A stretch of 63,247 nucleotides of DNA. Origin: Verrucomicrobiota bacterium (GTDB lineage: Bacteria; Verrucomicrobiota; Verrucomicrobiia; Limisphaerales; J093). Shown here in pieces: positions 1 through 63,247 of this stretch. Made by a program: the position numbers and the translations under genes. The notes beneath the pieces are model-generated. The model saw nothing but the letters and a program-made list of their open reading frames with translations. It had not been told where the DNA came from and did not search any database. The DNA is taken from assembly GCA_022710935.1 (NCBI GenBank), contig JAKLFY010000036.1, positions 1 to 63,247 of the forward strand. Direction: 5' to 3'. Within the stretch, counting starts at the first letter, position 1. Every line of letters starts with the position of its first letter.

Positions 1-126
1 ATGGCAGCATGCAAGCAAGATACTTTGGCGCGGTCACACCACAATCTGTAGGAATCACGACTGACATTCTCCAAAATCACCCGGGGCGGTGCAGAAGCTG
101 ACCTAAACACGCTTGTTTTAGGACTA

Positions 127-434
127 GGGGCCTTAGCCGCGCCTTTGGGTCCAGGAAAGTTGCGATAAGGAATTGAGCTGGTGCCTCGCGCAGCATCCGG
201 GCATCCGTCTGTGCCTCGAAGGTCTCCAACTCGTGGGACGTCGGAATCACCGAAGGACCCCTTTCGCACGTCGATTGAGACAATTCGCCCGTGGCACGGC
301 GAATCTGTCTGCAGAACTCGTGGTGACTGCTTGGAGCCACTTTTAGCGGCCGAAAAGCGGCCCTAAGTGTCGTTCACGACCACTCCATCGGCCTTATCTC
401 CCTCCGATAGAACGAGTTCATTTGGTGAGACGAG
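127..434. repeat. Direct repeat, copy 1 (left of SGNH gene)
   Basis: About 310 bases that recur at 3176-3593 in the same orientation. By eye the match is high over the first ~200 bases and again over the last ~90. Copy 1 lacks about 110 bases present in copy 2 between these blocks. The reverse strand is open in part, but the two translations diverge at many residues, so I do not call it a gene. Nothing else is recognisable in 1-518 upstream of the first gene. Confidence 0.75.
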
Positions 435-518
435 GATGAGGTGAGATATTTCAAGAGTCCGCGCAACTGCCGCCAGGATTCGCCTAAGTAACAACTGAAC
501 ACAAAAACACGCCTGATT

Positions 519-2582
519 ATGAAGACAACGCTTCCGATACTTCTGCTGCTTGGCTGCCTGACGGCAGCAGTTCTTGCCCAATCTCCGGCGCCGACGCGCA
601 CGATTACCTTCGTGTCGGTGGGTGACTCGGTCGCCTCCGGGGAAGGAAACCCGGATATTCCAGCAGTGGTCAGACCGAATTTGGATTACAACCCCGTCCA
701 GCACCTACCCAACCCCAAGTACGATCCCCGCAAAAAGACTCCCAACTCCGATTACCATCCCTTCGAGACACTGCCCAACGCCAACTACGACCCGTTTGAA
801 TGGGTAATCAACCCACACTACCAGCCGTTTCCAGTGCCAGCGGCGCTTCTCAACGTGCTCCCTGGTTTTCCTCCCTATGATCCGAACTTGACTATCAAGA
901 ACCCCACGTATGATCCCAGAATGGTCGTTCCTAATCCTGACTTCGATCCCAACCCGTTGGTGGAGAATCCGAACTACGACCCGAACTTGTGGTCGGTTGA
1001 GTTAAACGTCAACTATCTTACTAACCTGTATCTCGTGGAAGAGGCGGCCACTTGGGCGGAAAAGAAGGACCACCGCTCCAACCTCGCCGGCCCGGCTCTG
1101 GCGGCGGCTGAGTTAAAAGCACGTTACCCGAATGCCGACCTCGCCTTTGTGCACCTCGCTAAGTCGGGTGCCAAGACAGACGACCCGGCGGAACCTGACT
1201 ATTCCGTTATCAATCAGATCCAGAAGGCCAAGACTCATCCCATCGTGAAGGACGCAGGGCGCATCGACATTCTGACCATTTCAGTCGGGGGAAACGATGT
1301 GCATCCAGACGGATTTGGAGGATTGATCACGGCCTGTGGGGAATCCATTCGAACGGGCGTCCTGCCCTCGGAAGACGCCGAACTGAACGCCGATGTCCAG
1401 GAAGGCCTTGCTGAGTTGCCTGACAAGCTAGACCGGTTGGCGGACGCTATCGGCTCCGCTCATGTGGGACAGGTGTTCATAACCGAGTACTTCGATCCAA
1501 CGCGGGACAGTGAGGGGTTCTTCTGCTTGGGCGAGACGGAATGGGCTTACGACCAAATCGTAGTGCCGCTCAATGCAGCGCTGAAATCCGCCGCCCTCCG
1601 CCACGGTTGGCACTACGTTGGGGGCATAGCTGAGCGCTTTCGCACCCACGGCCACTGCGCCGCTCATCTGCCCGATCCTAGAAAAGTGATTCTGAATCCC
1701 CATTACGATCCGCTCGAACGGTTGCCCAACCCGGATTACAATCCAATTCAACGCTTGCCAAACCCTAAGTACAACCCGATCAAGGACGTGCCTAACTTCA
1801 AGTACAATCCAGTCAAAGACAAGCCGAACCTCAACTACAACCCGTTCGAGACCATCCCAAACCCCAACTACAACCCAATAGAGCAGATTCCGAACCCTAA
1901 CTACAATCCGCTCGAGAACATTCCGAACCCGGCGTATCAGCCATTCCCCTGGCGTCCTAAGTACGATAAGCGACTGACGATCCCAAATCCGGATTACGAT
2001 CCGAATCTACTCATTCCCAATCCTGCCTACGACGGACGTCTCACCTTGCCGAATCCAAAGTATAGTCCGGAGCTGACGGTGCCAAACCCAGCTTATAACC
2101 CAGCGCTGACGCTGCCCAACCCCGACTATGATCCGGAACTGACGCTGCCCAACCCCGACTATGATCCGGACCTCACCATTCCGAATCCTGACTTCGAATT
2201 CGGACCGGTGGTCGGAGACAACTGGGTGGTGCGGTTTGAAGAGTCAATTGTGATCCAGGGAGATTGGGATGGTACGGCCCATCCTAACGCTCAAGGGCAC
2301 GCGATCTATCGCGACCGCCTGGTTGAAGAGATCAACCGTTTCGTAGACTTTTGGCCTGCTCCGCGGATTGCCCAGATCACCGCCTCAGAGTCCACCGTTC
2401 GCCTCCTGATCGAGAACCAGTATCCAGTGGAGCGGATCGAAATCCAGAGAACGCCTGTTGTCTCCGACCCGGAGTGGGTTGCGGTCGACTGCAACCCGAT
2501 CGTCCTGGAAAACGGGCTGTGCGAAGCGACGGTCACTCGGACAGGCGCCTCGATCGAGTTCTTCCGGCTCTTGGTGAAGTAG
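519..2582 (+). CDS. Secreted SGNH/GDSL hydrolase interrupted by two arrays of an 11-residue Asn-Pro-Tyr repeat
   Basis: A 687-residue protein with a Sec signal peptide (about 1-20, ending in Ala-Gln). The SGNH esterase/lipase blocks are visible: GDS with candidate nucleophile Ser37, the GGND oxyanion block at 257-260, and the C-terminal Asp/His block with His588 followed by Pro-Asn. The catalytic domain is split by low-complexity arrays at residues ~53-160 and ~386-560, built from an 11-residue unit with consensus N-P-x-Y-[ND]-P-x-x-x-[LIV]-P. Residues ~611-687 form a short beta-type module ending in Phe-Phe-Arg, as in many verrucomicrobial secreted proteins. The likely role is extracytoplasmic ester hydrolysis; the substrate is unknown. 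The gene stands alone between two direct repeats. The family is clear from the blocks; the repeat insertions are not something I recognise from SGNH enzymes. Confidence 0.85.
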   Translation: MKTTLPILLLLGCLTAAVLAQSPAPTRTITFVSVGDSVASGEGNPDIPAVVRPNLDYNPVQHLPNPKYDPRKKTPNSDYHPFETLPNANYDPFEWVINPHYQPFPVPAALLNVLPGFPPYDPNLTIKNPTYDPRMVVPNPDFDPNPLVENPNYDPNLWSVELNVNYLTNLYLVEEAATWAEKKDHRSNLAGPALAAAELKARYPNADLAFVHLAKSGAKTDDPAEPDYSVINQIQKAKTHPIVKDAGRIDILTISVGGNDVHPDGFGGLITACGESIRTGVLPSEDAELNADVQEGLAELPDKLDRLADAIGSAHVGQVFITEYFDPTRDSEGFFCLGETEWAYDQIVVPLNAALKSAALRHGWHYVGGIAERFRTHGHCAAHLPDPRKVILNPHYDPLERLPNPDYNPIQRLPNPKYNPIKDVPNFKYNPVKDKPNLNYNPFETIPNPNYNPIEQIPNPNYNPLENIPNPAYQPFPWRPKYDKRLTIPNPDYDPNLLIPNPAYDGRLTLPNPKYSPELTVPNPAYNPALTLPNPDYDPELTLPNPDYDPDLTIPNPDFEFGPVVGDNWVVRFEESIVIQGDWDGTAHPNAQGHAIYRDRLVEEINRFVDFWPAPRIAQITASESTVRLLIENQYPVERIEIQRTPVVSDPEWVAVDCNPIVLENGLCEATVTRTGASIEFFRLLVK
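675..995 (+). repeat. Coding 33-bp repeat array 1 in the SGNH gene
   Basis: Encodes residues ~53-159. Four units of the form x-x-Y-[ND]-P-x-x-x-x-P are followed by a turn segment containing Tyr-Gln-Pro-Phe-Pro (101-105) and a proline-rich linker. Four further units follow, whose motif shifts towards Y-D-P-N-L-T. The DNA units are diverged, so this is an old array rather than a recent slippage product. Confidence 0.8.
1674..2198 (+). repeat. Coding 33-bp repeat array 2 in the SGNH gene
   Basis: Encodes residues ~386-560. Seven units with consensus NPxYNPxxx[LIV]P lead to the same Tyr-Gln-Pro-Phe-Pro turn (473-477). Seven units with consensus NPxYDPxLT[LIV]P follow, then a partial unit (N-P-D-F). 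The only near-identical DNA neighbours are the last two complete units (about 2116-2181). Confidence 0.85.
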
Positions 2583-2766
2583 GACTGCGGGATGGAAGAG
2601 CCCCCAGTCTGCTGGTGGCGGTCCCTCGCGCGACGGTCGAGCACAAAGGGGCCGCCTCGGCAGCGCGGCGCAACCGCAGCCGACGCCAAGGAGTCCGCGT
2701 AGACGTTCTGCCCGAAGCACACGCCGGTCGCCGCGCCTGCCGAGAGGGGCGTCAAGGCACCTTGTT

Positions 2767-3021
2767 TCAGGGCAGGAGAACCTCGACCGCTCGATAGAAC
2801 CGTTTCGCCCCGGCGAGGGATGTCGGGTCGATCACGGTGAATAGACTCGCAGGCAGGATGATAGTGGTGACGGTGACCCAGTCGGCGCCGCCGACAGCCA
2901 GGGAGGATGCGATCCGATACTGACGGCCCGGTGTCCCCTCGAGCTTGATGCCGGCATACGTGGCGAGGTCCACAGTCGGCGCCGGCACGCTGGACGTGGC
3001 CACGGTGCCGAAGGCGTCCAA
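2767..3021 (-). pseudogene. 3'-terminal remnant of a secreted verrucomicrobial protein
   Basis: An open stretch of about 84 codons with no convincing start. It reads as a C-terminal module: a Gly-rich Tyr-Arg-Ile segment, a central Trp-Val, an Asp-Pro, and an ending in Arg-Phe-Tyr-Arg-Ala-Val. The same kind of module closes the RCC1 protein at 13.9 kb. Upstream sequence on this strand does not continue any domain I can name. It is probably the tail of a larger gene that has been lost. Between 2583 and 3175 I see nothing else coding. Confidence 0.45.
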
Positions 3022-3175
3022 CTGGTGGTCGGGTACGGCACGAACTCCGCACGGAACTCTCGGGCGGTTACCTGAGGCAGGTCCGTGACTGTGAACTCAG
3101 CCCGCCCGAAGACACTGGTCTCGCCAAGGCAAGCGACTCTGGATTAACGGTTTGGAGCGATGGTAGACCCGGCCG

Positions 3176-3593
3176 GGGGCCTTAGCCGCACTTTTCGGTC
3201 CAGGAAAGTCGCGGTAAGTAACTGATCTGGTGCCTGGCGCAGCATCCCGGCATCCGCCTGTGCCTCGAAGGTCTCCAACTCGTGTAACGTCGAGATCACG
3301 CAAGGGTCCTTTTCGCACGTCGATTGACGCAATTCGCCCGTGGCACGGCGAATCTGTCTGCAGGACTTGTGGCGTTGCTGAACCGATAGGCCGATTCTCC
3401 CTGCTGGGTGCGGGTTTCATAGAACCGGAAATCTCACCCATGGACCGTCAGGAATGCCGGGACCGCCCCACTGGTGAGATTTCCGGGTTAGAGCCGATTC
3501 TAGCGGCCGAAAAGCGGCTCTAAGTGTCATTCGCGACCACTCCACCGGTCTTATCTCCTTCCGATACAACGAGTTCCTTTGGCGAGACCAGGG
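3176..3593. repeat. Direct repeat, copy 2 (right of SGNH gene), carrying an inserted palindromic element
   Basis: Second copy of the 127-434 repeat. Relative to copy 1 it contains about 110 extra bases at roughly 3380-3490, which include the palindromic element at 3423-3490. Sequence on both sides of the extra bases matches copy 1. Confidence 0.75.
3423..3490. repeat. Palindromic element, TAACCCG-type family
   Basis: The left arm CCGGAAATCTCACC (3425-3438) is the exact inverse of GGTGAGATTTCCGG (3473-3486), and the right end is CGGGTTA. At 68 bases it matches the size and end sequence of the elements at 29158, 39211, 42671 and 57849. It lies within the segment of direct-repeat copy 2 that is missing from copy 1. 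Confidence 0.7.
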
Positions 3594-3633
3594 TGACCAA
3601 CGCTCTTCTCGCCGATGCGACAATGAGGCAACG

Positions 3634-6600
3634 TCACGCCTTGTTTGCGGGAAGCGGGGGCGGGCTCTTCGGCTTTCGCGCGAGGGCTTTCCAGCAGCCG
3701 CCCGTGCTGAACTGCATCCAGGTCCATCGCAGCCATCGGATGAGCGCCGCGGCGAGCCAGAGGGCCCAGGCCAGCATCAGCAGCCGGTAGAACCAGACGG
3801 ACACCGACACGACGACTGGCAGGGGCAGTTCGGTTCCGCTGCGCGGCTGGAACCAACGCAGCTCGACCCGCGACGAACCGTTCCCGCGAATGAACATCTC
3901 GGGGTTGCCGAGAAGCCCCTCGCTCACCACGGCTACGAGGATGCCCAACGCCGCCAGTGTGAGACCCACCAGCAACACCTGCAGCAGGTTGAACTTCCAC
4001 GCTGCGATCCCGCTCCCTCGTTGCCCACGCCAGGCAACAAGGAAGAACCAGCCTACCACCGTCAGCGCGGCAGCCAGGTGAATCTGCGTCAGGCCGAGTG
4101 CGAGAAGCATCCACTGCAGTCGGGTCACCGGCGAGAGTCTCAGTCCGCCCAAGACCCACGCCGCGAGAAGAGAGACGGCCAGCACGGTCCAGAACCGCAC
4201 CGCCGGGCCGCGCAAGGGTCCGGACACCCAGAGCACCCAGCGACTCTCGGGCACACGGATCGCGGTGGTGATGTTCGCCGCCTCGACCGGCAACTTCACG
4301 GTCCCGGCCACCGCCTTGGTCTCCAGCGGCTGATTGGATCGCCACTCGAGGTTCAACGTCTGGCTGCCCGGATGCACCGGCACCATCAGCTTCGCTCCCT
4401 CGCGCCGGACCGGAACCGAACGGTCGTCCTGTTTGAGCGAGGACACCTCCGCCTTCGGGTCCAGTTCGAGGATGAAATCGTCGCCCAGGCTGGCCTCGAC
4501 ATCGAGGGTGAGTTGCGATGTGCGCTGGCGGCTGCCCAGCGCGATGTCGTGCCTCACGCGCCGCACGGTGATGGTGTCGCCGCTCATCGCCTCAGGTTTG
4601 CTGAATGAAAGGGCAACGCTTTCACCCGGCCACGGATGCCAGACGGGCACCAGGTTGCGCTCGCTGGTTTCGAACACGGGCGCGAGGCCTGAAAGCGATA
4701 CGTTCCATACCGGCGAGGTCACCAGGTGCCAGCGCTCGATCCAGCGATCGGTCTTGGCCGCAGTCAGCTCGATAGGTCTGCCGATCGGCAATTCGCTTTC
4801 CCAGGCAAACTCGGCTTCCCCGGCGCCCAGGCGCACCTCCACGATTCCGTCCTGCACGATGACTCCCGGCGAGAGCACCTTTTCGCCCGCGAGCAGCGGG
4901 ACGCGCAGCGAGACCGCCTTGCCTGTCTGGGCCAAACGGGTGACCACGGTGCGCGCCTGCCAGATCAACCCGACCTCCAGGTGACGTTCCACCGCCACGA
5001 TGGCGTTGAAATCCCGGCGATCGTACTCCGCTTCGCCTGCGGCAGCCTGGCGCTGGCGGGCAAAGAAAACCTGGTTCTCCGGAATGCCATTCGGGCGCAC
5101 CCCCGTGACCGTCCAGCCGGGGGCGTCAATGGCGACGCGGCGCGGTTTCAACAGGAACGTCCATTCCCATTCCGTAGCGCTGGGAAGGAGCCCTTCCACG
5201 ACGACGCGATGGACACCCGCGGGCGCGACGACCCACAAGTAGCCATCATCCCGGCGCAAGACTGCCTCCGGCTTGTCATCCAATTGGACGGACACAGGCG
5301 ACCACGAGGGCAGTTTGCCCGGCAGGGGCACGGCCACCTGCGCCGCCGCATGGATCTCGGCCGTCATGGTGATCCTGCCATCGGTGACGCTCAGATCCAC
5401 AGTCGGGATTTCCGCGGCGCGCGGATAGGCGTCTGAAGTCTCGATCAGGCGGTCGCGCAGCGTGTTCAGCGTCTCCTTGTCCGGCAGTTGGGCCAGGGAC
5501 GAGGTCGGCACGCACAGCGCCAACAGCAGAGCCGCCGCGGCCCCCGCGCCTGTGGCTTTGCCCGGGCCGCCGGCAACCGGTTTCCAACCGCGCCGGCGCA
5601 ACAGCAGGCCGCCAAGCGCCAACAGCAACGCCACGCGCAGAACCGTCAGGACGCGATGCACGGTGGTGGAGATGAGAACGGGGCGGATGGTCTCATCGGC
5701 CGACACGGGGCCGTTCCAACCGCAGCGGACCAGGTTCCAATTCCATTCCGGCTCGGCGGGGCCGGTCTGGATCTTGGCCTTGGATTCATAGCGCAGGTTG
5801 GATTCGAGTCCATAGCGCGCCACCCGTTTTCCAATCGACGGCACTCCCAATTCCTCCGCCCGCGCGGTCTGGAGCGCCTCGGCGGCTGGCGGCGGCGCGG
5901 CCCACTGGGGCGCCGGACGATACGCGCGCCAGCCAAAGAGCGGGTGCGAGCCGTAGCTGTAGCCCTGCCGTTCGAGCTGAGGATACATGACGCTCTGAAG
6001 CTGACTGGCGACGAATGGCACGAGACCGAACAGCAACAGCGCAACGGCAAGCCACTGCCATGCCATGATCCCCTTGCGCACGCCGCCTTCCGGCACCACA
6101 CGCAACAGCGCCAGCGGCAGCAGCAGAAAGAGCCACGCCAGCCGGGGTGCGCCCGGCTCGTGATACCCGAGGCCGAAGGCCAGGAACGCCACCAGCCCCG
6201 CTTTCCAGCCCCACAACTTGAACACGGCCAGCGTGAAGATCAGCAGCAGGAACAGGTCGAGCAGTGTCCACGCCGTCAGCCAGTCGCCCTCGACCCAGTC
6301 CGCGCCGAATAGCGCCAACAACCGCCAGCCCGGCGGCAGATTCATCGAGACGTCAAGCCCGTCCGCGGGCGCCCGCCAGCCCGTAGCCGGGATCGCTTTC
6401 ATCCGATCCGAACGCCCGATGGCCTGGAGGTCCAGGTTCCGAGTGCGAATCTCGACGCCTGGGGCGCCGTTGGCCGGGTTGACGGTGATCAACTGAGGCT
6501 GTCCCCCCATCTTCGCGGCGCCGAGTTTCTGGCCAGCCGCGACATCGAGCCGCCAAATCTGCTGCATCGTTCCATGGATCTGATCGCGGAACGTCAATCC

Positions 6601-7701
6601 ACTGCCATCCTCGTCCAGCCAGAATACGCGGCTGATCTTCAACCCTTCCGGCCGTTGCAGTCCCATCCCCCGCATCCTCTCCACCAGCCGGAACGCCCGG
6701 TCGGTCGGCCATTGATACACCGGCAGGCTCCGCCATTTCTGCGGAAAGGCTGTCTGCGAAACGTCCACCACCTGGATGCCATCGAGCTCGGCCATGCGAA
6801 ACTCCGGTGCAGCCCGAAAGCCGACCAACTCCGTCGCCACAATCGGTTGCGCGCCTTGCGCGAACCTAATCTCACCCGCGTCGGTCGTGCGAAACGCGTC
6901 CACGCGAATGGTCCATTTGCCCGCCCGCACCTGCGCCTTCATGCGACCCTGATCGTCCACGGCCACCGGCACCGGCGCGTCCACCGACGCGATGCTCCAT
7001 CCCTCGGGCACGATGTGGCCCAGGTCCTCCTCGCGGCTCTTGCCCGACACGCTCAGCTCGAGTTCCGTGCGCAGCCAGAGCGGAATCCCATCCTCGATGA
7101 CCCGCCAGACCTGGGCGGCAACCGTGTCCTTGTCCGTGGCCTCGAGACGGACACGTTTGAGCCAGAGGTCGCCGGCCTCGTCCCAGTTGGGGAGTTCGAC
7201 TTTCTTGCCTTCGAGGACGAGTGAAAGCAGACCCACCTCGCGCGGCACGCGGATCAGTTGGGGCATTTCAGTCTCCCAGCGGAACGCGCCTGTGATGTGG
7301 CGACGCCCTGGTTCGAGCTCGATGCAGGGCCGGCTCTCGTGCTCCACGACGGCCATCGGCGTGCCGTCCGCGCGCACCTCGAGCGGCCAGGCATCGCCGC
7401 CCCCCGGCAGCGGCACCCAGGTCCGGCTGAATACGGCCACACTCAATTCCCACGTTGCGGATTTCTGATCCGCCGCCAAGGACAGCGCGCCGGGCCAAAA
7501 ACAGACGCGTCGGGCCGCGTCATTGAACGGCGTCGGGCAATCGCGCTGCTTGACGTCCCAGGTCGCCCAGTCCTGCCACTCCTTGAGCGGCGCGGGGATC
7601 TGGCGCCCGGTCAGTTCCTGGGCGTTGCCCGAATCGATTGCGCCGCAGGCGGCGCACCAGACGGTCAGCAAGGTGACTGCTTTCATGGGAAGTGTTGACA
7701 T
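3634..7701 (-). CDS. Very large membrane protein of unknown function (1355 aa)
   Basis: Begins with a signal peptide (about residues 1-28). A long periplasmic-type beta-rich region (~30-470) is followed by a cluster of hydrophobic segments at about 477-566. Two more lie near 684-701 and 715-730, the second resembling an internal signal/anchor. A second extracytoplasmic region follows (~735-1165), and at least four hydrophobic helices lie in the last 190 residues. The tail is basic and proline-rich. No enzymatic motif is visible. The two-part layout (soluble, membrane, soluble, membrane) suggests an envelope or surface-assembly protein, but that is a guess. It is not in an obvious operon: decayed DNA lies upstream and repeats lie downstream. 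Two in-frame Met codons (7701 and 7686) could be the start. Confidence 0.75.
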   Translation of the reverse strand: MSTLPMKAVTLLTVWCAACGAIDSGNAQELTGRQIPAPLKEWQDWATWDVKQRDCPTPFNDAARRVCFWPGALSLAADQKSATWELSVAVFSRTWVPLPGGGDAWPLEVRADGTPMAVVEHESRPCIELEPGRRHITGAFRWETEMPQLIRVPREVGLLSLVLEGKKVELPNWDEAGDLWLKRVRLEATDKDTVAAQVWRVIEDGIPLWLRTELELSVSGKSREEDLGHIVPEGWSIASVDAPVPVAVDDQGRMKAQVRAGKWTIRVDAFRTTDAGEIRFAQGAQPIVATELVGFRAAPEFRMAELDGIQVVDVSQTAFPQKWRSLPVYQWPTDRAFRLVERMRGMGLQRPEGLKISRVFWLDEDGSGLTFRDQIHGTMQQIWRLDVAAGQKLGAAKMGGQPQLITVNPANGAPGVEIRTRNLDLQAIGRSDRMKAIPATGWRAPADGLDVSMNLPPGWRLLALFGADWVEGDWLTAWTLLDLFLLLIFTLAVFKLWGWKAGLVAFLAFGLGYHEPGAPRLAWLFLLLPLALLRVVPEGGVRKGIMAWQWLAVALLLFGLVPFVASQLQSVMYPQLERQGYSYGSHPLFGWRAYRPAPQWAAPPPAAEALQTARAEELGVPSIGKRVARYGLESNLRYESKAKIQTGPAEPEWNWNLVRCGWNGPVSADETIRPVLISTTVHRVLTVLRVALLLALGGLLLRRRGWKPVAGGPGKATGAGAAAALLLALCVPTSSLAQLPDKETLNTLRDRLIETSDAYPRAAEIPTVDLSVTDGRITMTAEIHAAAQVAVPLPGKLPSWSPVSVQLDDKPEAVLRRDDGYLWVVAPAGVHRVVVEGLLPSATEWEWTFLLKPRRVAIDAPGWTVTGVRPNGIPENQVFFARQRQAAAGEAEYDRRDFNAIVAVERHLEVGLIWQARTVVTRLAQTGKAVSLRVPLLAGEKVLSPGVIVQDGIVEVRLGAGEAEFAWESELPIGRPIELTAAKTDRWIERWHLVTSPVWNVSLSGLAPVFETSERNLVPVWHPWPGESVALSFSKPEAMSGDTITVRRVRHDIALGSRQRTSQLTLDVEASLGDDFILELDPKAEVSSLKQDDRSVPVRREGAKLMVPVHPGSQTLNLEWRSNQPLETKAVAGTVKLPVEAANITTAIRVPESRWVLWVSGPLRGPAVRFWTVLAVSLLAAWVLGGLRLSPVTRLQWMLLALGLTQIHLAAALTVVGWFFLVAWRGQRGSGIAAWKFNLLQVLLVGLTLAALGILVAVVSEGLLGNPEMFIRGNGSSRVELRWFQPRSGTELPLPVVVSVSVWFYRLLMLAWALWLAAALIRWLRWTWMQFSTGGCWKALARKPKSPPPLPANKA

Positions 7702-7726
7702 TCAACAGTTTAATGGGCACGGGGAC

Positions 7727-7849
7727 CATGAACCGGTCTGTAGCCGTCCCGCAGCGCGGGATAAGTCGGCGCTGATTCCTGCCTTCGACGGAGCGAGATG
7801 GCGCCGTCTGATCCCGCGATGCGGGACGGTTACGCAACCACGGTTCATG
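7727..7849. repeat. 123-bp palindromic element at the break point of a pseudogene
   Basis: Outer arms CATGAACCG (7727-7735) and CGGTTCATG (7841-7849). The inner 19-base arms at 7744-7762 and 7811-7829 are inverse to each other with one mismatch, around a GTAGCCGTCCCGC core. A third short CGGCGC/GCGCCG pair lies inside. The element starts exactly where the homology of the DUF4038 remnant stops. It is a different family from the TAACCCG elements. Confidence 0.7.
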
Positions 7850-8441
7850 TTGTATTCGCCGGCGAGAACCCAAATGACGTTGTAAGCGCCCAACCGCGCG
7901 ATAACATACCGCCACCACCGCCGCATCTGCTCCTCGCCGACCCTCTCGTTCAGGCGTTCCCGACTCCACCAGGGATGAATCCACACCGTGATCCCCTTGC
8001 CGTTGGCGTAAGCGATCATTTCCTCCACCTTGCGAATCTGCTCGAGGTTCGGTGAGTCGTAGGTCCGGTTGAGCAGCCCGTTGTTCCCCGCAAAGAACAT
8101 CTGGCCGACAGTAAAACCCTTCGCGAAGCGGTGGACCAAGTGCATTCGCCGGCAGCCGGCGGCGCAAAGCGGGCTTTCCACGTGTTGCCTCCGTCCCAAA
8201 ACATCGCCGAGGCATACTGCATCCCGCGAGCCGGCCCGCTTGTTCCCGAAAAGGTCGCCTGGGCCAGCGGAGTGCTCCGATCCGGCAAACCGTCCACATA
8301 GCAGTTCGCATACTCGCGACGCGCCTCGAACGTCAACTCAACGACCTCCCAGGGACGGGCAGTCTGGGCGTGCAGGCCAGGTCCTGCGGCCCAAGCTGCG
8401 AAGAGCATCACGGTATGTCGTATCCATTTCATGGCTTGCAT
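7850..8441 (-). pseudogene. Broken DUF5060/DUF4038 (apiosidase-like) glycoside hydrolase
   Basis: The N-terminal part (from the Met at 8441 or 8432) has a signal peptide and a DUF5060 domain, recognisable by its Trp-Asp-Gly-Gly-Asn-Thr-Trp-Lys-Ala-Arg-Phe-Ala-Pro segment. Near 8120-8150 the frame shifts by one. It resumes directly in the DUF4038 barrel (Phe-Thr-Val-x-Gln-Met, then a segment ending Leu-Ala-Gly-Glu-Tyr-Asn). The linker and the start of the barrel, some 60-70 residues in intact relatives, are missing, and everything after the Glu-Tyr-Asn segment is lost at the palindrome at 7849. The family assignment is confident; activity is excluded by the frameshift and both deletions. Confidence 0.75.
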
Positions 8442-8480
8442 GGCCCGGCCAGGCTGGAGTGCGTTGCCGGCATGCCAAGG

Positions 8481-8681
8481 TCAGGCGACCGCCAGGGCAA
8501 CGCGTTTCGAGACAGGAGAGATTCCCTCGGGCAATCGCACACGCCAGCGACGTTCGCTTCGGTCCACACGCGGGACCAGCATCGCTTCGTCGCGCGCCTG
8601 CCCGACAGCGGTGTCCACCAGCAGGAAGTCCGGCCCCAACTGAATCACGGGCAGGACGCGGTCATCCACGAGCAACTGCAT
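8481..8681 (-). CDS. Small conserved protein of unknown function
   Basis: A 66-residue protein starting Met-Gln-Leu-Leu-Val-Asp, with an upstream in-frame Met at 8726 as the alternative start. It contains Gln-Leu-Gly-Pro-Asp-Phe-Leu in the first third and Glu-Arg-Arg-Trp-x-Val-x-Leu-Pro-x-Gly-Ile near the end. I recall this combination from short hypothetical proteins of Verrucomicrobiota; it has no assigned function. The gene points away from the kinase-like remnant at 8725. Being intact in a decayed neighbourhood, it may be a survivor of a lost cassette. Confidence 0.5.
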   Translation of the reverse strand: MQLLVDDRVLPVIQLGPDFLLVDTAVGQARDEAMLVPRVDRSERRWRVRLPEGISPVSKRVALAVA

Positions 8682-8724
8682 CTGCGCATCGGCAGAATGC
8701 CTGCCGTGGCTGGATGTCGGCATC

Positions 8725-8931
8725 ATGAGTGAAATCCTGGTCCGAACAGCACTCGCCTACGCTTCCCGTCACCGGCTCGGTCTCTCGGAGCGTTTGGGCT
8801 TCGGCATCCACGCTATCGTGTTCGTCGCCGAAGGCAACTTCAAACCCGGCCACCCCGGGGAGACTGCCGTCAAAGTTGATGAGGCGGCAGACCACCGAGG
8901 TCAGAATGGGGGGCGGGCATTCTCGGATTGA
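8725..8931 (+). pseudogene. Truncated kinase-like protein, N-terminal remnant
   Basis: The first ~50 codons encode a start-like segment (Met-Ser-Glu-Ile-Leu-Val-Arg) and a nucleotide-binding-loop-like stretch, Leu-Gly-Phe-Gly-Ile-His, followed by Ile-Val-Phe-Val-Ala-Glu and, 14 residues later, Ala-Val-Lys. This matches the start of a small kinase-fold family common in this phylum. After about residue 52 the sequence turns into low-quality Gly/Arg-rich text and stops, and the rest of the ~180-residue protein is absent in all frames. Confidence 0.5.
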
Positions 8932-9080
8932 CTCATACGAGACAACCTCGGCCGTCTCGGGCGCCGAAAAAGCGACTCGATTGGTTGTCTGGCCAGAGGA
9001 AACCGGCCCGACCGTCATTGTAACGGCGCCACGAAATGAAAGCGGATTTGACAATGGCGCCGGGCATCGGGTGGAATCGA

Positions 9081-9698
9081 ATGCGTATGTTGCTTGCGCC
9101 CGAAGATGCCGCATCGCCCTCGCGCCGTATGTTCCAGTTCAGAATCACTCTGCGCGGGACGAAGCCGCTGGTCTGGCGGCGCATCCAGGTGCTCGACGAC
9201 ACGCTGGACAAACTGCACGAGCATATCCAGACGGCGATGGGTTGGACCAACTCGCACCTGCACCATTTTTTCATTCAGGGCCAACGCTACGGCGATCCGG
9301 AACTGATCAAGGACGATGACGAGCCGTCGCACACGCTGGATTCCACGAGGACCCTCCTGAGCGCGGCCTTGCCCGCAGACGGATCACCTCTCTCGTTGGA
9401 GTACGAATACGACTTCGGCGATGGCTGGATGCATGACGTGCTCTTCGAGGGTTCTCCGCCCCGGCAACCGGGGCTGGTTTATCCGCAGTGCCTCGAAGGA
9501 GAGCAGGCATGCCCACCCGAAGACGTGGGCGGCATTCACGGATACGCGGACTATCTTAAGGCCATCGCGGATCCGAGCCACCCGCGACACAAGGAGCTGC
9601 TGAATTGGCGTGGCCCCTTCAATCCGACCAAGTTCGACGCCCGTCGAACCACCCACGTTATGCAGGAGGGCATGCCGGATTGGCGTAAAATGGTCTGA
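9081..9698 (+). CDS. Plasmid pRiA4b ORF-3 family protein
   Basis: A 205-residue protein of the pRiA4b ORF-3-like (IS1096 TnpR-like) family. Visible hallmarks are an early Leu-Arg-Gly-x-Lys-Pro-Leu-Val-Trp-Arg-Arg-Ile stretch, a Gly-Trp-Thr-Asn-Ser-His-Leu-His-His-Phe segment, Tyr-Asp-Phe-Gly-Asp-Gly-Trp in the middle, and a cysteine-bearing Pro-Pro-Glu-Asp-Val-Gly-Gly segment. The molecular role of the family is not established; it is often found on plasmids and in accessory regions. I place the start at 9081, where a purine-rich GGTGGA lies about 10 bases upstream; Met codons at 9036 and 9129 are alternatives. It appears complete, unlike its neighbours. Confidence 0.8.
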   Translation: MRMLLAPEDAASPSRRMFQFRITLRGTKPLVWRRIQVLDDTLDKLHEHIQTAMGWTNSHLHHFFIQGQRYGDPELIKDDDEPSHTLDSTRTLLSAALPADGSPLSLEYEYDFGDGWMHDVLFEGSPPRQPGLVYPQCLEGEQACPPEDVGGIHGYADYLKAIADPSHPRHKELLNWRGPFNPTKFDARRTTHVMQEGMPDWRKMV

Positions 9699-9722
9699 CG
9701 TTCCCACACGGAGGCAGGCACT

Positions 9723-10030
9723 TTATTCCAGCGCCCACCGAATCGACGCCGCGGTTTTAGAACCGATCCCGTCCACCATCTGCATAGACTCGATACTGGC
9801 GCTCATCACGGCTTCGACCCGCTCGAACTGCTCGAGCAAAGCCGCGGCGCGCGATGGGCCAATCCCGGGTAGGCCCTGGAGAAGCCGCAACTGGATTCGC
9901 CGTCTCGTTTTGGGTCTGTTCCCGTGCCGGGGCACTGCGCCGTCCGCATGCCGACGCAATTGGCCCCCCGCATAGACGAGCAGTCGCGCGGTCTGCGGTG
10001 TTGCCCGTGACTGGGACTGCACCGCGCTGG
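9723..10030 (-). pseudogene. C-terminal helix-hairpin-helix remnant of an ERCC4-type nuclease
   Basis: The last ~55 residues form a tandem helix-hairpin-helix unit: Leu-Gln-Gly-Leu-Pro-Gly-Ile-Gly, a central Leu-Leu-Glu-Gln-Phe, and Val-Asp-Gly-Ile-Gly-Ser-Lys-Thr-Ala. A Leu-Arg-Arg-His-Ala linker precedes it. This is how ERCC4/XPF-type nuclease proteins end in this phylum. The nuclease core with its Glu-Arg-Lys motif is absent upstream in every frame, so only the DNA-binding tail remains. An open frame extends to 10154 but that part does not look like protein. Confidence 0.55.
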
Positions 10031-10388
10031 GCAACTGGCCGGTGAGCGTATCGGATTCTGTCCAACAAGGCCAGATACAAGCAAGTGACAGCAAACGGGA
10101 GCAAGCCGAGGCCAACGGCACCGTGGCGAACTCCGCCAGAGCCAACTCCCTCACTCAGCTTGTCGGGCCAGGTTCTCGCACCCCGCGATGAACTCTTATC
10201 GTTGACCGCGGCATAGGCTGATCAGGGGGTTGCACCCTTCCATGAGCAGGGCGACAGCACGCCTCAATCCGCAGGTTGCGGCAGCGGCAGCCCACGCCGG
10301 GAAACGGACAAGGCGTCATGGCGAGACCCCAAAGGGAGTGCAAAGCGCTGGGAAGCGCTGCTGGAAGCTGGGTGAGAACGGCCGAGCT

Positions 10389-11921
10389 TCAGGGCTGCGG
10401 CTGCATTCGCGTTGGAGTGTCCCAGAAACCGTGAATAAGTTCCACGGTGCGGTCCACCAACACCTGCCCCCCCTCGGGTCCCACCCGTCCGCTCTGGACG
10501 ACGGCGCCGTAGCCGCCGCCGGCCACCGCCCGCGAGCTGGGCAGATAGCCACCCCAGCCGCCAGTCAACTCGAGCACGAATGTTTGCAGCGCCTTGCTCC
10601 TGCTTTTGATCTGCGTGCCGTAGTCCTGATATAACTCGAACGGACTGGTGGCGATCGCGATGTCGCCAATCCGCAGAACATGCACTTCGACGGTAAACGT
10701 GGGGGCCGCCCCCTGCGTCCGGTAACGTTCCAGCAGGGCTTCGTGCCACGCGGTTCGCCGGCTCGTGTCGCCTTTCTGCTTGAGCGCCTCGATCTCCTTC
10801 CTGGCTTCCTCCACTTCCGCCTCGGTCACTTTCCGGGCTGGCAACACCAACTCCTCGACATGATGGGCGAAAGGCACCTCCGTGCGAAGTTCCCGCCGGG
10901 ATAGGGCGCACACGTCAAGGACTTCGCGCGCGAGGCGGCGCCCGATGTCCTGGGTACGCGTTAGACCACGCAGTTTCAGCATGCGTTCCTCGGCGGGCTT
11001 CCGATACAGCCAGTGCGGCGAGAGATCCCCGGCAGCCCCCGGCCAGCCGAGCACGGCCAGATTCGTGGTGGTGGCGGCATGCACTTGTTCGCGGACGTCG
11101 TGCCAGAAGTCGGCGTTGACGGTCGAGCGGCTTTCGACTTCCTGCGACGGGCAAGCGACGTTGACGCCCACCGCGCGCAGCTCCGCTTGCCGGTCCCAGA
11201 AGAACAACAGCTCGACTCCGTGGTCCGCACCGCCTTCGATGCCGCGGAAATCGGGCTGGCTGGTCGAACCGTACATCCGGGCCGTGCCATCGCCGTAAAC
11301 CGCTCGCCGGTTGTGCCCAATCACCGCCTGCCCCAGTCCCCAACTCACGCCGCCCGGCTCCCGCCGATGCCACGCGCGCGCCGCCACTTCCACCAAACGG
11401 TCCACCAGGAATCGCACATACTCGGAGGGCTGCATCACGCCCTCGCTCGGAAGCTGATATTTGCCCTCCTCGGTCACGGGACCGGTATGGGTATGTGTGG
11501 CGGTCAGAACCAGCTTCCGCGGATCGAAATCAGGCAATTCGGCGCGCAGACGCTCGCGCAGCGGCGGCGGGACGGGCGAACGAAACACCACGAGGTCAGC
11601 CGAGAGCAGGATCGCCTGGTCAACTACACGGTCGCCCTCGCGGGCTTCGAGGGCCACTGCGGTTGCGGTGATCGGATTGTCCACGCCGCGCGAGATGCGC
11701 GTTTCGAACTGACCGTCGAGGGCGACGGGCTGGTCCGGCGTGATGTCAATTGAGGCGGTGCCGACGCGCAACTCGGCGGCGCCGCAGCCGAGCGGGGGGG
11801 CGGCGCACAGGACGAAGAGAATGAGCGTTGCGATTCGGGAAGGCTTCGCGGCCCGGAGATCGAAGGAGGCGATCGGAGTTGCCCCCGCGGACGGTTCATG
11901 CATGCGGCCCATGAAATCCAT
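10389..11921 (-). CDS. Secreted neutral/alkaline ceramidase-like hydrolase
   Basis: About 510 residues with a signal peptide ending near an Ala-Ala-Glu-Leu-Arg-Val-Gly junction, after which the mature protein begins with Ile-Asp-Ile-Thr-Pro. The zinc-site signature Thr-His-Thr-His-Thr-Gly-Pro is at about residues 142-148. Later segments (Gly-His-Asn-Arg-Arg-Ala and Gly-Gly-Trp-Gly-Gly-Tyr-Leu-Pro) fit the neutral/alkaline non-lysosomal ceramidase N-terminal family. Environmental bacteria carry many such proteins; the true substrate is usually unknown, so amidase action on ceramide is only possible. It is transcribed away from the secreted protein at 12117. ATG codons at 11921, 11912 and 11903 compete as starts. 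Confidence 0.8.
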   Translation of the reverse strand: MDFMGRMHEPSAGATPIASFDLRAAKPSRIATLILFVLCAAPPLGCGAAELRVGTASIDITPDQPVALDGQFETRISRGVDNPITATAVALEAREGDRVVDQAILLSADLVVFRSPVPPPLRERLRAELPDFDPRKLVLTATHTHTGPVTEEGKYQLPSEGVMQPSEYVRFLVDRLVEVAARAWHRREPGGVSWGLGQAVIGHNRRAVYGDGTARMYGSTSQPDFRGIEGGADHGVELLFFWDRQAELRAVGVNVACPSQEVESRSTVNADFWHDVREQVHAATTTNLAVLGWPGAAGDLSPHWLYRKPAEERMLKLRGLTRTQDIGRRLAREVLDVCALSRRELRTEVPFAHHVEELVLPARKVTEAEVEEARKEIEALKQKGDTSRRTAWHEALLERYRTQGAAPTFTVEVHVLRIGDIAIATSPFELYQDYGTQIKSRSKALQTFVLELTGGWGGYLPSSRAVAGGGYGAVVQSGRVGPEGGQVLVDRTVELIHGFWDTPTRMQPQP

Positions 11922-11937
11922 CGAGCTGTCGCCTGTC

Positions 11938-11990
11938 AACCCGGGTTGCGGATTTCAGATAATTCCTTCAGGTGGCGAGAAATCCGTATA
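11938..11990. repeat. Possible degenerate palindromic element in a divergent intergenic region
   Basis: Contains the perfect palindrome AACCCGGGTT (11938-11947) and an inverted pair GGATTTC/GAAATCC (11950-11956 and 11979-11985). It resembles a shortened TAACCCG-type element and sits between the divergent genes at 11921 and 12117. Confidence 0.35.
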
Positions 11991-12116
11991 GGACGAGGGC
12001 ATTCCTGGCGGCGCAGCGATGGTGACCCCGGGCCGTCTGGATCTGCTGCCACACCAGGGAGAAGACCAACGAGGAGGATTGCCAACTGGGCGGGAAGTCG
12101 GCAGCTTTCCTGCGTC

Positions 12117-13220
12117 ATGTTGCCGCAATACCTGCCTCTCTCCTGCGTCGTCCTGACAGTGTGTCTGTTTGCTCCGGGGGAGGTCCCCGGGGGGAGGGTG
12201 TTCGCTGCCGAACTGGCTCCACTGAAGTCAGGCGCCCCGGTGGATTACGCACCGCTGGCTTTCCAACCAGAAACCTGGAAGGCCAAAGGCCAGAGCACGA
12301 TGCTCCTTCCTTGGGCCGGATCGAACGTGGTCTTTCTGACGACCCTCAGCACGTACGACGCTCAGCTCATGGCCCATTGGGTCCGGGCGTTGGACGGAGG
12401 TTGGGCGCTCTACGCCGACCTGACCGGGCGCCGCCCCGAACCGCTCAAGCAACTCGGCGGCAAGGCGACGATCGCCGCCGTGCCGGATGCCGACTACACC
12501 TGCGGTGCGGGGTGTGGCTTCATCGGTGCTTCGGGCATCGAGTTGGCGATGTTCTACGACTGGAACTACCCGGCGCTGCAACGCGACCCGCAGGCCATCC
12601 CGCATTATGTGTTCTACGAAATGGGCCGCAACTTCTACACGTTCGGCGACCGGCATTCGTGTTTCACCACGGGTTTTGCCGTGTTCATGCGCTACGTGTG
12701 CATGGACACGCTGGGGTGCCACGACGAGGATCGCCGCACGCGCGAGATCATCGAGGACGCGCAGGCCCAGGTGAGGCGAGCCGGTCTGCCGTTCCTGCGG
12801 ACGTTCACCAACGCCGACGGCCTGAGCGAGAAGGAACCGCGGCTCAAGAACGCCGCCGGGGAACTGATCCAACCGTCCGATCAGCCGGTGACGTACGCTT
12901 CGGCGATGCTGCGGTTGTGGCGCGAGCAAGGGGCCAATCCCTGGTTGCGCCGATTTTGCCGTTTTCTGCGGGAATGTCCGGAAGCGCCCGAGAGCACGCG
13001 TGCCGGCGCCTGGCAGCAGTGTTGGAACTGGTATCTGGCTGCGAGCCTGGCCGCGCAGCGCGATCTTTCGACCGTGTTCGTCGAGGACTGGCGTCTGCCG
13101 CTCTCGGAGGGGACTCGCAAGGCGCTGGCCGGCGTGGACTGGAAGCAGCCGGAGTTGACGCCGGCAATGGTCGATCGCTCGGTCAAAGCGGTGAGCGCGA
13201 AGATCTTCGCGGACCCGTGA
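12117..13220 (+). CDS. Secreted protein of unknown function with a metallopeptidase-like but degenerate motif
   Basis: A 367-residue protein starting Met-Leu-Pro-Gln-Tyr, with a signal peptide of about 30 residues. The open frame extends further 5', but that part has no protein character. Around the middle it has the segment Phe-Tyr-Glu-Met-Gly-Arg-Asn-Phe-Tyr, placed like the His-Glu-Met-Gly-His-Asn of zinc peptidases but with both histidines replaced. A further Trp/Arg-rich helical region follows. I do not recognise the family. It is divergent from the ceramidase-like gene and followed by gene-free DNA. An inactive metallopeptidase fold is one reading; chance resemblance is another. Confidence 0.65.
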   Translation: MLPQYLPLSCVVLTVCLFAPGEVPGGRVFAAELAPLKSGAPVDYAPLAFQPETWKAKGQSTMLLPWAGSNVVFLTTLSTYDAQLMAHWVRALDGGWALYADLTGRRPEPLKQLGGKATIAAVPDADYTCGAGCGFIGASGIELAMFYDWNYPALQRDPQAIPHYVFYEMGRNFYTFGDRHSCFTTGFAVFMRYVCMDTLGCHDEDRRTREIIEDAQAQVRRAGLPFLRTFTNADGLSEKEPRLKNAAGELIQPSDQPVTYASAMLRLWREQGANPWLRRFCRFLRECPEAPESTRAGAWQQCWNWYLAASLAAQRDLSTVFVEDWRLPLSEGTRKALAGVDWKQPELTPAMVDRSVKAVSAKIFADP

Positions 13221-13301
13221 CGGGCAGGCCGGGATCACTCGCTGGCCCAGGAGAATTGTTCGGTTCAACTCCGCCTGCCGGCAACCTGCCCCACCGGGGC
13301 G

Positions 13302-13425
13302 TCAATGCCCACCCGTGACGGTGTAGCCTTCCCGGCGCAGATCGTCCGCCAGGTCCTTCTCCATCTGGGCGGCAGCCTCGTACGGCATCGGGTTCAGGTG
13401 GGCCCAGACGACTTTCGAGGTCAAC
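13302..13425 (-). pseudogene. 3' gene remnant (about 38 codons)
   Basis: Reverse-strand codons ending in Ala-Asp-Asp-Leu-Arg-Arg-Glu-Gly-Tyr-Thr-Val-Thr-Gly-Gly-His-stop, preceded by Trp-Ala-His-Leu-Asn-Pro-Met-Pro-Tyr-Glu-Ala. The composition is protein-like, but no start, domain or upstream continuation exists. It is likely the tail of a deleted gene. The rest of the gene-free stretch 13221-13932 holds GC-rich sequence in which I see no gene, RNA or clear repeat. Confidence 0.3.
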
Positions 13426-13932
13426 CTGCAACGAGCCAACTCTCAACCATCAGCCATTGACCATCAACCATCACACGGCGACTTCACCACCCTGACGCGC
13501 CAACTCACGGTCGAGGAACCGATCACGGAAGCCAAGGACATGTATCGGCCAGCGAGGCGCCCCTCTGTCCAGCCCCAACCCTCGTTGTCACGAACAGCCC
13601 CAGCCTCTCCCCATCGCCTCTCCCCCGCGCCTCGCTGTGTCTGGAATCCTCGCACGAGCGAAAGAGGGTGCGGCCGGGACTGAGCCTTGGAACTTGACTT
13701 GACCAGCCTGAGTTCCTGGGGGGGGGCGAGGATTCCAGTGGGGCGGAAGAAGCTGGTGTCACGTCCCTTGCGGCTCCTCGGTCTTGGCGTCAGCAACCTG
13801 CGCGAGCCAACGGCACAACAATTGGTCTTGTTTTCTGTCATTTGCAGGACGGAGCATGATGCGGTGAGCCGATTCACCGAACCGGGCTGCCGTCTGGTGC
13901 GCCACTCCGGCTGGCATTCAAATCCAGGTGAT

Positions 13933-16900
13933 TCAGGGCAGCGGCAGCAGGGTGCGGTAGAAGCGTTGCGAGCCTCCCGAAACCGGCGGCGTCCAGGGCT
14001 CGTCGTTGCGCAGGTTCGTGATGGCGGTGGCAGTCCAGCCAGGCCCGTTCAAGCGGTCGGAATACTGCAAGGTGTGAGGGGTGTAGGGCTCGCCGAACAG
14101 AACGAGCCACAGCGAATTGGTTTCGGTCCACAGCTCCAGTGACGGCGGCGGCGTGGTCGTCCAAGCGTCGCGCAGCAGGTTCAGCAGCCGCGATGTGTGG
14201 CTGACCAGGCGTGGAATCTCAGGCTGACCGGTTGCCTGAATATCCCGAAGACACTCGTCCAAGCGTGTCGCAAAGCAACTCAAGCGTGGCCAGACCACCT
14301 CTTCGAGCATCAAAGGCCGGGCGTCAGGTAGGGTGGACAGGCGGTTGGTCTCGGACGAAAACAGGCCTCTCGCGATTTCAAGGTCCGGCAGGGCCTCCGC
14401 GCCATACAAGAACCCATGCAACACGTCATCCCGTTCCAGAGTGTACGGCATCCCCAACTCGAGCACGGCCTGGATCAGCGCCTTGCTGCCGGACAGTTCC
14501 ACGGCTTTGGCATTCAGATCGCCGCTCATGGCCAGTTCCGCCAGAAGGTCGGTATTCACCGCCTTGAACCAGTGCTTTGTGATGAGCGCGGGCACATCCG
14601 CCAGGACGAACTCGAGGTCGTTGTCTCCGCTGCCACCGGTCACACCTTCAGCCGTCAGGAACACGCTGTGGCGGCCGCCCGCCGCCAGGGCTACCACGTT
14701 GCCCAAGCCTGGCGGCAGGTCGGTCTGGCCGTCGGAATTGCGGCCCCAGGCCACGACGGTGCCGTCGGCCTTGAGCGCCAGGCTATGGTCTTTGCGCGCG
14801 GAAATGGCCACGACGCCGCTTCTTGCCGCCTCCGGCACGCTGGTTTGGCCATAACCATTCCAGCCCCAGGCCTTCACTTCGCCTGTGGATAGCAGAGCGA
14901 GGCTGTGGTTTTCGCCCGCGGCGATAGCGACGACTCCGGAGAGCCAGGAAGCACTGGTCTGTCCGGCGGTGTTGGCGCCCCACGCCACGACGGAGCCATC
15001 GGCCTTGAGAGCAAGGCTATGTTGGCCACCCCCAGCAACTGCCACCACGTTGTTCAGTCCGGCAGGCACGCTGGTTTGTCGCGCGTCGTTGCGGCCCCAC
15101 GCCCGCACAGTCCCGTCGTTCTTGAGGGCGACGCTGTGCCCTCCGCCAGCCGCGATGGCCGCGACGTCCTTGAGGGCATCGGCAGGCACGGTTGCCTGCC
15201 CGCAGACGTTCCACCCCCAGGCTGCAACTGAACCATCGTGCCTGAGGGCTAGGTTGTGCGCTTGGCCCGCGGCAACATCCACCACATTGCTGAGACCCGC
15301 CGGCACCTGGCATTGCCCCAGGCGGTTGACCCCCCAGGCGAACACCGTGCCGTCCCGGCGCAGCGCCAGGCCATGAGCATCGCCGGCGACGATTCTGGTG
15401 GCTTCCGCGGCGAGTTGGCTGATGCCTGGCCCCGGCCCATCATCGAAACTCCAATGCGCCACGAGGCCAGGTTCCGTGCCGCTCAGCCGATTCGTCATGT
15501 TCGCTGCGATCTCTGCCTGGCTGCACGCCCTGGCCCAGATTTGGACCTCATCCAGGAGGCCATCGAAGAAGCGGGCGCTGTTGTCACCCAGCGTCACGCT
15601 CGGCCCGATCGTGACGTTCCGACCCGTGGCGTCCCAAGAACCCGCGGTCACCCCGTCGATAAAGTAGCTCACCTGCCGGCTGGGGCTGACACAGACGGCG
15701 ATGTGCGTCCACTGGTTGAGCGGCACCGGGATCGTGCCCAGAACGCCATTGAACTCGCCGCACCGGCCCAACTCGAGATACTGTGGGGCGGAGACGCCTG
15801 GCGCGCTGTGAATCAGCACCTCCGCGGACGTGGAACACTCGGTGGCGCTCAGCACGGCCGCCCGTAGCCCCTCATAGGTGCCGCCCGCGCGCAGGAACAC
15901 CCAGGCGCTGACGGTGTAATCGCTCGCAAGGGCGGGGATGGTGGCGGCAACGTAATCACTGACTCCATCAAAGGAGAGCGCGGCAGAATTCGCGTGGGAG
16001 CCGAGAGCGGGCGCGCCCGTCGTCCAGTATGGGCCACCGAACAAACGGCCAGCCGGTTGGCTCGAAACGGTGTTCGTGGCCGTGAGGACGGTGGAATTGA
16101 CGAACGCCACCGGGCCCTGCCACTCGAACAGGACAGCCGGCACGGTGGTTTGGCCACTGGAGTTCACGCCCCAACCCACCACCGTGCCGTCGGCTTTGAG
16201 CGCCAGGCTGTCATCGTTGCCGGCGGCAATCGCCACCACGTCATGATTCCAAGCGGCGGGCATGGTGGTTGCGCCGCGGTAGTTGTTTCCCCAGCCGACC
16301 ACCGTACCGTCGGCCTTGAGTGCGAGGCTATGGTCGTTACCCGCGGCAATCGCCACCACGTCACCATTCTCAGCGGCCGGCATGGTGGTTTGGCCGCTGG
16401 AGTTGTCTCCCCAGCCGACCACCGTACCGTCGGCCTTGAGTGCGAGGCTGTGGTAGCTACTTGCACCGGCGGCAATCGCCACCACGCCGTTCAGCGGTTG
16501 ACCGCTGATCGTGACTGGCCCGGGCGGGCCATTCTCCACCCCTGTGGCCTGACTCCAGGCGTTGTAGCCCCAGCCGACCACCGTGCCGTCAGTTTTCAGT
16601 GCCAGGCTGTGGTCGCCTCCTGCAGCAATCGCGACTACGCCGTTCAGCGGCTGACCGTTGATCGTGACTGGTCCTGGCGGACCGCCAGCCACTCCGGTGG
16701 CCCGCCCCGAGTCGTTGGCCCCCCACCCCATGACCGTGCCATCCGCCTTCAGCGCCAGACTGTGCCAGACGCCCGCTGCGATGGCTACCACGTCATGCAA
16801 CCCAGACGGAGGCGTCGCCTGACCGTAGTGAGGATGTCCCGAGGTGCCCGGTGTACCCGCGCCCCAGCCGACGATCGTGCCATCGGCCTTCAACGCCAGA

Positions 16901-19758
16901 CTGTGGATACTCCCCGCCGCGAGAGCCACCATGTTCCGCACCCCGAATGGAACGGTGGCCTGCCCATAGCCCGGAGATCCCGGGGAACCTGCGCCCCAGC
17001 CAAGAACGGTGCCGTTGGCTATGAGCGCGAGACTGTGGTGGCTACCGGCAAATATCGCGACCGCTCCCTTGGGCGGAGTGCCCGAGGGCGCGACCGCCTG
17101 GCCATCATAGTTGGCGCCCCAGCCCATAATCGTGCCATCGGTCTTCAACGCGAGACTGTGCGCCTTGCCCGCCGCAATGGCGGCCACGCCGTCCAAACCG
17201 ACTGGAATCGAAGCCTGACCCCAAGGGTCATTCCCCCAGGCCGCGACCGTGCCATCCGTTTTCAGCGCCAGAGCGTGCTCGAAGTCGGCGGCTATTGCCA
17301 CCACGCCACTCAGCCCGCCAGGAACGCCGATAGCCCCCAAAGGCACCACGGTGCCACTTTCCTTGAGAGCCAAACTGAAGTTCCCGCCTGCGGCAATCGC
17401 AACGACGTTGCTGCCCGCGAGAGCCCCATTCGCCTGGCCAGACTCGTTGCGCCCCCAGCCTGCAACCGTGCCGTCGGCCCGCAGCGCCAGGCACTGACCG
17501 TAGCCGCTCGCAACGGCAACCACGTTGCTCAGCCCAGTGGGGACGTTGGTCTGGCCGAGGGAGTTGTCACCCCACGCCACGACCGTGCCGTCGGCAATGA
17601 CGGCCAGGCTGTTGGTCGCGCCCGCGGCAATGGCCATCGCGTTGGTCAACCCGGACGGGACGCTGGCCTCGCCCTGGGAGTCAAAGCCCCAGGCCAAGAT
17701 GGTGCCGTCGGCCCGCAACGCCAGGCTGTGCTTCTCTCCCGCGGAAATGGCCACCGCGTTGGTCAGTCCGGAGGGGACGGCGGCCTGACCGGAGAAGTTC
17801 ATTCCCCAGCCCACCACGGTGCCGTCCCTTTTGAGCGCCAGACTGTGCCAACCGCCCGCCACAACCGTCACGACGTCATCCAGCGGCACCGGCAGCAGCG
17901 TGGTCCTGGCCGTGGAGACACGAGGTGCACTCGTTGCCCAATCGCGCCAGGTCTCCAAGGGAAAACGACTCAGAAGTTGGTCGGCGCATTGTTGTTCCGT
18001 GGTCTGCACCTGGCTGACGAACCGGTCCAACTTGGCCGAGTAATTCGTGAGCAGCGCGCCGTACAATGACCGGTTGATGTTCGTGCCCGTGCCGCTGAAG
18101 GTCAGGTTGCGAACGAAGTCCGTGAGGTCGCGGCCCTTGCTGATGAGGCCCTCCAGGCGGCTGGGATATCCCATGGATCGCTCATACTTGCGGAACCAGC
18201 CGGGGTTCTCGAGCGCAAGCTGGAGCCAGGCGCCGGCGCCCGCGCTCCAGTCCTGAGGGTTAACCAGTACCGGCTGGGCCTGAAATTCCTGGCGCCCCAG
18301 CCTCTCCCGCAGGCACTTCTTGAGGTAATTGAGCGTCTCGGCATAGACGTTCGTCGCGCCTGCCGGGGAGATCTGGTAGTACAAGTCGGCGTCTGAGAAG
18401 GGCAACGTCTCGCAGCGGGCGAGGGTCTCGCTGGCCGCCCGGTTGTAGGCGTGAGTATAGAAGACGTTCTCGATGCCCACGTAGCTCGGATTGTAGAGAT
18501 CGTAGGCCAGCGGCGTGCCCACCCGCGCTTCGTAACCGAGCGCCAGATTCATGTTCTCCAGCAAGTCAAACCGCCAGTCCAAGGCGTGAAAGGTGGCCAG
18601 GTTGCGCTCGAGGCGGACCAGGTCAGTCTGGATATCGAGCAGCGAGTGGCGGATTTGCCCCACGTCGCCGACCAGACGGGCAATCTGTCGCCCCTGCGCA
18701 TCGAGGGTGATCTCGATCTGGTCGAACCGCGCGTTGAGCGTGTCGAAGATCTGGGTGAGCGACTGATCCACGCGATCGAAGCGGTAGTTCATGTTCGTGC
18801 TCAGATCGCCGATCAGGGTCTTGATGTTGCCGATCTCACGCGCGATTTCCTCTTCGGGGGATTCGCCGCCGGCGAAAAGGTCCAGGAGTTCGAGGCCGCC
18901 CGCGAGCATGTTCCCCGAAGCGGCGATCCGCGCGAGCTTCGTGGCATCCTTCTCGGCGAAGGCGGCCAGGCCATCGGTCATCATGTGCAGGCCCTGCACC
19001 ACACCCTGCATTTGGCCGGGCAACTTGATCAAAGGATCCTTGGCCTCCAGGAGTTTGGACTGGACCAGAACCGCCGCGGTGGCTGCCGCGATTTTGCGTG
19101 ACTGCCCTTGTTGCACGGCAGCGATGCGTTGGGCGTCGGTTTCGAGGGCTGGCTGGTTGGTCAAGTAGGCCAGCAAGTCAGGCTCGCGCCGGTTGATCTC
19201 CAGTTGCAGCGCCAGATTCGTGTGAATGGTGTCCCAAAACGTCTGCGTCTCGCCGGAGAACAGGTTCACCAATTGGTTGCTGGAGACGGTGAGGCTGCCA
19301 TCCCCGCTCGCCAGGCTGAGTGCCAGCAGGTTCGTCATGGTCGGGTTGGCGCACAACGGCGAGTTGGTGGTGGCGATGATCTCCGACGGACTGGCGTCCA
19401 GCGACACGAGCGTTTCCGGCCAGAGCAGTGCGTCCATGGCGGTACGGAAAAGGGCGTTCCTCCAGGCCCGGGCGGTGCAGACGTCCAGTAGCGCCTGACG
19501 TTTCACCCATTCGCCCTCGGACCCGAGCAGGCGCTGACTGCCGGAGTGGATCATGTCCGCCTGCGGTTCCTCGATCGGGGCTTGAGCACGCGTGACCAGG
19601 GAGTTGAGCAAGCTGAGGTTTGCCAGGGCGAAGTTCGTGCGCGCGGGCACCTGACGCAACGCGTCGAGATAGGCGGCGAGGACTTCATCACGGGACCCGG
19701 TGCTCCGGAGAAGGCTCGGCGCATCGGTGCGATAGCGGGCAGTGGCCTGCCGCAACAC
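13933..19758 (-). CDS. Giant secreted RCC1-repeat/LamG protein (main open frame, cut from its signal peptide by an in-frame TGA)
   Basis: An open frame of 1941 codons. Residues ~1-620 are mostly helical with a predicted coiled coil near residues 330-390 (alternating Asp/Arg/Leu/Gln heptads). From ~627 come 14 RCC1-type repeats of the form VVAIAAG-x-x-HSLALK-x-DGTVVGWG. A LamG/concanavalin-type domain (~1210-1445) follows, then seven more RCC1 repeats and a C-terminal helical region. The protein closes with the verrucomicrobial Arg-Phe-Tyr-Arg module. RCC1 repeats fold as seven-bladed propellers, so the count suggests two propellers, LamG, then a third. The first codon here is TTG and has no signal peptide. 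The same frame continues upstream through one TGA into a perfect signal peptide (see 19795-20004). Likely a cell-surface adhesion or binding protein if expressed. Confidence 0.8.
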   Translation of the reverse strand: MLRQATARYRTDAPSLLRSTGSRDEVLAAYLDALRQVPARTNFALANLSLLNSLVTRAQAPIEEPQADMIHSGSQRLLGSEGEWVKRQALLDVCTARAWRNALFRTAMDALLWPETLVSLDASPSEIIATTNSPLCANPTMTNLLALSLASGDGSLTVSSNQLVNLFSGETQTFWDTIHTNLALQLEINRREPDLLAYLTNQPALETDAQRIAAVQQGQSRKIAAATAAVLVQSKLLEAKDPLIKLPGQMQGVVQGLHMMTDGLAAFAEKDATKLARIAASGNMLAGGLELLDLFAGGESPEEEIAREIGNIKTLIGDLSTNMNYRFDRVDQSLTQIFDTLNARFDQIEITLDAQGRQIARLVGDVGQIRHSLLDIQTDLVRLERNLATFHALDWRFDLLENMNLALGYEARVGTPLAYDLYNPSYVGIENVFYTHAYNRAASETLARCETLPFSDADLYYQISPAGATNVYAETLNYLKKCLRERLGRQEFQAQPVLVNPQDWSAGAGAWLQLALENPGWFRKYERSMGYPSRLEGLISKGRDLTDFVRNLTFSGTGTNINRSLYGALLTNYSAKLDRFVSQVQTTEQQCADQLLSRFPLETWRDWATSAPRVSTARTTLLPVPLDDVVTVVAGGWHSLALKRDGTVVGWGMNFSGQAAVPSGLTNAVAISAGEKHSLALRADGTILAWGFDSQGEASVPSGLTNAMAIAAGATNSLAVIADGTVVAWGDNSLGQTNVPTGLSNVVAVASGYGQCLALRADGTVAGWGRNESGQANGALAGSNVVAIAAGGNFSLALKESGTVVPLGAIGVPGGLSGVVAIAADFEHALALKTDGTVAAWGNDPWGQASIPVGLDGVAAIAAGKAHSLALKTDGTIMGWGANYDGQAVAPSGTPPKGAVAIFAGSHHSLALIANGTVLGWGAGSPGSPGYGQATVPFGVRNMVALAAGSIHSLALKADGTIVGWGAGTPGTSGHPHYGQATPPSGLHDVVAIAAGVWHSLALKADGTVMGWGANDSGRATGVAGGPPGPVTINGQPLNGVVAIAAGGDHSLALKTDGTVVGWGYNAWSQATGVENGPPGPVTISGQPLNGVVAIAAGASSYHSLALKADGTVVGWGDNSSGQTTMPAAENGDVVAIAAGNDHSLALKADGTVVGWGNNYRGATTMPAAWNHDVVAIAAGNDDSLALKADGTVVGWGVNSSGQTTVPAVLFEWQGPVAFVNSTVLTATNTVSSQPAGRLFGGPYWTTGAPALGSHANSAALSFDGVSDYVAATIPALASDYTVSAWVFLRAGGTYEGLRAAVLSATECSTSAEVLIHSAPGVSAPQYLELGRCGEFNGVLGTIPVPLNQWTHIAVCVSPSRQVSYFIDGVTAGSWDATGRNVTIGPSVTLGDNSARFFDGLLDEVQIWARACSQAEIAANMTNRLSGTEPGLVAHWSFDDGPGPGISQLAAEATRIVAGDAHGLALRRDGTVFAWGVNRLGQCQVPAGLSNVVDVAAGQAHNLALRHDGSVAAWGWNVCGQATVPADALKDVAAIAAGGGHSVALKNDGTVRAWGRNDARQTSVPAGLNNVVAVAGGGQHSLALKADGSVVAWGANTAGQTSASWLSGVVAIAAGENHSLALLSTGEVKAWGWNGYGQTSVPEAARSGVVAISARKDHSLALKADGTVVAWGRNSDGQTDLPPGLGNVVALAAGGRHSVFLTAEGVTGGSGDNDLEFVLADVPALITKHWFKAVNTDLLAELAMSGDLNAKAVELSGSKALIQAVLELGMPYTLERDDVLHGFLYGAEALPDLEIARGLFSSETNRLSTLPDARPLMLEEVVWPRLSCFATRLDECLRDIQATGQPEIPRLVSHTSRLLNLLRDAWTTTPPPSLELWTETNSLWLVLFGEPYTPHTLQYSDRLNGPGWTATAITNLRNDEPWTPPVSGGSQRFYRTLLPLP

Positions 19759-19794
19759 GTCGGCCAGGAGGATCGGATCGGCGTGAGGATTGCG

Positions 19795-20004
19795 TCATTG
19801 AAGTTCCAGGAGGACCTCGAGGCTGGCGTCCAGTTCAGGTTGATCGGCCAGTTGTGTGAGCAGCCGCGCGGAATACGCCAGGCGCTGGAACTCCGCGGCG
19901 CCGATGGTCACGGTGTCCTCCTGCGCCCAAACCGGCAGACTCCAGCTCAACAAGGCGAGCGCGAGTGCCCAAGCTGGGTTGGGCGAAGACAGGTTCCTAT
20001 TCAT
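19795..20004 (-). pseudogene. 5' end of the RCC1/LamG gene: signal peptide exon ending at an in-frame stop
   Basis: Encodes 69 residues starting Met-Asn-Arg-Asn-Leu-Ser, with a clean Sec signal peptide (cleavage near Trp-Ala-Gln). A good Shine-Dalgarno AGGAGA lies 8-13 bases upstream of the ATG at 20004. It ends at TGA (19797-19795) in exactly the same frame as the 1941-codon frame downstream, with 12 open sense codons between the TGA and the TTG at 19758. Intact, the gene would encode about 2020 residues. The context is CAA-TGA-C. Nonsense mutation, sequencing error and readthrough are all possible. Confidence 0.7.
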
Positions 20005-20274
20005 GGACTTGATCTCCTAAGGCAAAAGTGCCTTCGGCCTGTGGGGTGTGCTTGAGTGCGTTGTGAGAGCGTGGCCGGGCGGAGAGGCTTGTTCAAGAAG
20101 AAAGCGGACGGAATAGCGTCGCGCAAAGGGTCGTCTTTCGCGCCACGAATCCCCACCACTGTGACCGACAATGCTCTGTGGGGCTTGATCGTGAGCGACA
20201 GCCACGGCGGTTACGTTCCAACGCGGCCATCTGCCGGAGTGTAGAGTCAGGCCTGGTGCCTCATAATTGAAAAC

Positions 20275-20409
20275 GGAAAGGGGTCGGTCCCGGAATTCAG
20301 GAAACCAGCCTTTAGAGGTGACACCCCCACGCCACGACGACGCGATCGCCCAGTCCGCATTCCTGCTTTCCGGGACTGACCCCTTTCTTTCCGGGACTGA
20401 CCCCTTTCC
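20275..20409. repeat. Inverted/tandem repeat ends left of the GH20 gene
   Basis: The arm at 20275-20304 (GGAAAGGGGTCGGTCCCGG followed by AATTCAGGAAA) is inverse to two tandem 21-base copies of CTTTCCGGGACTGACCCC-TTT at 20366-20386 and 20387-20407. A nearly identical left arm occurs alone at 39544-39571. Just before it, TCATAATTGA (20262-20271) is the exact inverse of TCAATTATGA at 23127-23136 on the other side of the GH20 gene. The remaining part of 20005-20420 carries the RBS of the RCC1 gene and no further gene. Confidence 0.65.
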
Positions 20410-20420
20410 GATTGCCTTTT

Positions 20421-23114
20421 CTACGGCAGCACCCCCCAGGCGCGGTTGTGCTCCGCCGGTGACCAGGGCAGCATCTCGAGGGCCGGCGGATCGTCGGGGT
20501 TCCAGGCGAAGGCAGCGGCCACCGGGAGCCCCGCCCACGGGTTCTCGTTGGGGTTGTCGGTCCAAGAGGTGTAGAGCAGTCCCAGGCACTTTCCGGTTGC
20601 CTCGCGGCTGCGCGCACACTCCCGGGCCCAGTCCCAGTTGTTCTCCAGGTCGTACCAAGGCGAGCCCGTCGTCTCGTAGCCGCGAGCGGCGAAGTACTCG
20701 AGGCTGCGGGCCTCGACGGCGTCATCGCGGGCGTCGTAAAACCAGGTGCACTGGATCAGGTCCTTGGGCGCGGTGTCGTTCGCCGGTTCCAGTTCCTGTG
20801 CCGGGGCGTTGTGGAAGGGGTTCAGGGCGTCCGCCCACATCATCACCCGCACTTCTGGGTCAGCCGCCCGGGCGAACTCGTGCATCCGCGTGAGCTCGTC
20901 GGCGAAGAGCTGCGCATTCGTCAGCTTCCGTTCGCGGCAGAGGCGGCAGGTGTTGAGCCAGCGGGGCTCGTCGTGGCCGATGTGGATCCGCCTGACGCCC
21001 AGCTCGCGGATGACGGTACCGAGGGTCTCGCGCATGATCTCCTGCGTCCGAGGGTTCGAGGGGCAGTAGGTCACCGAGCCGGCGGGAGCGTACTCGTAGG
21101 ACAGGCGCACCTCCCCACCGGCGGGGATGCGACCCTGCGGCAGGCGCACGAGGTGCCAAGGCGCGGCCTCGTCAGTGAAGGGGAATCTCGTCTCGCCGGG
21201 GCGCACCTCGTAGTCGCGCCCGACCTCCAGAAGCGCGGCGTCGACATCCGTCACTCGCAGGCTCTGGTCGGCATGCACCAGGTTGCGCAATTGCACTCCG
21301 CCGTATGTCACCCGCAGGTTGTCGAACCAGGCGGTGCCGGTGCCGTCCTGGATCCGCAGGTAGAGCCGGTAGCGGCGGCAGTCGCCGGTGTCGAGGTTCA
21401 GCTTCAGCGGGGCCCAGTCGCTCGTGCCGGCGATCCATCCGGCCATCGCCGCGGGGTTGCCGACCAACTCGCCCTGCTCATCGAGCCGGTAGAGTTCCGC
21501 GTAAGCCCCATGGCCGGTGATGTTATCCAGCTTGAGGTTGGCGACGAACTGCAGTGCGCGGTTCGGCGGCACCTCGAAGTCCTGCCAGGCGCGCATCTGG
21601 CCACGGGTCTGGCGGCTCAGCCGCAGGCAGCGCCTGCCTGCCAGCGGGTGCGTCGTCACGACCGCCGCGCCCTCCGCCTCCGCCCACCGGTCCGCCTCCC
21701 AGGCCTCCGCCCGGCTCTCCGCCACCTGTTCGAAAGAGGCGTTGCGCAGGACAGCGCCCAGCGGCGTCAGGGCATCGAGCGAGACCAGGTGCTCGAGCCC
21801 GTCGTCGGGAACACTCTCCCGCGCCTCCGGGGCAACTTGCGCGCGGGACGCGAACCGCATCGGGCGGTCGCGCACCCAGCGTCCCTCGACACACTGCGGG
21901 TCGATCGCCAGCAGGTACATCCCCCAGCCGAAGCTCTGCACCAGGGGGATCGGCTCCAGATGCAGGCTGCGCAGGTAGGCGAAGTACTCCCGTACCCGAT
22001 CGAGGTTATCCCCCTCCCGGAGGTGATAGAGCAGCGCGTCTTCCATCACCACCGCATTGAGTTTGAGGCGGGCGTAGTAGTTCGCGCGGGCCATACGATC
22101 CGGGTTTGTGGTGACGCCGCCCTGGTAGGTGCCGCGGAAGGGCATGGCCGGGGCGTCCTCGATCGTGAGCTTCGGCACACGCACGCGGCCCTCACCTGTC
22201 CGAACGCAGAGTTGGCGGAGGGTCTGTAGGCCGTGCTGGGCCCCGGCGGCACTGCCGGCGACGACCACCACACCCTCCGGCACAACGGCGAGGTAGCAGC
22301 CTTCCTCGGGCAACTGCGCGGGGCAGTCCCGGACGGCGGCGGCCAGGGCAGTGGGAAGCGCCGTTGCCCGGGCCAGCAGGCCCGGCAAGGTCCCGACCAC
22401 CAGGGCCGGAAAGCCCCCGGGTTCACCGGCGGCCACCACCTTCGCCGCACCCCTGAAGCCCAGGTCCCCCCGCACCAACTCGAGGTTCACCTCACTTTCC
22501 TGCAGTCCGGCGAGGAGCACGGGGGTGTCGGCGGCCAGCACGCACCCTGAGGTCTCGCCCGGCTGGTAGCGAACCATGCGCGGGCGCGGCACCAGGAAGC
22601 GTCCGGTGTCGGCCTCCAGCGGCAGCGGGCTCTTCTCGACCTTCTCGAGACGCACGCCGGCCACCGTATAGTCCGAGCCGGCCTCGAGGCCGCTGAAGGC
22701 GATCGTCAGGCTGTCGCGGCCCCGGCAGGTCGTGCGGCTCTCGACCGGGCGGGAGTAGGCCGCCACGTACTTGCGAGGGAAGCCGTCGGCGCCCCAGAGC
22801 AGGCCGCCGCGGGTGACGGTGACGGCGGCGGTGATGAGGTAGACCGCCTCGGGGTCGAGGGCGCTGGCAGTGCGCTCGAGGCGATCGTCAGCGCGGGCGC
22901 CTGCGACCTGCTGCCCGGCAGCGGCAAGACGGAAGGTCCCATGACCGGAGGCGTTCGTCGTCGTCCAGCCGTCGGCGACGCCGTTGCCGTCGGCATCCGC
23001 GTTCAGGCGCCACTCGATCGGCGGCGCCGCTTGCGCAGTGCACGGCACCGCACACGGCGGAACGGAAAGGGACACAGCCAGGGCGAGTGAAAGACGTACC
23101 GTTGCTTCCTGCAT
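20421..23114 (-). CDS. Secreted family 20 glycoside hydrolase (beta-N-acetylhexosaminidase type) with an inserted carbohydrate-binding-like domain
   Basis: About 897 residues. After a signal peptide (~1-30) there is a CBM-like beta domain (~35-165) and then the GH20 second domain (Val-Val-Gly-Thr-Leu, and Gly-Cys-Tyr-Leu-Ala-Val followed by a Gly-Ala-Gln-His-Gly-Leu-Gln-Thr-Leu-Arg-Gln helix). The catalytic barrel starts near Pro-Phe-Arg-Gly-Thr-Tyr. The GH20 Asp-Glu catalytic pair is in Ile-His-Ile-Gly-His-Asp-Glu-Pro at about residue 712. About 240 residues, including a jelly-roll-like segment, are inserted between the first barrel strands and this motif. It probably releases terminal N-acetylhexosamines from glycans. 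The gene is flanked by repeat ends and looks more GC-rich than its neighbours, hinting at acquisition. A TTG at 23132 is an alternative start. Confidence 0.85.
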   Translation of the reverse strand: MQEATVRLSLALAVSLSVPPCAVPCTAQAAPPIEWRLNADADGNGVADGWTTTNASGHGTFRLAAAGQQVAGARADDRLERTASALDPEAVYLITAAVTVTRGGLLWGADGFPRKYVAAYSRPVESRTTCRGRDSLTIAFSGLEAGSDYTVAGVRLEKVEKSPLPLEADTGRFLVPRPRMVRYQPGETSGCVLAADTPVLLAGLQESEVNLELVRGDLGFRGAAKVVAAGEPGGFPALVVGTLPGLLARATALPTALAAAVRDCPAQLPEEGCYLAVVPEGVVVVAGSAAGAQHGLQTLRQLCVRTGEGRVRVPKLTIEDAPAMPFRGTYQGGVTTNPDRMARANYYARLKLNAVVMEDALLYHLREGDNLDRVREYFAYLRSLHLEPIPLVQSFGWGMYLLAIDPQCVEGRWVRDRPMRFASRAQVAPEARESVPDDGLEHLVSLDALTPLGAVLRNASFEQVAESRAEAWEADRWAEAEGAAVVTTHPLAGRRCLRLSRQTRGQMRAWQDFEVPPNRALQFVANLKLDNITGHGAYAELYRLDEQGELVGNPAAMAGWIAGTSDWAPLKLNLDTGDCRRYRLYLRIQDGTGTAWFDNLRVTYGGVQLRNLVHADQSLRVTDVDAALLEVGRDYEVRPGETRFPFTDEAAPWHLVRLPQGRIPAGGEVRLSYEYAPAGSVTYCPSNPRTQEIMRETLGTVIRELGVRRIHIGHDEPRWLNTCRLCRERKLTNAQLFADELTRMHEFARAADPEVRVMMWADALNPFHNAPAQELEPANDTAPKDLIQCTWFYDARDDAVEARSLEYFAARGYETTGSPWYDLENNWDWARECARSREATGKCLGLLYTSWTDNPNENPWAGLPVAAAFAWNPDDPPALEMLPWSPAEHNRAWGVLP

Positions 23115-23126
23115 ATGATCTGGAAT

Positions 23127-23150
23127 TGTCAATTATGAAGATGTGACCCC
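23127..23150. repeat. Repeat end right of the GH20 gene, overlapping the aroC stop
   Basis: TCAATTATGA (23127-23136) inverts TCATAATTGA at 20262, and AAGATGTGACCCC follows. The aroC stop codon (TAA, 23135-23133) and its last residues (Gly-Val-Thr-Ser-Ser) are encoded by this repeat end, which suggests the repeat was added onto an existing aroC 3' end. Confidence 0.5.
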
Positions 23151-24230
23151 ATGACTGCACTGCGCACGATGCCGCAGGGCGTGGTCGACCAGGACAAGCG
23201 CCGTCATCGCCTCGACGAGCGGCACGGCGCGCGGCAGGACGCACGCATCATGCCGCCCCCGGCCCTTGAGCGTCGTGTTCTGATAGTGCACATCCACCGT
23301 GTCCTGCTCGTGCATCACGGTCGCCACGGGTTTGAACGCCACCCGGAAGTAGATCATTTCCCCATTCGAAATGCCCCCTTGCACGCCGCCCGACCGGTTC
23401 GTCACCGTCCTCACCCTGCCATCCCGCATCCGGAACGGGTCGTTGTGCTCGCGCCCCGTCATTAGCACACAGCCGAATCCTGAGCCGATCTCGAATCCCC
23501 TGGTTGCGGGCAGACTCAGCATCGCTTTGGCCAGATCGGCTTCGAGCCGGTCAAACACCGGCTCGCCCCACCCCGGCGGCACGCCGCGCGCCACGCCCTC
23601 GACAATTCCGCCCACCGTGTTGCCCTCCTGCCGGGTCTTCTCGATCAGGCGGATCATCTCCTGGGCCACCGCGGGATCCGGGCAGCGGACGATGTTGGAT
23701 TCGACTTCCGCCGCGGTGACGCGCTCCGGATCGGCAGCCGCAACCAAACGGTGGACCTGCTTCACATAGGCGAGAACCTCGACACCGAACTGCTCGCGGA
23801 GGATCTTCTTCGCGACCGCACCCGCAGCCACGCGCCCGACTGTCTCGCGCGCGCTGGTGCGTCCCCCGCCCTGCCAATTGCGAATGCCGTACTTGGCCTG
23901 GTAAGTGTAGTCGGCGTGGGAGGGACGGAACTTCGTGGCCATTTCGCCGTAGGCCTCGGGGCGCGCGTCCTCGTTTTTGACCCACATCGAGATCGGGGTC
24001 CCGAGTGTCTTTCCCTCGAACGTGCCCGAGAGAATCTGGACGGAGTCGCTCTCCTTGCGCGGCGTCACGATCCGCGATTGTCCCGGGCGGCGCCGGTCGA
24101 GATCGGGCTGGATGTCGGCCTCGCTCAACGCGAGCCGGGGCGGGCAGCCATCGATCACCACGCCCACACCGCCGCCGTGGGACTCGCCCCAGGTCGTGAT
24201 GCGGAACAGCCGGCCAAACGTGTTTCCCAT
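23133..24230 (-). CDS. aroC: Chorismate synthase
   Basis: A 365-residue enzyme that converts 5-enolpyruvylshikimate-3-phosphate to chorismate using reduced FMN, the last step of the shikimate pathway. It starts Met-Gly-Asn-Thr-Phe-Gly-Arg-Leu-Phe with the conserved Gly-Glu-Ser-His-Gly. Further signatures are Arg-Arg-Pro-Gly-Gln-Ser, the Gly-Gly-Gly-Arg-x-Ser-Ala-Arg-Glu-Thr stretch, and an Asn-Arg-Ser-Gly-Gly-x-Gln-Gly-Gly-Ile-Ser-Asn-Gly segment. The ATG at 24230 gives the canonical N terminus; the longer frame upstream is not protein-like. The length is normal. The C-terminal seven residues appear to come from the adjacent repeat. No other shikimate gene is in view. Confidence 0.97.
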
Positions 24231-24362
24231 GCCGCCAGAGTGCGACAGGCGAGCCGCCAGGTCAAACATCACATCGCCCCGCTCCCGCGTCGCGGGAAGA
24301 TCCGGGATGGATTGCTTTTGCATCGACAGTTCGCCCGAAGAAACGTACATCCTCACCCCAAG

Positions 24363-25670
24363 ATGAGATCAATCGACACAACCACGCGCAAGAAACTGGC
24401 AACTCGGAGGATTGGATGGAGAAGCACGCTGCTGGTCGTCCTGGCGACATCCTCGCTCCTGGCACAGGGGCCCGAGGAGGGATTTGTTCCGCTCTTTGAC
24501 GGAGAGACGCTCGACGGCTGGGTGAAGCGCGGCGGGGACGCGGCCTACAGCGTGGACAACGGCACGATCGTCGGGGAGTGCCTGCCGAGCCGGATGAACA
24601 CGTTCCTGTGCACCGAAAAGGAGTTCGGCAACTTCATCCTGAAGCTCGAATTCAAATTCGATGTTCCCGGCAATTCCGGTGTGCAGTTCCGGTCCGCGGC
24701 CCGTCCCGAAGGGGAAGGGCGCCAACGGGTTTACGGATACCAGGCGGAGATGGATCCGAACCCGCGGGGGGACACCGCCCGCATCTATGATGAGGGCCGG
24801 CGCGGGCATCAGCACGGCATGATCTGGATGGACACCACCGCGGAGGAGACGCTCGCCGCCGCGCGCGCGGCGAACAAGCCGGGCGAGTGGAATGCGCTTG
24901 AAATTCAGTGTGTGGGCCCGTCGATCCGCACCTGGCTCAACGGCGTGGCGGTCGCCAACCTGTTCGACGATCAGAGCCTCACCGGCTTCTTCGGTTTGCA
25001 GGTGCATGTCGGCGATCAAGGCAAGGTCCGCTGGCGCAACATCCGGGTGAAGGACCTGGGCAGGAGCGAGTGGACACCCTTCTTTCTCAAGGGTGCGGAC
25101 GGCAAGTACAAGCTCAACGGCGCGCATTTCGTTCTGCCCAACGACTGGTCGTTCGAGCACGAGAAGGGGTATCTCAAGGGCGTTCACCGCCAGGACGAGA
25201 AACGCGACGGGCTGGTCGTCTCCGACGGCTCGTATGACAACTTCATCGCGCGCGTGACCTACCGCATTTTCGGCGGGAACAGCGCGCTCTATTTCCGGGC
25301 TGAGGAGGTCAACACCCCATGGCTGCTCAAGGGATTCCAGAACGAGATCGCGGGCAACAACAAGGACTCCGCCCTGTGGCACACGGCCGGCGACAAGACA
25401 CCGGGACGCGGCTGGGTGGCGACGAACGACGAGTTGGTGGGGAAGGTCCGCAAAGTGGACGACTGGAACACGACCTGCACGGCGGCCTGCGGCGATCGGA
25501 TCGTCAGCATCCTCAACGGCTTCAAGACGGTCGATACCGTGGATCCGCTGTGCGAGAAGAGCGGCAAGGTGGCCCTCCAGTTGCACGGCAGCGCAAACGT
25601 CGAGATGTGGTTCAAGAATTTCGAAATCCTCGTCATCTCGCGCGAGATGAAGGCGCTCATCGACCGTTAG
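24363..25670 (+). CDS. Secreted protein with two DUF1080 (3-keto-disaccharide hydrolase) domains
   Basis: 435 residues with a signal peptide (~1-34). Two tandem DUF1080 jelly rolls follow. The first (~38-230) has [13 protein letters not shown], Asn-Ser-Gly-Val-Gln-Phe-Arg-Ser and a Gly-Glu-Trp-Asn segment. The second (~235-428) has Leu-Asn-Gly-Ala-His-Phe, Asn-Ser-Ala-Leu-Tyr-Phe-Arg and a Val-Asp-Asp-Trp-Asn segment. The family is linked to glucan and disaccharide breakdown and is heavily expanded in Verrucomicrobiota and Planctomycetota. It is divergent from aroC with 132 bases between starts. The stop codon TAG (25668-25670) is inside the arm of an inverted repeat. Confidence 0.88.
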
Positions 25671-25759
25671 CGAGGCTTCGACTCACTCCAGCGAAGCATG
25701 TCGCCAGATCGGGCCCGCCGGGGTGCAACCTTGGCCACCGACGATCGACGCCTCGCTAA
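25667..25759. repeat. Palindromic-ended element overlapping the DUF1080 stop codon
   Basis: TTAGCGAGGC (25667-25676) is exactly inverse to GCCTCGCTAA (25750-25759), with a further CGA/TCG pair inside. The DUF1080 stop TAG is bases 25668-25670. Length is 93 bases. The following 25760-25907 contains a small GCGCCGC hairpin and the leader of the transporter gene. Confidence 0.6.
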
Positions 25760-25907
25760 GAGGCGCCGCTGCGCGGCGCAAGAATCAAGTTGTCAAGTTT
25801 TCGCTTGAATCGGCATCCGGTTGCTGCCATAAGGCGCGGACTCTGCATGACCGCCCCTTCATAAAGGCGAACGAATCGGTTTAACCATAAACGAGCAGGA
25901 GTTAAGG

Positions 25908-27464
25908 ATGACGGAAAACAAAGTGAGTTGGGTGTATCCAAGATTGCAGTTGGCCTATTTGCTGCAATTCGCGATTTGGGGCAGTTGGTCTGTGGCGCTT
26001 GGAGGTTACCTCAACGGCAAGATGAGCGGCGCGCACGTGGGCGCCCTCTACATGGCCATCCCGTGGGGAGCGATCATCGCCCCCTTGTTCATTGGCCCGA
26101 TTGCGGACCGTTTCTTTTCGGCTCAGAAGGTCCTGGGTCTGCTGCATCTGATCAGCGGGGCCGCCCTGGTGGCCTGCGGCGTCATCTGCGCCCAAGCGGA
26201 GACCGCCGCGGCGGGCGGCGCAGTGACTGTGCCGTTCGGATCGCTCATGGTATTGATGCTCATCTCGGGCATCTGCTACATGCCTTCGATACCGCTCATC
26301 AACACCGTCGTTTTCAAGCACATACCCGACTCGGCCTCGGCGCCCAAAGTCTTCATTTTCGGGACGGTCGGCTGGATTGTGGTCAACCTGGTTGTCGAGG
26401 TGTTTGCCGGAGGCGCGTCGAGCCCGACGTTCTTCTTCATCGGGGGCGGTTGCGGCATCGCTATGGGGCTGTATTCGCTCACACTGCCGGACACGCCGCC
26501 CAAGGGCGCTTCCACCCAGGGGGCCAAAGACGCATTCGGCCTCGGGGCTCTGGCGATGTTCAAGTCGCCGACGTTCACCATCTTTCTGCTGTGTGCGTTC
26601 ATGGTGAGCATCTTCGGCAGCAATTACTTCTTCCCGTCCGTCGTCGCTTACCTGACCGAATACGGATATCCGGCGCCGGTGGCCCTGACGACGCTGAATC
26701 AGTTCTCCGAGTTGTTCTTCATGGCGATTCTGGCCTTCTGCGTGGCGCGGTTCGGGCTCAAGTGGGTGTTGGTGATCGGGATGAGCGCCTGGGCGATCCG
26801 GTACTTCATCTTCACACAGGAGGGATTCCTGTTCGCCCTGGTCGGGCTGCTCTTCCACGGCATGGCGTACGCCTTCCTTTATACCGCGGCCTACATGTTC
26901 GGCGACCGCGTGGCCCCTGCCCATCTCAAGGCGAGCGTCCAGAGCTTGCTCGCCTTCCTCCTTCTGGGGATCGGCCAGGTCCTGAGCGGATATCTCTTTG
27001 GCTACCAAATTGACCGGTCCGCTCCCGCAATCACCAAGACCGTCGCGACTGAGGAGGGCAAGGTGGCCAAGAGCCTGCCGGCCTGGAACGTGCCCGAAAT
27101 GGAGACATCGGCCTGGCGTTATCTCGATCTTGCCAAGTCGGTCAAGTACATCGGAGGCGACAAGACGGTCTTCAGCTTCGGGGAACACCTGGGCCAGTAC
27201 ACCCAAGAGGACGGCTCGATCGCCATCGAGAAACTGCCTGAGGTCTGGGAATCGGGCGGTGTCTCCTACGGCAAGGATGAGTTGAAGGCGACGTTCGACA
27301 AGATCGGCACGCCCCTCACCCGCGAGAAGTACCTCCAGGCCCAGCGACACAACTGGACCAAGTTCTTCGTGCCGCCGGCGATTTTCGTCTGCTTCTGGGT
27401 CTTCCTGTTCATCATCTTCGGCAGGGAACCTGTCAAGGCCCAGGAAGAGCCCGCGAAGGCCTGA
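25908..27464 (+). CDS. Nucleoside:proton symporter-type MFS transporter with a soluble insert
   Basis: 518 residues and about 12 hydrophobic helices. The N terminus (Leu-Gln-Leu-Ala-Tyr-Leu-Leu-Gln-Phe, then Ile-Trp-Gly-Ser-Trp) and the Pro-Ile-Ala-Asp-Arg-Phe-Phe loop after helix 2 fit the NupG/XapB nucleoside:H+ symporter branch. Between the last two helices (~368-485) there is a charged, soluble segment of roughly 120 residues. Its likely job is import of nucleosides or a related solute into the cytoplasm; the substrate is not determinable from sequence. An AGGAG lies about 9 bases before the ATG. It is a single-gene unit closed by the terminator at 27489-27523. Confidence 0.85.
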   Translation: MTENKVSWVYPRLQLAYLLQFAIWGSWSVALGGYLNGKMSGAHVGALYMAIPWGAIIAPLFIGPIADRFFSAQKVLGLLHLISGAALVACGVICAQAETAAAGGAVTVPFGSLMVLMLISGICYMPSIPLINTVVFKHIPDSASAPKVFIFGTVGWIVVNLVVEVFAGGASSPTFFFIGGGCGIAMGLYSLTLPDTPPKGASTQGAKDAFGLGALAMFKSPTFTIFLLCAFMVSIFGSNYFFPSVVAYLTEYGYPAPVALTTLNQFSELFFMAILAFCVARFGLKWVLVIGMSAWAIRYFIFTQEGFLFALVGLLFHGMAYAFLYTAAYMFGDRVAPAHLKASVQSLLAFLLLGIGQVLSGYLFGYQIDRSAPAITKTVATEEGKVAKSLPAWNVPEMETSAWRYLDLAKSVKYIGGDKTVFSFGEHLGQYTQEDGSIAIEKLPEVWESGGVSYGKDELKATFDKIGTPLTREKYLQAQRHNWTKFFVPPAIFVCFWVFLFIIFGREPVKAQEEPAKA

Positions 27465-27488
27465 AGACTTACGCGCGGTTTTGTGCTC

Positions 27489-27523
27489 CGGCCCGGGGGC
27501 GATTGCTGCTCCCGGGCCGTTTT
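27489..27523 (+). terminator. Intrinsic terminator of the MFS gene
   Basis: CGGCCCGGG and CCCGGGCCG form a nine-pair stem around a short loop, followed by TTTTA. It starts about 25 bases after the stop codon at 27464. Confidence 0.8.
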
Positions 27524-27543
27524 ACAATTGGGCAACAGTGTCC

Positions 27544-27644
27544 TTGGAGGTTGTCGGTGGGAATCGAGCTTGCGCCGCGTGGGGGCACGCGGCCTACAAC
27601 CGCTGCATTCTTCGATGCGGTAGGCCGGGTGCCCTCGCCCGGCG
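27544..27644. repeat. BIME-like dispersed repeat, copy 1
   Basis: Bases 27544-27599 match 52794-52849 with only about four differences. The unit contains a GCCGCGT/ACGCGGC hairpin followed by CTAC, then GTAG and a GCCGGG/CCCGGC hairpin, so the two hairpins are themselves joined by an outer inverted pair. It is the main content of the non-coding stretch 27524-27842. Confidence 0.65.
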
Positions 27645-27842
27645 TCAAGGCCCCGCACGCAAAGTGAGACTTCCCCGAACACGTACGCGCTTGCCCCTTG
27701 AACCTCGGAATGCACAAGTCGTTGGTAATCAAGGATGCCATTTTGAGGTTCGTGGGCAGAACTGCTGATCGGGATTTGCTTGCGGTCAGCGCTGGCCAGT
27801 GCATAATGCGCCCCGAACGAAGCGATCGCGACCGGCTGGCAT

Positions 27843-27919
27843 GCGCGAGTAGCTCAATTGGATAGAGCGTCGGCCTCCGGAGCCGAAGGTTATGGGTTCG
27901 ACCCCCGTCTCGCGTACCA
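27843..27919 (+). tRNA. tRNA-Arg (anticodon CCG)
   Basis: A full cloverleaf can be drawn. Acceptor GCGCGAG pairs with CTCGCGT (one G-U), the D arm is GCTC/GAGC, and the anticodon stem TCGGC/GCCGA encloses loop CTCCGGA, giving anticodon CCG for codon CGG. The T arm is ATGGG/CCCGT with TTCGACC. CCA is encoded. The reading frame of the downstream PTS gene extends back into the T arm. Confidence 0.95.
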
Positions 27920-29142
27920 GCTCATATTTCGTCGCGGCCCTGACGGCGCTGAGCGAAAACACTTACCTGTCTGCCATCCGCGCCGGGATGGTTTCTGTTG
28001 TCCCCCTGACGATCATTGGCGGCCTGTTCATGATCATGGCTTACCTGCCGGTCCCAGGCTGGGAGGACCGAATCGCCCCCCATCAGCAAGTCCTGCAGAT
28101 CCCGGTCAGCGCCACGTTCGGACTGCTGGCGGTCTTTGTCTCTTTCGCGATCGGCTACGATCTGGGGCAGCGCCTCAAGCAGGAGGCAGTCGTCAGCGCC
28201 TCGCTGGCGACGCTGGTGTTCCTGATGCTGCAGATCAGACTCGAGGATCTGAGTCTCGAGATGGACAACCTCGGCTCGAAAGGGCTTTTCCCGGCAATCG
28301 TGATCGCCCTCGTCTCGGTGCGGCTTCAGAAGCTCTTCAGCGACAAGGGCGTGGTCATCAAGCTGCCAGCCAATGTCCCGCACGTGGTGTACGAGTCGTT
28401 TCTCTCGTTGATCCCCATGTGTTTCCTGGTGCTCGGGTTCTGGCTCATCCGGTTCGTTCTGGGGGTGGACATCAACCAGATCGTGCAGACGGTGTTCAAG
28501 CCGTTGGTGTTCGCCCTCAACACGCTGCCCGGCATCCTCGTCTACGCCTTTCTTGTCACCATGCTCTGGTCGGTGGGCATCAATGGCGACAACGCGATGG
28601 ACGCCCTGGTCGCCCCCATCTTCCTCCAGTTCCTGACCGAGAACGTTGCGGCCATGACCCAGGGCCAACCCCTGCCGAACGTGACGGCCTACGGCTTCTT
28701 CACCACATTCGTCAACGTGGGCGGGACCGGGGCAACCATCGCGCTCGCGCTCATCATGGTGAACTCGAAGGAACCCGGCTTCAGAAAGATCAGTCGCCTC
28801 TCGTTGCCGACGCAGATCTTCCAGATCAACGAGCCGATCTTCTTCGGATTCCCGATCGTGCTCAATCCGGTCTTCATGATCCCGTACGTGCTCAACGCCA
28901 TGATCCTGACCGCCAGCACGTATTTGCTGATGGACTGGGGAATCATCAACAAGCCGTTCGTCAACGTGCCCTGGACCACCCCGCCCATCATCGGACATTA
29001 CCTTGTGTCGGGCGGGGATTGGCGGGCGGCGGTGTGGGGTGTGCTGTCGATCCTCATCGCCATGGCGGTCTACGTTCCGTTCGCGAAGGCGGCCGAGAGG
29101 CAACGCCTGCGTGCCGAAGCCGCCGGGGCGGCTCGCGAATAG
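27892..29142 (+). CDS. PTS sugar transporter subunit IIC (cellobiose/chitobiose type), 5' end inside tRNA-Arg
   Basis: 416 codons if the first ATG is used. It is a polytopic membrane protein of the lactose/cellobiose EIIC family: Ser-Ala-Ile-Arg-x-Gly-Met-Val, Pro-Leu-Thr-Ile-Ile-Gly-Gly-Leu-Phe, Ser-Val-Gly-Ile-Asn-Gly-Asp-Asn, and Gln-Ile-Asn-Glu-Pro-Ile-Phe-Phe-Gly-Phe-Pro with the conserved Asn-Glu-Pro. Family members normally have about 15-20 more residues before this homology. The only ATG before the first transmembrane segment is at 27892, within the tRNA T arm, so the natural 5' end seems to have been lost or replaced at the tRNA 3' end. No EI, HPr, IIA or IIB is in the window. It may be a pseudogene or may be translated from an unusual site. 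Confidence 0.8.
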   Translation: MGSTPVSRTSSYFVAALTALSENTYLSAIRAGMVSVVPLTIIGGLFMIMAYLPVPGWEDRIAPHQQVLQIPVSATFGLLAVFVSFAIGYDLGQRLKQEAVVSASLATLVFLMLQIRLEDLSLEMDNLGSKGLFPAIVIALVSVRLQKLFSDKGVVIKLPANVPHVVYESFLSLIPMCFLVLGFWLIRFVLGVDINQIVQTVFKPLVFALNTLPGILVYAFLVTMLWSVGINGDNAMDALVAPIFLQFLTENVAAMTQGQPLPNVTAYGFFTTFVNVGGTGATIALALIMVNSKEPGFRKISRLSLPTQIFQINEPIFFGFPIVLNPVFMIPYVLNAMILTASTYLLMDWGIINKPFVNVPWTTPPIIGHYLVSGGDWRAAVWGVLSILIAMAVYVPFAKAAERQRLRAEAAGAARE

Positions 29143-29165
29143 GCGGGTTAGCCCTTCTAACCCGC
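29143..29165 (+). terminator. Hairpin directly after the PTS IIC stop codon
   Basis: GCGGGTTA (29143-29150) pairs with TAACCCGC (29158-29165) around a seven-base loop, starting at the base after the TAG stop. The right half is also the left end of the palindromic element at 29158-29229. There is no T tract, so termination is uncertain; RNA 3'-end protection is equally possible. Confidence 0.45.
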
Positions 29166-29229
29166 ATAGCAGTCATCTTGCGAAGTCCGACCGCCCTGTG
29201 CCCTACCGGGCCAGGAAATACGCGGGTTA
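29158..29229. repeat. Palindromic element, TAACCCG-type family, overlapping the AKR stop codon
   Basis: Left end TAACCCGCAT, right end ACGCGGGTTA, 72 bases, with an internal GCGAAGTCCGAC shared (one base changed) with the element at 57849. The terminal TTA (29227-29229) reads as the TAA stop of the aldo/keto reductase on the reverse strand. Confidence 0.75.
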
Positions 29230-30129
29230 GGCCGTCTGCGCGAGGAGGCGCAACGATTCGTCCATTTGTTCCGTGCTCTCGGCCCCGAGCGTCATCGCAT
29301 CGAGCAAGCCGAGCCCCGTGGCGAATCGCATGCATTCCTCTCTCATGTGCGCCAGGGTGCCCTCGCCATAGATCTTCATACCGATCAGGGCCTTGCCGTT
29401 CGCTTTCGCCGTTTTGAGAACCGACACGACCTCATCGACCGGCCCATCCATCTTGGCCCCTTTGGGGTTGATGCGCGCCAGGATCACGTCGACCCAGGGG
29501 CAGTTGGCCGCGGTCTTGAGCGCGCCGAAATCGTGGCAGGAGACCCCCAGGGCGCGGATCTGCTTCTTCTCCTTGGCTTCGGCCAGCGCGTCCATGTACG
29601 GGCGCATCTCCTCTTCCCACTCCGGGTTGTCGAGGCAATGGAGCAGGACAATATCGAGATAATCCGTCGCCAGCTCATGGCGAAACCGCTGGACGGCCAT
29701 TTGGGTCGATCGCCGCTTGAACTCCGCCGGCACTTGCGAGGGTTGGCCGTCATAGCGATACCAAAGCTTTGTCAGGACGGTGACCTTGTCGCGCGGCAGC
29801 GACTTCAGGACTTCGCGGAAGTAGACGTGCGAGCCGTACAAATCCGCCAGATCGAAGAACGTGATCCCCCGGTCGTAATCGTGGCGGAGCAGGGTCGTGA
29901 GCTTCTCGAAGCCCATGCGGGTATGATTGGATTGCCGGTTGCCGCCGCTCATGCCGGTTCCCTGGCCGATGCGCGAGAGGGTGATGCCGGTCTTGCCCAG
30001 CGAGCCTTGCGGGGGGGCGTCGGGGCTGGGGCCGGCCTGGGCGCGCACAACGCTGTACAAGCAGGCGGATCCGCCCGCCAGGGAGGCGAGGAAGTGTCGT
30101 CGGCCGATGCGTTTCATAGGTGTTCTCAT
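29227..30129 (-). CDS. Tat-exported aldo/keto reductase
   Basis: 300 residues, or 296 from the second Met at 30117. The N terminus carries a twin-arginine motif (Gly-Arg-Arg-His-Phe-Leu-Ala-Ser) with a hydrophobic stretch, so export of a folded, cofactor-loaded enzyme is expected. The AKR tetrad is visible: Asp and Tyr in Phe-Asp-Leu-Ala-Asp-Leu-Tyr-Gly, Lys in Leu-Thr-Lys-Leu-Trp, and His in Val-Leu-Leu-His-Cys-Leu-Asp. The family reduces aldehydes or ketones, or oxidises sugars, with NAD(P)H. In this phylum such exported oxidoreductases are thought to act on sugars, which is inference. The stop codon lies in a palindromic element, and a hairpin plus T-run sits right before the start. Confidence 0.9.
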   Translation of the reverse strand: MRTPMKRIGRRHFLASLAGGSACLYSVVRAQAGPSPDAPPQGSLGKTGITLSRIGQGTGMSGGNRQSNHTRMGFEKLTTLLRHDYDRGITFFDLADLYGSHVYFREVLKSLPRDKVTVLTKLWYRYDGQPSQVPAEFKRRSTQMAVQRFRHELATDYLDIVLLHCLDNPEWEEEMRPYMDALAEAKEKKQIRALGVSCHDFGALKTAANCPWVDVILARINPKGAKMDGPVDEVVSVLKTAKANGKALIGMKIYGEGTLAHMREECMRFATGLGLLDAMTLGAESTEQMDESLRLLAQTA

Positions 30130-30164
30130 AAAAAGACTATGGCCGGGTTACCACCCGGCCATAT
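30126..30164 (-). terminator. Intrinsic-type terminator between the sensor kinase and the aldo/keto reductase
   Basis: On the reverse strand GGCCGGGT and ACCCGGCC form an eight-pair stem (30141-30160) with a four-base loop, followed by a run of five T. It ends within a few bases of the AKR start, so it could stop readthrough from the kinase gene or act as an attenuator of the AKR gene. Confidence 0.65.
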
Positions 30165-30311
30165 CTTACACAAGAAACAACTTTGAGAACTCTTGCTGCC
30201 GCTCAGCACCCCGGGGCATCCGCCCCTTCGAAATCTCAATGACAGGTGCACAATACCCCAGACGGCGATCCCGAACAGTCACCAGTTCTGGGGACACGTG
30301 TCACCCCTCCG

Positions 30312-33300
30312 CTAGCCGCGCCCCAACGGCGCGGTCAATCGCACCACGGTGCCGCCTTCGGACGCAGGGCTGATTTCGAAGCGGCCGCCCACATCCTCCA
30401 AACGCTGCCGCATGTTGCGCAGGCCGTTGCGTGACGAGGCGCGCGCTGTGTCCTGGACGGCGAATCCGCGCCCGTTGTCCTCGATCTCGATCACATAGGA
30501 GTCGGCGCCGAGCTTGAGCCGAATCCAGACGGCGGAGGCGTGGGCGTGGCGGACCACGTTCGTCACCGCCTCCTTGAATGCGAGGAAGAGGTTGTGTCGC
30601 GCGTCGGGCGGCAGCGGGCAGGCCGGCAGCTCCGCGGGCACATCGAGGCGGCACCGCACACCCGCCAGGGACAGGTATTCCTGGGCGTATTTGCTGACGT
30701 AGGTCATCAAACCGTCGAGCGTGTCGTTCGAGGGATTGACGGCCCAAACGATCTCATCAAGCACCCGGGTGGTGTCCCGGGCCGTCTGGGAAATCTGCCG
30801 CGCGTGGGCCTCGACTTCGGCGGGGTCGGCCTTGTCGCCCTCCACCAACTCGCCCAGGAGGGCCACCTGCGTCAGGCTGGCGCCCAACTGGTCGTGGATG
30901 TCGCGGGCGATGCGCGCGCGCTCGCGTTCGAGCGCTTCCTTCTGTTCGAGCCGCTCGACCTGGCGCTTGAGCCTCTGGGTCGAGATCAGATAGACCAGCC
31001 CGACAATCGCGCCAAGAAGGAGCGACGCCGAGGCCCCGAGAAACCACGGGGTTTGCCAGAGCGGCGTTTCGACACTCACGGCGAAACTCGCGCCGACCTC
31101 ATTCCAGACGCCGTCCTCGTTCGATGCCGTGACGCAAAACCGGTAATCGCCCGGTGGCAGCCGGCTGTAGCGCGCGACACGGCTGTTGCCCGCCTCGGTC
31201 CAGGCGCTCTCGTGCCCTTCCATGCGGTAACGAAACCGCCCCTTGTCCGGCGCCACGAGGTTGATGCTGGTGTACTGGATTTCGAGATGCTCGCGCCCGG
31301 CGGGCACCACCACCCGCTCCGGCCAACTCGATTCGATCGAGTTTGTCCCGTGCGGCTGCCCGTCGATCAGCACCGCCTCGATCACCACGGGCGGCGGCCG
31401 CGGGTTCACGCGCAGCCGTCCGAGGTGGATGCCCGCCAGCCCGCGGACCGTTGAAAACCAGAGCGTGCCGTCCTCCGCCCGCCATGCCCCGGGTTGTGAT
31501 CCCATCGTGCACTCGCGGGTCGGCATGCCGTCCGGCTTTCCGTAGGCGCGCACGTCGACCAACCCCGTCCCGCTGCGTGCGAATGCGTTCAGGTCACGCC
31601 GCGCGACTCGCATCAGGCCGGTATTCGACCCGAGCCAGAGGCAGTTCTCGTCGTCTTCGAGCAGGTATCCGATGACGTTGCTTGTCAGGCCTTCACGAGT
31701 GGTGTACGCGGTCCAGACACCCTTCTCGAAACGCCCGAGGCCGTTCCCGAGCGTTCCCACCCACAAGACTCCATCCCGGTCGAGCCACAACGACGAGACA
31801 TCATCTCCCGGCGCGCCGTCCTGCCTGCGCCAGGCCGTGAACCGCCCTTCACTCCAACGGTTGAGTCCGCCTCCCCGAGTTCCAACCCACACCCCCTCCG
31901 CGCCGTCGTCGACAATGGCCCTGACATCGTCGTTCGAGAGGCCATCGCGCGTCGTGAAGAGCCGCCAGCCGTCCGGATCGCGCCGCGCCAATCCGCCCGC
32001 TGTGCCGGCCCAAAGGCGTCCCTGGCGATCCTCGTGCAGTGCGGCCACCAGGCGCGGGATCGCTTCGCCTCCGACCCGCAACAGCCGTCCCTCGCGCAAC
32101 TGGAACAACCCGCCCCCTTGCGTTCCCACCCACACATCCTGTGCCCGATCCACAAGCACCGACCACACGGACAGATGGGTCAACCCCTGCTCGGGACCGA
32201 AGCGGCGTCTTTCCGAACCCAGGTAGTAGGCCAGTCCCCCCCCGTTGGAACCGACCCAAAGTCCGCCCTTGGCATCCGTGCAGACGGTCTGGACCACCCC
32301 CACCCCCAGATCGGGCGAGACATCGATCGCCTCGAACGCCTGCGACCTGATGCGGTTGAGTCCGCCCCCGTCGGTTCCCACCCACAGGCTGTCATCGTCG
32401 TCGACGCAAAGGGAGAAGATGTAGTTGTTCGAGAGCCCGTCGCTTGTCGAGTGCCGCCGCACGCGCCCGCCGCCTTCAAAGCGGTAGACCCCCGCCCCGA
32501 GCGTGCCCACCAGCAGGTCGCCCTGCCGATCCTCGCACGCACAGGCGACCGGCGCGGCGCCCCAGGGATACGCACCCAAATCGGCCGTGCATCGAGTGCC
32601 CTCGAACTGTTGCACGCGGCCGTCCCCCAACCGCCAGTAGCCGCCCGCCGCACGAGCCACAAGCGCGTCCAAACGGCCCACCGCCACCTCCTCGTCGATC
32701 TGCGGCTCGAGGTGCCCCGCGCCCGTTGCGGGGCGAATCGAGGCCACCCGGCCATCCGTCCCGGCCCAAACCTGTCCGGCGGTATCGACAACGATCGACC
32801 GCCGGGCCATGGGACGATCGAAACCGAACACAAACGGGCTGAATTGACTGTCCGAGTGGCGCCAGAGCTGACCGTCCGCTGTGTAAAACCAGACGGCACC
32901 CGCGGGATCCTGGGTGGAGGACACCAAACGGCGGGCCGGTGATCCCTGGCCGATGCCCGTGCTGGTGAAGACGCCATCCTTGAACAACGCCACCCCCCCG
33001 GCCTCCGTGCCAATCCACAGGTTACCCGCCCGGTCTTCAAGCAGGCTCACGACGTGGCTGTCGCTCAACCCGGGCGTGCTCTGCGCATCGAACACCCGAA
33101 AACGAAGTCCGTCGAAGCGCACCAGCCCATTCGGGGTGCCGAACCACAGATAGCCATCCCGGGTACGAACGATCGCAGTCACCGAATTGCGCGGCAGCCC
33201 GACGTCGGTGTCCCAGACATCGATCACTTCCTGTCTCCCGCGCGGAGCCGCCTCGAGTGCGGTCGGCGTCGATGCAAGAGCCGGGAGGATCAATATCCCA

Positions 33301-33410
33301 AGCGCCAGCAGCGACACCAGGCTCGACAGACGGATCGAGGCGGCCCCGGGACCGGGCGTGCCCGTGCCGAGCCGTTGACTGAACCTGTTCCTCAGACCAT
33401 GCGAAGGCAC
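30312..33410 (-). CDS. Hybrid-type sensor histidine kinase with an extracytoplasmic two-component propeller
   Basis: About 1032 residues from a GTG at 33410. The frame is open to 33710 but without protein character. A signal/anchor segment comes first, then many Reg_prop propeller blades (~50-700; repeated Leu-Trp-[IV]-Gly-Thr-x-Gly-Gly-Gly-Leu). A Y_Y_Y domain (~716-775), one transmembrane helix (~788-809) and a HisKA_3-type kinase follow, with phosphoacceptor His839 in Arg-Asp-Ile-His-Asp-Gln-Leu-Gly. The HATPase has an N box near 945 and Asp-Asn-Gly-Arg-Gly near 980. Such sensors usually detect glycans or other polymers in the periplasm. There is no receiver domain in the protein and no response regulator nearby, so the partner is elsewhere. 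It is divergent from the dikinase-like gene at 33583. Confidence 0.88.
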   Translation of the reverse strand: MPSHGLRNRFSQRLGTGTPGPGAASIRLSSLVSLLALGILILPALASTPTALEAAPRGRQEVIDVWDTDVGLPRNSVTAIVRTRDGYLWFGTPNGLVRFDGLRFRVFDAQSTPGLSDSHVVSLLEDRAGNLWIGTEAGGVALFKDGVFTSTGIGQGSPARRLVSSTQDPAGAVWFYTADGQLWRHSDSQFSPFVFGFDRPMARRSIVVDTAGQVWAGTDGRVASIRPATGAGHLEPQIDEEVAVGRLDALVARAAGGYWRLGDGRVQQFEGTRCTADLGAYPWGAAPVACACEDRQGDLLVGTLGAGVYRFEGGGRVRRHSTSDGLSNNYIFSLCVDDDDSLWVGTDGGGLNRIRSQAFEAIDVSPDLGVGVVQTVCTDAKGGLWVGSNGGGLAYYLGSERRRFGPEQGLTHLSVWSVLVDRAQDVWVGTQGGGLFQLREGRLLRVGGEAIPRLVAALHEDRQGRLWAGTAGGLARRDPDGWRLFTTRDGLSNDDVRAIVDDGAEGVWVGTRGGGLNRWSEGRFTAWRRQDGAPGDDVSSLWLDRDGVLWVGTLGNGLGRFEKGVWTAYTTREGLTSNVIGYLLEDDENCLWLGSNTGLMRVARRDLNAFARSGTGLVDVRAYGKPDGMPTRECTMGSQPGAWRAEDGTLWFSTVRGLAGIHLGRLRVNPRPPPVVIEAVLIDGQPHGTNSIESSWPERVVVPAGREHLEIQYTSINLVAPDKGRFRYRMEGHESAWTEAGNSRVARYSRLPPGDYRFCVTASNEDGVWNEVGASFAVSVETPLWQTPWFLGASASLLLGAIVGLVYLISTQRLKRQVERLEQKEALERERARIARDIHDQLGASLTQVALLGELVEGDKADPAEVEAHARQISQTARDTTRVLDEIVWAVNPSNDTLDGLMTYVSKYAQEYLSLAGVRCRLDVPAELPACPLPPDARHNLFLAFKEAVTNVVRHAHASAVWIRLKLGADSYVIEIEDNGRGFAVQDTARASSRNGLRNMRQRLEDVGGRFEISPASEGGTVVRLTAPLGRG

Positions 33411-33582
33411 GCGCGATTTACGTACGGCCAGCCGGCAAGGTAAAGAAGTTTGACAGGCGCGACCGCAAACCCCTCGAAGCCGGTCCTGGCCCATCCGTGT
33501 TCCATCCGTAGCCACACTGCCACATCGGATGCATCCTGGAATCCGCTCGCTCCTGGACGGGTTTTGCTCTACTCTCTGCACG

Positions 33583-36500
33583 ATGCGTTGTCTTGAATTC
33601 GTTCTGTGTCCGCTGGCCCTTGCGGCTTGTTTCGCCGCGGCTGCCGATGCGAACCGGTTGATCGTCGAGCACCCGGCCGGGCAGGCCTGGCCCCGCTTCT
33701 CGATCAACACGGTCTCGAACCGCGTCGTCCGACTCGAGGCGTCCGGAGACCTCGAAGCCTGGCAGGAAATCGCGCGCTCCCATGATGCTCTGGTCTCCTA
33801 CCCGGACATGAGCGCCACGGGTCAACACAGACGATTCTACCGCGCATCGATCGTTCCCCGGACCGCAGCCGACGATTGGAAGAACCAGGCCCAGTTTCCC
33901 GACGACTCTCTTCTCTCTCCCATGCCGGCCTACGGGGAAATCCTGCCGCGCTGGATCAAGTTCGCCCTCGTCCTGGCCGATCCGCATCGAGTGCACTTCC
34001 AGGACAGCACGAAGTATCCCTTCCACTACGATTTCGCCCGGGCCCGCCTTGCGCCGTTCCAGTCGATGACACGCGAGCAATTCGACGCCGTCTCACTCTG
34101 GCGCGCCCATCAGCAGGTTGTCCTGGGCGCCGTTCTCTTCGGCCCGACCGCGAGTCTGCGCGAAATCGGCATTCAGATCGTCGGGAACGACCCGTATCCG
34201 CCGGAGCAGGTGGCGGATTGGTTCGACCGGGTGCGTGCGAGCCTCGTCGCCGGGCCCGAGGTCAAGGTCTTCTATTTCCCGACCTACGAACAGCAGGGCG
34301 CAGCCGAACTCAATCGGCCCTATTTCGACAGCAGGGGGATTGCGATCAGCTCCGGAGCGCGCTGGGTGGTCGCGAATCAATGCTACGCCCCCGGCTGGGC
34401 CCTGGGCCGACTCGTCTATGTGCCGGCGGACGAACTCGACGCCCGCTATCGCGACGGGCGGTTGCGCCCGGACGACATCCTGGTCGTGGACGCCGTGCCG
34501 GCCGAGATCCCGCCGGTGGCGGGGATTGTGTCGATGGCTCCCGCAACCCCCAATTCGCATGTCGCTCTCCTGGCGCAGTCGTTCGGCATCCCCTGCGTGC
34601 ACTTTGCCGACGCGGCCGCGCGCGATGGGGTGCTGGACCTGCTCGGGCAGGAGGTGGTGTTACGATCGCGCAGCGCCTACGGCTCGTGCGACCTGCGGAT
34701 CGCAAGTGTCGAGGGCCAGTTGTCCGATGATCTGCGCCGCGAGTTGCTGGCACTCAAGACGCCGCCCGCACTCGATCTCACCCCCAAGACAGCCTCGGGA
34801 ACCATCGGGATCAGCGCCGAGGGGTTGCGCCCGGCCGACATCGGACGCGTGGGAGGCAAGGCCGCCAACTTCGGCCTGCTGCGCCGCGCCATCCCCGCAT
34901 ACGCGCCCGCGCCCGCGCTGGCCCTGACGTTCGACCTGTGGGATGCGTACCTCGACCAGACCCTGCCGGCAGCCACAACCCTGCGCGCCGCGGTCGACGC
35001 GAAACTGGGTGGATTCGTCTGGCCGCCGGACATGGCGGCGGTCCAGGACGCGCTGGCCGAGGTCCGCACGCTGTTCACCGAGATCGCTGACTTCGATCCC
35101 GCGCAGCGCCAGGCCATCCTGACCCTTCTCGGCGCGGCGGGATTCGCGCCGGACCGGAAGATCCGTTTCCGGAGTTCCACGAATGTCGAGGACAGCGAGC
35201 AGTTCAGCGGGGCGGGCCTCTACGACAGTTACAGCGGCTGCCTGGCGGACGAGTTGGACGGCGACGACACCGGCCCGAGCCAGTGCGATCCGGACGATTC
35301 GCGCGAGCGCGGTGTGTTTCGCGCCCTGCGCAAGGTTTACGCGAGCTTCTACAACCAAAACGCCTTTCTCGAACGCTTGCGTCACCGCGTGGACGAGGCG
35401 GACGTCGGCATGGCCGTGCTGGTCCATCACTCGACCCCGGACGAATTCGAGCTGGCCAACGGCGTCGCCACGGCGGAGATCTGGAAGGGCAATTCGTCGG
35501 ATATCCGCAGCTTCAGCGCCACGCTCGTCACGCAGTTGGGCGCCCTCTCCGTCGCCAACCCCGATGCCAACGCCCAGCCCGAGGAAGTCGAAGCCAGCAT
35601 TTGGGGCAACGACGCTCCCTACCTATCCACGCTGCGCTCGTCCAGCCTCGTGCCGTTGGGCGACCATGTTTTGGCCTGGGAAACCGAGTATCGCGACTTG
35701 GCGATTCTGCTCGATAAGGCGGCTCGAGCCTACGAAGCCGAGTTTCCTGACCGCCGCGCATTCCTCCTCGATTTCGAATACAAAAAGACCGCGCCCGAGG
35801 GCCGGCTGCAGGTCAAGCAAATCCGCGAACTCCCGCGGCCTTCCGACACATCGACACTCACGCCATGGCTGCTGAACGAGACCAATCGCTACGTATTGCA
35901 CCAGGGTGAGTACGGTAACGCGTTCGCTTTCCACCGCCTCAAGTCGCGCTGGACACTGACAACCGGCAACCTCCGACTCACCGACGCCAACCTGGCGGAG
36001 ATCATCTACCGGACCGTCGATGTCGAACTCCTGGATGGGATGGCCCTGTCTGGTTTCGGCGGCCTGCTCTCGGACCTGCCCGAGTTTGCGCATCGCAGAG
36101 ACGGGGATGAGACCATCGACTCCTGGACTCTCGGGGCGGGCAAGGACACACGCGTCTTTCAGTTGCGGACCTGGCTGCCGCGCCCGGTGGCGGCCAGCGG
36201 CAGCCCGATTGTGTTTCTCAGTGACGGACGCCTGCAATTGAGCGTCCGTTACACCCAGCAGCAGCCGGTCATCAATTACGATGGGCCGGGAACCACTTCG
36301 AGTGATGAGGCCATCCTCGCGCCGGCACGAACGGTCAGCCCGCTGAGCCTGCTGCAAACACGCAGACTCGCCGGGAAAGGCGTCACTGTCGAAACGCGGT
36401 TCTACTGGCCACCGAATCCCACAGGCCCAATCGCGGGCTACACAGCCCCGCTCGAAGCCTGGGTCGAAACACGGATCGAGGGACTGGCCTCTCAGGTCAT

Positions 36501-36717
36501 TGTGCTGCGTCACGATCTTGCCCAGACCTACCATCCCGGCCACCACAACTTCTTCGAGGAGTTCATATTCGATCCTCACCTCGAACCCGGCATCGACCCG
36601 GCAATCCTGTCCGAACTCTCCGCCCGCAACATACGCGCCCTCTACGGCACCTCGACTTACGACACACCCACGACTTTCTGGATCTGGGGCCTCGATGACA
36701 CCCTGCGGAAGTTTTGA
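33583..36717 (+). CDS. Secreted PEP/pyruvate-binding-domain protein with glucan-dikinase-like domain order
   Basis: 1044 residues from the Met that gives a proper signal peptide (~1-22); the open frame begins at 33529. The first ~95 mature residues form the short module ending in Arg-Phe-Tyr-Arg that verrucomicrobial proteins usually carry at the C terminus. A central mobile phosphohistidine-like domain contains Thr-Pro-Asn-Ser-His326-Val-Ala. Then comes a PPDK_N-type ATP-grasp domain (Val-Gly-Gly-Lys-Ala-Ala-Asn-Phe-Gly near 422; Arg-Phe-Arg-Ser-Ser-Thr-Asn-Val-Glu-Asp-Ser near 528; ending near 750). About 290 residues of unassigned beta-rich sequence follow. The His domain before ATP-grasp is the order of alpha-glucan water dikinase and the reverse of PEP synthase. 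Export is odd for an ATP-using enzyme. The function is open. Confidence 0.8.
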   Translation: MRCLEFVLCPLALAACFAAAADANRLIVEHPAGQAWPRFSINTVSNRVVRLEASGDLEAWQEIARSHDALVSYPDMSATGQHRRFYRASIVPRTAADDWKNQAQFPDDSLLSPMPAYGEILPRWIKFALVLADPHRVHFQDSTKYPFHYDFARARLAPFQSMTREQFDAVSLWRAHQQVVLGAVLFGPTASLREIGIQIVGNDPYPPEQVADWFDRVRASLVAGPEVKVFYFPTYEQQGAAELNRPYFDSRGIAISSGARWVVANQCYAPGWALGRLVYVPADELDARYRDGRLRPDDILVVDAVPAEIPPVAGIVSMAPATPNSHVALLAQSFGIPCVHFADAAARDGVLDLLGQEVVLRSRSAYGSCDLRIASVEGQLSDDLRRELLALKTPPALDLTPKTASGTIGISAEGLRPADIGRVGGKAANFGLLRRAIPAYAPAPALALTFDLWDAYLDQTLPAATTLRAAVDAKLGGFVWPPDMAAVQDALAEVRTLFTEIADFDPAQRQAILTLLGAAGFAPDRKIRFRSSTNVEDSEQFSGAGLYDSYSGCLADELDGDDTGPSQCDPDDSRERGVFRALRKVYASFYNQNAFLERLRHRVDEADVGMAVLVHHSTPDEFELANGVATAEIWKGNSSDIRSFSATLVTQLGALSVANPDANAQPEEVEASIWGNDAPYLSTLRSSSLVPLGDHVLAWETEYRDLAILLDKAARAYEAEFPDRRAFLLDFEYKKTAPEGRLQVKQIRELPRPSDTSTLTPWLLNETNRYVLHQGEYGNAFAFHRLKSRWTLTTGNLRLTDANLAEIIYRTVDVELLDGMALSGFGGLLSDLPEFAHRRDGDETIDSWTLGAGKDTRVFQLRTWLPRPVAASGSPIVFLSDGRLQLSVRYTQQQPVINYDGPGTTSSDEAILAPARTVSPLSLLQTRRLAGKGVTVETRFYWPPNPTGPIAGYTAPLEAWVETRIEGLASQVIVLRHDLAQTYHPGHHNFFEEFIFDPHLEPGIDPAILSELSARNIRALYGTSTYDTPTTFWIWGLDDTLRKF

Positions 36718-36874
36718 CCAACACAATCCGACTCGACGGCGCGGAGCAAGTGCGGGACGATCCGGGCCCGACATGATTCATCACGTAGCCGCGGACGCCG
36801 GTCCGCGCCAACCCGTTCCGCCCGTGAGCAGACCCTGCTCCGCCTCATCGGACGACGCCCGATTGCAGACTCCG

Positions 36875-39130
36875 ATGACTGCTTTCCTTTTGGCAGCAAG
36901 CCGGCTCCTTCTTTCGGTTCTCGCAGCGAGTCGTCCTGTGCGCCCCCATGCCAGCCCGCTGCGTTCCGCCTGCTGGCTGCTCGCCGGCGCCCTGTTTTCT
37001 TGCGCGGAACTCGACGCCCGAGCCCAGGACCGCCTCGAGCGCATGCCCGGCCACGACCAGTACCAGAAGATGAACCGGGAGGGAGCCGAGGCGGTGAAGT
37101 TCGGCTCGCTCACGGTGACATGGAAGGATGAAGGACGAGCCTTCGAGTATCGGCGCGAAGGCAAACGATACCGGTTCGACATCCCCACGCGGCGCACGAC
37201 CGAACTGACCAATGCCCCCGCACGGCGCAGGGCCGGCGCCAACGAGGAGAAGCCCGCCGCAAAGGCGCACGACGACGACGACCGGCCCGACCGGGGGCGT
37301 CAGTACCGCACAGCCTACTCGCCGGATGGGAAGCACAAGGCGTTCTACCGCGATCACAATCTCTGGCTGACCCCGGCTGAGAACACCAACGCCGTGGCGG
37401 TCACCACCGAGGGCAGCGGCGCGGCGCGGCTCAAGTTCGGCATCGCCAGTTGGGTCTATGGCGAGGAACTCGAGCAGAAGACCGCCATGTGGTGGTCCCC
37501 GGACAGTCGGAAGATCGCGTTCTACCGATTCGACGAGAGTCAGGTGCCGGACTACCATCTGCAACTCGACCAAACGAAGATCCTGAGCACGGTGGACATC
37601 GAGCCGTATCCGAAGGCAGGCGGCGTCAACCCCGTCGTCGACATCCTGATCTACGACATCGAGACCAAACACACCGTCACCGTCGACGTCCGGAGTGGGC
37701 AACCGTTCGAGAACTCCGTGATCGGCCATTATGTCTACGGGGTCTCCTGGACCCAAGACAGCCGGGAACTTCTCTTTCACCGCACCAACCGCCGCCAGAA
37801 CATCATGGAATTGGCCGCCGCCAACCCCGACACCGGCACGACGCGCGTCGTGGTCCGCGAGGAATGGCTGCCCAGTTGGACCGAGAATCTGCCGAAGATG
37901 AGGTTCTTCGAGGATGGACGCCGCTTTGTCTGGGCCTCGGAACGTACGGGCTGGCGCAACCTGTATCTCTGCGATCTGCACGATGGCCTTCGCCGGCCGC
38001 TGACAGACCACCCGTTCGAGGTGGCCGACCTGGTGCGTCTGGATGAACCGGCCGGCTTTCTGTACTACACGGCGCACGACGGCGACACGCCGATGAAACT
38101 GCAGCTCCATCGGGTCAGGATCGACGGGACCGGCCATCAGCGGCTGACCGATCCGGCCTTTCACCACCAGATCGACTTTGCGCCCGACGGGCGGCACTTC
38201 GTCGATGTTGCCCAGACGCACGACACGCCGCCCACGACGGTGCTTCGCGACGCCGATGGACGCCTGGTGGCCGAGCTCGCCCGCAGCGACATGACCCGGT
38301 TCAGGAAGCTCGGCATGCGCGCGGTCGAACTGCTCCGGTTCAGGGCTGCCGACGGCAAGACCGACCTGTACGGGCTTCTCCATTTCCCGTCGAACTTCAA
38401 CCCGCGAAAGAAATACCCCCTCCTCGTCAGCGTCTACGCAGGCCCCGCCACCACCGGCGCGCGCGAGACGTTCGTCATGCCAAGCCGGCTGACGGAGTTC
38501 GGATTCCTTGTCGCCTCGTTCGACTCGCGCAGCGCCAGCGGACGCGGGAAACGGTTCCTCGACGCCATCTACTGCAACTTCGGCATCGTCGAGATGGATG
38601 ACCAGGCAGCCGGTGTCCGCGCGCTGTGGTCAAGACCCTACGTGGACCAGCATCGGGTGGGCATTTTCGGAACCTCGTATGGGGGGACGTCGGCGGCGAC
38701 GTGTCTGCTGCGCTTTCCCGGTGTCTTCCACGCCGCCGCCGCCAGTTCGGCCGTCACCGACTACCGCAACTACGACACGATCTACACCGAGCGTTACATG
38801 GGATTGCCCCAGGACAACGCGGCGGACTACGACGCCGCCCGCGTTGCAACCTACGCCGCAAATCTCGAGGGGCGCCTCCTGCTCTTCTACGGGACGGCCG
38901 ACAACAACGTCCACCCGAACAACACCATGCAACTTGTCCAGGCGCTGCAAAAGGCCGGCAAGAGCTTTGAAGTCCAGGTCGGCCCTGACCAAGGCCACAC
39001 CTCCGTCAGCCAGGATCGCATGATGGAGTTCTTTATCGAGAATCTTGTCCTTCGCGCACCTCAGCCCGCTCCCCGATCCGATCCTCCACGGGCCAAACGC
39101 AAGGCTCCAAGTCGCGCCGCAACAAGGTGA
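36875..39130 (+). CDS. Secreted S9B prolyl peptidase (dipeptidyl peptidase IV family)
   Basis: 751 residues from the Met before a hydrophobic signal segment; the open frame begins earlier at 36500 inside the preceding gene and is not real there. A DPP-IV-type beta propeller occupies about 90-480, with the Gly-Glu-Glu-Leu pair that anchors the substrate amino terminus near residue 195. The C-terminal alpha/beta hydrolase has nucleophile Ser601 in Gly-Thr-Ser-Tyr-Gly-Gly, Asp676 and His708. It should remove Xaa-Pro dipeptides from peptides outside the cytoplasm, for peptide scavenging. A lysine/aspartate-rich insertion lies near 125-145. It follows the dikinase-like gene by about 160 bases in the same direction. 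The tail is basic and low-complexity. Confidence 0.92.
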   Translation: MTAFLLAASRLLLSVLAASRPVRPHASPLRSACWLLAGALFSCAELDARAQDRLERMPGHDQYQKMNREGAEAVKFGSLTVTWKDEGRAFEYRREGKRYRFDIPTRRTTELTNAPARRRAGANEEKPAAKAHDDDDRPDRGRQYRTAYSPDGKHKAFYRDHNLWLTPAENTNAVAVTTEGSGAARLKFGIASWVYGEELEQKTAMWWSPDSRKIAFYRFDESQVPDYHLQLDQTKILSTVDIEPYPKAGGVNPVVDILIYDIETKHTVTVDVRSGQPFENSVIGHYVYGVSWTQDSRELLFHRTNRRQNIMELAAANPDTGTTRVVVREEWLPSWTENLPKMRFFEDGRRFVWASERTGWRNLYLCDLHDGLRRPLTDHPFEVADLVRLDEPAGFLYYTAHDGDTPMKLQLHRVRIDGTGHQRLTDPAFHHQIDFAPDGRHFVDVAQTHDTPPTTVLRDADGRLVAELARSDMTRFRKLGMRAVELLRFRAADGKTDLYGLLHFPSNFNPRKKYPLLVSVYAGPATTGARETFVMPSRLTEFGFLVASFDSRSASGRGKRFLDAIYCNFGIVEMDDQAAGVRALWSRPYVDQHRVGIFGTSYGGTSAATCLLRFPGVFHAAAASSAVTDYRNYDTIYTERYMGLPQDNAADYDAARVATYAANLEGRLLLFYGTADNNVHPNNTMQLVQALQKAGKSFEVQVGPDQGHTSVSQDRMMEFFIENLVLRAPQPAPRSDPPRAKRKAPSRAATR

Positions 39131-39210
39131 GATCGCTCGAAGCGTCGTTCGCGTCTTGCGCCTTTGAATCGCTCTGTAGCCGCCCCGCCGTTGCGCATGC
39201 GCGTCAACCT

Positions 39211-39283
39211 TAGCCCGCATTTCTCACCAGCTTTTGATGTCATCTGACCGGTCACCGTCACATTTCACCTGAAATGCGGGCTA
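39211..39283. repeat. Palindromic element, TAACCCG-type family (TAGCCCGC variant)
   Basis: TAGCCCGCATTT at the left is exactly inverse to AAATGCGGGCTA at the right; 73 bases. It lies in non-coding DNA 80 bases after the dipeptidyl peptidase gene. Confidence 0.8.
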
Positions 39284-39543
39284 GGGCGGCTGAGATGCGG
39301 ACCTTGCATGGAGGCTGCCCCGGCACGAACGTGTGCGATAGCGCGAAGTCCCGCGGCCGCGGGAGGGTGGGTGTGCTTCAGCACCGCTTTGGAATGGGAA
39401 TGCACAGAGAACCGTTCTCGGAAAGCGGCGGTAAACCGCCGCACTCCAGACGCTTCGCGACCTCGGAGCCGAACCGAGCAGAGGCGACTGTCACAACGAA
39501 CAGCGGTCCAATGAGTTAGACGGCTTCGACAGCCCTGCTCCGC

Positions 39544-39571
39544 GAAGGGGTCAGTCCCGGAATTCAGGAAA
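39544..39571. repeat. Solitary copy of the GGGGTC-AGTCCCGG repeat end
   Basis: Matches 20277-20304, left of the GH20 gene, with one or two differences. No partner arm is visible nearby, so it may be a footprint of a lost or moved element. Confidence 0.55.
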
Positions 39572-39711
39572 TTTCAGCTTCAAGTTGCCTCAGCCGCCCA
39601 AGCCTCAGGCGGGCGCTCGCCCGCGTGCGTCGAACAGGACAGGTCATCGCGTTTGGCCGGGGTGGCGAGGACGTCCCCGCTCCTCCCCTTCTTGTGAACG
39701 AACAGAGCACT

Positions 39712-39785
39712 GGAGGGGCGACGTCCTCGTCGCCCTCAAACACTCTCCGCAACTCCATTCGCCAGGGACGAGGACGTCCCTGCTC
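39712..39785. repeat. GACGTCC-type palindromic repeat, copy 1
   Basis: GGAGGGGCGACGTCCTCGTC at the left and GGGACGAGGACGTCCC plus TGCTCC at the right. A related arm (GGCGAGGACGTCCCCGCTCC) precedes it at about 39664. The same architecture recurs at 48644-48719. Confidence 0.6.
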
Positions 39786-40008
39786 CGAGCCGCACGGAGC
39801 ACCGTGTTCGAGCCGCGGACGAGACGAGCGCCGCCCACAGCCAGAACGAACGCCGCCCCAAAGACTTGGTCAGCCATGACGGTGGGGCTCCGAGGAATGA
39901 CTCGATAGTTCTCCTTACGTTGACGCGCATGCGTTGCCGCGGGATCAGCCCTTGGAATTCTGGTATTGCGGTCCGACTGTGCTGCGCAATGCTCAGTCTG
40001 GGTCGGTG

Positions 40009-40665
40009 TCAGGTGGCCTCTTCGCCTCTCGCCTTACCCGATGTCGGGTCCGACGCGGTGTCCTCAGCGGGGGGAGACTTGGGGGCATGCGCCAGGACCC
40101 GTTCGAGGATCTGGTCGGCGCGATACGGCTTCTCGCCGGCGAACCCGCCGTAGCTCAGCCCGTCAATCACCGCCTGTCGAATGGTCCCATCGACGAGGTA
40201 ATGCACCCGCGCCAGGCCTTTGTCGGCCCAGAGGGCGGTGTCCACGTGTTGGATCGAGGTGAAGGGGACGGTTTTTCCGCCGGGGGTGTAGAGGTTCTCG
40301 GCATCCACCTTGAGGACTTTGCCGCGGCGATAGAGAAACGAACCCAAAACACCCAGGCCGATCACGCCGGCCACGGCGCCGATATAAACCTGGGTGCGAA
40401 TCGACTCCGGGCTTTTCAGCTTGGGGATGTTCTTGGCGTCCGGCCAGTCCCGCTGCCGCGCGTAAGCGGCCCAATCATCCTCCCGCTTGTCTTCTTTGAA
40501 TTGCTCGAACGCGCGCGCAATCTCGTTCTGCTTCGGATAGCCGATGGCCCCGTCGTAGGCAAACCAAGCCGCCGATCCGAGAGTGAAAAACACGGCAAAA
40601 AGCCATCGCTTGTGGAACCAGGGCGTTGCCCTGCCGATGATGACCGCTGAGTCGGTTGATGGCAT
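40009..40665 (-). CDS. Small two-helix membrane protein of unknown function
   Basis: 218 residues with two hydrophobic helices, at about 18-38 and 93-112, separated by a charged loop rich in Lys/Asp. A C-terminal domain of ~80 residues (Asp-Ala-Glu-Asn-Leu-Tyr-Thr-Pro-Gly-Gly-Lys, then a hydrophobic-rich segment) resembles a PH-like soluble fold, but this is only an impression. The tail is acidic and low-complexity. It lies 22 bases downstream of the Gfo/Idh gene on the same strand and is probably co-transcribed. The function is unknown. Confidence 0.7.
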   Translation of the reverse strand: MPSTDSAVIIGRATPWFHKRWLFAVFFTLGSAAWFAYDGAIGYPKQNEIARAFEQFKEDKREDDWAAYARQRDWPDAKNIPKLKSPESIRTQVYIGAVAGVIGLGVLGSFLYRRGKVLKVDAENLYTPGGKTVPFTSIQHVDTALWADKGLARVHYLVDGTIRQAVIDGLSYGGFAGEKPYRADQILERVLAHAPKSPPAEDTASDPTSGKARGEEAT

Positions 40666-40687
40666 ACAAGAGTCCGTGTGTGGCCCG

Positions 40688-41878
40688 TCATTGGTACTGC
40701 GGAATCTTGAGCAACTCGCCGCCCTTGAGGGCGGATTGGTGGGCCACGACGCCGGCCACGGTCATGTTGAGAGCCCATTCGATGTTCACCAGGGGCGTCC
40801 GATCCACGAGGATGGCCGTGATGAATTCGTTCATCAGGTAGCCGTGCGAACCGCCGTGCCCGCCGGCCTCGACACGCGGCGGAAGAGGCGGGCGCTTGAG
40901 CCGGGGCAGGTCCTTCGCAAGCCCCTGGTATGAGCCGTAAACCGCCCCTTTCTGGCCCCGCACACGTCCCATCTCGCCTTCGTGCCCCGGCGTGTCCCAA
41001 CTGACAGCCATGCGCGCGCTGCCGCCTTCGCTGGTCCGAAACAGGGCGATTTCGGTTCCGAACGGGTTCTTGTACCGGTTGTTCTCCGGGCGCAGGTGGG
41101 AAACGGCGCTTGGCATGCCCATGCATGAGACCTCGGTGAAGCGTCCGCTGCCGATGCCGACATAATACGCGTTCGAATGCGTCGGATACCACTGGGGCGG
41201 CAACCCCACGCGCCAATCCTTGTACGACGGGATCGGTTGCTCCATGTAGTGGTAATACTCCCCTTCCGCGAACACCACCTTCCCGAGCAGACCGGCCCCG
41301 TAAAGCTGACGCATGGCATACAGGTCCTCGTGAAAACACGACGTCTCGAACATCATGTACTTGAGTCCGCTGCTCCGCACCGCCTGGAAGAGCTGGTCCG
41401 CTTCCTCGATCGATCCGTACACGGCGGGCACGGCCGATGCGACGTGTTTTCCGTGCTTGAGGACCTCGATGCAATGCCGGGCGTGGCTGGGCGCATCCGT
41501 GGCCACAAAAACCGCCTCGATGCGGTCATCTTTGACCAGTTCTTCAAGCGACGTATAGGTCTTGGCGCAACGGCAGGCCTTCGCCAACCCAGCGCGCCGC
41601 TCTTCCACAAGGTCGCTCACCGCCACAATCTCGACGTTGGGATGATCCTGGAAGCTGAACGCCGCGCCGAATTGGCACACCCCGTACCCAACGATGCCCA
41701 CTCGCACCTTGCGGTCCGAGACCGGCTGCCAATCTTTCGACGCGTCCGGGTCAGAGGGGGCCTTCTCGAAACCGGCAATCGCCGGTTGCTGGGCCACAGT
41801 CGAAGCGTGCAGGCCGAGAGCCGCCGACCCCAGGCCAACCGCCTTGAGAAACGAACGCCGCGTGGTGTGATCTTTCAT
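40688..41878 (-). CDS. Tat-exported Gfo/Idh/MocA family oxidoreductase
   Basis: 396 residues. The start at 41878 gives a twin-arginine signal (Thr-Arg-Arg-Ser-Phe-Leu-Lys). A Rossmann domain follows with Val-Gly-Ile-Val-Gly-Tyr-Gly-Val-Cys near residue 60 and a Gly-Lys-His-Val segment downstream. In place of the usual Glu-Lys-Pro after it there is Ala-Val-Pro, so the family lysine is not conserved. The C-terminal Gfo/Idh domain contains a His/Gly-rich Gly-Gly-His-Gly-Gly-Ser-His-Gly segment. The family oxidises sugars or cyclitols with NAD(P). Export fits periplasmic sugar chemistry in this phylum; the substrate is unknown. It is the first gene of a likely two-gene unit with the membrane protein at 40009. 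Confidence 0.85.
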   Translation of the reverse strand: MKDHTTRRSFLKAVGLGSAALGLHASTVAQQPAIAGFEKAPSDPDASKDWQPVSDRKVRVGIVGYGVCQFGAAFSFQDHPNVEIVAVSDLVEERRAGLAKACRCAKTYTSLEELVKDDRIEAVFVATDAPSHARHCIEVLKHGKHVASAVPAVYGSIEEADQLFQAVRSSGLKYMMFETSCFHEDLYAMRQLYGAGLLGKVVFAEGEYYHYMEQPIPSYKDWRVGLPPQWYPTHSNAYYVGIGSGRFTEVSCMGMPSAVSHLRPENNRYKNPFGTEIALFRTSEGGSARMAVSWDTPGHEGEMGRVRGQKGAVYGSYQGLAKDLPRLKRPPLPPRVEAGGHGGSHGYLMNEFITAILVDRTPLVNIEWALNMTVAGVVAHQSALKGGELLKIPQYQ

Positions 41879-42303
41879 GTTATGTCGTCCGTCGACTGCG
41901 CGCTTCGCGCGCGCCACGCCGACTTTCGGGGCGTGACTATGCCGTTGGTCTGGGCGCATGGCAAGGATCGAGCAAAGCCGGGCAGAATTGGGCTTGCCAA
42001 ATCCGTGCCGCCCGGCATTCTCCCTGGCACTGCGTCTTCCGGATCATTCGCTGCTCCAAAGACAAGAGAGTTGTTCCCTGACTGAACCATGACGCGGGGG
42101 GAAAGGTGAGTTGTCGAACTCCGGAAGAGGTTGACTCGTCTCGAATCGGGTCGATCGGCACGTCACAACAACGGGTGAATGCGGTATGCCTTGGCATTTG
42201 GCGGGGCTTGACGGACCAAGCTCCGCTTTCATTTCTGACGATGCCGGCACGCGCTTGCGCGTGCAAAGCCAGGGCGGCCGAGCGGTGAGTGTTTAACTGC
42301 TGC
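41879..42303. other. Divergent intergenic region between the Gfo/Idh gene and infA
   Basis: 425 bases with no supported gene. It must hold the promoters of both flanking genes; a TTGACT at about 42148 and a TTGACG at 42208 have no good -10 partner, so I do not mark a promoter. No hairpin of note was seen. Confidence 0.4.
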
Positions 42304-42516
42304 ATGCAAGAACATATCGAAGTGGAAGGCCGCGTGATCACGGTGCTTGCAGGAACCATGTTCCGGGTGCAATTGGACAACAACCACGTTGTCCTGGCCA
42401 CGATCGCCGGACGCATGCGCAAGCGCTTCGTGCGCCTGACCACTGGCGACCGCGTGAAAATGGAGATGTCGCCCTACGACCTCAACAAGGCACGCATCGT
42501 CTGGCGCATCGGGTAG
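42304..42516 (+). CDS. infA: Translation initiation factor IF-1
   Basis: A 70-residue OB-fold protein with the standard IF-1 layout: Glu-Gly-Arg-Val near the N terminus, Met-Phe-Arg-Val-Gln-Leu-Asp-Asn, a His-Val-Val-Leu-Ala strand, and Met-Arg-Lys-Arg-Phe. It ends with Gly-Asp-Arg-Val, Ser-Pro-Tyr-Asp-Leu-Asn-Lys-Ala-Arg-Ile-Val. It binds the ribosomal A site during initiation. The start at 42304 (Met-Gln-Glu-His-Ile) is favoured over the Met five codons upstream. It stands alone, without secY, rpmJ or other ribosomal genes that often flank infA, so the genome may hold another copy. Confidence 0.95.
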   Translation: MQEHIEVEGRVITVLAGTMFRVQLDNNHVVLATIAGRMRKRFVRLTTGDRVKMEMSPYDLNKARIVWRIG

Positions 42517-42670
42517 CGCGCTGCGAACTCCCGCCTCTCCGCGGCAAGCGCCGAACGCGCCGCAATCCGACCTGGTTCGACTCGGCCATCCTCGACCCTC
42601 TTGGGTCCCGGGCACCATGAAGCCTCGACATCCGGAAGCCTCTCGAGGCCGCACCGCCCGGCGATCAAGC

Positions 42671-42742
42671 TAGCCCGCGTGTTTCATGGAATCGTGAGCA
42701 ACGCGAAGCGGAAGACTCCAAGACGTGGACGCATGCGGGCTA
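42671..42742. repeat. Palindromic element, TAACCCG-type family, providing the CotH start codon
   Basis: TAGCCCGCGT at the left, CATGCGGGCTA at the right, 72 bases, with internal GCGAAGCGGAAG. The ATG at 42733-42735 within the right arm is the best start of the CotH gene. Confidence 0.75.
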
Positions 42743-43926
42743 GAGAACCCTTCCCCCTGGCGTCCGGGTTCGCGGCTCTTCTGATCTGCCTCGCACTGTT
42801 CACCCCGGCAGGCCTGGGCGGCGACCCGGCCTCGCCCACCCGCCAACCGCCGCTCAAACCAAGCCTGGTCCCCGGCGGCGAAATCTTCGACACGCCGACG
42901 CTGCTTGAATTCCGACTCCACCTGCGCGCCGCGCATCTGGGCGCCCTGCGCGAGACACCGCGCGAGTACGTCCCCATGACGGCAGTCGTCAACGGGCAGA
43001 TCTTCACCAACGTCGCCGCCAAACTCAAGGGAGCCGCCGGGAGCTTTCGTCCTATTGACGACCAGCCCGCCCTGACGCTGCATTTCAGCAAGTGGGTCGA
43101 GGGGCGGCGTCTTTTTGGGATTCGCCGGCTGCACCTCAACAACTCGGTGCAGGATCCATCCTTTCTCAACGAATACCTGGGCAGCGAGCTGTTCCGGGCG
43201 GCGGGGGTTCCCACCCCGCGGGTCGCGTGGGCCACGGTGGAATTGAACGATCGGAAGCTCGGCCTCTATGTGCTCAAGGAAGCGTTCGAGACGGAGTTCC
43301 TCAGAACCTACTTTGGGAGCGCCAAAGGCAACCTCTACGACGGCGGCTTTGTCCAGGACATCCAGAACGACCTCGAACTCGATTCGGGCGACGGCCCAAA
43401 GGACCGGTCCGATCTCAAGGCCCTGGCCGCCGCCGTGCAGGAACAGGATCGAGATCGCCGTTGGGAACGATTCCAGGAGCTGCTCGATGTCGACCGGTTC
43501 GCCTCGTATGCCGCCCTGTCGGTCATGCTCGTGGACTGGGACGGCTACCTTTTGAACCGCAACAACTACCGCGTCTATTTTCGCCCGGACGACGGCCGCG
43601 CCGTCTTCATGCCGCACGGCATGGATCAGTTGTTTCAGCGGTCCTACCTCGATCTCGACGTAAGCTGGACGGGCAGTGTCGCCTGGGCTCTGTTCGATAT
43701 CCCCGCCGCCCAGACGCTCTACGAAGCCCGCTGCCGCGAACTCTTCACCAACGTGTTCCAGCTCGACCGCATCACCAACAGCATCGCTCGAGCCTGCGCC
43801 GTCATGCAACCCGTCCAGCCGGACATCCGGCAACGCGCCCAGGATCTCGAGGACCAGATCTACAACCGCTTCCGCGTTCTGCGCCGCGACGCCCTCCTCA
43901 AAGCGCCGCCACCCCGCAAGCCCTGA
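42733..43926 (+). CDS. Secreted CotH kinase family protein
   Basis: 397 residues from an ATG that gives a good signal peptide (~1-30). Extending upstream to 42601 would translate the whole palindromic element and gives no signal peptide at the N terminus. The CotH core is visible: Lys-Leu-Lys-Gly near residue 98, an Arg-Leu-His-Leu-Asn-Asn-Ser segment, Gly-Leu-Tyr-Val-Leu-Lys-Glu, and the Asp-Trp-Asp-Gly-Tyr-Leu-x-Asn-Arg-Asn-Asn-Tyr catalytic region. It ends with Met-Pro-His-Gly-Met-Asp. CotH proteins are atypical protein kinases first described for spore coat; the role of the secreted forms in non-sporulating bacteria is unsettled. dprA follows after 79 bases. Confidence 0.85.
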   Translation: MRAREPFPLASGFAALLICLALFTPAGLGGDPASPTRQPPLKPSLVPGGEIFDTPTLLEFRLHLRAAHLGALRETPREYVPMTAVVNGQIFTNVAAKLKGAAGSFRPIDDQPALTLHFSKWVEGRRLFGIRRLHLNNSVQDPSFLNEYLGSELFRAAGVPTPRVAWATVELNDRKLGLYVLKEAFETEFLRTYFGSAKGNLYDGGFVQDIQNDLELDSGDGPKDRSDLKALAAAVQEQDRDRRWERFQELLDVDRFASYAALSVMLVDWDGYLLNRNNYRVYFRPDDGRAVFMPHGMDQLFQRSYLDLDVSWTGSVAWALFDIPAAQTLYEARCRELFTNVFQLDRITNSIARACAVMQPVQPDIRQRAQDLEDQIYNRFRVLRRDALLKAPPPRKP

Positions 43927-44005
43927 AGTCGTTCACATCGCGCCATGCCGTCCGTCGGCACTTCACCCCTTGCGACCGCGCGTTTTCTGGGGTACATGCT
44001 CCGTC

Positions 44006-45109
44006 ATGGACGCCAAGGAAGCCTTGATCGCTCTGAACATGGTCGAGCACGTCGGTCCGGTCCGCCTGCGCCAACTCCTGGATCACCTGGGTGACGCCCC
44101 CTCGATCCTGAAAGCAAGCCGCGCCCAACTCGAACGGGTGCCGGGCATTGGTGTCGAGACCGCGGCAGCCATTGCCTCCTGGGAAAAGACCGTCGACCTC
44201 GCCGGCGAACTCGAACGCGTTCGCGACTTTGGCTGCCAGGTGCTGACCATGACCGACGACTCGTATCCCCCCCTGCTCCGCCAGATCTATGATCCGCCCA
44301 TCGTCCTGTACGTCCTGGGCGGCCTCATCGAGCGCGATCACAACGCCGTGGCGATCGTGGGCTCGCGCCGCACCACCCACTACGGCCAGGAAGTCGCCCG
44401 CAAGCTCGCGTACCAGCTCGCCTATGTCGGGGTCACAGTCGTCAGCGGAGGAGCGCGCGGCATCGATACCGCCGCTCATCAGGGCGCCCTGTCGGCCAAA
44501 GGACGCACGATCGCCGTCCTGGGCACCGGCATCAACCGCGTCTTCCCGCCGGAAAACATCGAACTCTACCGCCGCATCGCCGCCAGCGGCGCCGTCCTGA
44601 CCCAGTTCCCTTTCAACCGCCCGGCCGACAAACAGTCGTTCCCGATCCGCAACCGCATCGTCGCCGGGATGTCCCTCGGCACCGTCGTGGTCGAGGCCGA
44701 TCTGCACAGCGGCGCCCTCATCACTGCCAACATGGCCGTCGATTACGGACGCCAACTCTGCGCCGTCCCCGGCCGGATCGACTCGCCCCAAAGCCGCGGC
44801 TGCCACGACCTGATCAAGAAGGGCGCCAAGCTCTGCGAAGGGGCCGAGGACATCCTGACCGAGTTCGAGTATCTATTCCCGCCGACCAACCGAACGACCA
44901 GGCCTGAAGAGTCCGCCACCCTGCCCGCCCTGATCCTGACGGACAACGAGCAGCGCCTCTACGACCTGCTCGGCCCGGACGAGAAGAACCTCGACCAACT
45001 GATCCGCCTGAGCGGGCTGCCGGCCTCGGCCGTCTCGGCCACTCTGTTCGGCCTCGAGCTCAAACACCTTGCCCGCCAGTTGCCGGGCAAGATCTTCGTC
45101 CGCGCCTAA
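44006..45109 (+). CDS. dprA: DNA-processing protein DprA
   Basis: 367 residues. An N-terminal SAM/helix-hairpin-helix part contains Val-Pro-Gly-Ile-Gly. The Rossmann-like DprA core has Ala-Ile-Val-Gly-Ser-Arg-Arg, Val-Ser-Gly-Gly-Ala-Arg-Gly-Ile-Asp-Thr-Ala-Ala-His, a Pro-Ile-Arg-Asn-Arg-Ile motif, Val-Val-Glu-Ala and Val-Pro-Gly-Arg. A C-terminal winged helix ends the protein. DprA loads RecA onto incoming single-stranded DNA during natural transformation. The ATG at 44006 matches the family start; the frame is open further upstream inside the CotH gene. The length is normal and all motifs are intact, suggesting a functional protein. Confidence 0.95.
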   Translation: MDAKEALIALNMVEHVGPVRLRQLLDHLGDAPSILKASRAQLERVPGIGVETAAAIASWEKTVDLAGELERVRDFGCQVLTMTDDSYPPLLRQIYDPPIVLYVLGGLIERDHNAVAIVGSRRTTHYGQEVARKLAYQLAYVGVTVVSGGARGIDTAAHQGALSAKGRTIAVLGTGINRVFPPENIELYRRIAASGAVLTQFPFNRPADKQSFPIRNRIVAGMSLGTVVVEADLHSGALITANMAVDYGRQLCAVPGRIDSPQSRGCHDLIKKGAKLCEGAEDILTEFEYLFPPTNRTTRPEESATLPALILTDNEQRLYDLLGPDEKNLDQLIRLSGLPASAVSATLFGLELKHLARQLPGKIFVRA

Positions 45110-45172
45110 CCCGACAGTCGGAATGCAAATGTGCTTGTCAGCACTTGCTCTTGCCGACTAGCGTCCCACCCC

Positions 45173-46357
45173 ATGAACGTTTCATTTTACGGACACGTCC
45201 GGCAATACGAGAACATCAAATCGGAGATCGACGCGAACATGCATGAGGTGCTGATGAGCGGGTCCTACGTCATGGGCCCGATGCTCAAGCGCTTCGAGAC
45301 CGAGCTGGCCGCCTATCATGGCACCAAGCACGCCATCGGCGTGGGCAACGGCACGGACGCCATCTGGCTCGTGCTCATGGCCCTTGGCATCGGCCCCGGC
45401 GATGAAGTCATCACTCACCCCAACACCTTCTTCGCGACAGCCGAGGCCATCTGGATCGCCGGCGCCACAGCCGTCTTTGTCGATTGCTGCCCCAAGACCA
45501 AGTGCATTTGTCCCGACAAGATCGAGGCGGCCATCACGCCGAAGACCAAGGCGATCGTGCCGGTTCATCTCTACGGACAGTGCGCCGACATGGTGGCCAT
45601 CAAGAAGATTGCGGACAAGCACGGCCTCAAGCTGATCGAGGACAATGCGCAGGCGATCGGCGCCTCTGGCAGCGGGTTCAAGATCGGCCAGCTCAGCGAC
45701 GCCGCCACAACCAGCTTCATCATCCAGAAGAACCTCGGCACCTTCGGCGACAGCGGCGGAATCGTCACCAACAACCCCGAAATCGACGCCAAGGTCCGGA
45801 AGCTCCGCAACCACGGCTCCAATCAGCGCAATGTGCACAGCTACGGTTTCAACAGCCGCCTGGACGATCTGCACGCCGGCATCCTCAGCGCCAAGCTCAA
45901 ACACATCGACGCCTGGAATGACAATCGCCGGAAGTGGGCGGCCCGGTACAGCGCCGGCTTGAAGGACTGCAAGACCTTTGATCTGCCGGTCGAGCTCCCG
46001 GGTTACAGGCACGTCTATCACCTCTACGTGATCGAGACCAAGAAGCCCGAGTGGCGCGATCAACTCGTCGATTTTCTGGTCAAGAACGGCGTCGACGCCA
46101 AGACCCATTACTCGATCGCCATCCATCAGCAGCCAGGCTACCCGTGGGGCAAATCCGCCCGCAGCGTCGGCCCGCTCACCAACGCCGAGGCCAACGCGGC
46201 CTGCTGCGTCAGCCTCCCCATGTTCCCCGAACTCCGCCAGGACGAAGTCGATCACGTCATCGCGAAGGTCAAAGAATGGGACGCGATGTTCGCCGCCCAG
46301 GCCCCCGCGGGCAAAGGCCCCGCTCAACGCGAATCCGCCTGCACCTGCTGCAAGTAG
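45173..46357 (+). CDS. DegT/DnrJ/EryC1/StrS family sugar aminotransferase
   Basis: 394-residue PLP-dependent enzyme of the DegT family, which transaminates keto-sugar nucleotides for surface polysaccharides or secondary metabolites. Visible are Gly-Val-Gly-Asn-Gly-Thr-Asp-Ala, Pro-Val-His-Leu-Tyr-Gly-Gln, Glu-Asp-Asn-Ala-Gln-Ala-Ile-Gly-Ala and the PLP lysine Lys186 in Ile-Gln-Lys-Asn-Leu-Gly-Thr-Phe-Gly-Asp. The late Asn-Ser-Arg-Leu-Asp-Asp-Leu-His-Ala segment is also present. The ATG at 45173 gives the typical N terminus. The tail ends with Cys-Thr-Cys-Cys-Lys, which is unusual. No other nucleotide-sugar genes are adjacent, and the GH5 gene starts 14 bases later. Confidence 0.92.
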   Translation: MNVSFYGHVRQYENIKSEIDANMHEVLMSGSYVMGPMLKRFETELAAYHGTKHAIGVGNGTDAIWLVLMALGIGPGDEVITHPNTFFATAEAIWIAGATAVFVDCCPKTKCICPDKIEAAITPKTKAIVPVHLYGQCADMVAIKKIADKHGLKLIEDNAQAIGASGSGFKIGQLSDAATTSFIIQKNLGTFGDSGGIVTNNPEIDAKVRKLRNHGSNQRNVHSYGFNSRLDDLHAGILSAKLKHIDAWNDNRRKWAARYSAGLKDCKTFDLPVELPGYRHVYHLYVIETKKPEWRDQLVDFLVKNGVDAKTHYSIAIHQQPGYPWGKSARSVGPLTNAEANAACCVSLPMFPELRQDEVDHVIAKVKEWDAMFAAQAPAGKGPAQRESACTCCK

Positions 46358-46370
46358 CATCCGCACAACC

Positions 46371-47471
46371 ATGCGCCTTTCCCGCCGCCAGTTCGTCGGG
46401 CGCACGGCCGGGGCGACGCTGAGCGCCGCAGCGCTCAGCGCCGTTCCCGCATTCGCCGCGGACCTCCCCAAGGGCCCGAGCCCGGAGCCCTCAGCCAGGA
46501 AGCTGCCACGCTGGCGCGGCTTCAACCTGCTCGAGAAATTCGTCAAGCGCGACGGGGGCAACCCGCCCTTTCTCGAAAGGGACTTCGAGTGGATTTCCGC
46601 CTGGGGCTTCGACTTCGTGCGGCTGCCCATGTCGTATCTTTGTTGGACCGATCCGTCCGACTGGCTGCGACTGCAGGAGGACGAACTCAAGCACATCGAC
46701 CAGGCGATCGAGTTCGGCAAGCGCCACGGCGTCCATGTCTGCCTGAACTTCCACCGCGCCCCCGGTTACTGCGTCAACCCGCCGCCGGAACCGCTCGATT
46801 TGTGGAAAGACCAGAAAGCGCTCGACGCCTGCGCCCATCACTGGACCGCCTTCGCGCGGCGCTACAAGGGCATACCCAATCGCCACCTCAGCTTCGACCT
46901 CTTCAACGAGCCCAACGACCAGGCCGAGGACAACTACGCGCGCATCGCGCGGCGGCTTGTCGAGGCGATCCGGGCCGAAGATCCGAACCGCCTGATCATC
47001 GCCGATGGCTTGAAGTGGGGGAACAAGCCCGTGCCTGCCCTGGCCCCGCTGGGCATCGCCCAGAGCACCCGCGGCTACCAGCCGATGCGCATCAGCCATC
47101 ACAAGGCGAGTTGGGTCAACGGCCAGAACTGGCCCGAACCGAGCTGGCCGCTCGAACTCGGGCCGGGCAACACTTGGGACAAGGAACGCCTGCGCCGGGA
47201 GCAGATCGCGCCCTGGCAGGCGCTCGAGAAGATGGGTGTCGGCGTGCATGTCGGCGAGTGGGGCGCCTATCAATTCACCCCCCACGCCGTCGCTTTGGCC
47301 TGGATGAAGGACAACCTCGACCTCTGGAAAGAAGCCGGTTGGGGCTGGGCCTTGTGGAACTTCCGCGGCTCGTTCGGCATCCTCGACAGCGGACGTTCCG
47401 ACGTGAAATACGACGATTGGAACGGCCACCGGCTTGACCGCGCCATGCTCGATCTGCTGCGGCAAGGCTGA
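46371..47471 (+). CDS. Tat-exported family 5 glycoside hydrolase (cellulase type)
   Basis: 366 residues with a twin-arginine signal (Ser-Arg-Arg-Gln-Phe-Val) and cleavage near residue 30. The GH5 barrel shows Arg-Gly-Phe-Asn-Leu-Leu, Asp-Phe-Val-Arg-Leu-Pro-Met, Leu-Asn-Phe-His-Arg, acid/base Glu180 in Leu-Phe-Asn-Glu-Pro, and nucleophile Glu296 in Val-Gly-Glu-Trp-Gly. The final strand has Ala-Leu-Trp-Asn-Phe-Arg-Gly. It probably cleaves a beta-1,4-glucan or mannan outside the cytoplasm. It follows the aminotransferase by 14 bases, so the two may be co-transcribed despite different roles. Confidence 0.92.
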   Translation: MRLSRRQFVGRTAGATLSAAALSAVPAFAADLPKGPSPEPSARKLPRWRGFNLLEKFVKRDGGNPPFLERDFEWISAWGFDFVRLPMSYLCWTDPSDWLRLQEDELKHIDQAIEFGKRHGVHVCLNFHRAPGYCVNPPPEPLDLWKDQKALDACAHHWTAFARRYKGIPNRHLSFDLFNEPNDQAEDNYARIARRLVEAIRAEDPNRLIIADGLKWGNKPVPALAPLGIAQSTRGYQPMRISHHKASWVNGQNWPEPSWPLELGPGNTWDKERLRREQIAPWQALEKMGVGVHVGEWGAYQFTPHAVALAWMKDNLDLWKEAGWGWALWNFRGSFGILDSGRSDVKYDDWNGHRLDRAMLDLLRQG

Positions 47472-47608
47472 AATAAGGGACTGCGGGACTGCCGACAAAA
47501 TAGGGGTGCCGCTTGCCAAACGGCGTCCGGTGGGCCACTGTCCTGCCAGAACGACCGATCCGACTCCGGCGGCGGCTGTGTCCCAGCACGGCCCTGCCCC
47601 GTAGACCG

Positions 47609-47668
47609 AGCCCGCGTGTCGTGCGCGTTGCTCCTGCGATCCTGGTCGGATCGGCCAAAACCGGGTTA
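47609..47668. repeat. Degenerate TAACCCG-type palindromic element
   Basis: AGCCCGCG at the left and CCGGGTTA at the right, about 60 bases, with an imperfect interior. It ends five bases before the ATG of the next gene (47673). Confidence 0.45.
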
Positions 47669-47672
47669 CGCG

Positions 47673-48560
47673 ATGAACAATCAGCCGGCATCGGCGTCGG
47701 TCGCAGGAATCATGGGCGGTGTGGCCGCGGCATTTGCCTGTCTGGCAATCGTCCTGGCGCTGCAGAATCGCTCGCTCCAGAACCAGATCTCAGACACCCG
47801 CCGCCTCTGGTCGGAGGCCGTGGCTTCCACCGCGGATCTGCGCGTCCAGCACGCCGCATCCACGGCGGACCTCTCCTCACACCGCCAGCGGCTGGCGGAC
47901 TTACAGCAGGAAATCGCCGCGCTCGAGTCGAGGGTGTCCAGCAATGTCGCCGTCAGCAGCCAGCCCGTCCCCGTCCGGATCTTCAACGGAACCCGTCTCG
48001 TGGGCTGGGGGTGGATCCCGGCATCGTCCACAAACCGGGCCGGCATGGCCGGCGAAGGTGTCGCCACGGTCTTCCTGGACACTCGCAACACGTCCGCCCC
48101 CCCCGCCGATAACCCGCCCCCCGGCGATCCCCAGCCCGCCGCTCCGAGGATCGCCATGGCCACAAGTTCCTCCTTTACATACCAACAGTACCCTTACTTC
48201 TGGCCTGCCATTTGGCTCGGCCCCGATCCGGATCGCGACCACGACAGAGGTCACCATAACCCTCCGCAACCGCCCGCGCCACCCACACCGGAAATCCAAC
48301 CGCGCCCGACACCGACGCCGACCCCAGCACCTGCTCAGCGCCAGGTGCTCAGGACAGTCCCGCAGCGGCTGCCGACGTTCTCTCAACCCGCGGCGCGCCC
48401 AGCTCCCTTCCCCCAGCGCCCTCAGGTCCCTGCCCCGATCGAGCCGTTCGCCGCCCCGTCCCCTTCGACCGGCATGCGCGGCTCATCCGCGGCGATCACA
48501 CGTACCGCGAACATCGGTGCCGCGCGCCAACCGATCGACCGGAAGACGGCGACGCGTTGA
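47673..48560 (+). CDS. Single-pass membrane protein with coiled coil and proline-rich tail, unknown function
   Basis: 295 residues. The short N terminus is followed by one hydrophobic helix (~10-30), then a coiled-coil stretch (~32-95, regular Leu/Ala heptads with Gln and Glu). A small globular part has Val-Gly-Trp-Gly-Trp-Ile-Pro near residue 112. The long C-terminal region is rich in Pro, Ala, Gln and Thr and includes an Asp/His-rich patch (Asp-Arg-Asp-His-Asp-Arg-Gly-His-His). The ATG at 47673 is chosen because the frame upstream translates a repeat element. It resembles cell-envelope spacer proteins in composition only. No family is recognised. Confidence 0.6.
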   Translation: MNNQPASASVAGIMGGVAAAFACLAIVLALQNRSLQNQISDTRRLWSEAVASTADLRVQHAASTADLSSHRQRLADLQQEIAALESRVSSNVAVSSQPVPVRIFNGTRLVGWGWIPASSTNRAGMAGEGVATVFLDTRNTSAPPADNPPPGDPQPAAPRIAMATSSSFTYQQYPYFWPAIWLGPDPDRDHDRGHHNPPQPPAPPTPEIQPRPTPTPTPAPAQRQVLRTVPQRLPTFSQPAARPAPFPQRPQVPAPIEPFAAPSPSTGMRGSSAAITRTANIGAARQPIDRKTATR

Positions 48561-48628
48561 ATCGTTGTTCGCAGGAGGGCTCGGACTCGGAGATGCGGGA
48601 CCCCGAGGGCTGATCTCCGCGAGGCCAG

Positions 48629-48744
48629 GGCCAATTCATAAGGTGGAGCGGCGACGGCCTCGTCGCCGACAGACACCGTCTTCACTCGCGTCGGCGGGGG
48701 ACGAGCCGTCCCCCCTCCAACCTTTTCGCCTTCATGAATTGGCC
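48629..48744. repeat. GACGTCC-type palindromic repeat, copy 2, with long outer arms
   Basis: The outer arms GGCCAATTCAT (48629-48639) and ATGAATTGGCC (48734-48744) are exact inverses. Inside, GGAGCGGCGACGGCCTCGTC and GGGGACGAGCCGTCCCCCC mirror each other and match the layout of the copy at 39712. It fills most of the 290-base gap 48561-48850. Confidence 0.7.
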
Positions 48745-48850
48745 GTGCCGCGAGGCCCTGGCTCCGAAATCGCACTGGTCATCAGGCCCAGGCATCTTCA
48801 GAATTGCGCCTGTTTGGACATGAAAGACTGAATACGCGATTCTGAAAACT

Positions 48851-49927
48851 ATGAGCAATCCCTACACCGTTCTCGTCGTGGGCATGGGCAAACGCGGCAT
48901 GCACCACGCCACAGCCTTCAACGCCAATCCGAAGTTCAAGGTGACCGGCATCTGCGATATCGACGCCGCCCGCCTTGATGCCGCGGCCGCCAAGCTTGGT
49001 CAGCCGGAGAAGAGCACCAACGCCGCCGCCCTCGCCCGCGCCCTGCGCCCCGACGTCTTCTGTTTCTGCACCCTTCCAAGTCTGCGCCTGCCGATGATCC
49101 GGGCCGGTCTCGAGGGCGGGGCGCGGCTCCTGGCATTCGAGAAACCCGTGGCCCTGAGAAGCGCCGAGCTGCTCGATCTTCGGGCCCTGGTCCGCCAGGC
49201 CAAAGCCAAGGCCGTCGTGAGTCACCAGCACCGCTATGGCCAGCACTATCAGAAGGTCAAAGCCATCGTCGCGAGCGGCGCTCTGGGACGAGTCCACACG
49301 CTCTACGGCACGGCGACGGGCTGGATGACCCACATGCTGTCGCACCTGATCGATTACACCTGCTGGTTCAACGACTACCAACCGGGCGTCTGGGCCATGG
49401 CCCAGGCAGCCGGCCGAACCAAGCTCGCCGACAATCATCCATCGCCCGATTACATCGGCGGCTTCGTGCAGTTCGCCAACGGCGTGCGCGGCATCTACGA
49501 GTGCGGCGCGGGCGCTCCCGACCAGCCCGAGGTTGCCAAGTGGTGGGGCAAGAACCGCATCGGCGCCCAGGGCACTGAGGGGTTCGCGGAGGTGCTCACC
49601 AACGGCGGGTGGCGCGCCGTCACCAAATCCGGCGGCTGCCAGAGCGGCGAAGGCGCGATGAACTATGACCTGGATATGCCGCCTTACATCCAGCAGATGG
49701 CTGATTGGCTCGACGACGACGCGAAAGTGCATCCGTGCAATCTGGACCACGCCAGCCTGGGCGCCGAGATCATGCTCGCCCTCCAGCGCAGCGCGGCCGA
49801 AGGCGCCCAGGTGGCGCTCCCGCTCACCGCCGGGGCAGACGAGCAAGCTCTGCTCAAAGCGAAGATCCCCGACAAGCCGGTCCTGATCTCGTGCGAACAG
49901 AATCGAAAGGAGTTCGGACTGGCCTGA
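48851..49927 (+). CDS. Cytoplasmic Gfo/Idh/MocA family oxidoreductase
   Basis: 358 residues without a signal peptide. The Rossmann N terminus reads Val-Leu-Val-Val-Gly-Met-Gly-Lys-Arg-Gly-Met, with Asp-Ile-Asp-Ala after the second strand and the conserved Phe-Glu-Lys-Pro-Val near residue 96. The C-terminal substrate domain has His-Gln-His-Arg-Tyr-Gly and a Met-Leu-Ser-His-Leu-Ile-Asp-Tyr stretch typical of the family. It is an NAD(P)-dependent sugar or inositol dehydrogenase by homology; the substrate is unknown. Unlike the copy at 40688 it stays in the cytoplasm. The helicase gene begins eight bases after its stop, so the two are probably co-transcribed. Confidence 0.88.
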   Translation: MSNPYTVLVVGMGKRGMHHATAFNANPKFKVTGICDIDAARLDAAAAKLGQPEKSTNAAALARALRPDVFCFCTLPSLRLPMIRAGLEGGARLLAFEKPVALRSAELLDLRALVRQAKAKAVVSHQHRYGQHYQKVKAIVASGALGRVHTLYGTATGWMTHMLSHLIDYTCWFNDYQPGVWAMAQAAGRTKLADNHPSPDYIGGFVQFANGVRGIYECGAGAPDQPEVAKWWGKNRIGAQGTEGFAEVLTNGGWRAVTKSGGCQSGEGAMNYDLDMPPYIQQMADWLDDDAKVHPCNLDHASLGAEIMLALQRSAAEGAQVALPLTAGADEQALLKAKIPDKPVLISCEQNRKEFGLA

Positions 49928-49935
49928 TCGGCTCG

Positions 49936-52026
49936 ATGATCAACCTCGGTTCTCTCAACCCGCCGCAGCGGGAGGCGGTGACGACCCTGTGCGGGCCGGT
50001 GCTTATCCTGGCAGGCGCGGGCACGGGTAAGACGCGCGTCATCACCACCCGCCTGGCCTACATGATCGGACGAGGCGTCTCGCCGCAGCATGTTCTGGCC
50101 GTCACATTCACCAACAAAGCCGCCCGTGAAATGCTCGAACGCGTCAGAGCGTTGCTGCCGCGCCCAGCGCGGTCAGTTGAGGGCGCATCGGCTCCGCGCC
50201 CGACGATCTGCACATTTCACGCGCTTGGCGTCCGCATTCTCCGCGAGCACATCGAGCGGCTCGGCTACAAGCGGCACTTTGTCATCTACGACGAATCGGA
50301 GCAGTTGGCCACGATCAAGCGGATCCTGAGCCGGATCTCGGTGCGGGGCGAATCGGTCGATCCGCAGGCTGTGCTGAGCATGCTCAGCCGGTTCAAGAAT
50401 GCCGGCAACCAGGAGCCTGCGTTCGGCGACCCCAACATCCGCGCCCTGGCCGAGCATGTCCGGAACCACTACGACTCCGCGCTGCGCGCCTGCAACGCAG
50501 TGGACTTCGACGACTTGCTGCTCCTTACGCTCCGGCTCTTTGCGGAGCATCCCGACGTCCTCGAGGCCTGTCGCGCCCGGTACCGGTTTGTCATGGTGGA
50601 TGAGTACCAGGACACCAATGCCGCCCAGTTCCAGATCGTCCACGCCCTGACGCGCGAGCATCGCAATCTGTGCGTTGTCGGCGACGACGACCAGAGCATC
50701 TACGGTTGGCGCGGCGCCCAGATCGCCAACCTGCTCGACCTCGAACACCATTTCCCGGAAGTCAAGGTGATCAAGCTCGAACAGAATTACCGTTCAACCG
50801 CCACAATCCTCGATGCCGCCAATGCCTTGATCCGCCACAACGCCCGGCGCCGCGGCAAGCGCCTCTGGTCCGACAAGGGCCAGGGATCGCCCATCACGCT
50901 CTTCGCCTTCAAAGACGAGGAGGACGAGGCGCGATCGGTGGTCGAGGAACTCGAATTCGCCCGCCAGGCCCGCCGCATCCCCTGGGGCGATCACGCCATT
51001 CTCTTCCGCACCAACCAACAGGCCCGCCCGATCGAAACCGCCCTCCGCAAGGCCGGGGTGCGCTACCACGTGGTCGGAGGCCAGAGCTTCTTCGACCGGC
51101 GCGAAGTGCGCGACATCCTCGCCTACCTCAAGGTCTTCCTGAACCCGCACGACGACATCAGCCTCTTGCGCATCGCCAATGTGCCGGCACGCGGTTTGAG
51201 CGACGTCACGATGCAGCGCCTGCTGGCCGCCAGCCAGGAACGCAAGGGGTCGGTCTTCGCGGCCATGCAGGACACCGGCGTGCTCGCGACGTTCCAGGCC
51301 AAGACACGCGCGTCCATCGAACGCTTTGTCGGATTCGTCCAGACAACCCGCCGCCAGATCCAAACCGCCTCGAGCCACAACCCGAGCGCTCTGCGGGAGT
51401 GGGCCGAGCAGTTCCTCGACGCCACCAGCTACTTCGCGGAACTGCGCCGGGGCGAAAAGGATCCGGAGGCCGCGGAGAACCGCGTCCGCAATCTGATGGA
51501 GTTTGTCGCCGGCATGGATGTCCAGTGCGCGCCCGGGTCGGCGGTGACGGACCGACTGCAACAGTTTCTCGAAGACATCACGCTCGACACGGAGCGCGAG
51601 AAGGAGGACGACACGCCGGGCGATGCCGTCACTCTCATCACCATCCATAGCTGCAAAGGGCTCGAATTCCCGCACGTCATCATTGTCGGTCTTGAAGAGG
51701 GGCTGCTGCCCCATTCCCGTTCGAAGGAGGAGGGCACGCTCGACGAGGAACGGCGCCTGTTCTATGTCGCCATCACGCGCGCCATGCGCACTCTCAAACT
51801 CAGCCACTGCGCCGCGCGCCGCAGGTACGGCGAACTGTCCCCATGCCATCCCTCCCAATTCCTCCGTGAATTGCCCGAAGAACTCATCGAGCACGCCTCC
51901 GATCAGGCGTCCGTGCCCGTCACTCCCGAGGCCGGCAGCGCCTGGTTCGCCGCCATGCGGGATGGTCTCCAGGCCGCCTCCCCGAACCGCCCCCCTGACT
52001 CCCAACCCTCGCGGTCCAAGGTCTGA
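49936..52026 (+). CDS. Superfamily I 3'-5' DNA helicase (UvrD/Rep/PcrA type)
   Basis: 696 residues. Motifs in order: Leu-Asn-Pro-Pro-Gln-Arg-Glu-Ala (Q motif), Walker A Gly-Ala-Gly-Thr-Gly-Lys-Thr, Ala-Val-Thr-Phe-Thr-Asn-Lys-Ala-Ala-Arg-Glu-Met, and Thr-Phe-His-Ala-Leu-Gly. Walker B Asp-Glu-Tyr-Gln-Asp-Thr-Asn and Gly-Asp-Asp-Asp-Gln-Ser-Ile-Tyr-Gly-Trp-Arg-Gly-Ala follow, then Gln-Asn-Tyr-Arg-Ser. Late motifs are Thr-Ile-His-Ser-Cys-Lys-Gly-Leu-Glu-Phe and Tyr-Val-Ala-Ile-Thr-Arg-Ala. It is a repair/replication helicase. The ATG at 49936 fits the family N terminus. The length is typical for a Rep-like member, and the C-terminal ~60 residues are low-complexity. Whether to call it rep, pcrA or uvrD cannot be settled from sequence alone. 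Confidence 0.93.
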   Translation: MINLGSLNPPQREAVTTLCGPVLILAGAGTGKTRVITTRLAYMIGRGVSPQHVLAVTFTNKAAREMLERVRALLPRPARSVEGASAPRPTICTFHALGVRILREHIERLGYKRHFVIYDESEQLATIKRILSRISVRGESVDPQAVLSMLSRFKNAGNQEPAFGDPNIRALAEHVRNHYDSALRACNAVDFDDLLLLTLRLFAEHPDVLEACRARYRFVMVDEYQDTNAAQFQIVHALTREHRNLCVVGDDDQSIYGWRGAQIANLLDLEHHFPEVKVIKLEQNYRSTATILDAANALIRHNARRRGKRLWSDKGQGSPITLFAFKDEEDEARSVVEELEFARQARRIPWGDHAILFRTNQQARPIETALRKAGVRYHVVGGQSFFDRREVRDILAYLKVFLNPHDDISLLRIANVPARGLSDVTMQRLLAASQERKGSVFAAMQDTGVLATFQAKTRASIERFVGFVQTTRRQIQTASSHNPSALREWAEQFLDATSYFAELRRGEKDPEAAENRVRNLMEFVAGMDVQCAPGSAVTDRLQQFLEDITLDTEREKEDDTPGDAVTLITIHSCKGLEFPHVIIVGLEEGLLPHSRSKEEGTLDEERRLFYVAITRAMRTLKLSHCAARRRYGELSPCHPSQFLRELPEELIEHASDQASVPVTPEAGSAWFAAMRDGLQAASPNRPPDSQPSRSKV

Positions 52027-52261
52027 CTCGAGGCCAATCGCCACTTCGAACACGAGCGCGCAATCTCCCATCGCCTCCCGGATGGCTGGCGGTTCTTGTC
52101 TCGAGACAGGGACTCGCGGATCTCGTCCGTCCGAACCGGCTCCGTGCGCCGCGGACAGGTGCAAGGCGTCAGGAAGATCCGCGAGGGCTGCCGAAACTAT
52201 TTCCGGTCTCCGTTGTTCTTCTTCTTCGTAAGCGGCGCGCAGCCCGGTTGGGCCTGTGCGA

Positions 52262-52290
52262 TTGACTTCCCGCGCGGTGCGGTCTAGAAG
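52262..52290 (+). promoter_or_regulatory. Candidate sigma-70-type promoter of the pseudopilin gene
   Basis: TTGACT (52262-52267), a 17-base spacer, then TAGAAG (52285-52290). The expected start near 52297 leaves a leader of about 90 bases before the ATG. Nothing else is seen in the gene-free 52027-52387. Confidence 0.45.
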
Positions 52291-52387
52291 AGCGGCATCG
52301 CGTTGAGGGCGCCATGATTAATCCGGTCGAGCACCTGGGGAAACGACTCACGCGGCCTGCGGACAAGGGCGCAAACAGAGGAACACT

Positions 52388-52741
52388 ATGAAGATGCAGC
52401 ATCGAGGCAGCCGAGCCGGCTTCACGCTGGTGGAAATCATGATTGTGGTGGCCATCATCGGCCTGCTGGCGGCCATTGCCATTCCGAATTTTGCCAAGGC
52501 GCGCGAGAGCGCCGCGCGGGAGGCCTGCAAGATGAATCTCAAGGCCATCGATAGCGCCAAGGAAGTCTGGGCCACCGAGAACCGCAAGGGCACAGGCGAC
52601 GCCGTCGATGAAGCCGCCGTCAACAGCTACCTCAAGGACGGCAAGGCACCCGAGTGTCCGACAGGAGGCACCTATACCTACAATGCGGTCGGCACGCCGC
52701 CGACGTGCAGCAAAGGCCCCACGTCGGGGCATACGCTCTAA
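52388..52741 (+). CDS. Short type IV pilin-like/pseudopilin protein
   Basis: 117 residues. The basic leader ends in Gly at a prepilin peptidase site, Gly-Phe-Thr-Leu-Val-Glu, with the conserved Glu5, followed by a hydrophobic helix (Ile-Met-Ile-Val-Val-Ala-Ile-Ile-Gly-Leu-Leu). A short helical and loop domain ends in a two-cysteine stretch (Cys-Pro-Thr-Gly-Gly-Thr-Tyr, then Pro-Pro-Thr-Cys) and Gly-His. Verrucomicrobiota carry many such minimal pseudopilins, thought to serve type II secretion or type IV-like filaments. It is alone here, without secretion-system genes. Its own promoter is likely at 52262. Confidence 0.9.
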   Translation: MKMQHRGSRAGFTLVEIMIVVAIIGLLAAIAIPNFAKARESAAREACKMNLKAIDSAKEVWATENRKGTGDAVDEAAVNSYLKDGKAPECPTGGTYTYNAVGTPPTCSKGPTSGHTL

Positions 52742-52793
52742 TCCGACAGCGTTCGGCCCTTCGGTCTCCCGGTCCGTGCCCGCGGCAGTGCAT

Positions 52794-52945
52794 TTGGAGG
52801 TTGTCGGCGGGAATCGAGTATGCGCCGCGTAGGGGCACGCGGCCTACAAAATGGGCACATCAGCTTGTAGGCCGGGTCGCCTGACCCGGCGCCCGCGTCG
52901 ATGTCTGTCCTCGCGCCGCGTAGGGGCACGCGGCCTACACCGGCA
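52794..52945. repeat. BIME-like dispersed repeat, copy 2
   Basis: Bases 52794-52849 match the copy at 27544. They are followed by a GTAGGCCGGGT hairpin and then a second GCGCCGCGT-AGGGGCACGCGGC unit at 52912-52938. The hairpins alternate in orientation. It fills most of the 290 bases between the pilin gene and the convergent RND gene. Confidence 0.65.
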
Positions 52946-53029
52946 ATCTTCATCCGTTGCAGGGCCGGCGCCCTCACCGGGCGACAGAACACCGACAACA
53001 ACCCGATGCACCGGGGCGCGCGGATCGGG

Positions 53030-55741
53030 CTATTGGCGGTCCGGCCGACGGCCGTGGAGCGGCGGTGCGACCGGCCAGCCCCGTCGGTCCATCCAGTTCA
53101 GCAAGGTCGGCAGGAAAGCCAGCCCTGCGGCCATGCACGCCCCCGTCCCGCACGCCATCACAATCCCCAAACTGGCGATGCCCTGGTGCTGGGCCAGGCA
53201 CAGACTCCCGAATCCCATCATGGTGGTCAGAGCGGAAAGCAGGACGGCCTTGCCCGTGCTCCGCGCCAGGATGCTCGGGTTGCGCTCTTCAGCGAAGCGG
53301 TTGAGGATGTGAATGCCGTTGGTCACCCCCACCCCGACCACCAATGGCAGGGTCATGATGTTGGCGGGATTGAATTGGACGCCCATCCACCCCATCCAGC
53401 CTACTGTCCACGTCGCTCCGAGTGCGACGGGCGACAGCGCCAGCAGCACGCAGACAAGACGTCGGAAATGGATGAAGACGAGGATGGCGATGGCGGCCAA
53501 CGCGTGGCAGGCCGCTTCGATGTAACTGTCTTTCAAGAGCGTTGTGTACTCGTAGAGCTGAACCGGCGTGCCGGTCACGCCCGGAGCAACCTGGCGCAAC
53601 TCGCGCACGAAGACTTCCTGATTCGCCCGATCCCAAACGTCGGACTTCGGATTGACCTGCAGCAAATACCGGGTCCCCGACTCGCTCACAAAACGATTGC
53701 GAAGCGGACCCGGCAGATCCTCGACGCGCAAGGCGGCGCGATTGTCCTGGTTCTTGATGGCATCGAAAGTCTCCCGCAAATCCTGGAACAGCGCCCGCTG
53801 AAACTGACCGAGCTTGATGGACACGACATCCGCGGCCGCATCGGTCATCTGGCGCCGGAGCTGACCCAGGGCGGATCGGACCTCGCGCAATTCCTCTGAC
53901 AGGTCCTCCTCGCCTGCGCTTTCAGCCCCGCGCGCCCCCAGGCCGAAATAGGCCGAGGATGTCTGCAAGGTCTGCCGCAGCTCCGAGACGTCGACCGGCT
54001 CGGCGTCCAGCTCGGCAAACTCGAGATCGGCCAACTGGGCCTTGATCTCGCCGATCAAAGCCAGCTTGCGCGTCGGGTTCTCACTCAAGTAGGGAACCAT
54101 GGAATCGACGCTCGCGACCGTGGGCAAGGCCCGCAAACGCCGATCGAGCTCGACAGCCTCCGGAAGCGAATCCGCCACTACAATGCCGAAAATCACCGAC
54201 TTCGATGCGGCGTCGATCAATGTCTGCTCCGTCAGCACCGCGGGCAACCCCTGCGCCTGCATGTGCAGGAGATTGTAGTCGAAAGACACCTTCCCAAACT
54301 GGGTCACAGCCGCCGCCGCCAACGACAGCGCGCCACCGAGCACAAGCGCGGGCCGATCGAGCCACAGCCGCTCGATGCGAGCCCGCCGTTCGATCGCCAA
54401 AGCCGGGTGGTGATCCAGAACGTTCTGCCGTCCGCGCAGCAGCAGCGCCGGAAGCAGTGTCAGCATCGGAATGAGGCAGATGATCAAGCCCGCTCCGCTG
54501 ATGAGCCCCATCTCCTCGATGCCCTTGAAATCGGTGAAACTCATCGCCAGAAACGCGCCCGCGGTGGTCAGGCATCCGGTGAAGATCCCGATGCCCGTGT
54601 TCACGACGGCGATCTCCATGGCCACAGGTTCCGGATGGCCTCCCCGCAATTCCTCCTCGTACCGCGTCACCAGGTGGATCCCAAAATCGATCCCCAGCCC
54701 GATCAGGATCGGCAGGAACGTGACCGTCAGCAGATTCAAATGCCCGATAGCCAGCGTGGTAAACCCAAGCGTGTACGCCAGCCCAACCACCAGACACAGC
54801 ACCGCCTTCAACGGACGCCCCGTCTCCCGATACGAGTAGACGAACAACACCGCGCACAGGAGCAATGTCACGACGCTGGCCTTGGTCGAGTCGCGCCGGG
54901 ACTGGGCCATCTCGTCCACTTCGAGCACCGGCTCCCCCGTCAGCCCCACGCTCAAACCCGGCACCTCGCCCTGGACCTGTCGCACAATCTCACGCAGCCG
55001 ATGCACAGCCGTTTCGTTCAACGCCTCGTTCGCAGCCCGGGCGGTCACCAGGTAGAGGCGATTCCGATTCGTCCCCAGGGTGATGTAGAGATTCTCCTCG
55101 GCCTCGGGCCCCGGATCGAACAGAGCCGTCACCCCCGGCGAGGGCGGATGGCCCGTCCGCTCGATCGCCTCGGCGGCCTGGGTTGCCACACGCGCCAAAG
55201 CCGGCAGCGCCTTCATCAAGGCATCCGAACCTTCCGTCCGCTCGCCCGACGCGCTTCGGAACTGGCGATTGACCTGGCGGAAGAGCCCATTGAGATTCGT
55301 CACTTCACTGAAACTCCGCAAGACAGGGCGGGCATCCTTGAGCCGTTCGAGCATGTCGACCAGCACCTGTTCGTCCGGGACGAAGAGGAGCGCTTTCTGA
55401 CCCATCATCTTGAGATCGCCCTTGTAGAACACATCCGCGAAAAGGTCCGTCTCGCCCTCGAGCCGCCGCCCCAGCCTCTCGACGAATTGCCGCTTCTTCT
55501 CGATGTCCCCGCTCTGCACCACAACCACCAGGTCGCCCTGCCCGTGAAACTCCCGCGCGTAGGTCAGAAAATTGCGGTGATACTCCTTGTCGGCCCCGAC
55601 CAGGTTGTTCCGGTTCATGTCGAACTTCAACCGGTCAACCGTCACGAACACGCAGACGCAAACCAGAGCGAACTGCGGGTAAACAAACAGCCGCGGATAC
55701 CGGACCACCGCCCGGACCAGCAGCCTCAGCAGGCGCATCAT
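53030..55741 (-). CDS. RND-superfamily (MMPL/HpnN-like) transporter
   Basis: 903 residues from the Met-Met-Arg-Leu start at 55741; the frame extends to 55813 but there it overlaps yebC. Two repeats each contain a large extracytoplasmic loop and five to six helices: helix 1 near 12-35, a helix block near 305-470, then helix 7 near 490 and a block near 735-885. Conserved Pro-Ile-Leu-Ile-Gly-Leu-Gly-Ile-Asp-Phe-Gly-Ile-His and Val-Val-Gly-Val-Gly-Val-Thr-Asn-Gly-Ile-His place it in the MMPL/HAE-3 group close to the hopanoid-transport protein HpnN. It probably moves lipids or hydrophobic compounds across the inner membrane. It follows yebC by 43 bases on the same strand. No hopanoid genes are visible nearby. 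Confidence 0.87.
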   Translation of the reverse strand: MMRLLRLLVRAVVRYPRLFVYPQFALVCVCVFVTVDRLKFDMNRNNLVGADKEYHRNFLTYAREFHGQGDLVVVVQSGDIEKKRQFVERLGRRLEGETDLFADVFYKGDLKMMGQKALLFVPDEQVLVDMLERLKDARPVLRSFSEVTNLNGLFRQVNRQFRSASGERTEGSDALMKALPALARVATQAAEAIERTGHPPSPGVTALFDPGPEAEENLYITLGTNRNRLYLVTARAANEALNETAVHRLREIVRQVQGEVPGLSVGLTGEPVLEVDEMAQSRRDSTKASVVTLLLCAVLFVYSYRETGRPLKAVLCLVVGLAYTLGFTTLAIGHLNLLTVTFLPILIGLGIDFGIHLVTRYEEELRGGHPEPVAMEIAVVNTGIGIFTGCLTTAGAFLAMSFTDFKGIEEMGLISGAGLIICLIPMLTLLPALLLRGRQNVLDHHPALAIERRARIERLWLDRPALVLGGALSLAAAAVTQFGKVSFDYNLLHMQAQGLPAVLTEQTLIDAASKSVIFGIVVADSLPEAVELDRRLRALPTVASVDSMVPYLSENPTRKLALIGEIKAQLADLEFAELDAEPVDVSELRQTLQTSSAYFGLGARGAESAGEEDLSEELREVRSALGQLRRQMTDAAADVVSIKLGQFQRALFQDLRETFDAIKNQDNRAALRVEDLPGPLRNRFVSESGTRYLLQVNPKSDVWDRANQEVFVRELRQVAPGVTGTPVQLYEYTTLLKDSYIEAACHALAAIAILVFIHFRRLVCVLLALSPVALGATWTVGWMGWMGVQFNPANIMTLPLVVGVGVTNGIHILNRFAEERNPSILARSTGKAVLLSALTTMMGFGSLCLAQHQGIASLGIVMACGTGACMAAGLAFLPTLLNWMDRRGWPVAPPLHGRRPDRQ

Positions 55742-55784
55742 GAGCGATTCACGCGCCACAGCGACAACGCGGGCGAGAGGCAGC

Positions 55785-56519
55785 TCAGCTTTCCTCCCCG
55801 GAAAACGCCGCATTGGAATGCACTTCCTTCACGTCATCGTGGTCTTCGAGCGCATCGAGCAACCGCGTCACCTCCGCCTCCGCCGCCCCGCTCACGGGCA
55901 CCGTCAGCGTCGGCACAAACGTCACCTCCGCGCTCTCGCACTTGATCCCCTGCGCCTCGATCGCGCGGTGAACCGCCTCGAATTGGCCCGGCTCCGTCAG
56001 AATCTCGCAGCCCTCAGCCTCCGCCTTCAAATCCTCCGCCCCGGCTTCGAGCACGATTTCGAGCAACCGCTCCTCGTTCGCCGCGTCGGACGCGACAATG
56101 ATCTGTCCCTTGCGCTGAAAGAGGCGGGTGACGCCCCCGGCCGTGGCCAAGGTCCCGCCGTGTTCGGAGAGCAATCGCCGGATTTCCGCCGCGGTGCGGT
56201 TCCGGCTGTCCGTGCTGCACTCGACCAGCACAGCCACGCCGTGAGGGCCGAACACCTCGTAGGTCAGGTCTTCGTACGCCGCAAGCTCGCCACCCCCCGT
56301 CCCTTTCTTGATGGCCCGTTCGACGTTGTCCGACGGCATGTTCGCGCTCCGGCACTTCAACAGCACCATCCGCAGACGCGGATTCATGTCGGGTTCGCCG
56401 CCGCCCAGCTTGGCGGCAATGGCAATCTCACGCGAGAGCTTCGCAAAGATGCGCGCCCGCTTCGCATCGATCGCACCCTTGAAGTGCTTGACCTTCGCCC
56501 ACTTGCTGTGTCCAGACAT
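55785..56519 (-). CDS. yebC: YebC/PmpR family protein
   Basis: 244 residues starting Met-Ser-Gly-His-Ser-Lys-Trp-Ala, the canonical beginning of the family, followed by Ile-Lys-Lys-Gly-Thr-Gly and Tyr-Glu-x-Phe-Gly-Pro-His-Gly-Val-Ala. The three-domain length is normal. YebC-type proteins were annotated as transcriptional regulators; recent work on relatives ties some of them to relieving ribosome stalling, so the role should be read broadly. The upstream extension of the frame to 56543 is ignored. The downstream RND gene begins 43 bases after its stop. Confidence 0.96.
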   Translation of the reverse strand: MSGHSKWAKVKHFKGAIDAKRARIFAKLSREIAIAAKLGGGEPDMNPRLRMVLLKCRSANMPSDNVERAIKKGTGGGELAAYEDLTYEVFGPHGVAVLVECSTDSRNRTAAEIRRLLSEHGGTLATAGGVTRLFQRKGQIIVASDAANEERLLEIVLEAGAEDLKAEAEGCEILTEPGQFEAVHRAIEAQGIKCESAEVTFVPTLTVPVSGAAEAEVTRLLDALEDHDDVKEVHSNAAFSGEES

Positions 56520-56648
56520 AAACAAAAAAGTGATTGTTGCCACCCCGCCTCGAGTCCGCCGCCCGGCGCCCAGTGCGGGAAACCCCGCCGAAAAGTACCA
56601 ACCCCGCCAACCCCTTGTCCAGAGAGGCTGCGAAGCATCGAGACCGCC

Positions 56649-57671
56649 TCACTCCGCACGCCGCCTGAGGACGATCGCCAGGTTATCCGCCAGCAACCCC
56701 GCCCCCAGAAGGGCCTCGAGCCCGCGGTAAAGCACCCTGGCCGGCCCCAACCATCGGCTCTGCTTCAGACGCGTCGTCCGCCGCAGCAACTCGGCGCGCT
56801 CGTTCTCCGGCACCCGGTCGCGCATCCGGCGCCAATCCTGCCACACGACCACGGGATTGAAGTGCGTTGACCGCAGAGTCACCAGATCCAACGCACCCTC
56901 CCGAGCGGCAAACGCGCGCAGAGTCGTCGGCGAGAAATAGTTGACATGATCCGGCATCACGTAACGGTACCGCGCCCCGCAGACGCGAATCGCCAACGAA
57001 CCCAAATTGGGTACGAGGGCGCAACAATGCCCGCCCGGAACCAACAGGGCCGCCGCCCGATGTAGAAAGGCACACGGATTGACCAGATGCTCGAACACGG
57101 CCCAGAAGGTCACGGCCTCGAAACGGCGCCCGCCAAAATCGTGTTCCAGAAACGGCGCGCGCACAACCTCGATTCCCTGAGCCTCCGCGTAATCCAACGG
57201 CGCACCCGCAACATCCACGCCTGTCACCCGGTAATCGCCGCATCGGCGCAGATGATGCAAGAACCCGCCGCTCGAACACCCGACATCCAGGACCGCGCCC
57301 CTCTTGCAGAAGGACCGAAAGAGGCGCAGCTCGCGTTCGAATCGAACCGCCTGATAGTCGCTTTCAAGCTTGGCCGGCGACAAATAGTACTCCGTGCCCA
57401 GCGCATCGTAGAATCGCCCGTTCGCGAGGGCCTCAGCCACGGGATTCGCATACACCATCCCGCATCGCGCGCACCGGACGGCGCGCAGACTCCCCTTCTC
57501 CCAGAACGGCTCCGACTCCGTCCTGTCGCACACGGGACAGGCCCGCTCGATCGCGCCGCCATGCGGGCCGCCCGGCATCGGTTCGTCCGGGCGGGACCGC
57601 CGCTCCCCGCGGACGCCGGATCCGGGCTCGGCGGGGCGACGCGAGGAAGGCTGCTCGCCTTGATCAGTCAC
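56649..57671 (-). CDS. Class I SAM-dependent methyltransferase with N-terminal zinc ribbon
   Basis: About 340 residues from a GTG at 57671, or 309 from the ATG at 57578. The frame is open to 57845 but not protein-like there. A Cys4 zinc ribbon comes first (Cys-Pro-Val-Cys-Asp, then Cys-Ala-Arg-Cys-Gly). The methyltransferase core follows: Val-Leu-Asp-Val-Gly-Cys-Ser-Ser-Gly-Gly-Phe near 155 for SAM binding, Val-Thr-Gly-Val-Asp, and a Val-Phe-Glu-His-Leu motif. This build is common among methyltransferases acting on sugars, lipids or small metabolites; the substrate is unknown. It lies upstream of yebC on the same strand with a 130-base gap. Confidence 0.82.
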   Translation of the reverse strand: MTDQGEQPSSRRPAEPGSGVRGERRSRPDEPMPGGPHGGAIERACPVCDRTESEPFWEKGSLRAVRCARCGMVYANPVAEALANGRFYDALGTEYYLSPAKLESDYQAVRFERELRLFRSFCKRGAVLDVGCSSGGFLHHLRRCGDYRVTGVDVAGAPLDYAEAQGIEVVRAPFLEHDFGGRRFEAVTFWAVFEHLVNPCAFLHRAAALLVPGGHCCALVPNLGSLAIRVCGARYRYVMPDHVNYFSPTTLRAFAAREGALDLVTLRSTHFNPVVVWQDWRRMRDRVPENERAELLRRTTRLKQSRWLGPARVLYRGLEALLGAGLLADNLAIVLRRRAE

Positions 57672-57848
57672 AAGGGGCGACCTTAGGACCGGGCCACAGA
57701 GGGCGAAAGCACAAAGAGGCCGGGCTCTCTGGCAAGACCGCGCCCAGAAATGGAGCCACGGGCATCCTGACAGTCCTGAAGGCGTTTTGCCATGCGAACA
57801 GTGCGTTGCAGATCTCCATCTCTCGAAACTGGCGCGGTCTTGCATTTC

Positions 57849-57922
57849 TAACCCGCATCCCAGTCCTCGCGCGAAGTCTGACGGCCCTGTGCACTGACGG
57901 GGTGTGCGAGAGATCCGGGTTA
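57849..57922. repeat. Palindromic element, TAACCCG-type family, overlapping the stop of the sigma-54 activator
   Basis: TAACCCGCAT at the left and CCGGGTTA at the right, 74 bases, with internal GCGAAGTCTGACGG shared with 29158. The terminal TTA (57920-57922) is the TAA stop of the reverse-strand regulator gene. Confidence 0.75.
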
Positions 57923-59542
57923 GGGCCGCTTCAATCCCATTTTCTTCATCCGCGACAGGAGGGTCGTCGGCTTGATTCCGAGGAGTTCAGCGGCGCCATT
58001 CCTGCCTTTGATCTTCCAGCCCGCCTTGCCGAGAACCGCCAGGAGGTTCTCGCGCTGGTGGTTCTCCATCTCGGCTTCCGTCAGAAACTCCGGGTCGGCG
58101 GCGTGTCCGGACCGCGCCTTGGATGCGCAGAGCGTCGGGGCCGGATCGGCGACAGGCAAATCGAACTGGAGCGGCCCGCCCCGAGCGAGAATCACCGCGC
58201 GCTCGATCACGTTGCGCAGCTCGCGCACGTTTCCAGGCCAGTCGTAGGCTTCGAGCCCGGCAACGCCCGCCCGCGTCAGCCTGGGCCGCAGACACCGGAG
58301 TTCCTTCACCGATAACTCGACGAAGTGTTCCGCCAGCAGCGGAATGTCGTCCCTGCGCTCCCGAAGCGGAGCCACGTGAATCGGAAACACGTGCAGCCGA
58401 TAGTAGAGATCCTCACGGAAGCGACCCGCCGCCACCGCCTTCTTCAAATCGCGATTTGTGGCCCCGATTACCCGCACATTGCTGTGGCGCGTCCGATCCT
58501 CTCCAACCCGCTCATACCGTTTCTCGTGCAACACACGAAGCAGTTTGCCCTGCATCTCGAGCGGAATCTCCCCGATCTCGTCCAGGAAGATCGTCCCCCG
58601 CTCCGCAGTCTCGAACCGGCCCGCGCGGTCCTTGATCGCCCCCGTGAACGCGCCCTGCACATGGCCAAAAAACTCGCTCTCGAACAGATCCTTCGGAATC
58701 GACGCGCAATTGACGCGAATCATCGGCCCGTCCCTGCGCCCGCTCCGGCGATGAATCTCGTGCGCCACCAGATCCTTGCCCGTCCCGGTTTCGCCCAGGA
58801 TGAGCACCGAAGCGTCCGTCGGCGCCACCAGGTCAATCTGGCTCACCACCTGCCGCAACGCGGCGCTCCGCCCGATCAGATCCCCGAATGCCTTGGCCTC
58901 GACCACTTCCTCCTGCAAGTAGCTGTTCTGCAGCTCGACCTGCGCCTTGAGACGCTGGATCTCCTCGAACGCCCTCGCATTCGCAATCGCCGCCCCGATC
59001 TGGTTCGCAAAAACCCGGCCCCAGGACCGCGAATGGCCCGGCATGTCCCCCCGAACGAACCCAATGATCGCCCCCAGCAAGTCGTTCTTGTAAACGATCG
59101 GAACCGCCCCGCAGCCGCAGACTCCGTGCCGACGCAGCAAATCGACGCCGACAATGTCTGAAACCTCGCCGTCCATGTCCTCCACCAGACGATCCTCGCC
59201 CGTCGCCGCCACGCTCCCCAACAGACCCAGCCCCATCGGAATCCTGCCGGTCGGATCGTCAAACCGCAGGTCATTCGCCCCCTGATCGCCCAGTGGCCTG
59301 CATTGGCCGGCTACCAGGTGCCAGCAGCGCGACCGGTCCGGACATCGCAGCCGATGCGAACACCCCGAACAGAGATCCCCCTCTCCAATCAGCCAAATCT
59401 GCATGCAGACGATGTCGGGACGTTCCACCGCACGGCGCAGGAACTTCTGCAGCACCCGCTCGACCGACTGCTCGTGCGCAATGTCCAAAAGCAGTTGCGC
59501 GGCAACATTCGGATCGAAGCGGCGGTCACTCGTCGTTTCCAT
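57920..59542 (-). CDS. Sigma-54-dependent transcriptional activator with GAF sensor domain
   Basis: 540 residues starting Met-Glu-Thr-Thr-Ser. The N-terminal GAF-type sensor (~15-190) contains a cysteine cluster (Cys-Ser-Gly-Cys-Ser-His, then Cys-Pro-Asp-Arg-Ser-Arg-Cys, then Gln-Cys), a candidate metal or iron-sulfur site known from related regulators. The AAA+ domain has Walker A Gly-Glu-Thr-Gly-Thr-Gly-Lys-Asp near 247, the sigma-54 contact loop Gly-Ala-Phe-Thr-Gly-Ala near 300, Leu-Asp-Glu-Ile-Gly near 321 and Asn-Val-Arg-Glu-Leu near 450. A Fis-type helix-turn-helix closes the protein. It activates RNA polymerase with sigma-54 in response to a signal. It is divergent from the efflux operon, which has a matching promoter. 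Confidence 0.93.
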   Translation of the reverse strand: METTSDRRFDPNVAAQLLLDIAHEQSVERVLQKFLRRAVERPDIVCMQIWLIGEGDLCSGCSHRLRCPDRSRCWHLVAGQCRPLGDQGANDLRFDDPTGRIPMGLGLLGSVAATGEDRLVEDMDGEVSDIVGVDLLRRHGVCGCGAVPIVYKNDLLGAIIGFVRGDMPGHSRSWGRVFANQIGAAIANARAFEEIQRLKAQVELQNSYLQEEVVEAKAFGDLIGRSAALRQVVSQIDLVAPTDASVLILGETGTGKDLVAHEIHRRSGRRDGPMIRVNCASIPKDLFESEFFGHVQGAFTGAIKDRAGRFETAERGTIFLDEIGEIPLEMQGKLLRVLHEKRYERVGEDRTRHSNVRVIGATNRDLKKAVAAGRFREDLYYRLHVFPIHVAPLRERRDDIPLLAEHFVELSVKELRCLRPRLTRAGVAGLEAYDWPGNVRELRNVIERAVILARGGPLQFDLPVADPAPTLCASKARSGHAADPEFLTEAEMENHQRENLLAVLGKAGWKIKGRNGAAELLGIKPTTLLSRMKKMGLKRP

Positions 59543-59983
59543 CGTCACCCAACCCTGCCCCACCCTCCCACGACGAGTCCAATCAAAAAGGACGAATTCT
59601 CGCACGGTCGATATTTCGAACAACCGACACACAGGCAGAGTGGCGGGTACTGTCGCCTATTGAACCGTCGAGGCAGCGCGGACATTAGATCACGCGCAGC
59701 CTGATGCGATGCCCGTGCTTAACCCGCATGTTTCACACCCCGTCGGTGCACAAGCCGGTCAGACTTCGCGGAATGTCTGCTATGCGGGTTCGCCCGGTTA
59801 CGGTTCCTCGCGAAGCGTGTGAAATAACCGGGTTAAAGGGATCACCCCCTCCTTTCGTCCCTGTTCTCGTCCCTGTTCTTGTCCCTTTCGGATTCGATTT
59901 TTCGAACGCTTCTCCCCTTCCGTGGTCGTGGCACTACCTATATTTCATATTGCGCACAAGCACTTTACGAATAACGAATCGCA
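59543..59983. other. Divergent regulatory region between the sigma-54 activator and the thioredoxin/RND operon
   Basis: About 440 bases without a gene. It holds the composite palindromic element at 59719-59836 and a short tandem of the 12-base unit GTCCCTGTTCTC at 59857-59880. An AT-richer stretch at about 59930-59980, directly before the -24/-12 promoter, is a natural place for activator binding. Confidence 0.5.
59719..59836. repeat. Long (composite) TAACCCG-type palindromic element
   Basis: The outer ends TTAACCCG and CGGGTTAA are exact inverses, with GTTTCACAC matched by GTGTGAAA just inside. An internal ATGCGGGTT at about 59782 is the expected right end of a ~70-base unit, so this is probably two overlapping units. 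Total 118 bases. Confidence 0.65.
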
Positions 59984-60000
59984 CTGGCACAAACCATGCT
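59984..60000 (+). promoter_or_regulatory. Candidate sigma-54 (-24/-12) promoter of the thioredoxin/RND operon
   Basis: CTGGCAC (59984-59990), five bases, then ATGCT (59996-60000). The invariant GG (59986-59987) and GC (59998-59999) are separated by exactly ten bases, as sigma-54 requires. Transcription would start near 60011, 24 bases before the ATG at 60035. The divergent neighbour encodes a sigma-54 activator. Confidence 0.65.
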
Positions 60001-60034
60001 TTATTGCGATGTGCGCAGAGAAGTGGACAGGACA

Positions 60035-60439
60035 ATGGACGAGAAGCGAAACACCCCACTGGTTGTCGAGGTCGACGAATCGACTTTCGATTCGGAGGTG
60101 TTTCATTGCGCACAGCCTGTCCTGGTGGCGTTTGGAGCGCCCTGGAGCCGCCCGTGTCACATTCTGGAATCGACGCTCGATGAAGTCGCGACGGCGTGCG
60201 CCGGGAGTGTGAAACTGGTCAAGGTGAACGCCGATGACAATCCCGACCTGAGCATCTGCTACGAGGTCGAGTCCATTCCGACACTTCTCTTTTTTATCGA
60301 GGGACACCTCGCCGCCAAGGTCGTGGGCACGGTCAGCAAGGAGGCCATTCTGGCCAGGTTGCGCGCCGTCCTCGACCGCGGTGAAGCCACCTCCCCGACT
60401 TTGAAAGCAACCGAAGACAATGAACCCCGAAATGAGTAG
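60035..60439 (+). CDS. Thioredoxin-fold protein with Ser-Arg-Pro-Cys in place of the CxxC site
   Basis: 134 residues from the ATG at 60035, preceded by an AGGA. An earlier in-frame ATG at 59996 lies inside the -12 promoter element and would be upstream of the transcript start. The thioredoxin fold is clear: a Val-Leu-Val-Ala-Phe strand, Ala-Pro-Trp then the active site Ser38-Arg-Pro-Cys41, Lys-Val-Asn-Ala-Asp-Asp, and the cis-proline Ser-Ile-Pro-Thr. The usual first, nucleophilic cysteine is serine, so it cannot be an ordinary dithiol reductant; it may act as a monothiol, chaperone or sensor. No signal peptide is present, so it should be cytoplasmic. It is the first gene of the efflux operon. 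Confidence 0.85.
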   Translation: MDEKRNTPLVVEVDESTFDSEVFHCAQPVLVAFGAPWSRPCHILESTLDEVATACAGSVKLVKVNADDNPDLSICYEVESIPTLLFFIEGHLAAKVVGTVSKEAILARLRAVLDRGEATSPTLKATEDNEPRNE

Positions 60440-60506
60440 ACTGGCAACGCGAGAGGCGAATTCCCTGGCCAAGGAATCGGAAGACGGAGGAAAGGCCAGG
60501 ATCCCC

Positions 60507-61742
60507 ATGGCCGGCAAGCCTCACGCCACATCTCTGGGTCGTACGGCGCTTCTGGGGCTTTTGGGGTGCGGGGTATTCCTCGCGGGCTGCGGTCGTCCGC
60601 AACAGGCGCGACCGCCCGGCGGCATGCCCGAAGTGGCCGTTGTCACGGTGACCAACGAGCCAATCGTGCTGACCACCGAAATGCCCGGCCGCACTTCGCC
60701 TTACCTGATCTCGGACGTCCGTCCTCAGGTCAACGGCCTGATCTTGAAACGCCTGTTTACCGAAGGTTCGGATGTCAAGCAGGGCCAGCAACTCTATCAG
60801 ATCGATCCGGCCCCCTTCGAGGCGGCGCTCGACAACGCGGCGGCGGCCCTCGGCCGGGCGGAAGCCATCCTGCCGGCGCTGCGGTCGCGGGTGGACCGCT
60901 TCAAGCAAGCCCTGGCGGACAAGGCGGTCAGCCAGCAGGACTTCGATGACGCCGACTCCGCGTTGAAACAGGCCGAGGCGGACGCGGCCTATTGGAGAGC
61001 TTCGGTAGAGAGCGCGCGCATCAACCTCGAGTACGCGAAGGTCGTGTCCCCCATCTCGGGCCGGATTGGCAAATCGTCGGTCACGGACGGCGCCATCGTG
61101 ACGGCTTACCAGCCGATTCCGCTGGCCACGATTCAGCAGTTGGATCCGATCTATGTGGATGTGTCGCAATCGGCGACCGAGTTTCTCCGTCTGCAGCGCC
61201 GCCTCGATGCGGGTCTCCTGAGCCAAAGCGGAACCAACTTCAACAAGGTCGAACTCTATCTGGCCGACGGCACCAAGTACTCGGAGGAAGGGACACTGCA
61301 GTTCCGCGACGTCTCGGTCGATCCCACCATGGGCTCTGTGATCCTGCGGATGGTCTTTCCGAATCCAAAGTCCATCCTTCTCCCCGGCATGTTCGTCCGC
61401 GCGGTGGTCAAGGAGGGCGCGAATGAGCGGGCGATCCTCGTGCCGCAGCAGGCCGTCTCGCGGGATCCTCGAGGAAATCCGCTGGTCATGGTCGTGAACG
61501 GCCAGGGCCAGGTGGAACAGCGACCCGTCGGCCTCGAGCGGGAACTGGGCGATCAATGGCTGGTCTCGTCGAATCTGGCGGCCGGCGACCGGGTGATCGT
61601 GGAGGGCAAGCAGAAAGTGCGTCCGGGGGTGCCAGTGAATGCGGTGCCGTTCGACCCGAATGCGAAGCCGGCTGCCGGACCGCCCCCGAGTGCCGCCCAA
61701 GCCCCCTCGACGAAGGCCCAAGAGGCCCCGGAATCGAAGTAA
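60507..61742 (+). CDS. RND efflux periplasmic adaptor lipoprotein (AcrA/MexA type)
   Basis: 411 residues from the ATG at 60507, chosen because it follows an AGGA/GGAGG region and gives a short lipoprotein signal with lipobox Leu-Ala-Gly-Cys (Cys28). The open frame begins at 60420, overlapping the thioredoxin gene. A lipoyl-type half (Val-Asn-Gly-Leu-Ile, then Gly-x-x-Val-Lys-Gln-Gly-Gln-x-Leu-Tyr-Gln-Ile-Asp) flanks a helical hairpin (~95-165). A beta-barrel and membrane-proximal domain follow (Pro-Gly-Met-Phe-Val-Arg; Val-Pro-Gln-Gln-Ala-Val). It links the inner-membrane pump to an outer-membrane channel. The last 25 residues are Pro/Ala-rich. The pump gene starts 13 bases after its stop. 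No TolC-type gene is in view. Confidence 0.93.
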   Translation: MAGKPHATSLGRTALLGLLGCGVFLAGCGRPQQARPPGGMPEVAVVTVTNEPIVLTTEMPGRTSPYLISDVRPQVNGLILKRLFTEGSDVKQGQQLYQIDPAPFEAALDNAAAALGRAEAILPALRSRVDRFKQALADKAVSQQDFDDADSALKQAEADAAYWRASVESARINLEYAKVVSPISGRIGKSSVTDGAIVTAYQPIPLATIQQLDPIYVDVSQSATEFLRLQRRLDAGLLSQSGTNFNKVELYLADGTKYSEEGTLQFRDVSVDPTMGSVILRMVFPNPKSILLPGMFVRAVVKEGANERAILVPQQAVSRDPRGNPLVMVVNGQGQVEQRPVGLERELGDQWLVSSNLAAGDRVIVEGKQKVRPGVPVNAVPFDPNAKPAAGPPPSAAQAPSTKAQEAPESK

Positions 61743-61755
61743 GGGAGTCGCGCCA

Positions 61756-63247
61756 TGCTATCGAGATTCTTCCTGGATCGCCCCGTTTTCGCGTGGGTCA
61801 TCGCCATTGTGATCATGGTGCTGGGCGGGCTGGCGATTCACAACCTGCCCATCTCCCAATACCCGCCCATCGCGCCGCCGTCCATCGCCATCGACGCCTT
61901 CTATCCGGGCGCGTCGGCGGAGACTGTCGAGAACAGCGTCACCCAGATCATCGAGCAGAAGATGACGGGCTTTGACGACATGCTGTATCTGTCCGGCACA
62001 AGCGATTCGGCGGGCGGCTCCCGCATCGAGTTGACCTTCAAGCCGGGCACCGACCCCGATTTGGCATGGGCCAAGGTCCAGAACAAGCTCCAGCTTGCCA
62101 TGACCAGCCTCCCCGAAGTGGTGCAGCGCTCCGGCGTCATGGTCAGCAAATCCACCCGCAACTTCCTCATCATCGTCGGCCTGGTCTCCGGGGATGGCAG
62201 CATGGACGGCACCGACCTGCGGGACTATGCCGCATCCAACCTCGAGAAGATCCTGGCGCGGGTGCCTGGCGTGGGCGAGGTGACAACGTTCGGCTCGCAG
62301 TACGCGATGCGCGTCTGGCTCAACCCCGACCGGCTCACCGATTACCACCTGACCGTCGAGGACGTGATTGCGGCGCTGAGGACCTACAACGTCGAGGTGT
62401 CCGCCGGGCAGTTCGGCGGGGCGCCGGCGGCCGAAGGCCAGCGGTTGAATGTCTCGATCATCGTGCAGAACCTGCTCCAGACGCCCGACGAGTTCGCGGC
62501 CATCCCCCTGCGCACCAATCCGGACGGCTCGGTGGTGCGCATCCGGGACGTGGGCCGGACCGAGTTGGGGACGGAGTTCTACGATGTCCAGGTGTTCCAC
62601 AACGGGCGTCCTTCGGCCGGCCTGGCCATCCGCCAGGCGCCCGGGGCCAACGCGCTCGATACGGCCGACGCCATCAAGGCGCGACTGGCCGAGCTGAGCG
62701 CCTTCTTCCCCGCCGGGCTCGAGGTCGTCTATCCCTACGACACGACGCCGTTCGTGAAAGTGGCCATCGACGAGGTGGTCAAGACGCTTTTCGAGGCGGT
62801 GTTTCTCGTGTTCCTGGTGATGTGGCTGTTCATGGGGAACATTCGCGCCACGCTGATCCCCACCATTGCGGTGCCCGTGGTGCTTCTGGGCACGTTCGCC
62901 GTGTTGGGGGCGTTTGGATTCTCCATCAACATGCTCACCATGTTCGCCATGGTGCTGGCCATCGGGTTGTTGGTCGACGACGCCATCGTGGTCGTCGAAA
63001 ACGTCGAGCGCATCATGACCGAGGAGGGGCTTCCACCCCGCGAAGCCACCGCCAAATCCATGGACCAGATCACGCCCGCGCTCATCGGCATCGGCCTGGT
63101 GCTCGCCGCGGTCTTCGGGCCCATGGCGTTCTTTGGCGGCTCGACCGGTGTCATTTACCGGCAGTTCTCGGTCACCATCGCCTCGGCCATGCTGCTCTCG
63201 GTGTTGGTGGCCTTGATCCTGACACCGGTCCTGTGCGCCACCATGCT
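61756..63247 (+). CDS. RND efflux pump, inner-membrane subunit (AcrB/HAE-1 type), 3' end beyond the window
   Basis: 497 residues are visible of an expected ~1040. It begins [13 protein letters not shown], the standard HAE-1 start, with a GGGAG ribosome site upstream. The first helix and the porter domain follow (Ser-Gln-Tyr-Pro-x-Ile-Ala-Pro-Pro; Tyr-Pro-Gly-Ala-Ser). The helix-4 proton-relay pair is intact in [13 protein letters not shown]. It exports hydrophobic or amphiphilic compounds by proton antiport as part of a tripartite pump with the adaptor upstream. It is cut by the window edge, not truncated by mutation. Confidence 0.95.

Follow-up and report, generated by a model that had tools for sequence, protein, structure and literature searches.

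A secreted SGNH hydrolase interrupted by two arrays of an 11-residue repeat that may form out-and-back arms at its active site

Why does a secreted hydrolase carry two long arrays of a short repeat within its catalytic domain, and what form might these arrays take? The question is raised by an open reading frame at 519..2582 (+) of the window, the whole stretch of 63,247 nucleotides that was analyzed (contig JAKLFY010000036.1, Verrucomicrobiota bacterium). The ORF encodes a protein of 687 amino acids, a secreted SGNH hydrolase interrupted by two repeat arrays, with the following features.

519..578 (+): apparent Sec signal peptide, residues 1-20, MKTTLPILLLLGCLTAAVLA, from reading of the sequence
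600..656 (+): core block I, GDSVASGEGNPD, with catalytic Ser37; near- or fully invariant columns (42 sequences), pLDDT over 90
678..809 (+): array 1 outgoing leg, 4 units, residues 54-97; unit positions and leg motifs
810..866 (+): array 1 turn segment, NPHYQPFPVPAALLNVLPG, residues 98-116; unit positions
867..998 (+): array 1 return leg, 4 units, residues 117-160; unit positions and leg motifs
999..1667 (+): middle core, residues 161-383, with W179, HRS185-187, SG217, GGND with Asn259, and Cys380; conserved columns, SGNH fold
1668..1694 (+): array 2 partial outgoing unit, residues 384-392, HLPDPRKVIL region; sequence
1695..1925 (+): array 2 outgoing leg, 7 units, residues 393-469; unit positions and leg motifs
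1926..1958 (+): array 2 turn, NPAYQPFPWRP, residues 470-480; unit positions
1959..2183 (+): array 2 return leg, 7 units, residues 481-555; unit positions and leg motifs
2184..2216 (+): array 2 partial return unit, NPDFEFGPVVG, residues 556-566; unit positions
2217..2333 (+): core block V, DNW...GTAHPNAQGH, with catalytic His588, residues 567-605; conserved columns, model
2349..2579 (+): C-terminal segment, residues 611-687, mostly modeled at low confidence; model and comparison with same-order proteins

The C-terminal segment of about 75 residues ended in EFFRLLVK, which resembled the C-termini of proteins from the same order (FYQVVAE, FYRVVVE). Adjoining the hydrolase, a 1355-residue ORF (window 3634-7701, minus strand) matched nothing in Pfam at E 0.1. 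The window also contains, at 16136-17826, several tandem repeats whose periods are 117-153 bases.

The SGNH hydrolase core proposed by the sequence-only reading was borne out by conserved catalytic residues and a confidently modeled fold. Among 42 sequences, Ser37 (GDS, block I), Gly217 (block II), Asn259 (GGND, block III) and His588 (block V) were found in invariant or near-invariant columns, and the core was modeled by AlphaFold2 (42 sequences) as an alpha/beta/alpha SGNH fold at pLDDT over 90. The top matches of the model core in VIA-align were 5mal (Z 27.0) and 1esc and 4hyq (both Z 26.3), and the same three structures were found by profile search with E values of 2.5e-12 to 6e-9. The scores for both GDSL families of Pfam were below cut-off (PF13472, 30.1 bits vs 32.9; PF00657, 19.2 vs 23.6), probably because the domain is split by the arrays; the relative L017 was slightly under the cut-off as well (32.1), and the curated cut-off is a convenience and not a defining trait of the SGNH/GDSL superfamily. 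By profile and modeled fold, the closest solved structures were those of the Streptomyces lipase, phospholipase A1 and SsEst-like group. A trait of this group is a Ser-His dyad that lacks a catalytic Asp; in the sequence of the window protein, an Asp is located four residues before His588 (DGTAH). In the Streptomyces rimosus lipase SrL, three residues are essential (Ser10, Asn82 and His216), and the substrate site includes Lys28 and Glu212, which contact each other (PMC10779480). The equivalents of Ser10, Asn82 and His216 in the window protein were Ser37, Asn259 and His588, respectively.

In the profile alignment, SrL Lys28 fell at the downstream end of site 1, where array 1 is inserted (KRS in SrL, HRS here), and Glu212 fell just N-terminal to the His, by a few residues, on the downstream side of site 2, where array 2 is inserted. 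This placement by alignment indicates that both arrays emerge at the active-site rim, and their points of insertion fall in what appear to be loops beside the substrate site. Among the best 80 of 269 related loci in genome_contigs, many had only 9-16 residues at site 1, and site 2 was as short as 4 residues. The two ends of each array must therefore lie close together and the chain must leave and return; from this topology we infer that exit and return both take place at the catalytic rim.

Long site-1 inserts were found in two relatives, with 167 residues in L002 (same order) and 182 residues in L032. The L032 insert was modeled as a helix at 170-223 (54 residues), a low-confidence tip, and a helix at 277-336 (60 residues) with pLDDT of approximately 70-86, so the model predicts an antiparallel two-helix arm at the same site as array 1, differently built. 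The L032 protein is encoded at 2972-4987 and has cysteines in the tip region of its helical insert. The SGNH protein of L002/L017 is encoded at 2776-5253, with a site-1 insert that is predominantly helical (by inspection for L002). No sequence similarity was found on alignment between the helical inserts of L002 and L032. In the core tree these two relatives were sisters (91/88) and the window protein was placed on a long, uncertain branch; a single origin of the site-1 arms in all three proteins was neither supported nor rejected (AU p 0.26). Alphaproteobacterial members, e.g., L057, L084 and L041, carried a site-2 insert of 40-57 residues containing Pro-Tyr-[ND]-Pro stretches without the array. 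Outside this branch, site-2 inserts of 36-60 residues with Pro-Tyr-[ND]-Pro or Tyr-x-x-Tyr were seen in L041, L045, L054, L057 and L084 directly before a conserved RW. In L016 (3041-5656, minus strand, same order), a related SGNH domain was fused to a PI-PLC X domain, and a second ORF adjoining this fusion (1503-3506, minus strand) contained a similar PI-PLC-like stretch.

Both arrays consist of the 11-residue unit N-P-x-Y-[ND]-P-x-x-x-[LIV]-P. In array 1, just after the Ser block, outgoing units started at residues 54, 65, 76 and 87, followed by the turn unit NPHYQPFP at residue 98 plus PVPAALLNVLPG, and return units started at residues 117 (FPPYDPNLTIK), 128, 139 and 150. In array 2, just before the His block, outgoing units started at residues 393, 404, 415, 426, 437, 448 and 459, followed by the turn NPAYQPFPWRP at residue 470, and return units started at residues 481 (KYDKRLTIP), 490, 501, 512, 523, 534 and 545, with partial units at both ends (LPDPRKVIL before and NPDFEF after). 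These positions confirm the earlier description of two arrays that cut the catalytic domain after the Ser block and before the His block, each with an outgoing leg that runs to Tyr-Gln-Pro-Phe-Pro and with matched legs of 4 and 4 units in block 1 and 7 and 7 units in block 2, a match that consists of two cases within one protein. The Tyr-to-Tyr spacing across the turn was 19 residues in block 1 and 9 residues in block 2, not 11. At the DNA level, a degenerate pattern for two successive units had 2 matches in the window compared to 0 in 100 shuffles. Immediately before array 1 (window 642-680, residues 42-54) lies the conserved core motif GNPDIP, which resembles a unit start, N-P-D-x-x-P; judged from this likeness, array 1 might have grown out of the core motif.

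The two legs of each array differed in sequence. Position 7 was hydrophobic (I/L/V/F) in 10 of 11 outgoing units compared to 0 of 11 return units (Fisher p 3e-5), and E, K or Q occupied position 8 in all 11 outgoing units compared to none of the 11 return units (Fisher p 3e-6), where Leu was present instead in 9. The leg-specific motifs were common to both blocks, and each array changed its motif at its turn. Thus the change of motif that had been noted for the return legs holds at positions 7 and 8, but the full Y-D-P-x-L-T consensus that had been given for it was present only in a minority of return units.

Third codon positions differed by approximately 0.58-0.62 between units, whether these belonged to the same leg, to the same leg type or to neither. 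Between units, dN was 0.23-0.54 and dS was high to saturated; for shifted legs, dN was 0.23 compared to a dS of 2.9 (saturated). The DNA units are old. The third-position divergence together with dN below dS fits selection on the protein, and does not fit an assembly error or slippage of recent date. Repeats in tandem close to the end of a contig, for which no repeat-bearing homologue was found, could in principle be a recent, functionless product of slippage or assembly, but third codon positions have diverged strongly between units while the encoded residues were kept, the reading frame stays open over its whole length and the core is conserved, so that such an origin is largely refuted and is very improbable.

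The sequence-only reading had suggested that each block may form an antiparallel hairpin arm with register-matched legs, to be recognized by paired strands in a structure prediction. When the full protein was modeled with AlphaFold2, no strands or any other secondary structure were found in either array and pLDDT was about 29-46, so the expected paired strands did not appear. A pLDDT this low is expected for disorder and equally for a repeat without homologues in the alignment; the model therefore says nothing on pairing, and the legs are neither shown nor refuted as paired. The tetrapeptides N-P-x-Y and [ND]-P-x-x are turn-prone. The arrays contained 23-25% proline, and the three prolines and two Asn/Asp-Pro turn signatures in each 11-residue unit argue against a plain, regular beta-hairpin. 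If the legs pack, they probably do so as a string of double turns rather than as two long strands. The out-and-back topology of the hairpin arms is supported by the closure of both sites by short loops in relatives, the two-helix arm modeled at site 1 of L032 lends indirect support, and arms of this kind are plausible.

Support for legs that face each other in register came from their charges. With the legs in mirrored pairing, the charges at positions 7-9 were most complementary in register zero, the best of seven registers (permutation p 0.02, post hoc), and parallel pairing brought like charges together. Including positions 10-11 gave p 0.002 and positions 3-5 had the opposite sign, again post hoc, and charge pairing over whole units between the mirrored legs was not significant (p 0.17). 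Because the positions were chosen after the sequences had been seen, the mirrored-charge result is only a hint. A residue-level scan put first, in array 1, a register that departs from the symmetric one by no more than one residue; in array 2 such a register had the top raw score and was third when normalized. Taken together, these findings give moderate support to legs that face each other in register.

It is possible, though not the reading we favor, that the arrays are long, mostly unpaired Pro/Tyr-rich loops that form a flexible or turn-spiral brush round the active site, the halves differing through duplication of an ancestral array with two unit types and the equal numbers being a coincidence. 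The low pLDDT and lack of modeled secondary structure agree with this, as do the proline content and the two turn signatures per unit, and the outgoing units of block 1 and block 2 corresponded in order (order test p 0.045), as expected after duplication; no such correspondence was found for the return units of the two blocks (p 0.83). However, purifying selection at the unit level, the sharp leg-specific positions kept in both blocks, equal legs in spite of different block sizes and the mirrored charges are all against unpaired loops, and the pLDDT would also be expected of repeats that lack homologues in the alignment. It is unlikely that each array is instead a compact repeat module, such as a solenoid or a stacked double-turn domain, that covers the active site as a cap or as a surface for binding, and not a two-legged arm. 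The strict 11-residue period, with Tyr, Pro and aliphatic residues regularly placed, and the selection on the protein would suit such a module, but a single solenoid leaves the switch of motif at the midpoint and the equal legs unexplained, and both ends of the array must come back to the same place.

Searches for the repeat elsewhere gave no homologue bearing it in 97 relatives or in 320 genomes of the order, 384 of the class (array query) and 388 of the phylum, and there was no second occurrence in its own genome. None was found in IMG/VR with two array DNA patterns, or by full-protein peptide-pattern scans of viral_contigs and of genome_contigs, the latter by exact peptide patterns only. 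No Pfam family matched the arrays, and the literature searched by motif gave nothing relevant. A literature search for hairpin or repeat insertions in SGNH enzymes likewise returned no match, in agreement with the earlier statement that no SGNH enzyme is known to have been described with arms of this kind. Several other matches were rejected: those in Zymomonas plasmid and phage sequences were a 33-base DNA repeat antisense to an annotated gene, that in genome G267 was a low-complexity repeat, the resemblance of array 2 to PDB structures (a leucine-rich repeat protein, CotA and a fibre protein) was weak and compositional, and an NCBIfam PspC match was far under cut-off.

The explanation that we favor, at a probability of roughly 0.4, is that of an SGNH ester hydrolase with two out-and-back repeat arms at its active site. 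The protein would be a secreted serine ester hydrolase; its modeled core is like those of the S. rimosus lipase, the Streptomyces albidoflavus phospholipase A1 and the Streptomyces scabies esterase, and the arrays interrupt two loops, both of which flank the active site. Each array would leave the core along one leg of 11-residue units, turn at Tyr-Gln-Pro-Phe-Pro, and return along another leg packed against the outgoing one, so that two arms, a shorter one of 4+4 units and a longer one of 7+7, would stand next to the substrate site. As a guess, the arms could grip a lipid or polyester substrate that is large or insoluble, or recruit it to the enzyme, or they could control entry to the site. 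The predicted activity is hydrolysis of a carboxylester or a phospholipid, by analogy with the Streptomyces relatives and the PI-PLC X fusion in L016, which are the only hints to the substrate. It is doubtful that N-P-x-Y-[ND]-P units represent a fold element of a new kind, whose two chemically different legs zip antiparallel in register into two rigid, length-tunable, tweezer-like arms flanking the catalytic site. If the legs pair, the enzyme would have at two places on one rim an arm made of repeats, with the equal number of units in its legs determining how long it is, a natural and countable design for arms projecting from a catalytic domain.

Short Pro-rich, Tyr-bearing tandem units with turn signatures are known from the RNA polymerase II tail heptads and from gluten and mussel adhesive repeats; these have another unit, are not inserted in an enzyme and do not switch between outgoing and return legs, and no homology is claimed. 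The secreted S. rimosus lipase SrL (5mal), S. albidoflavus phospholipase A1 (4hyq) and S. scabies esterase (1esc) share with the window protein the core fold (Z 26-27), the Ser/Gly/Asn/His residues, the HRS/KRS element and the block order. In contrast to the window protein, SrL and the phospholipase have short loops at both insertion sites, and none of the three enzymes has repeat arrays. Within the same SGNH subfamily, L057, L084 and L041 have Pro-Tyr-[ND]-Pro at site 2 but neither a tandem repeat nor mirrored legs. The L002/G053 protein (825 aa, same order) and the L032 protein (671 aa, Gammaproteobacteria), the latter modeled as out, tip and back, also belong to this subfamily and have long site-1 inserts, which are helical and not NPxY repeats, and no site-2 insert. 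Long inserts of unrelated kinds are thus accommodated by one loop of this subfamily, a modeled helical hairpin in L032 and a repeat array in the window protein, which points to the active-site rim as the place where substrate handling evolves. The enzyme superfamily is a known one and long site-1 inserts occur in relatives; repeat arrays at both sites with matched legs were seen neither in the other genomes searched nor in the literature searched by motif.
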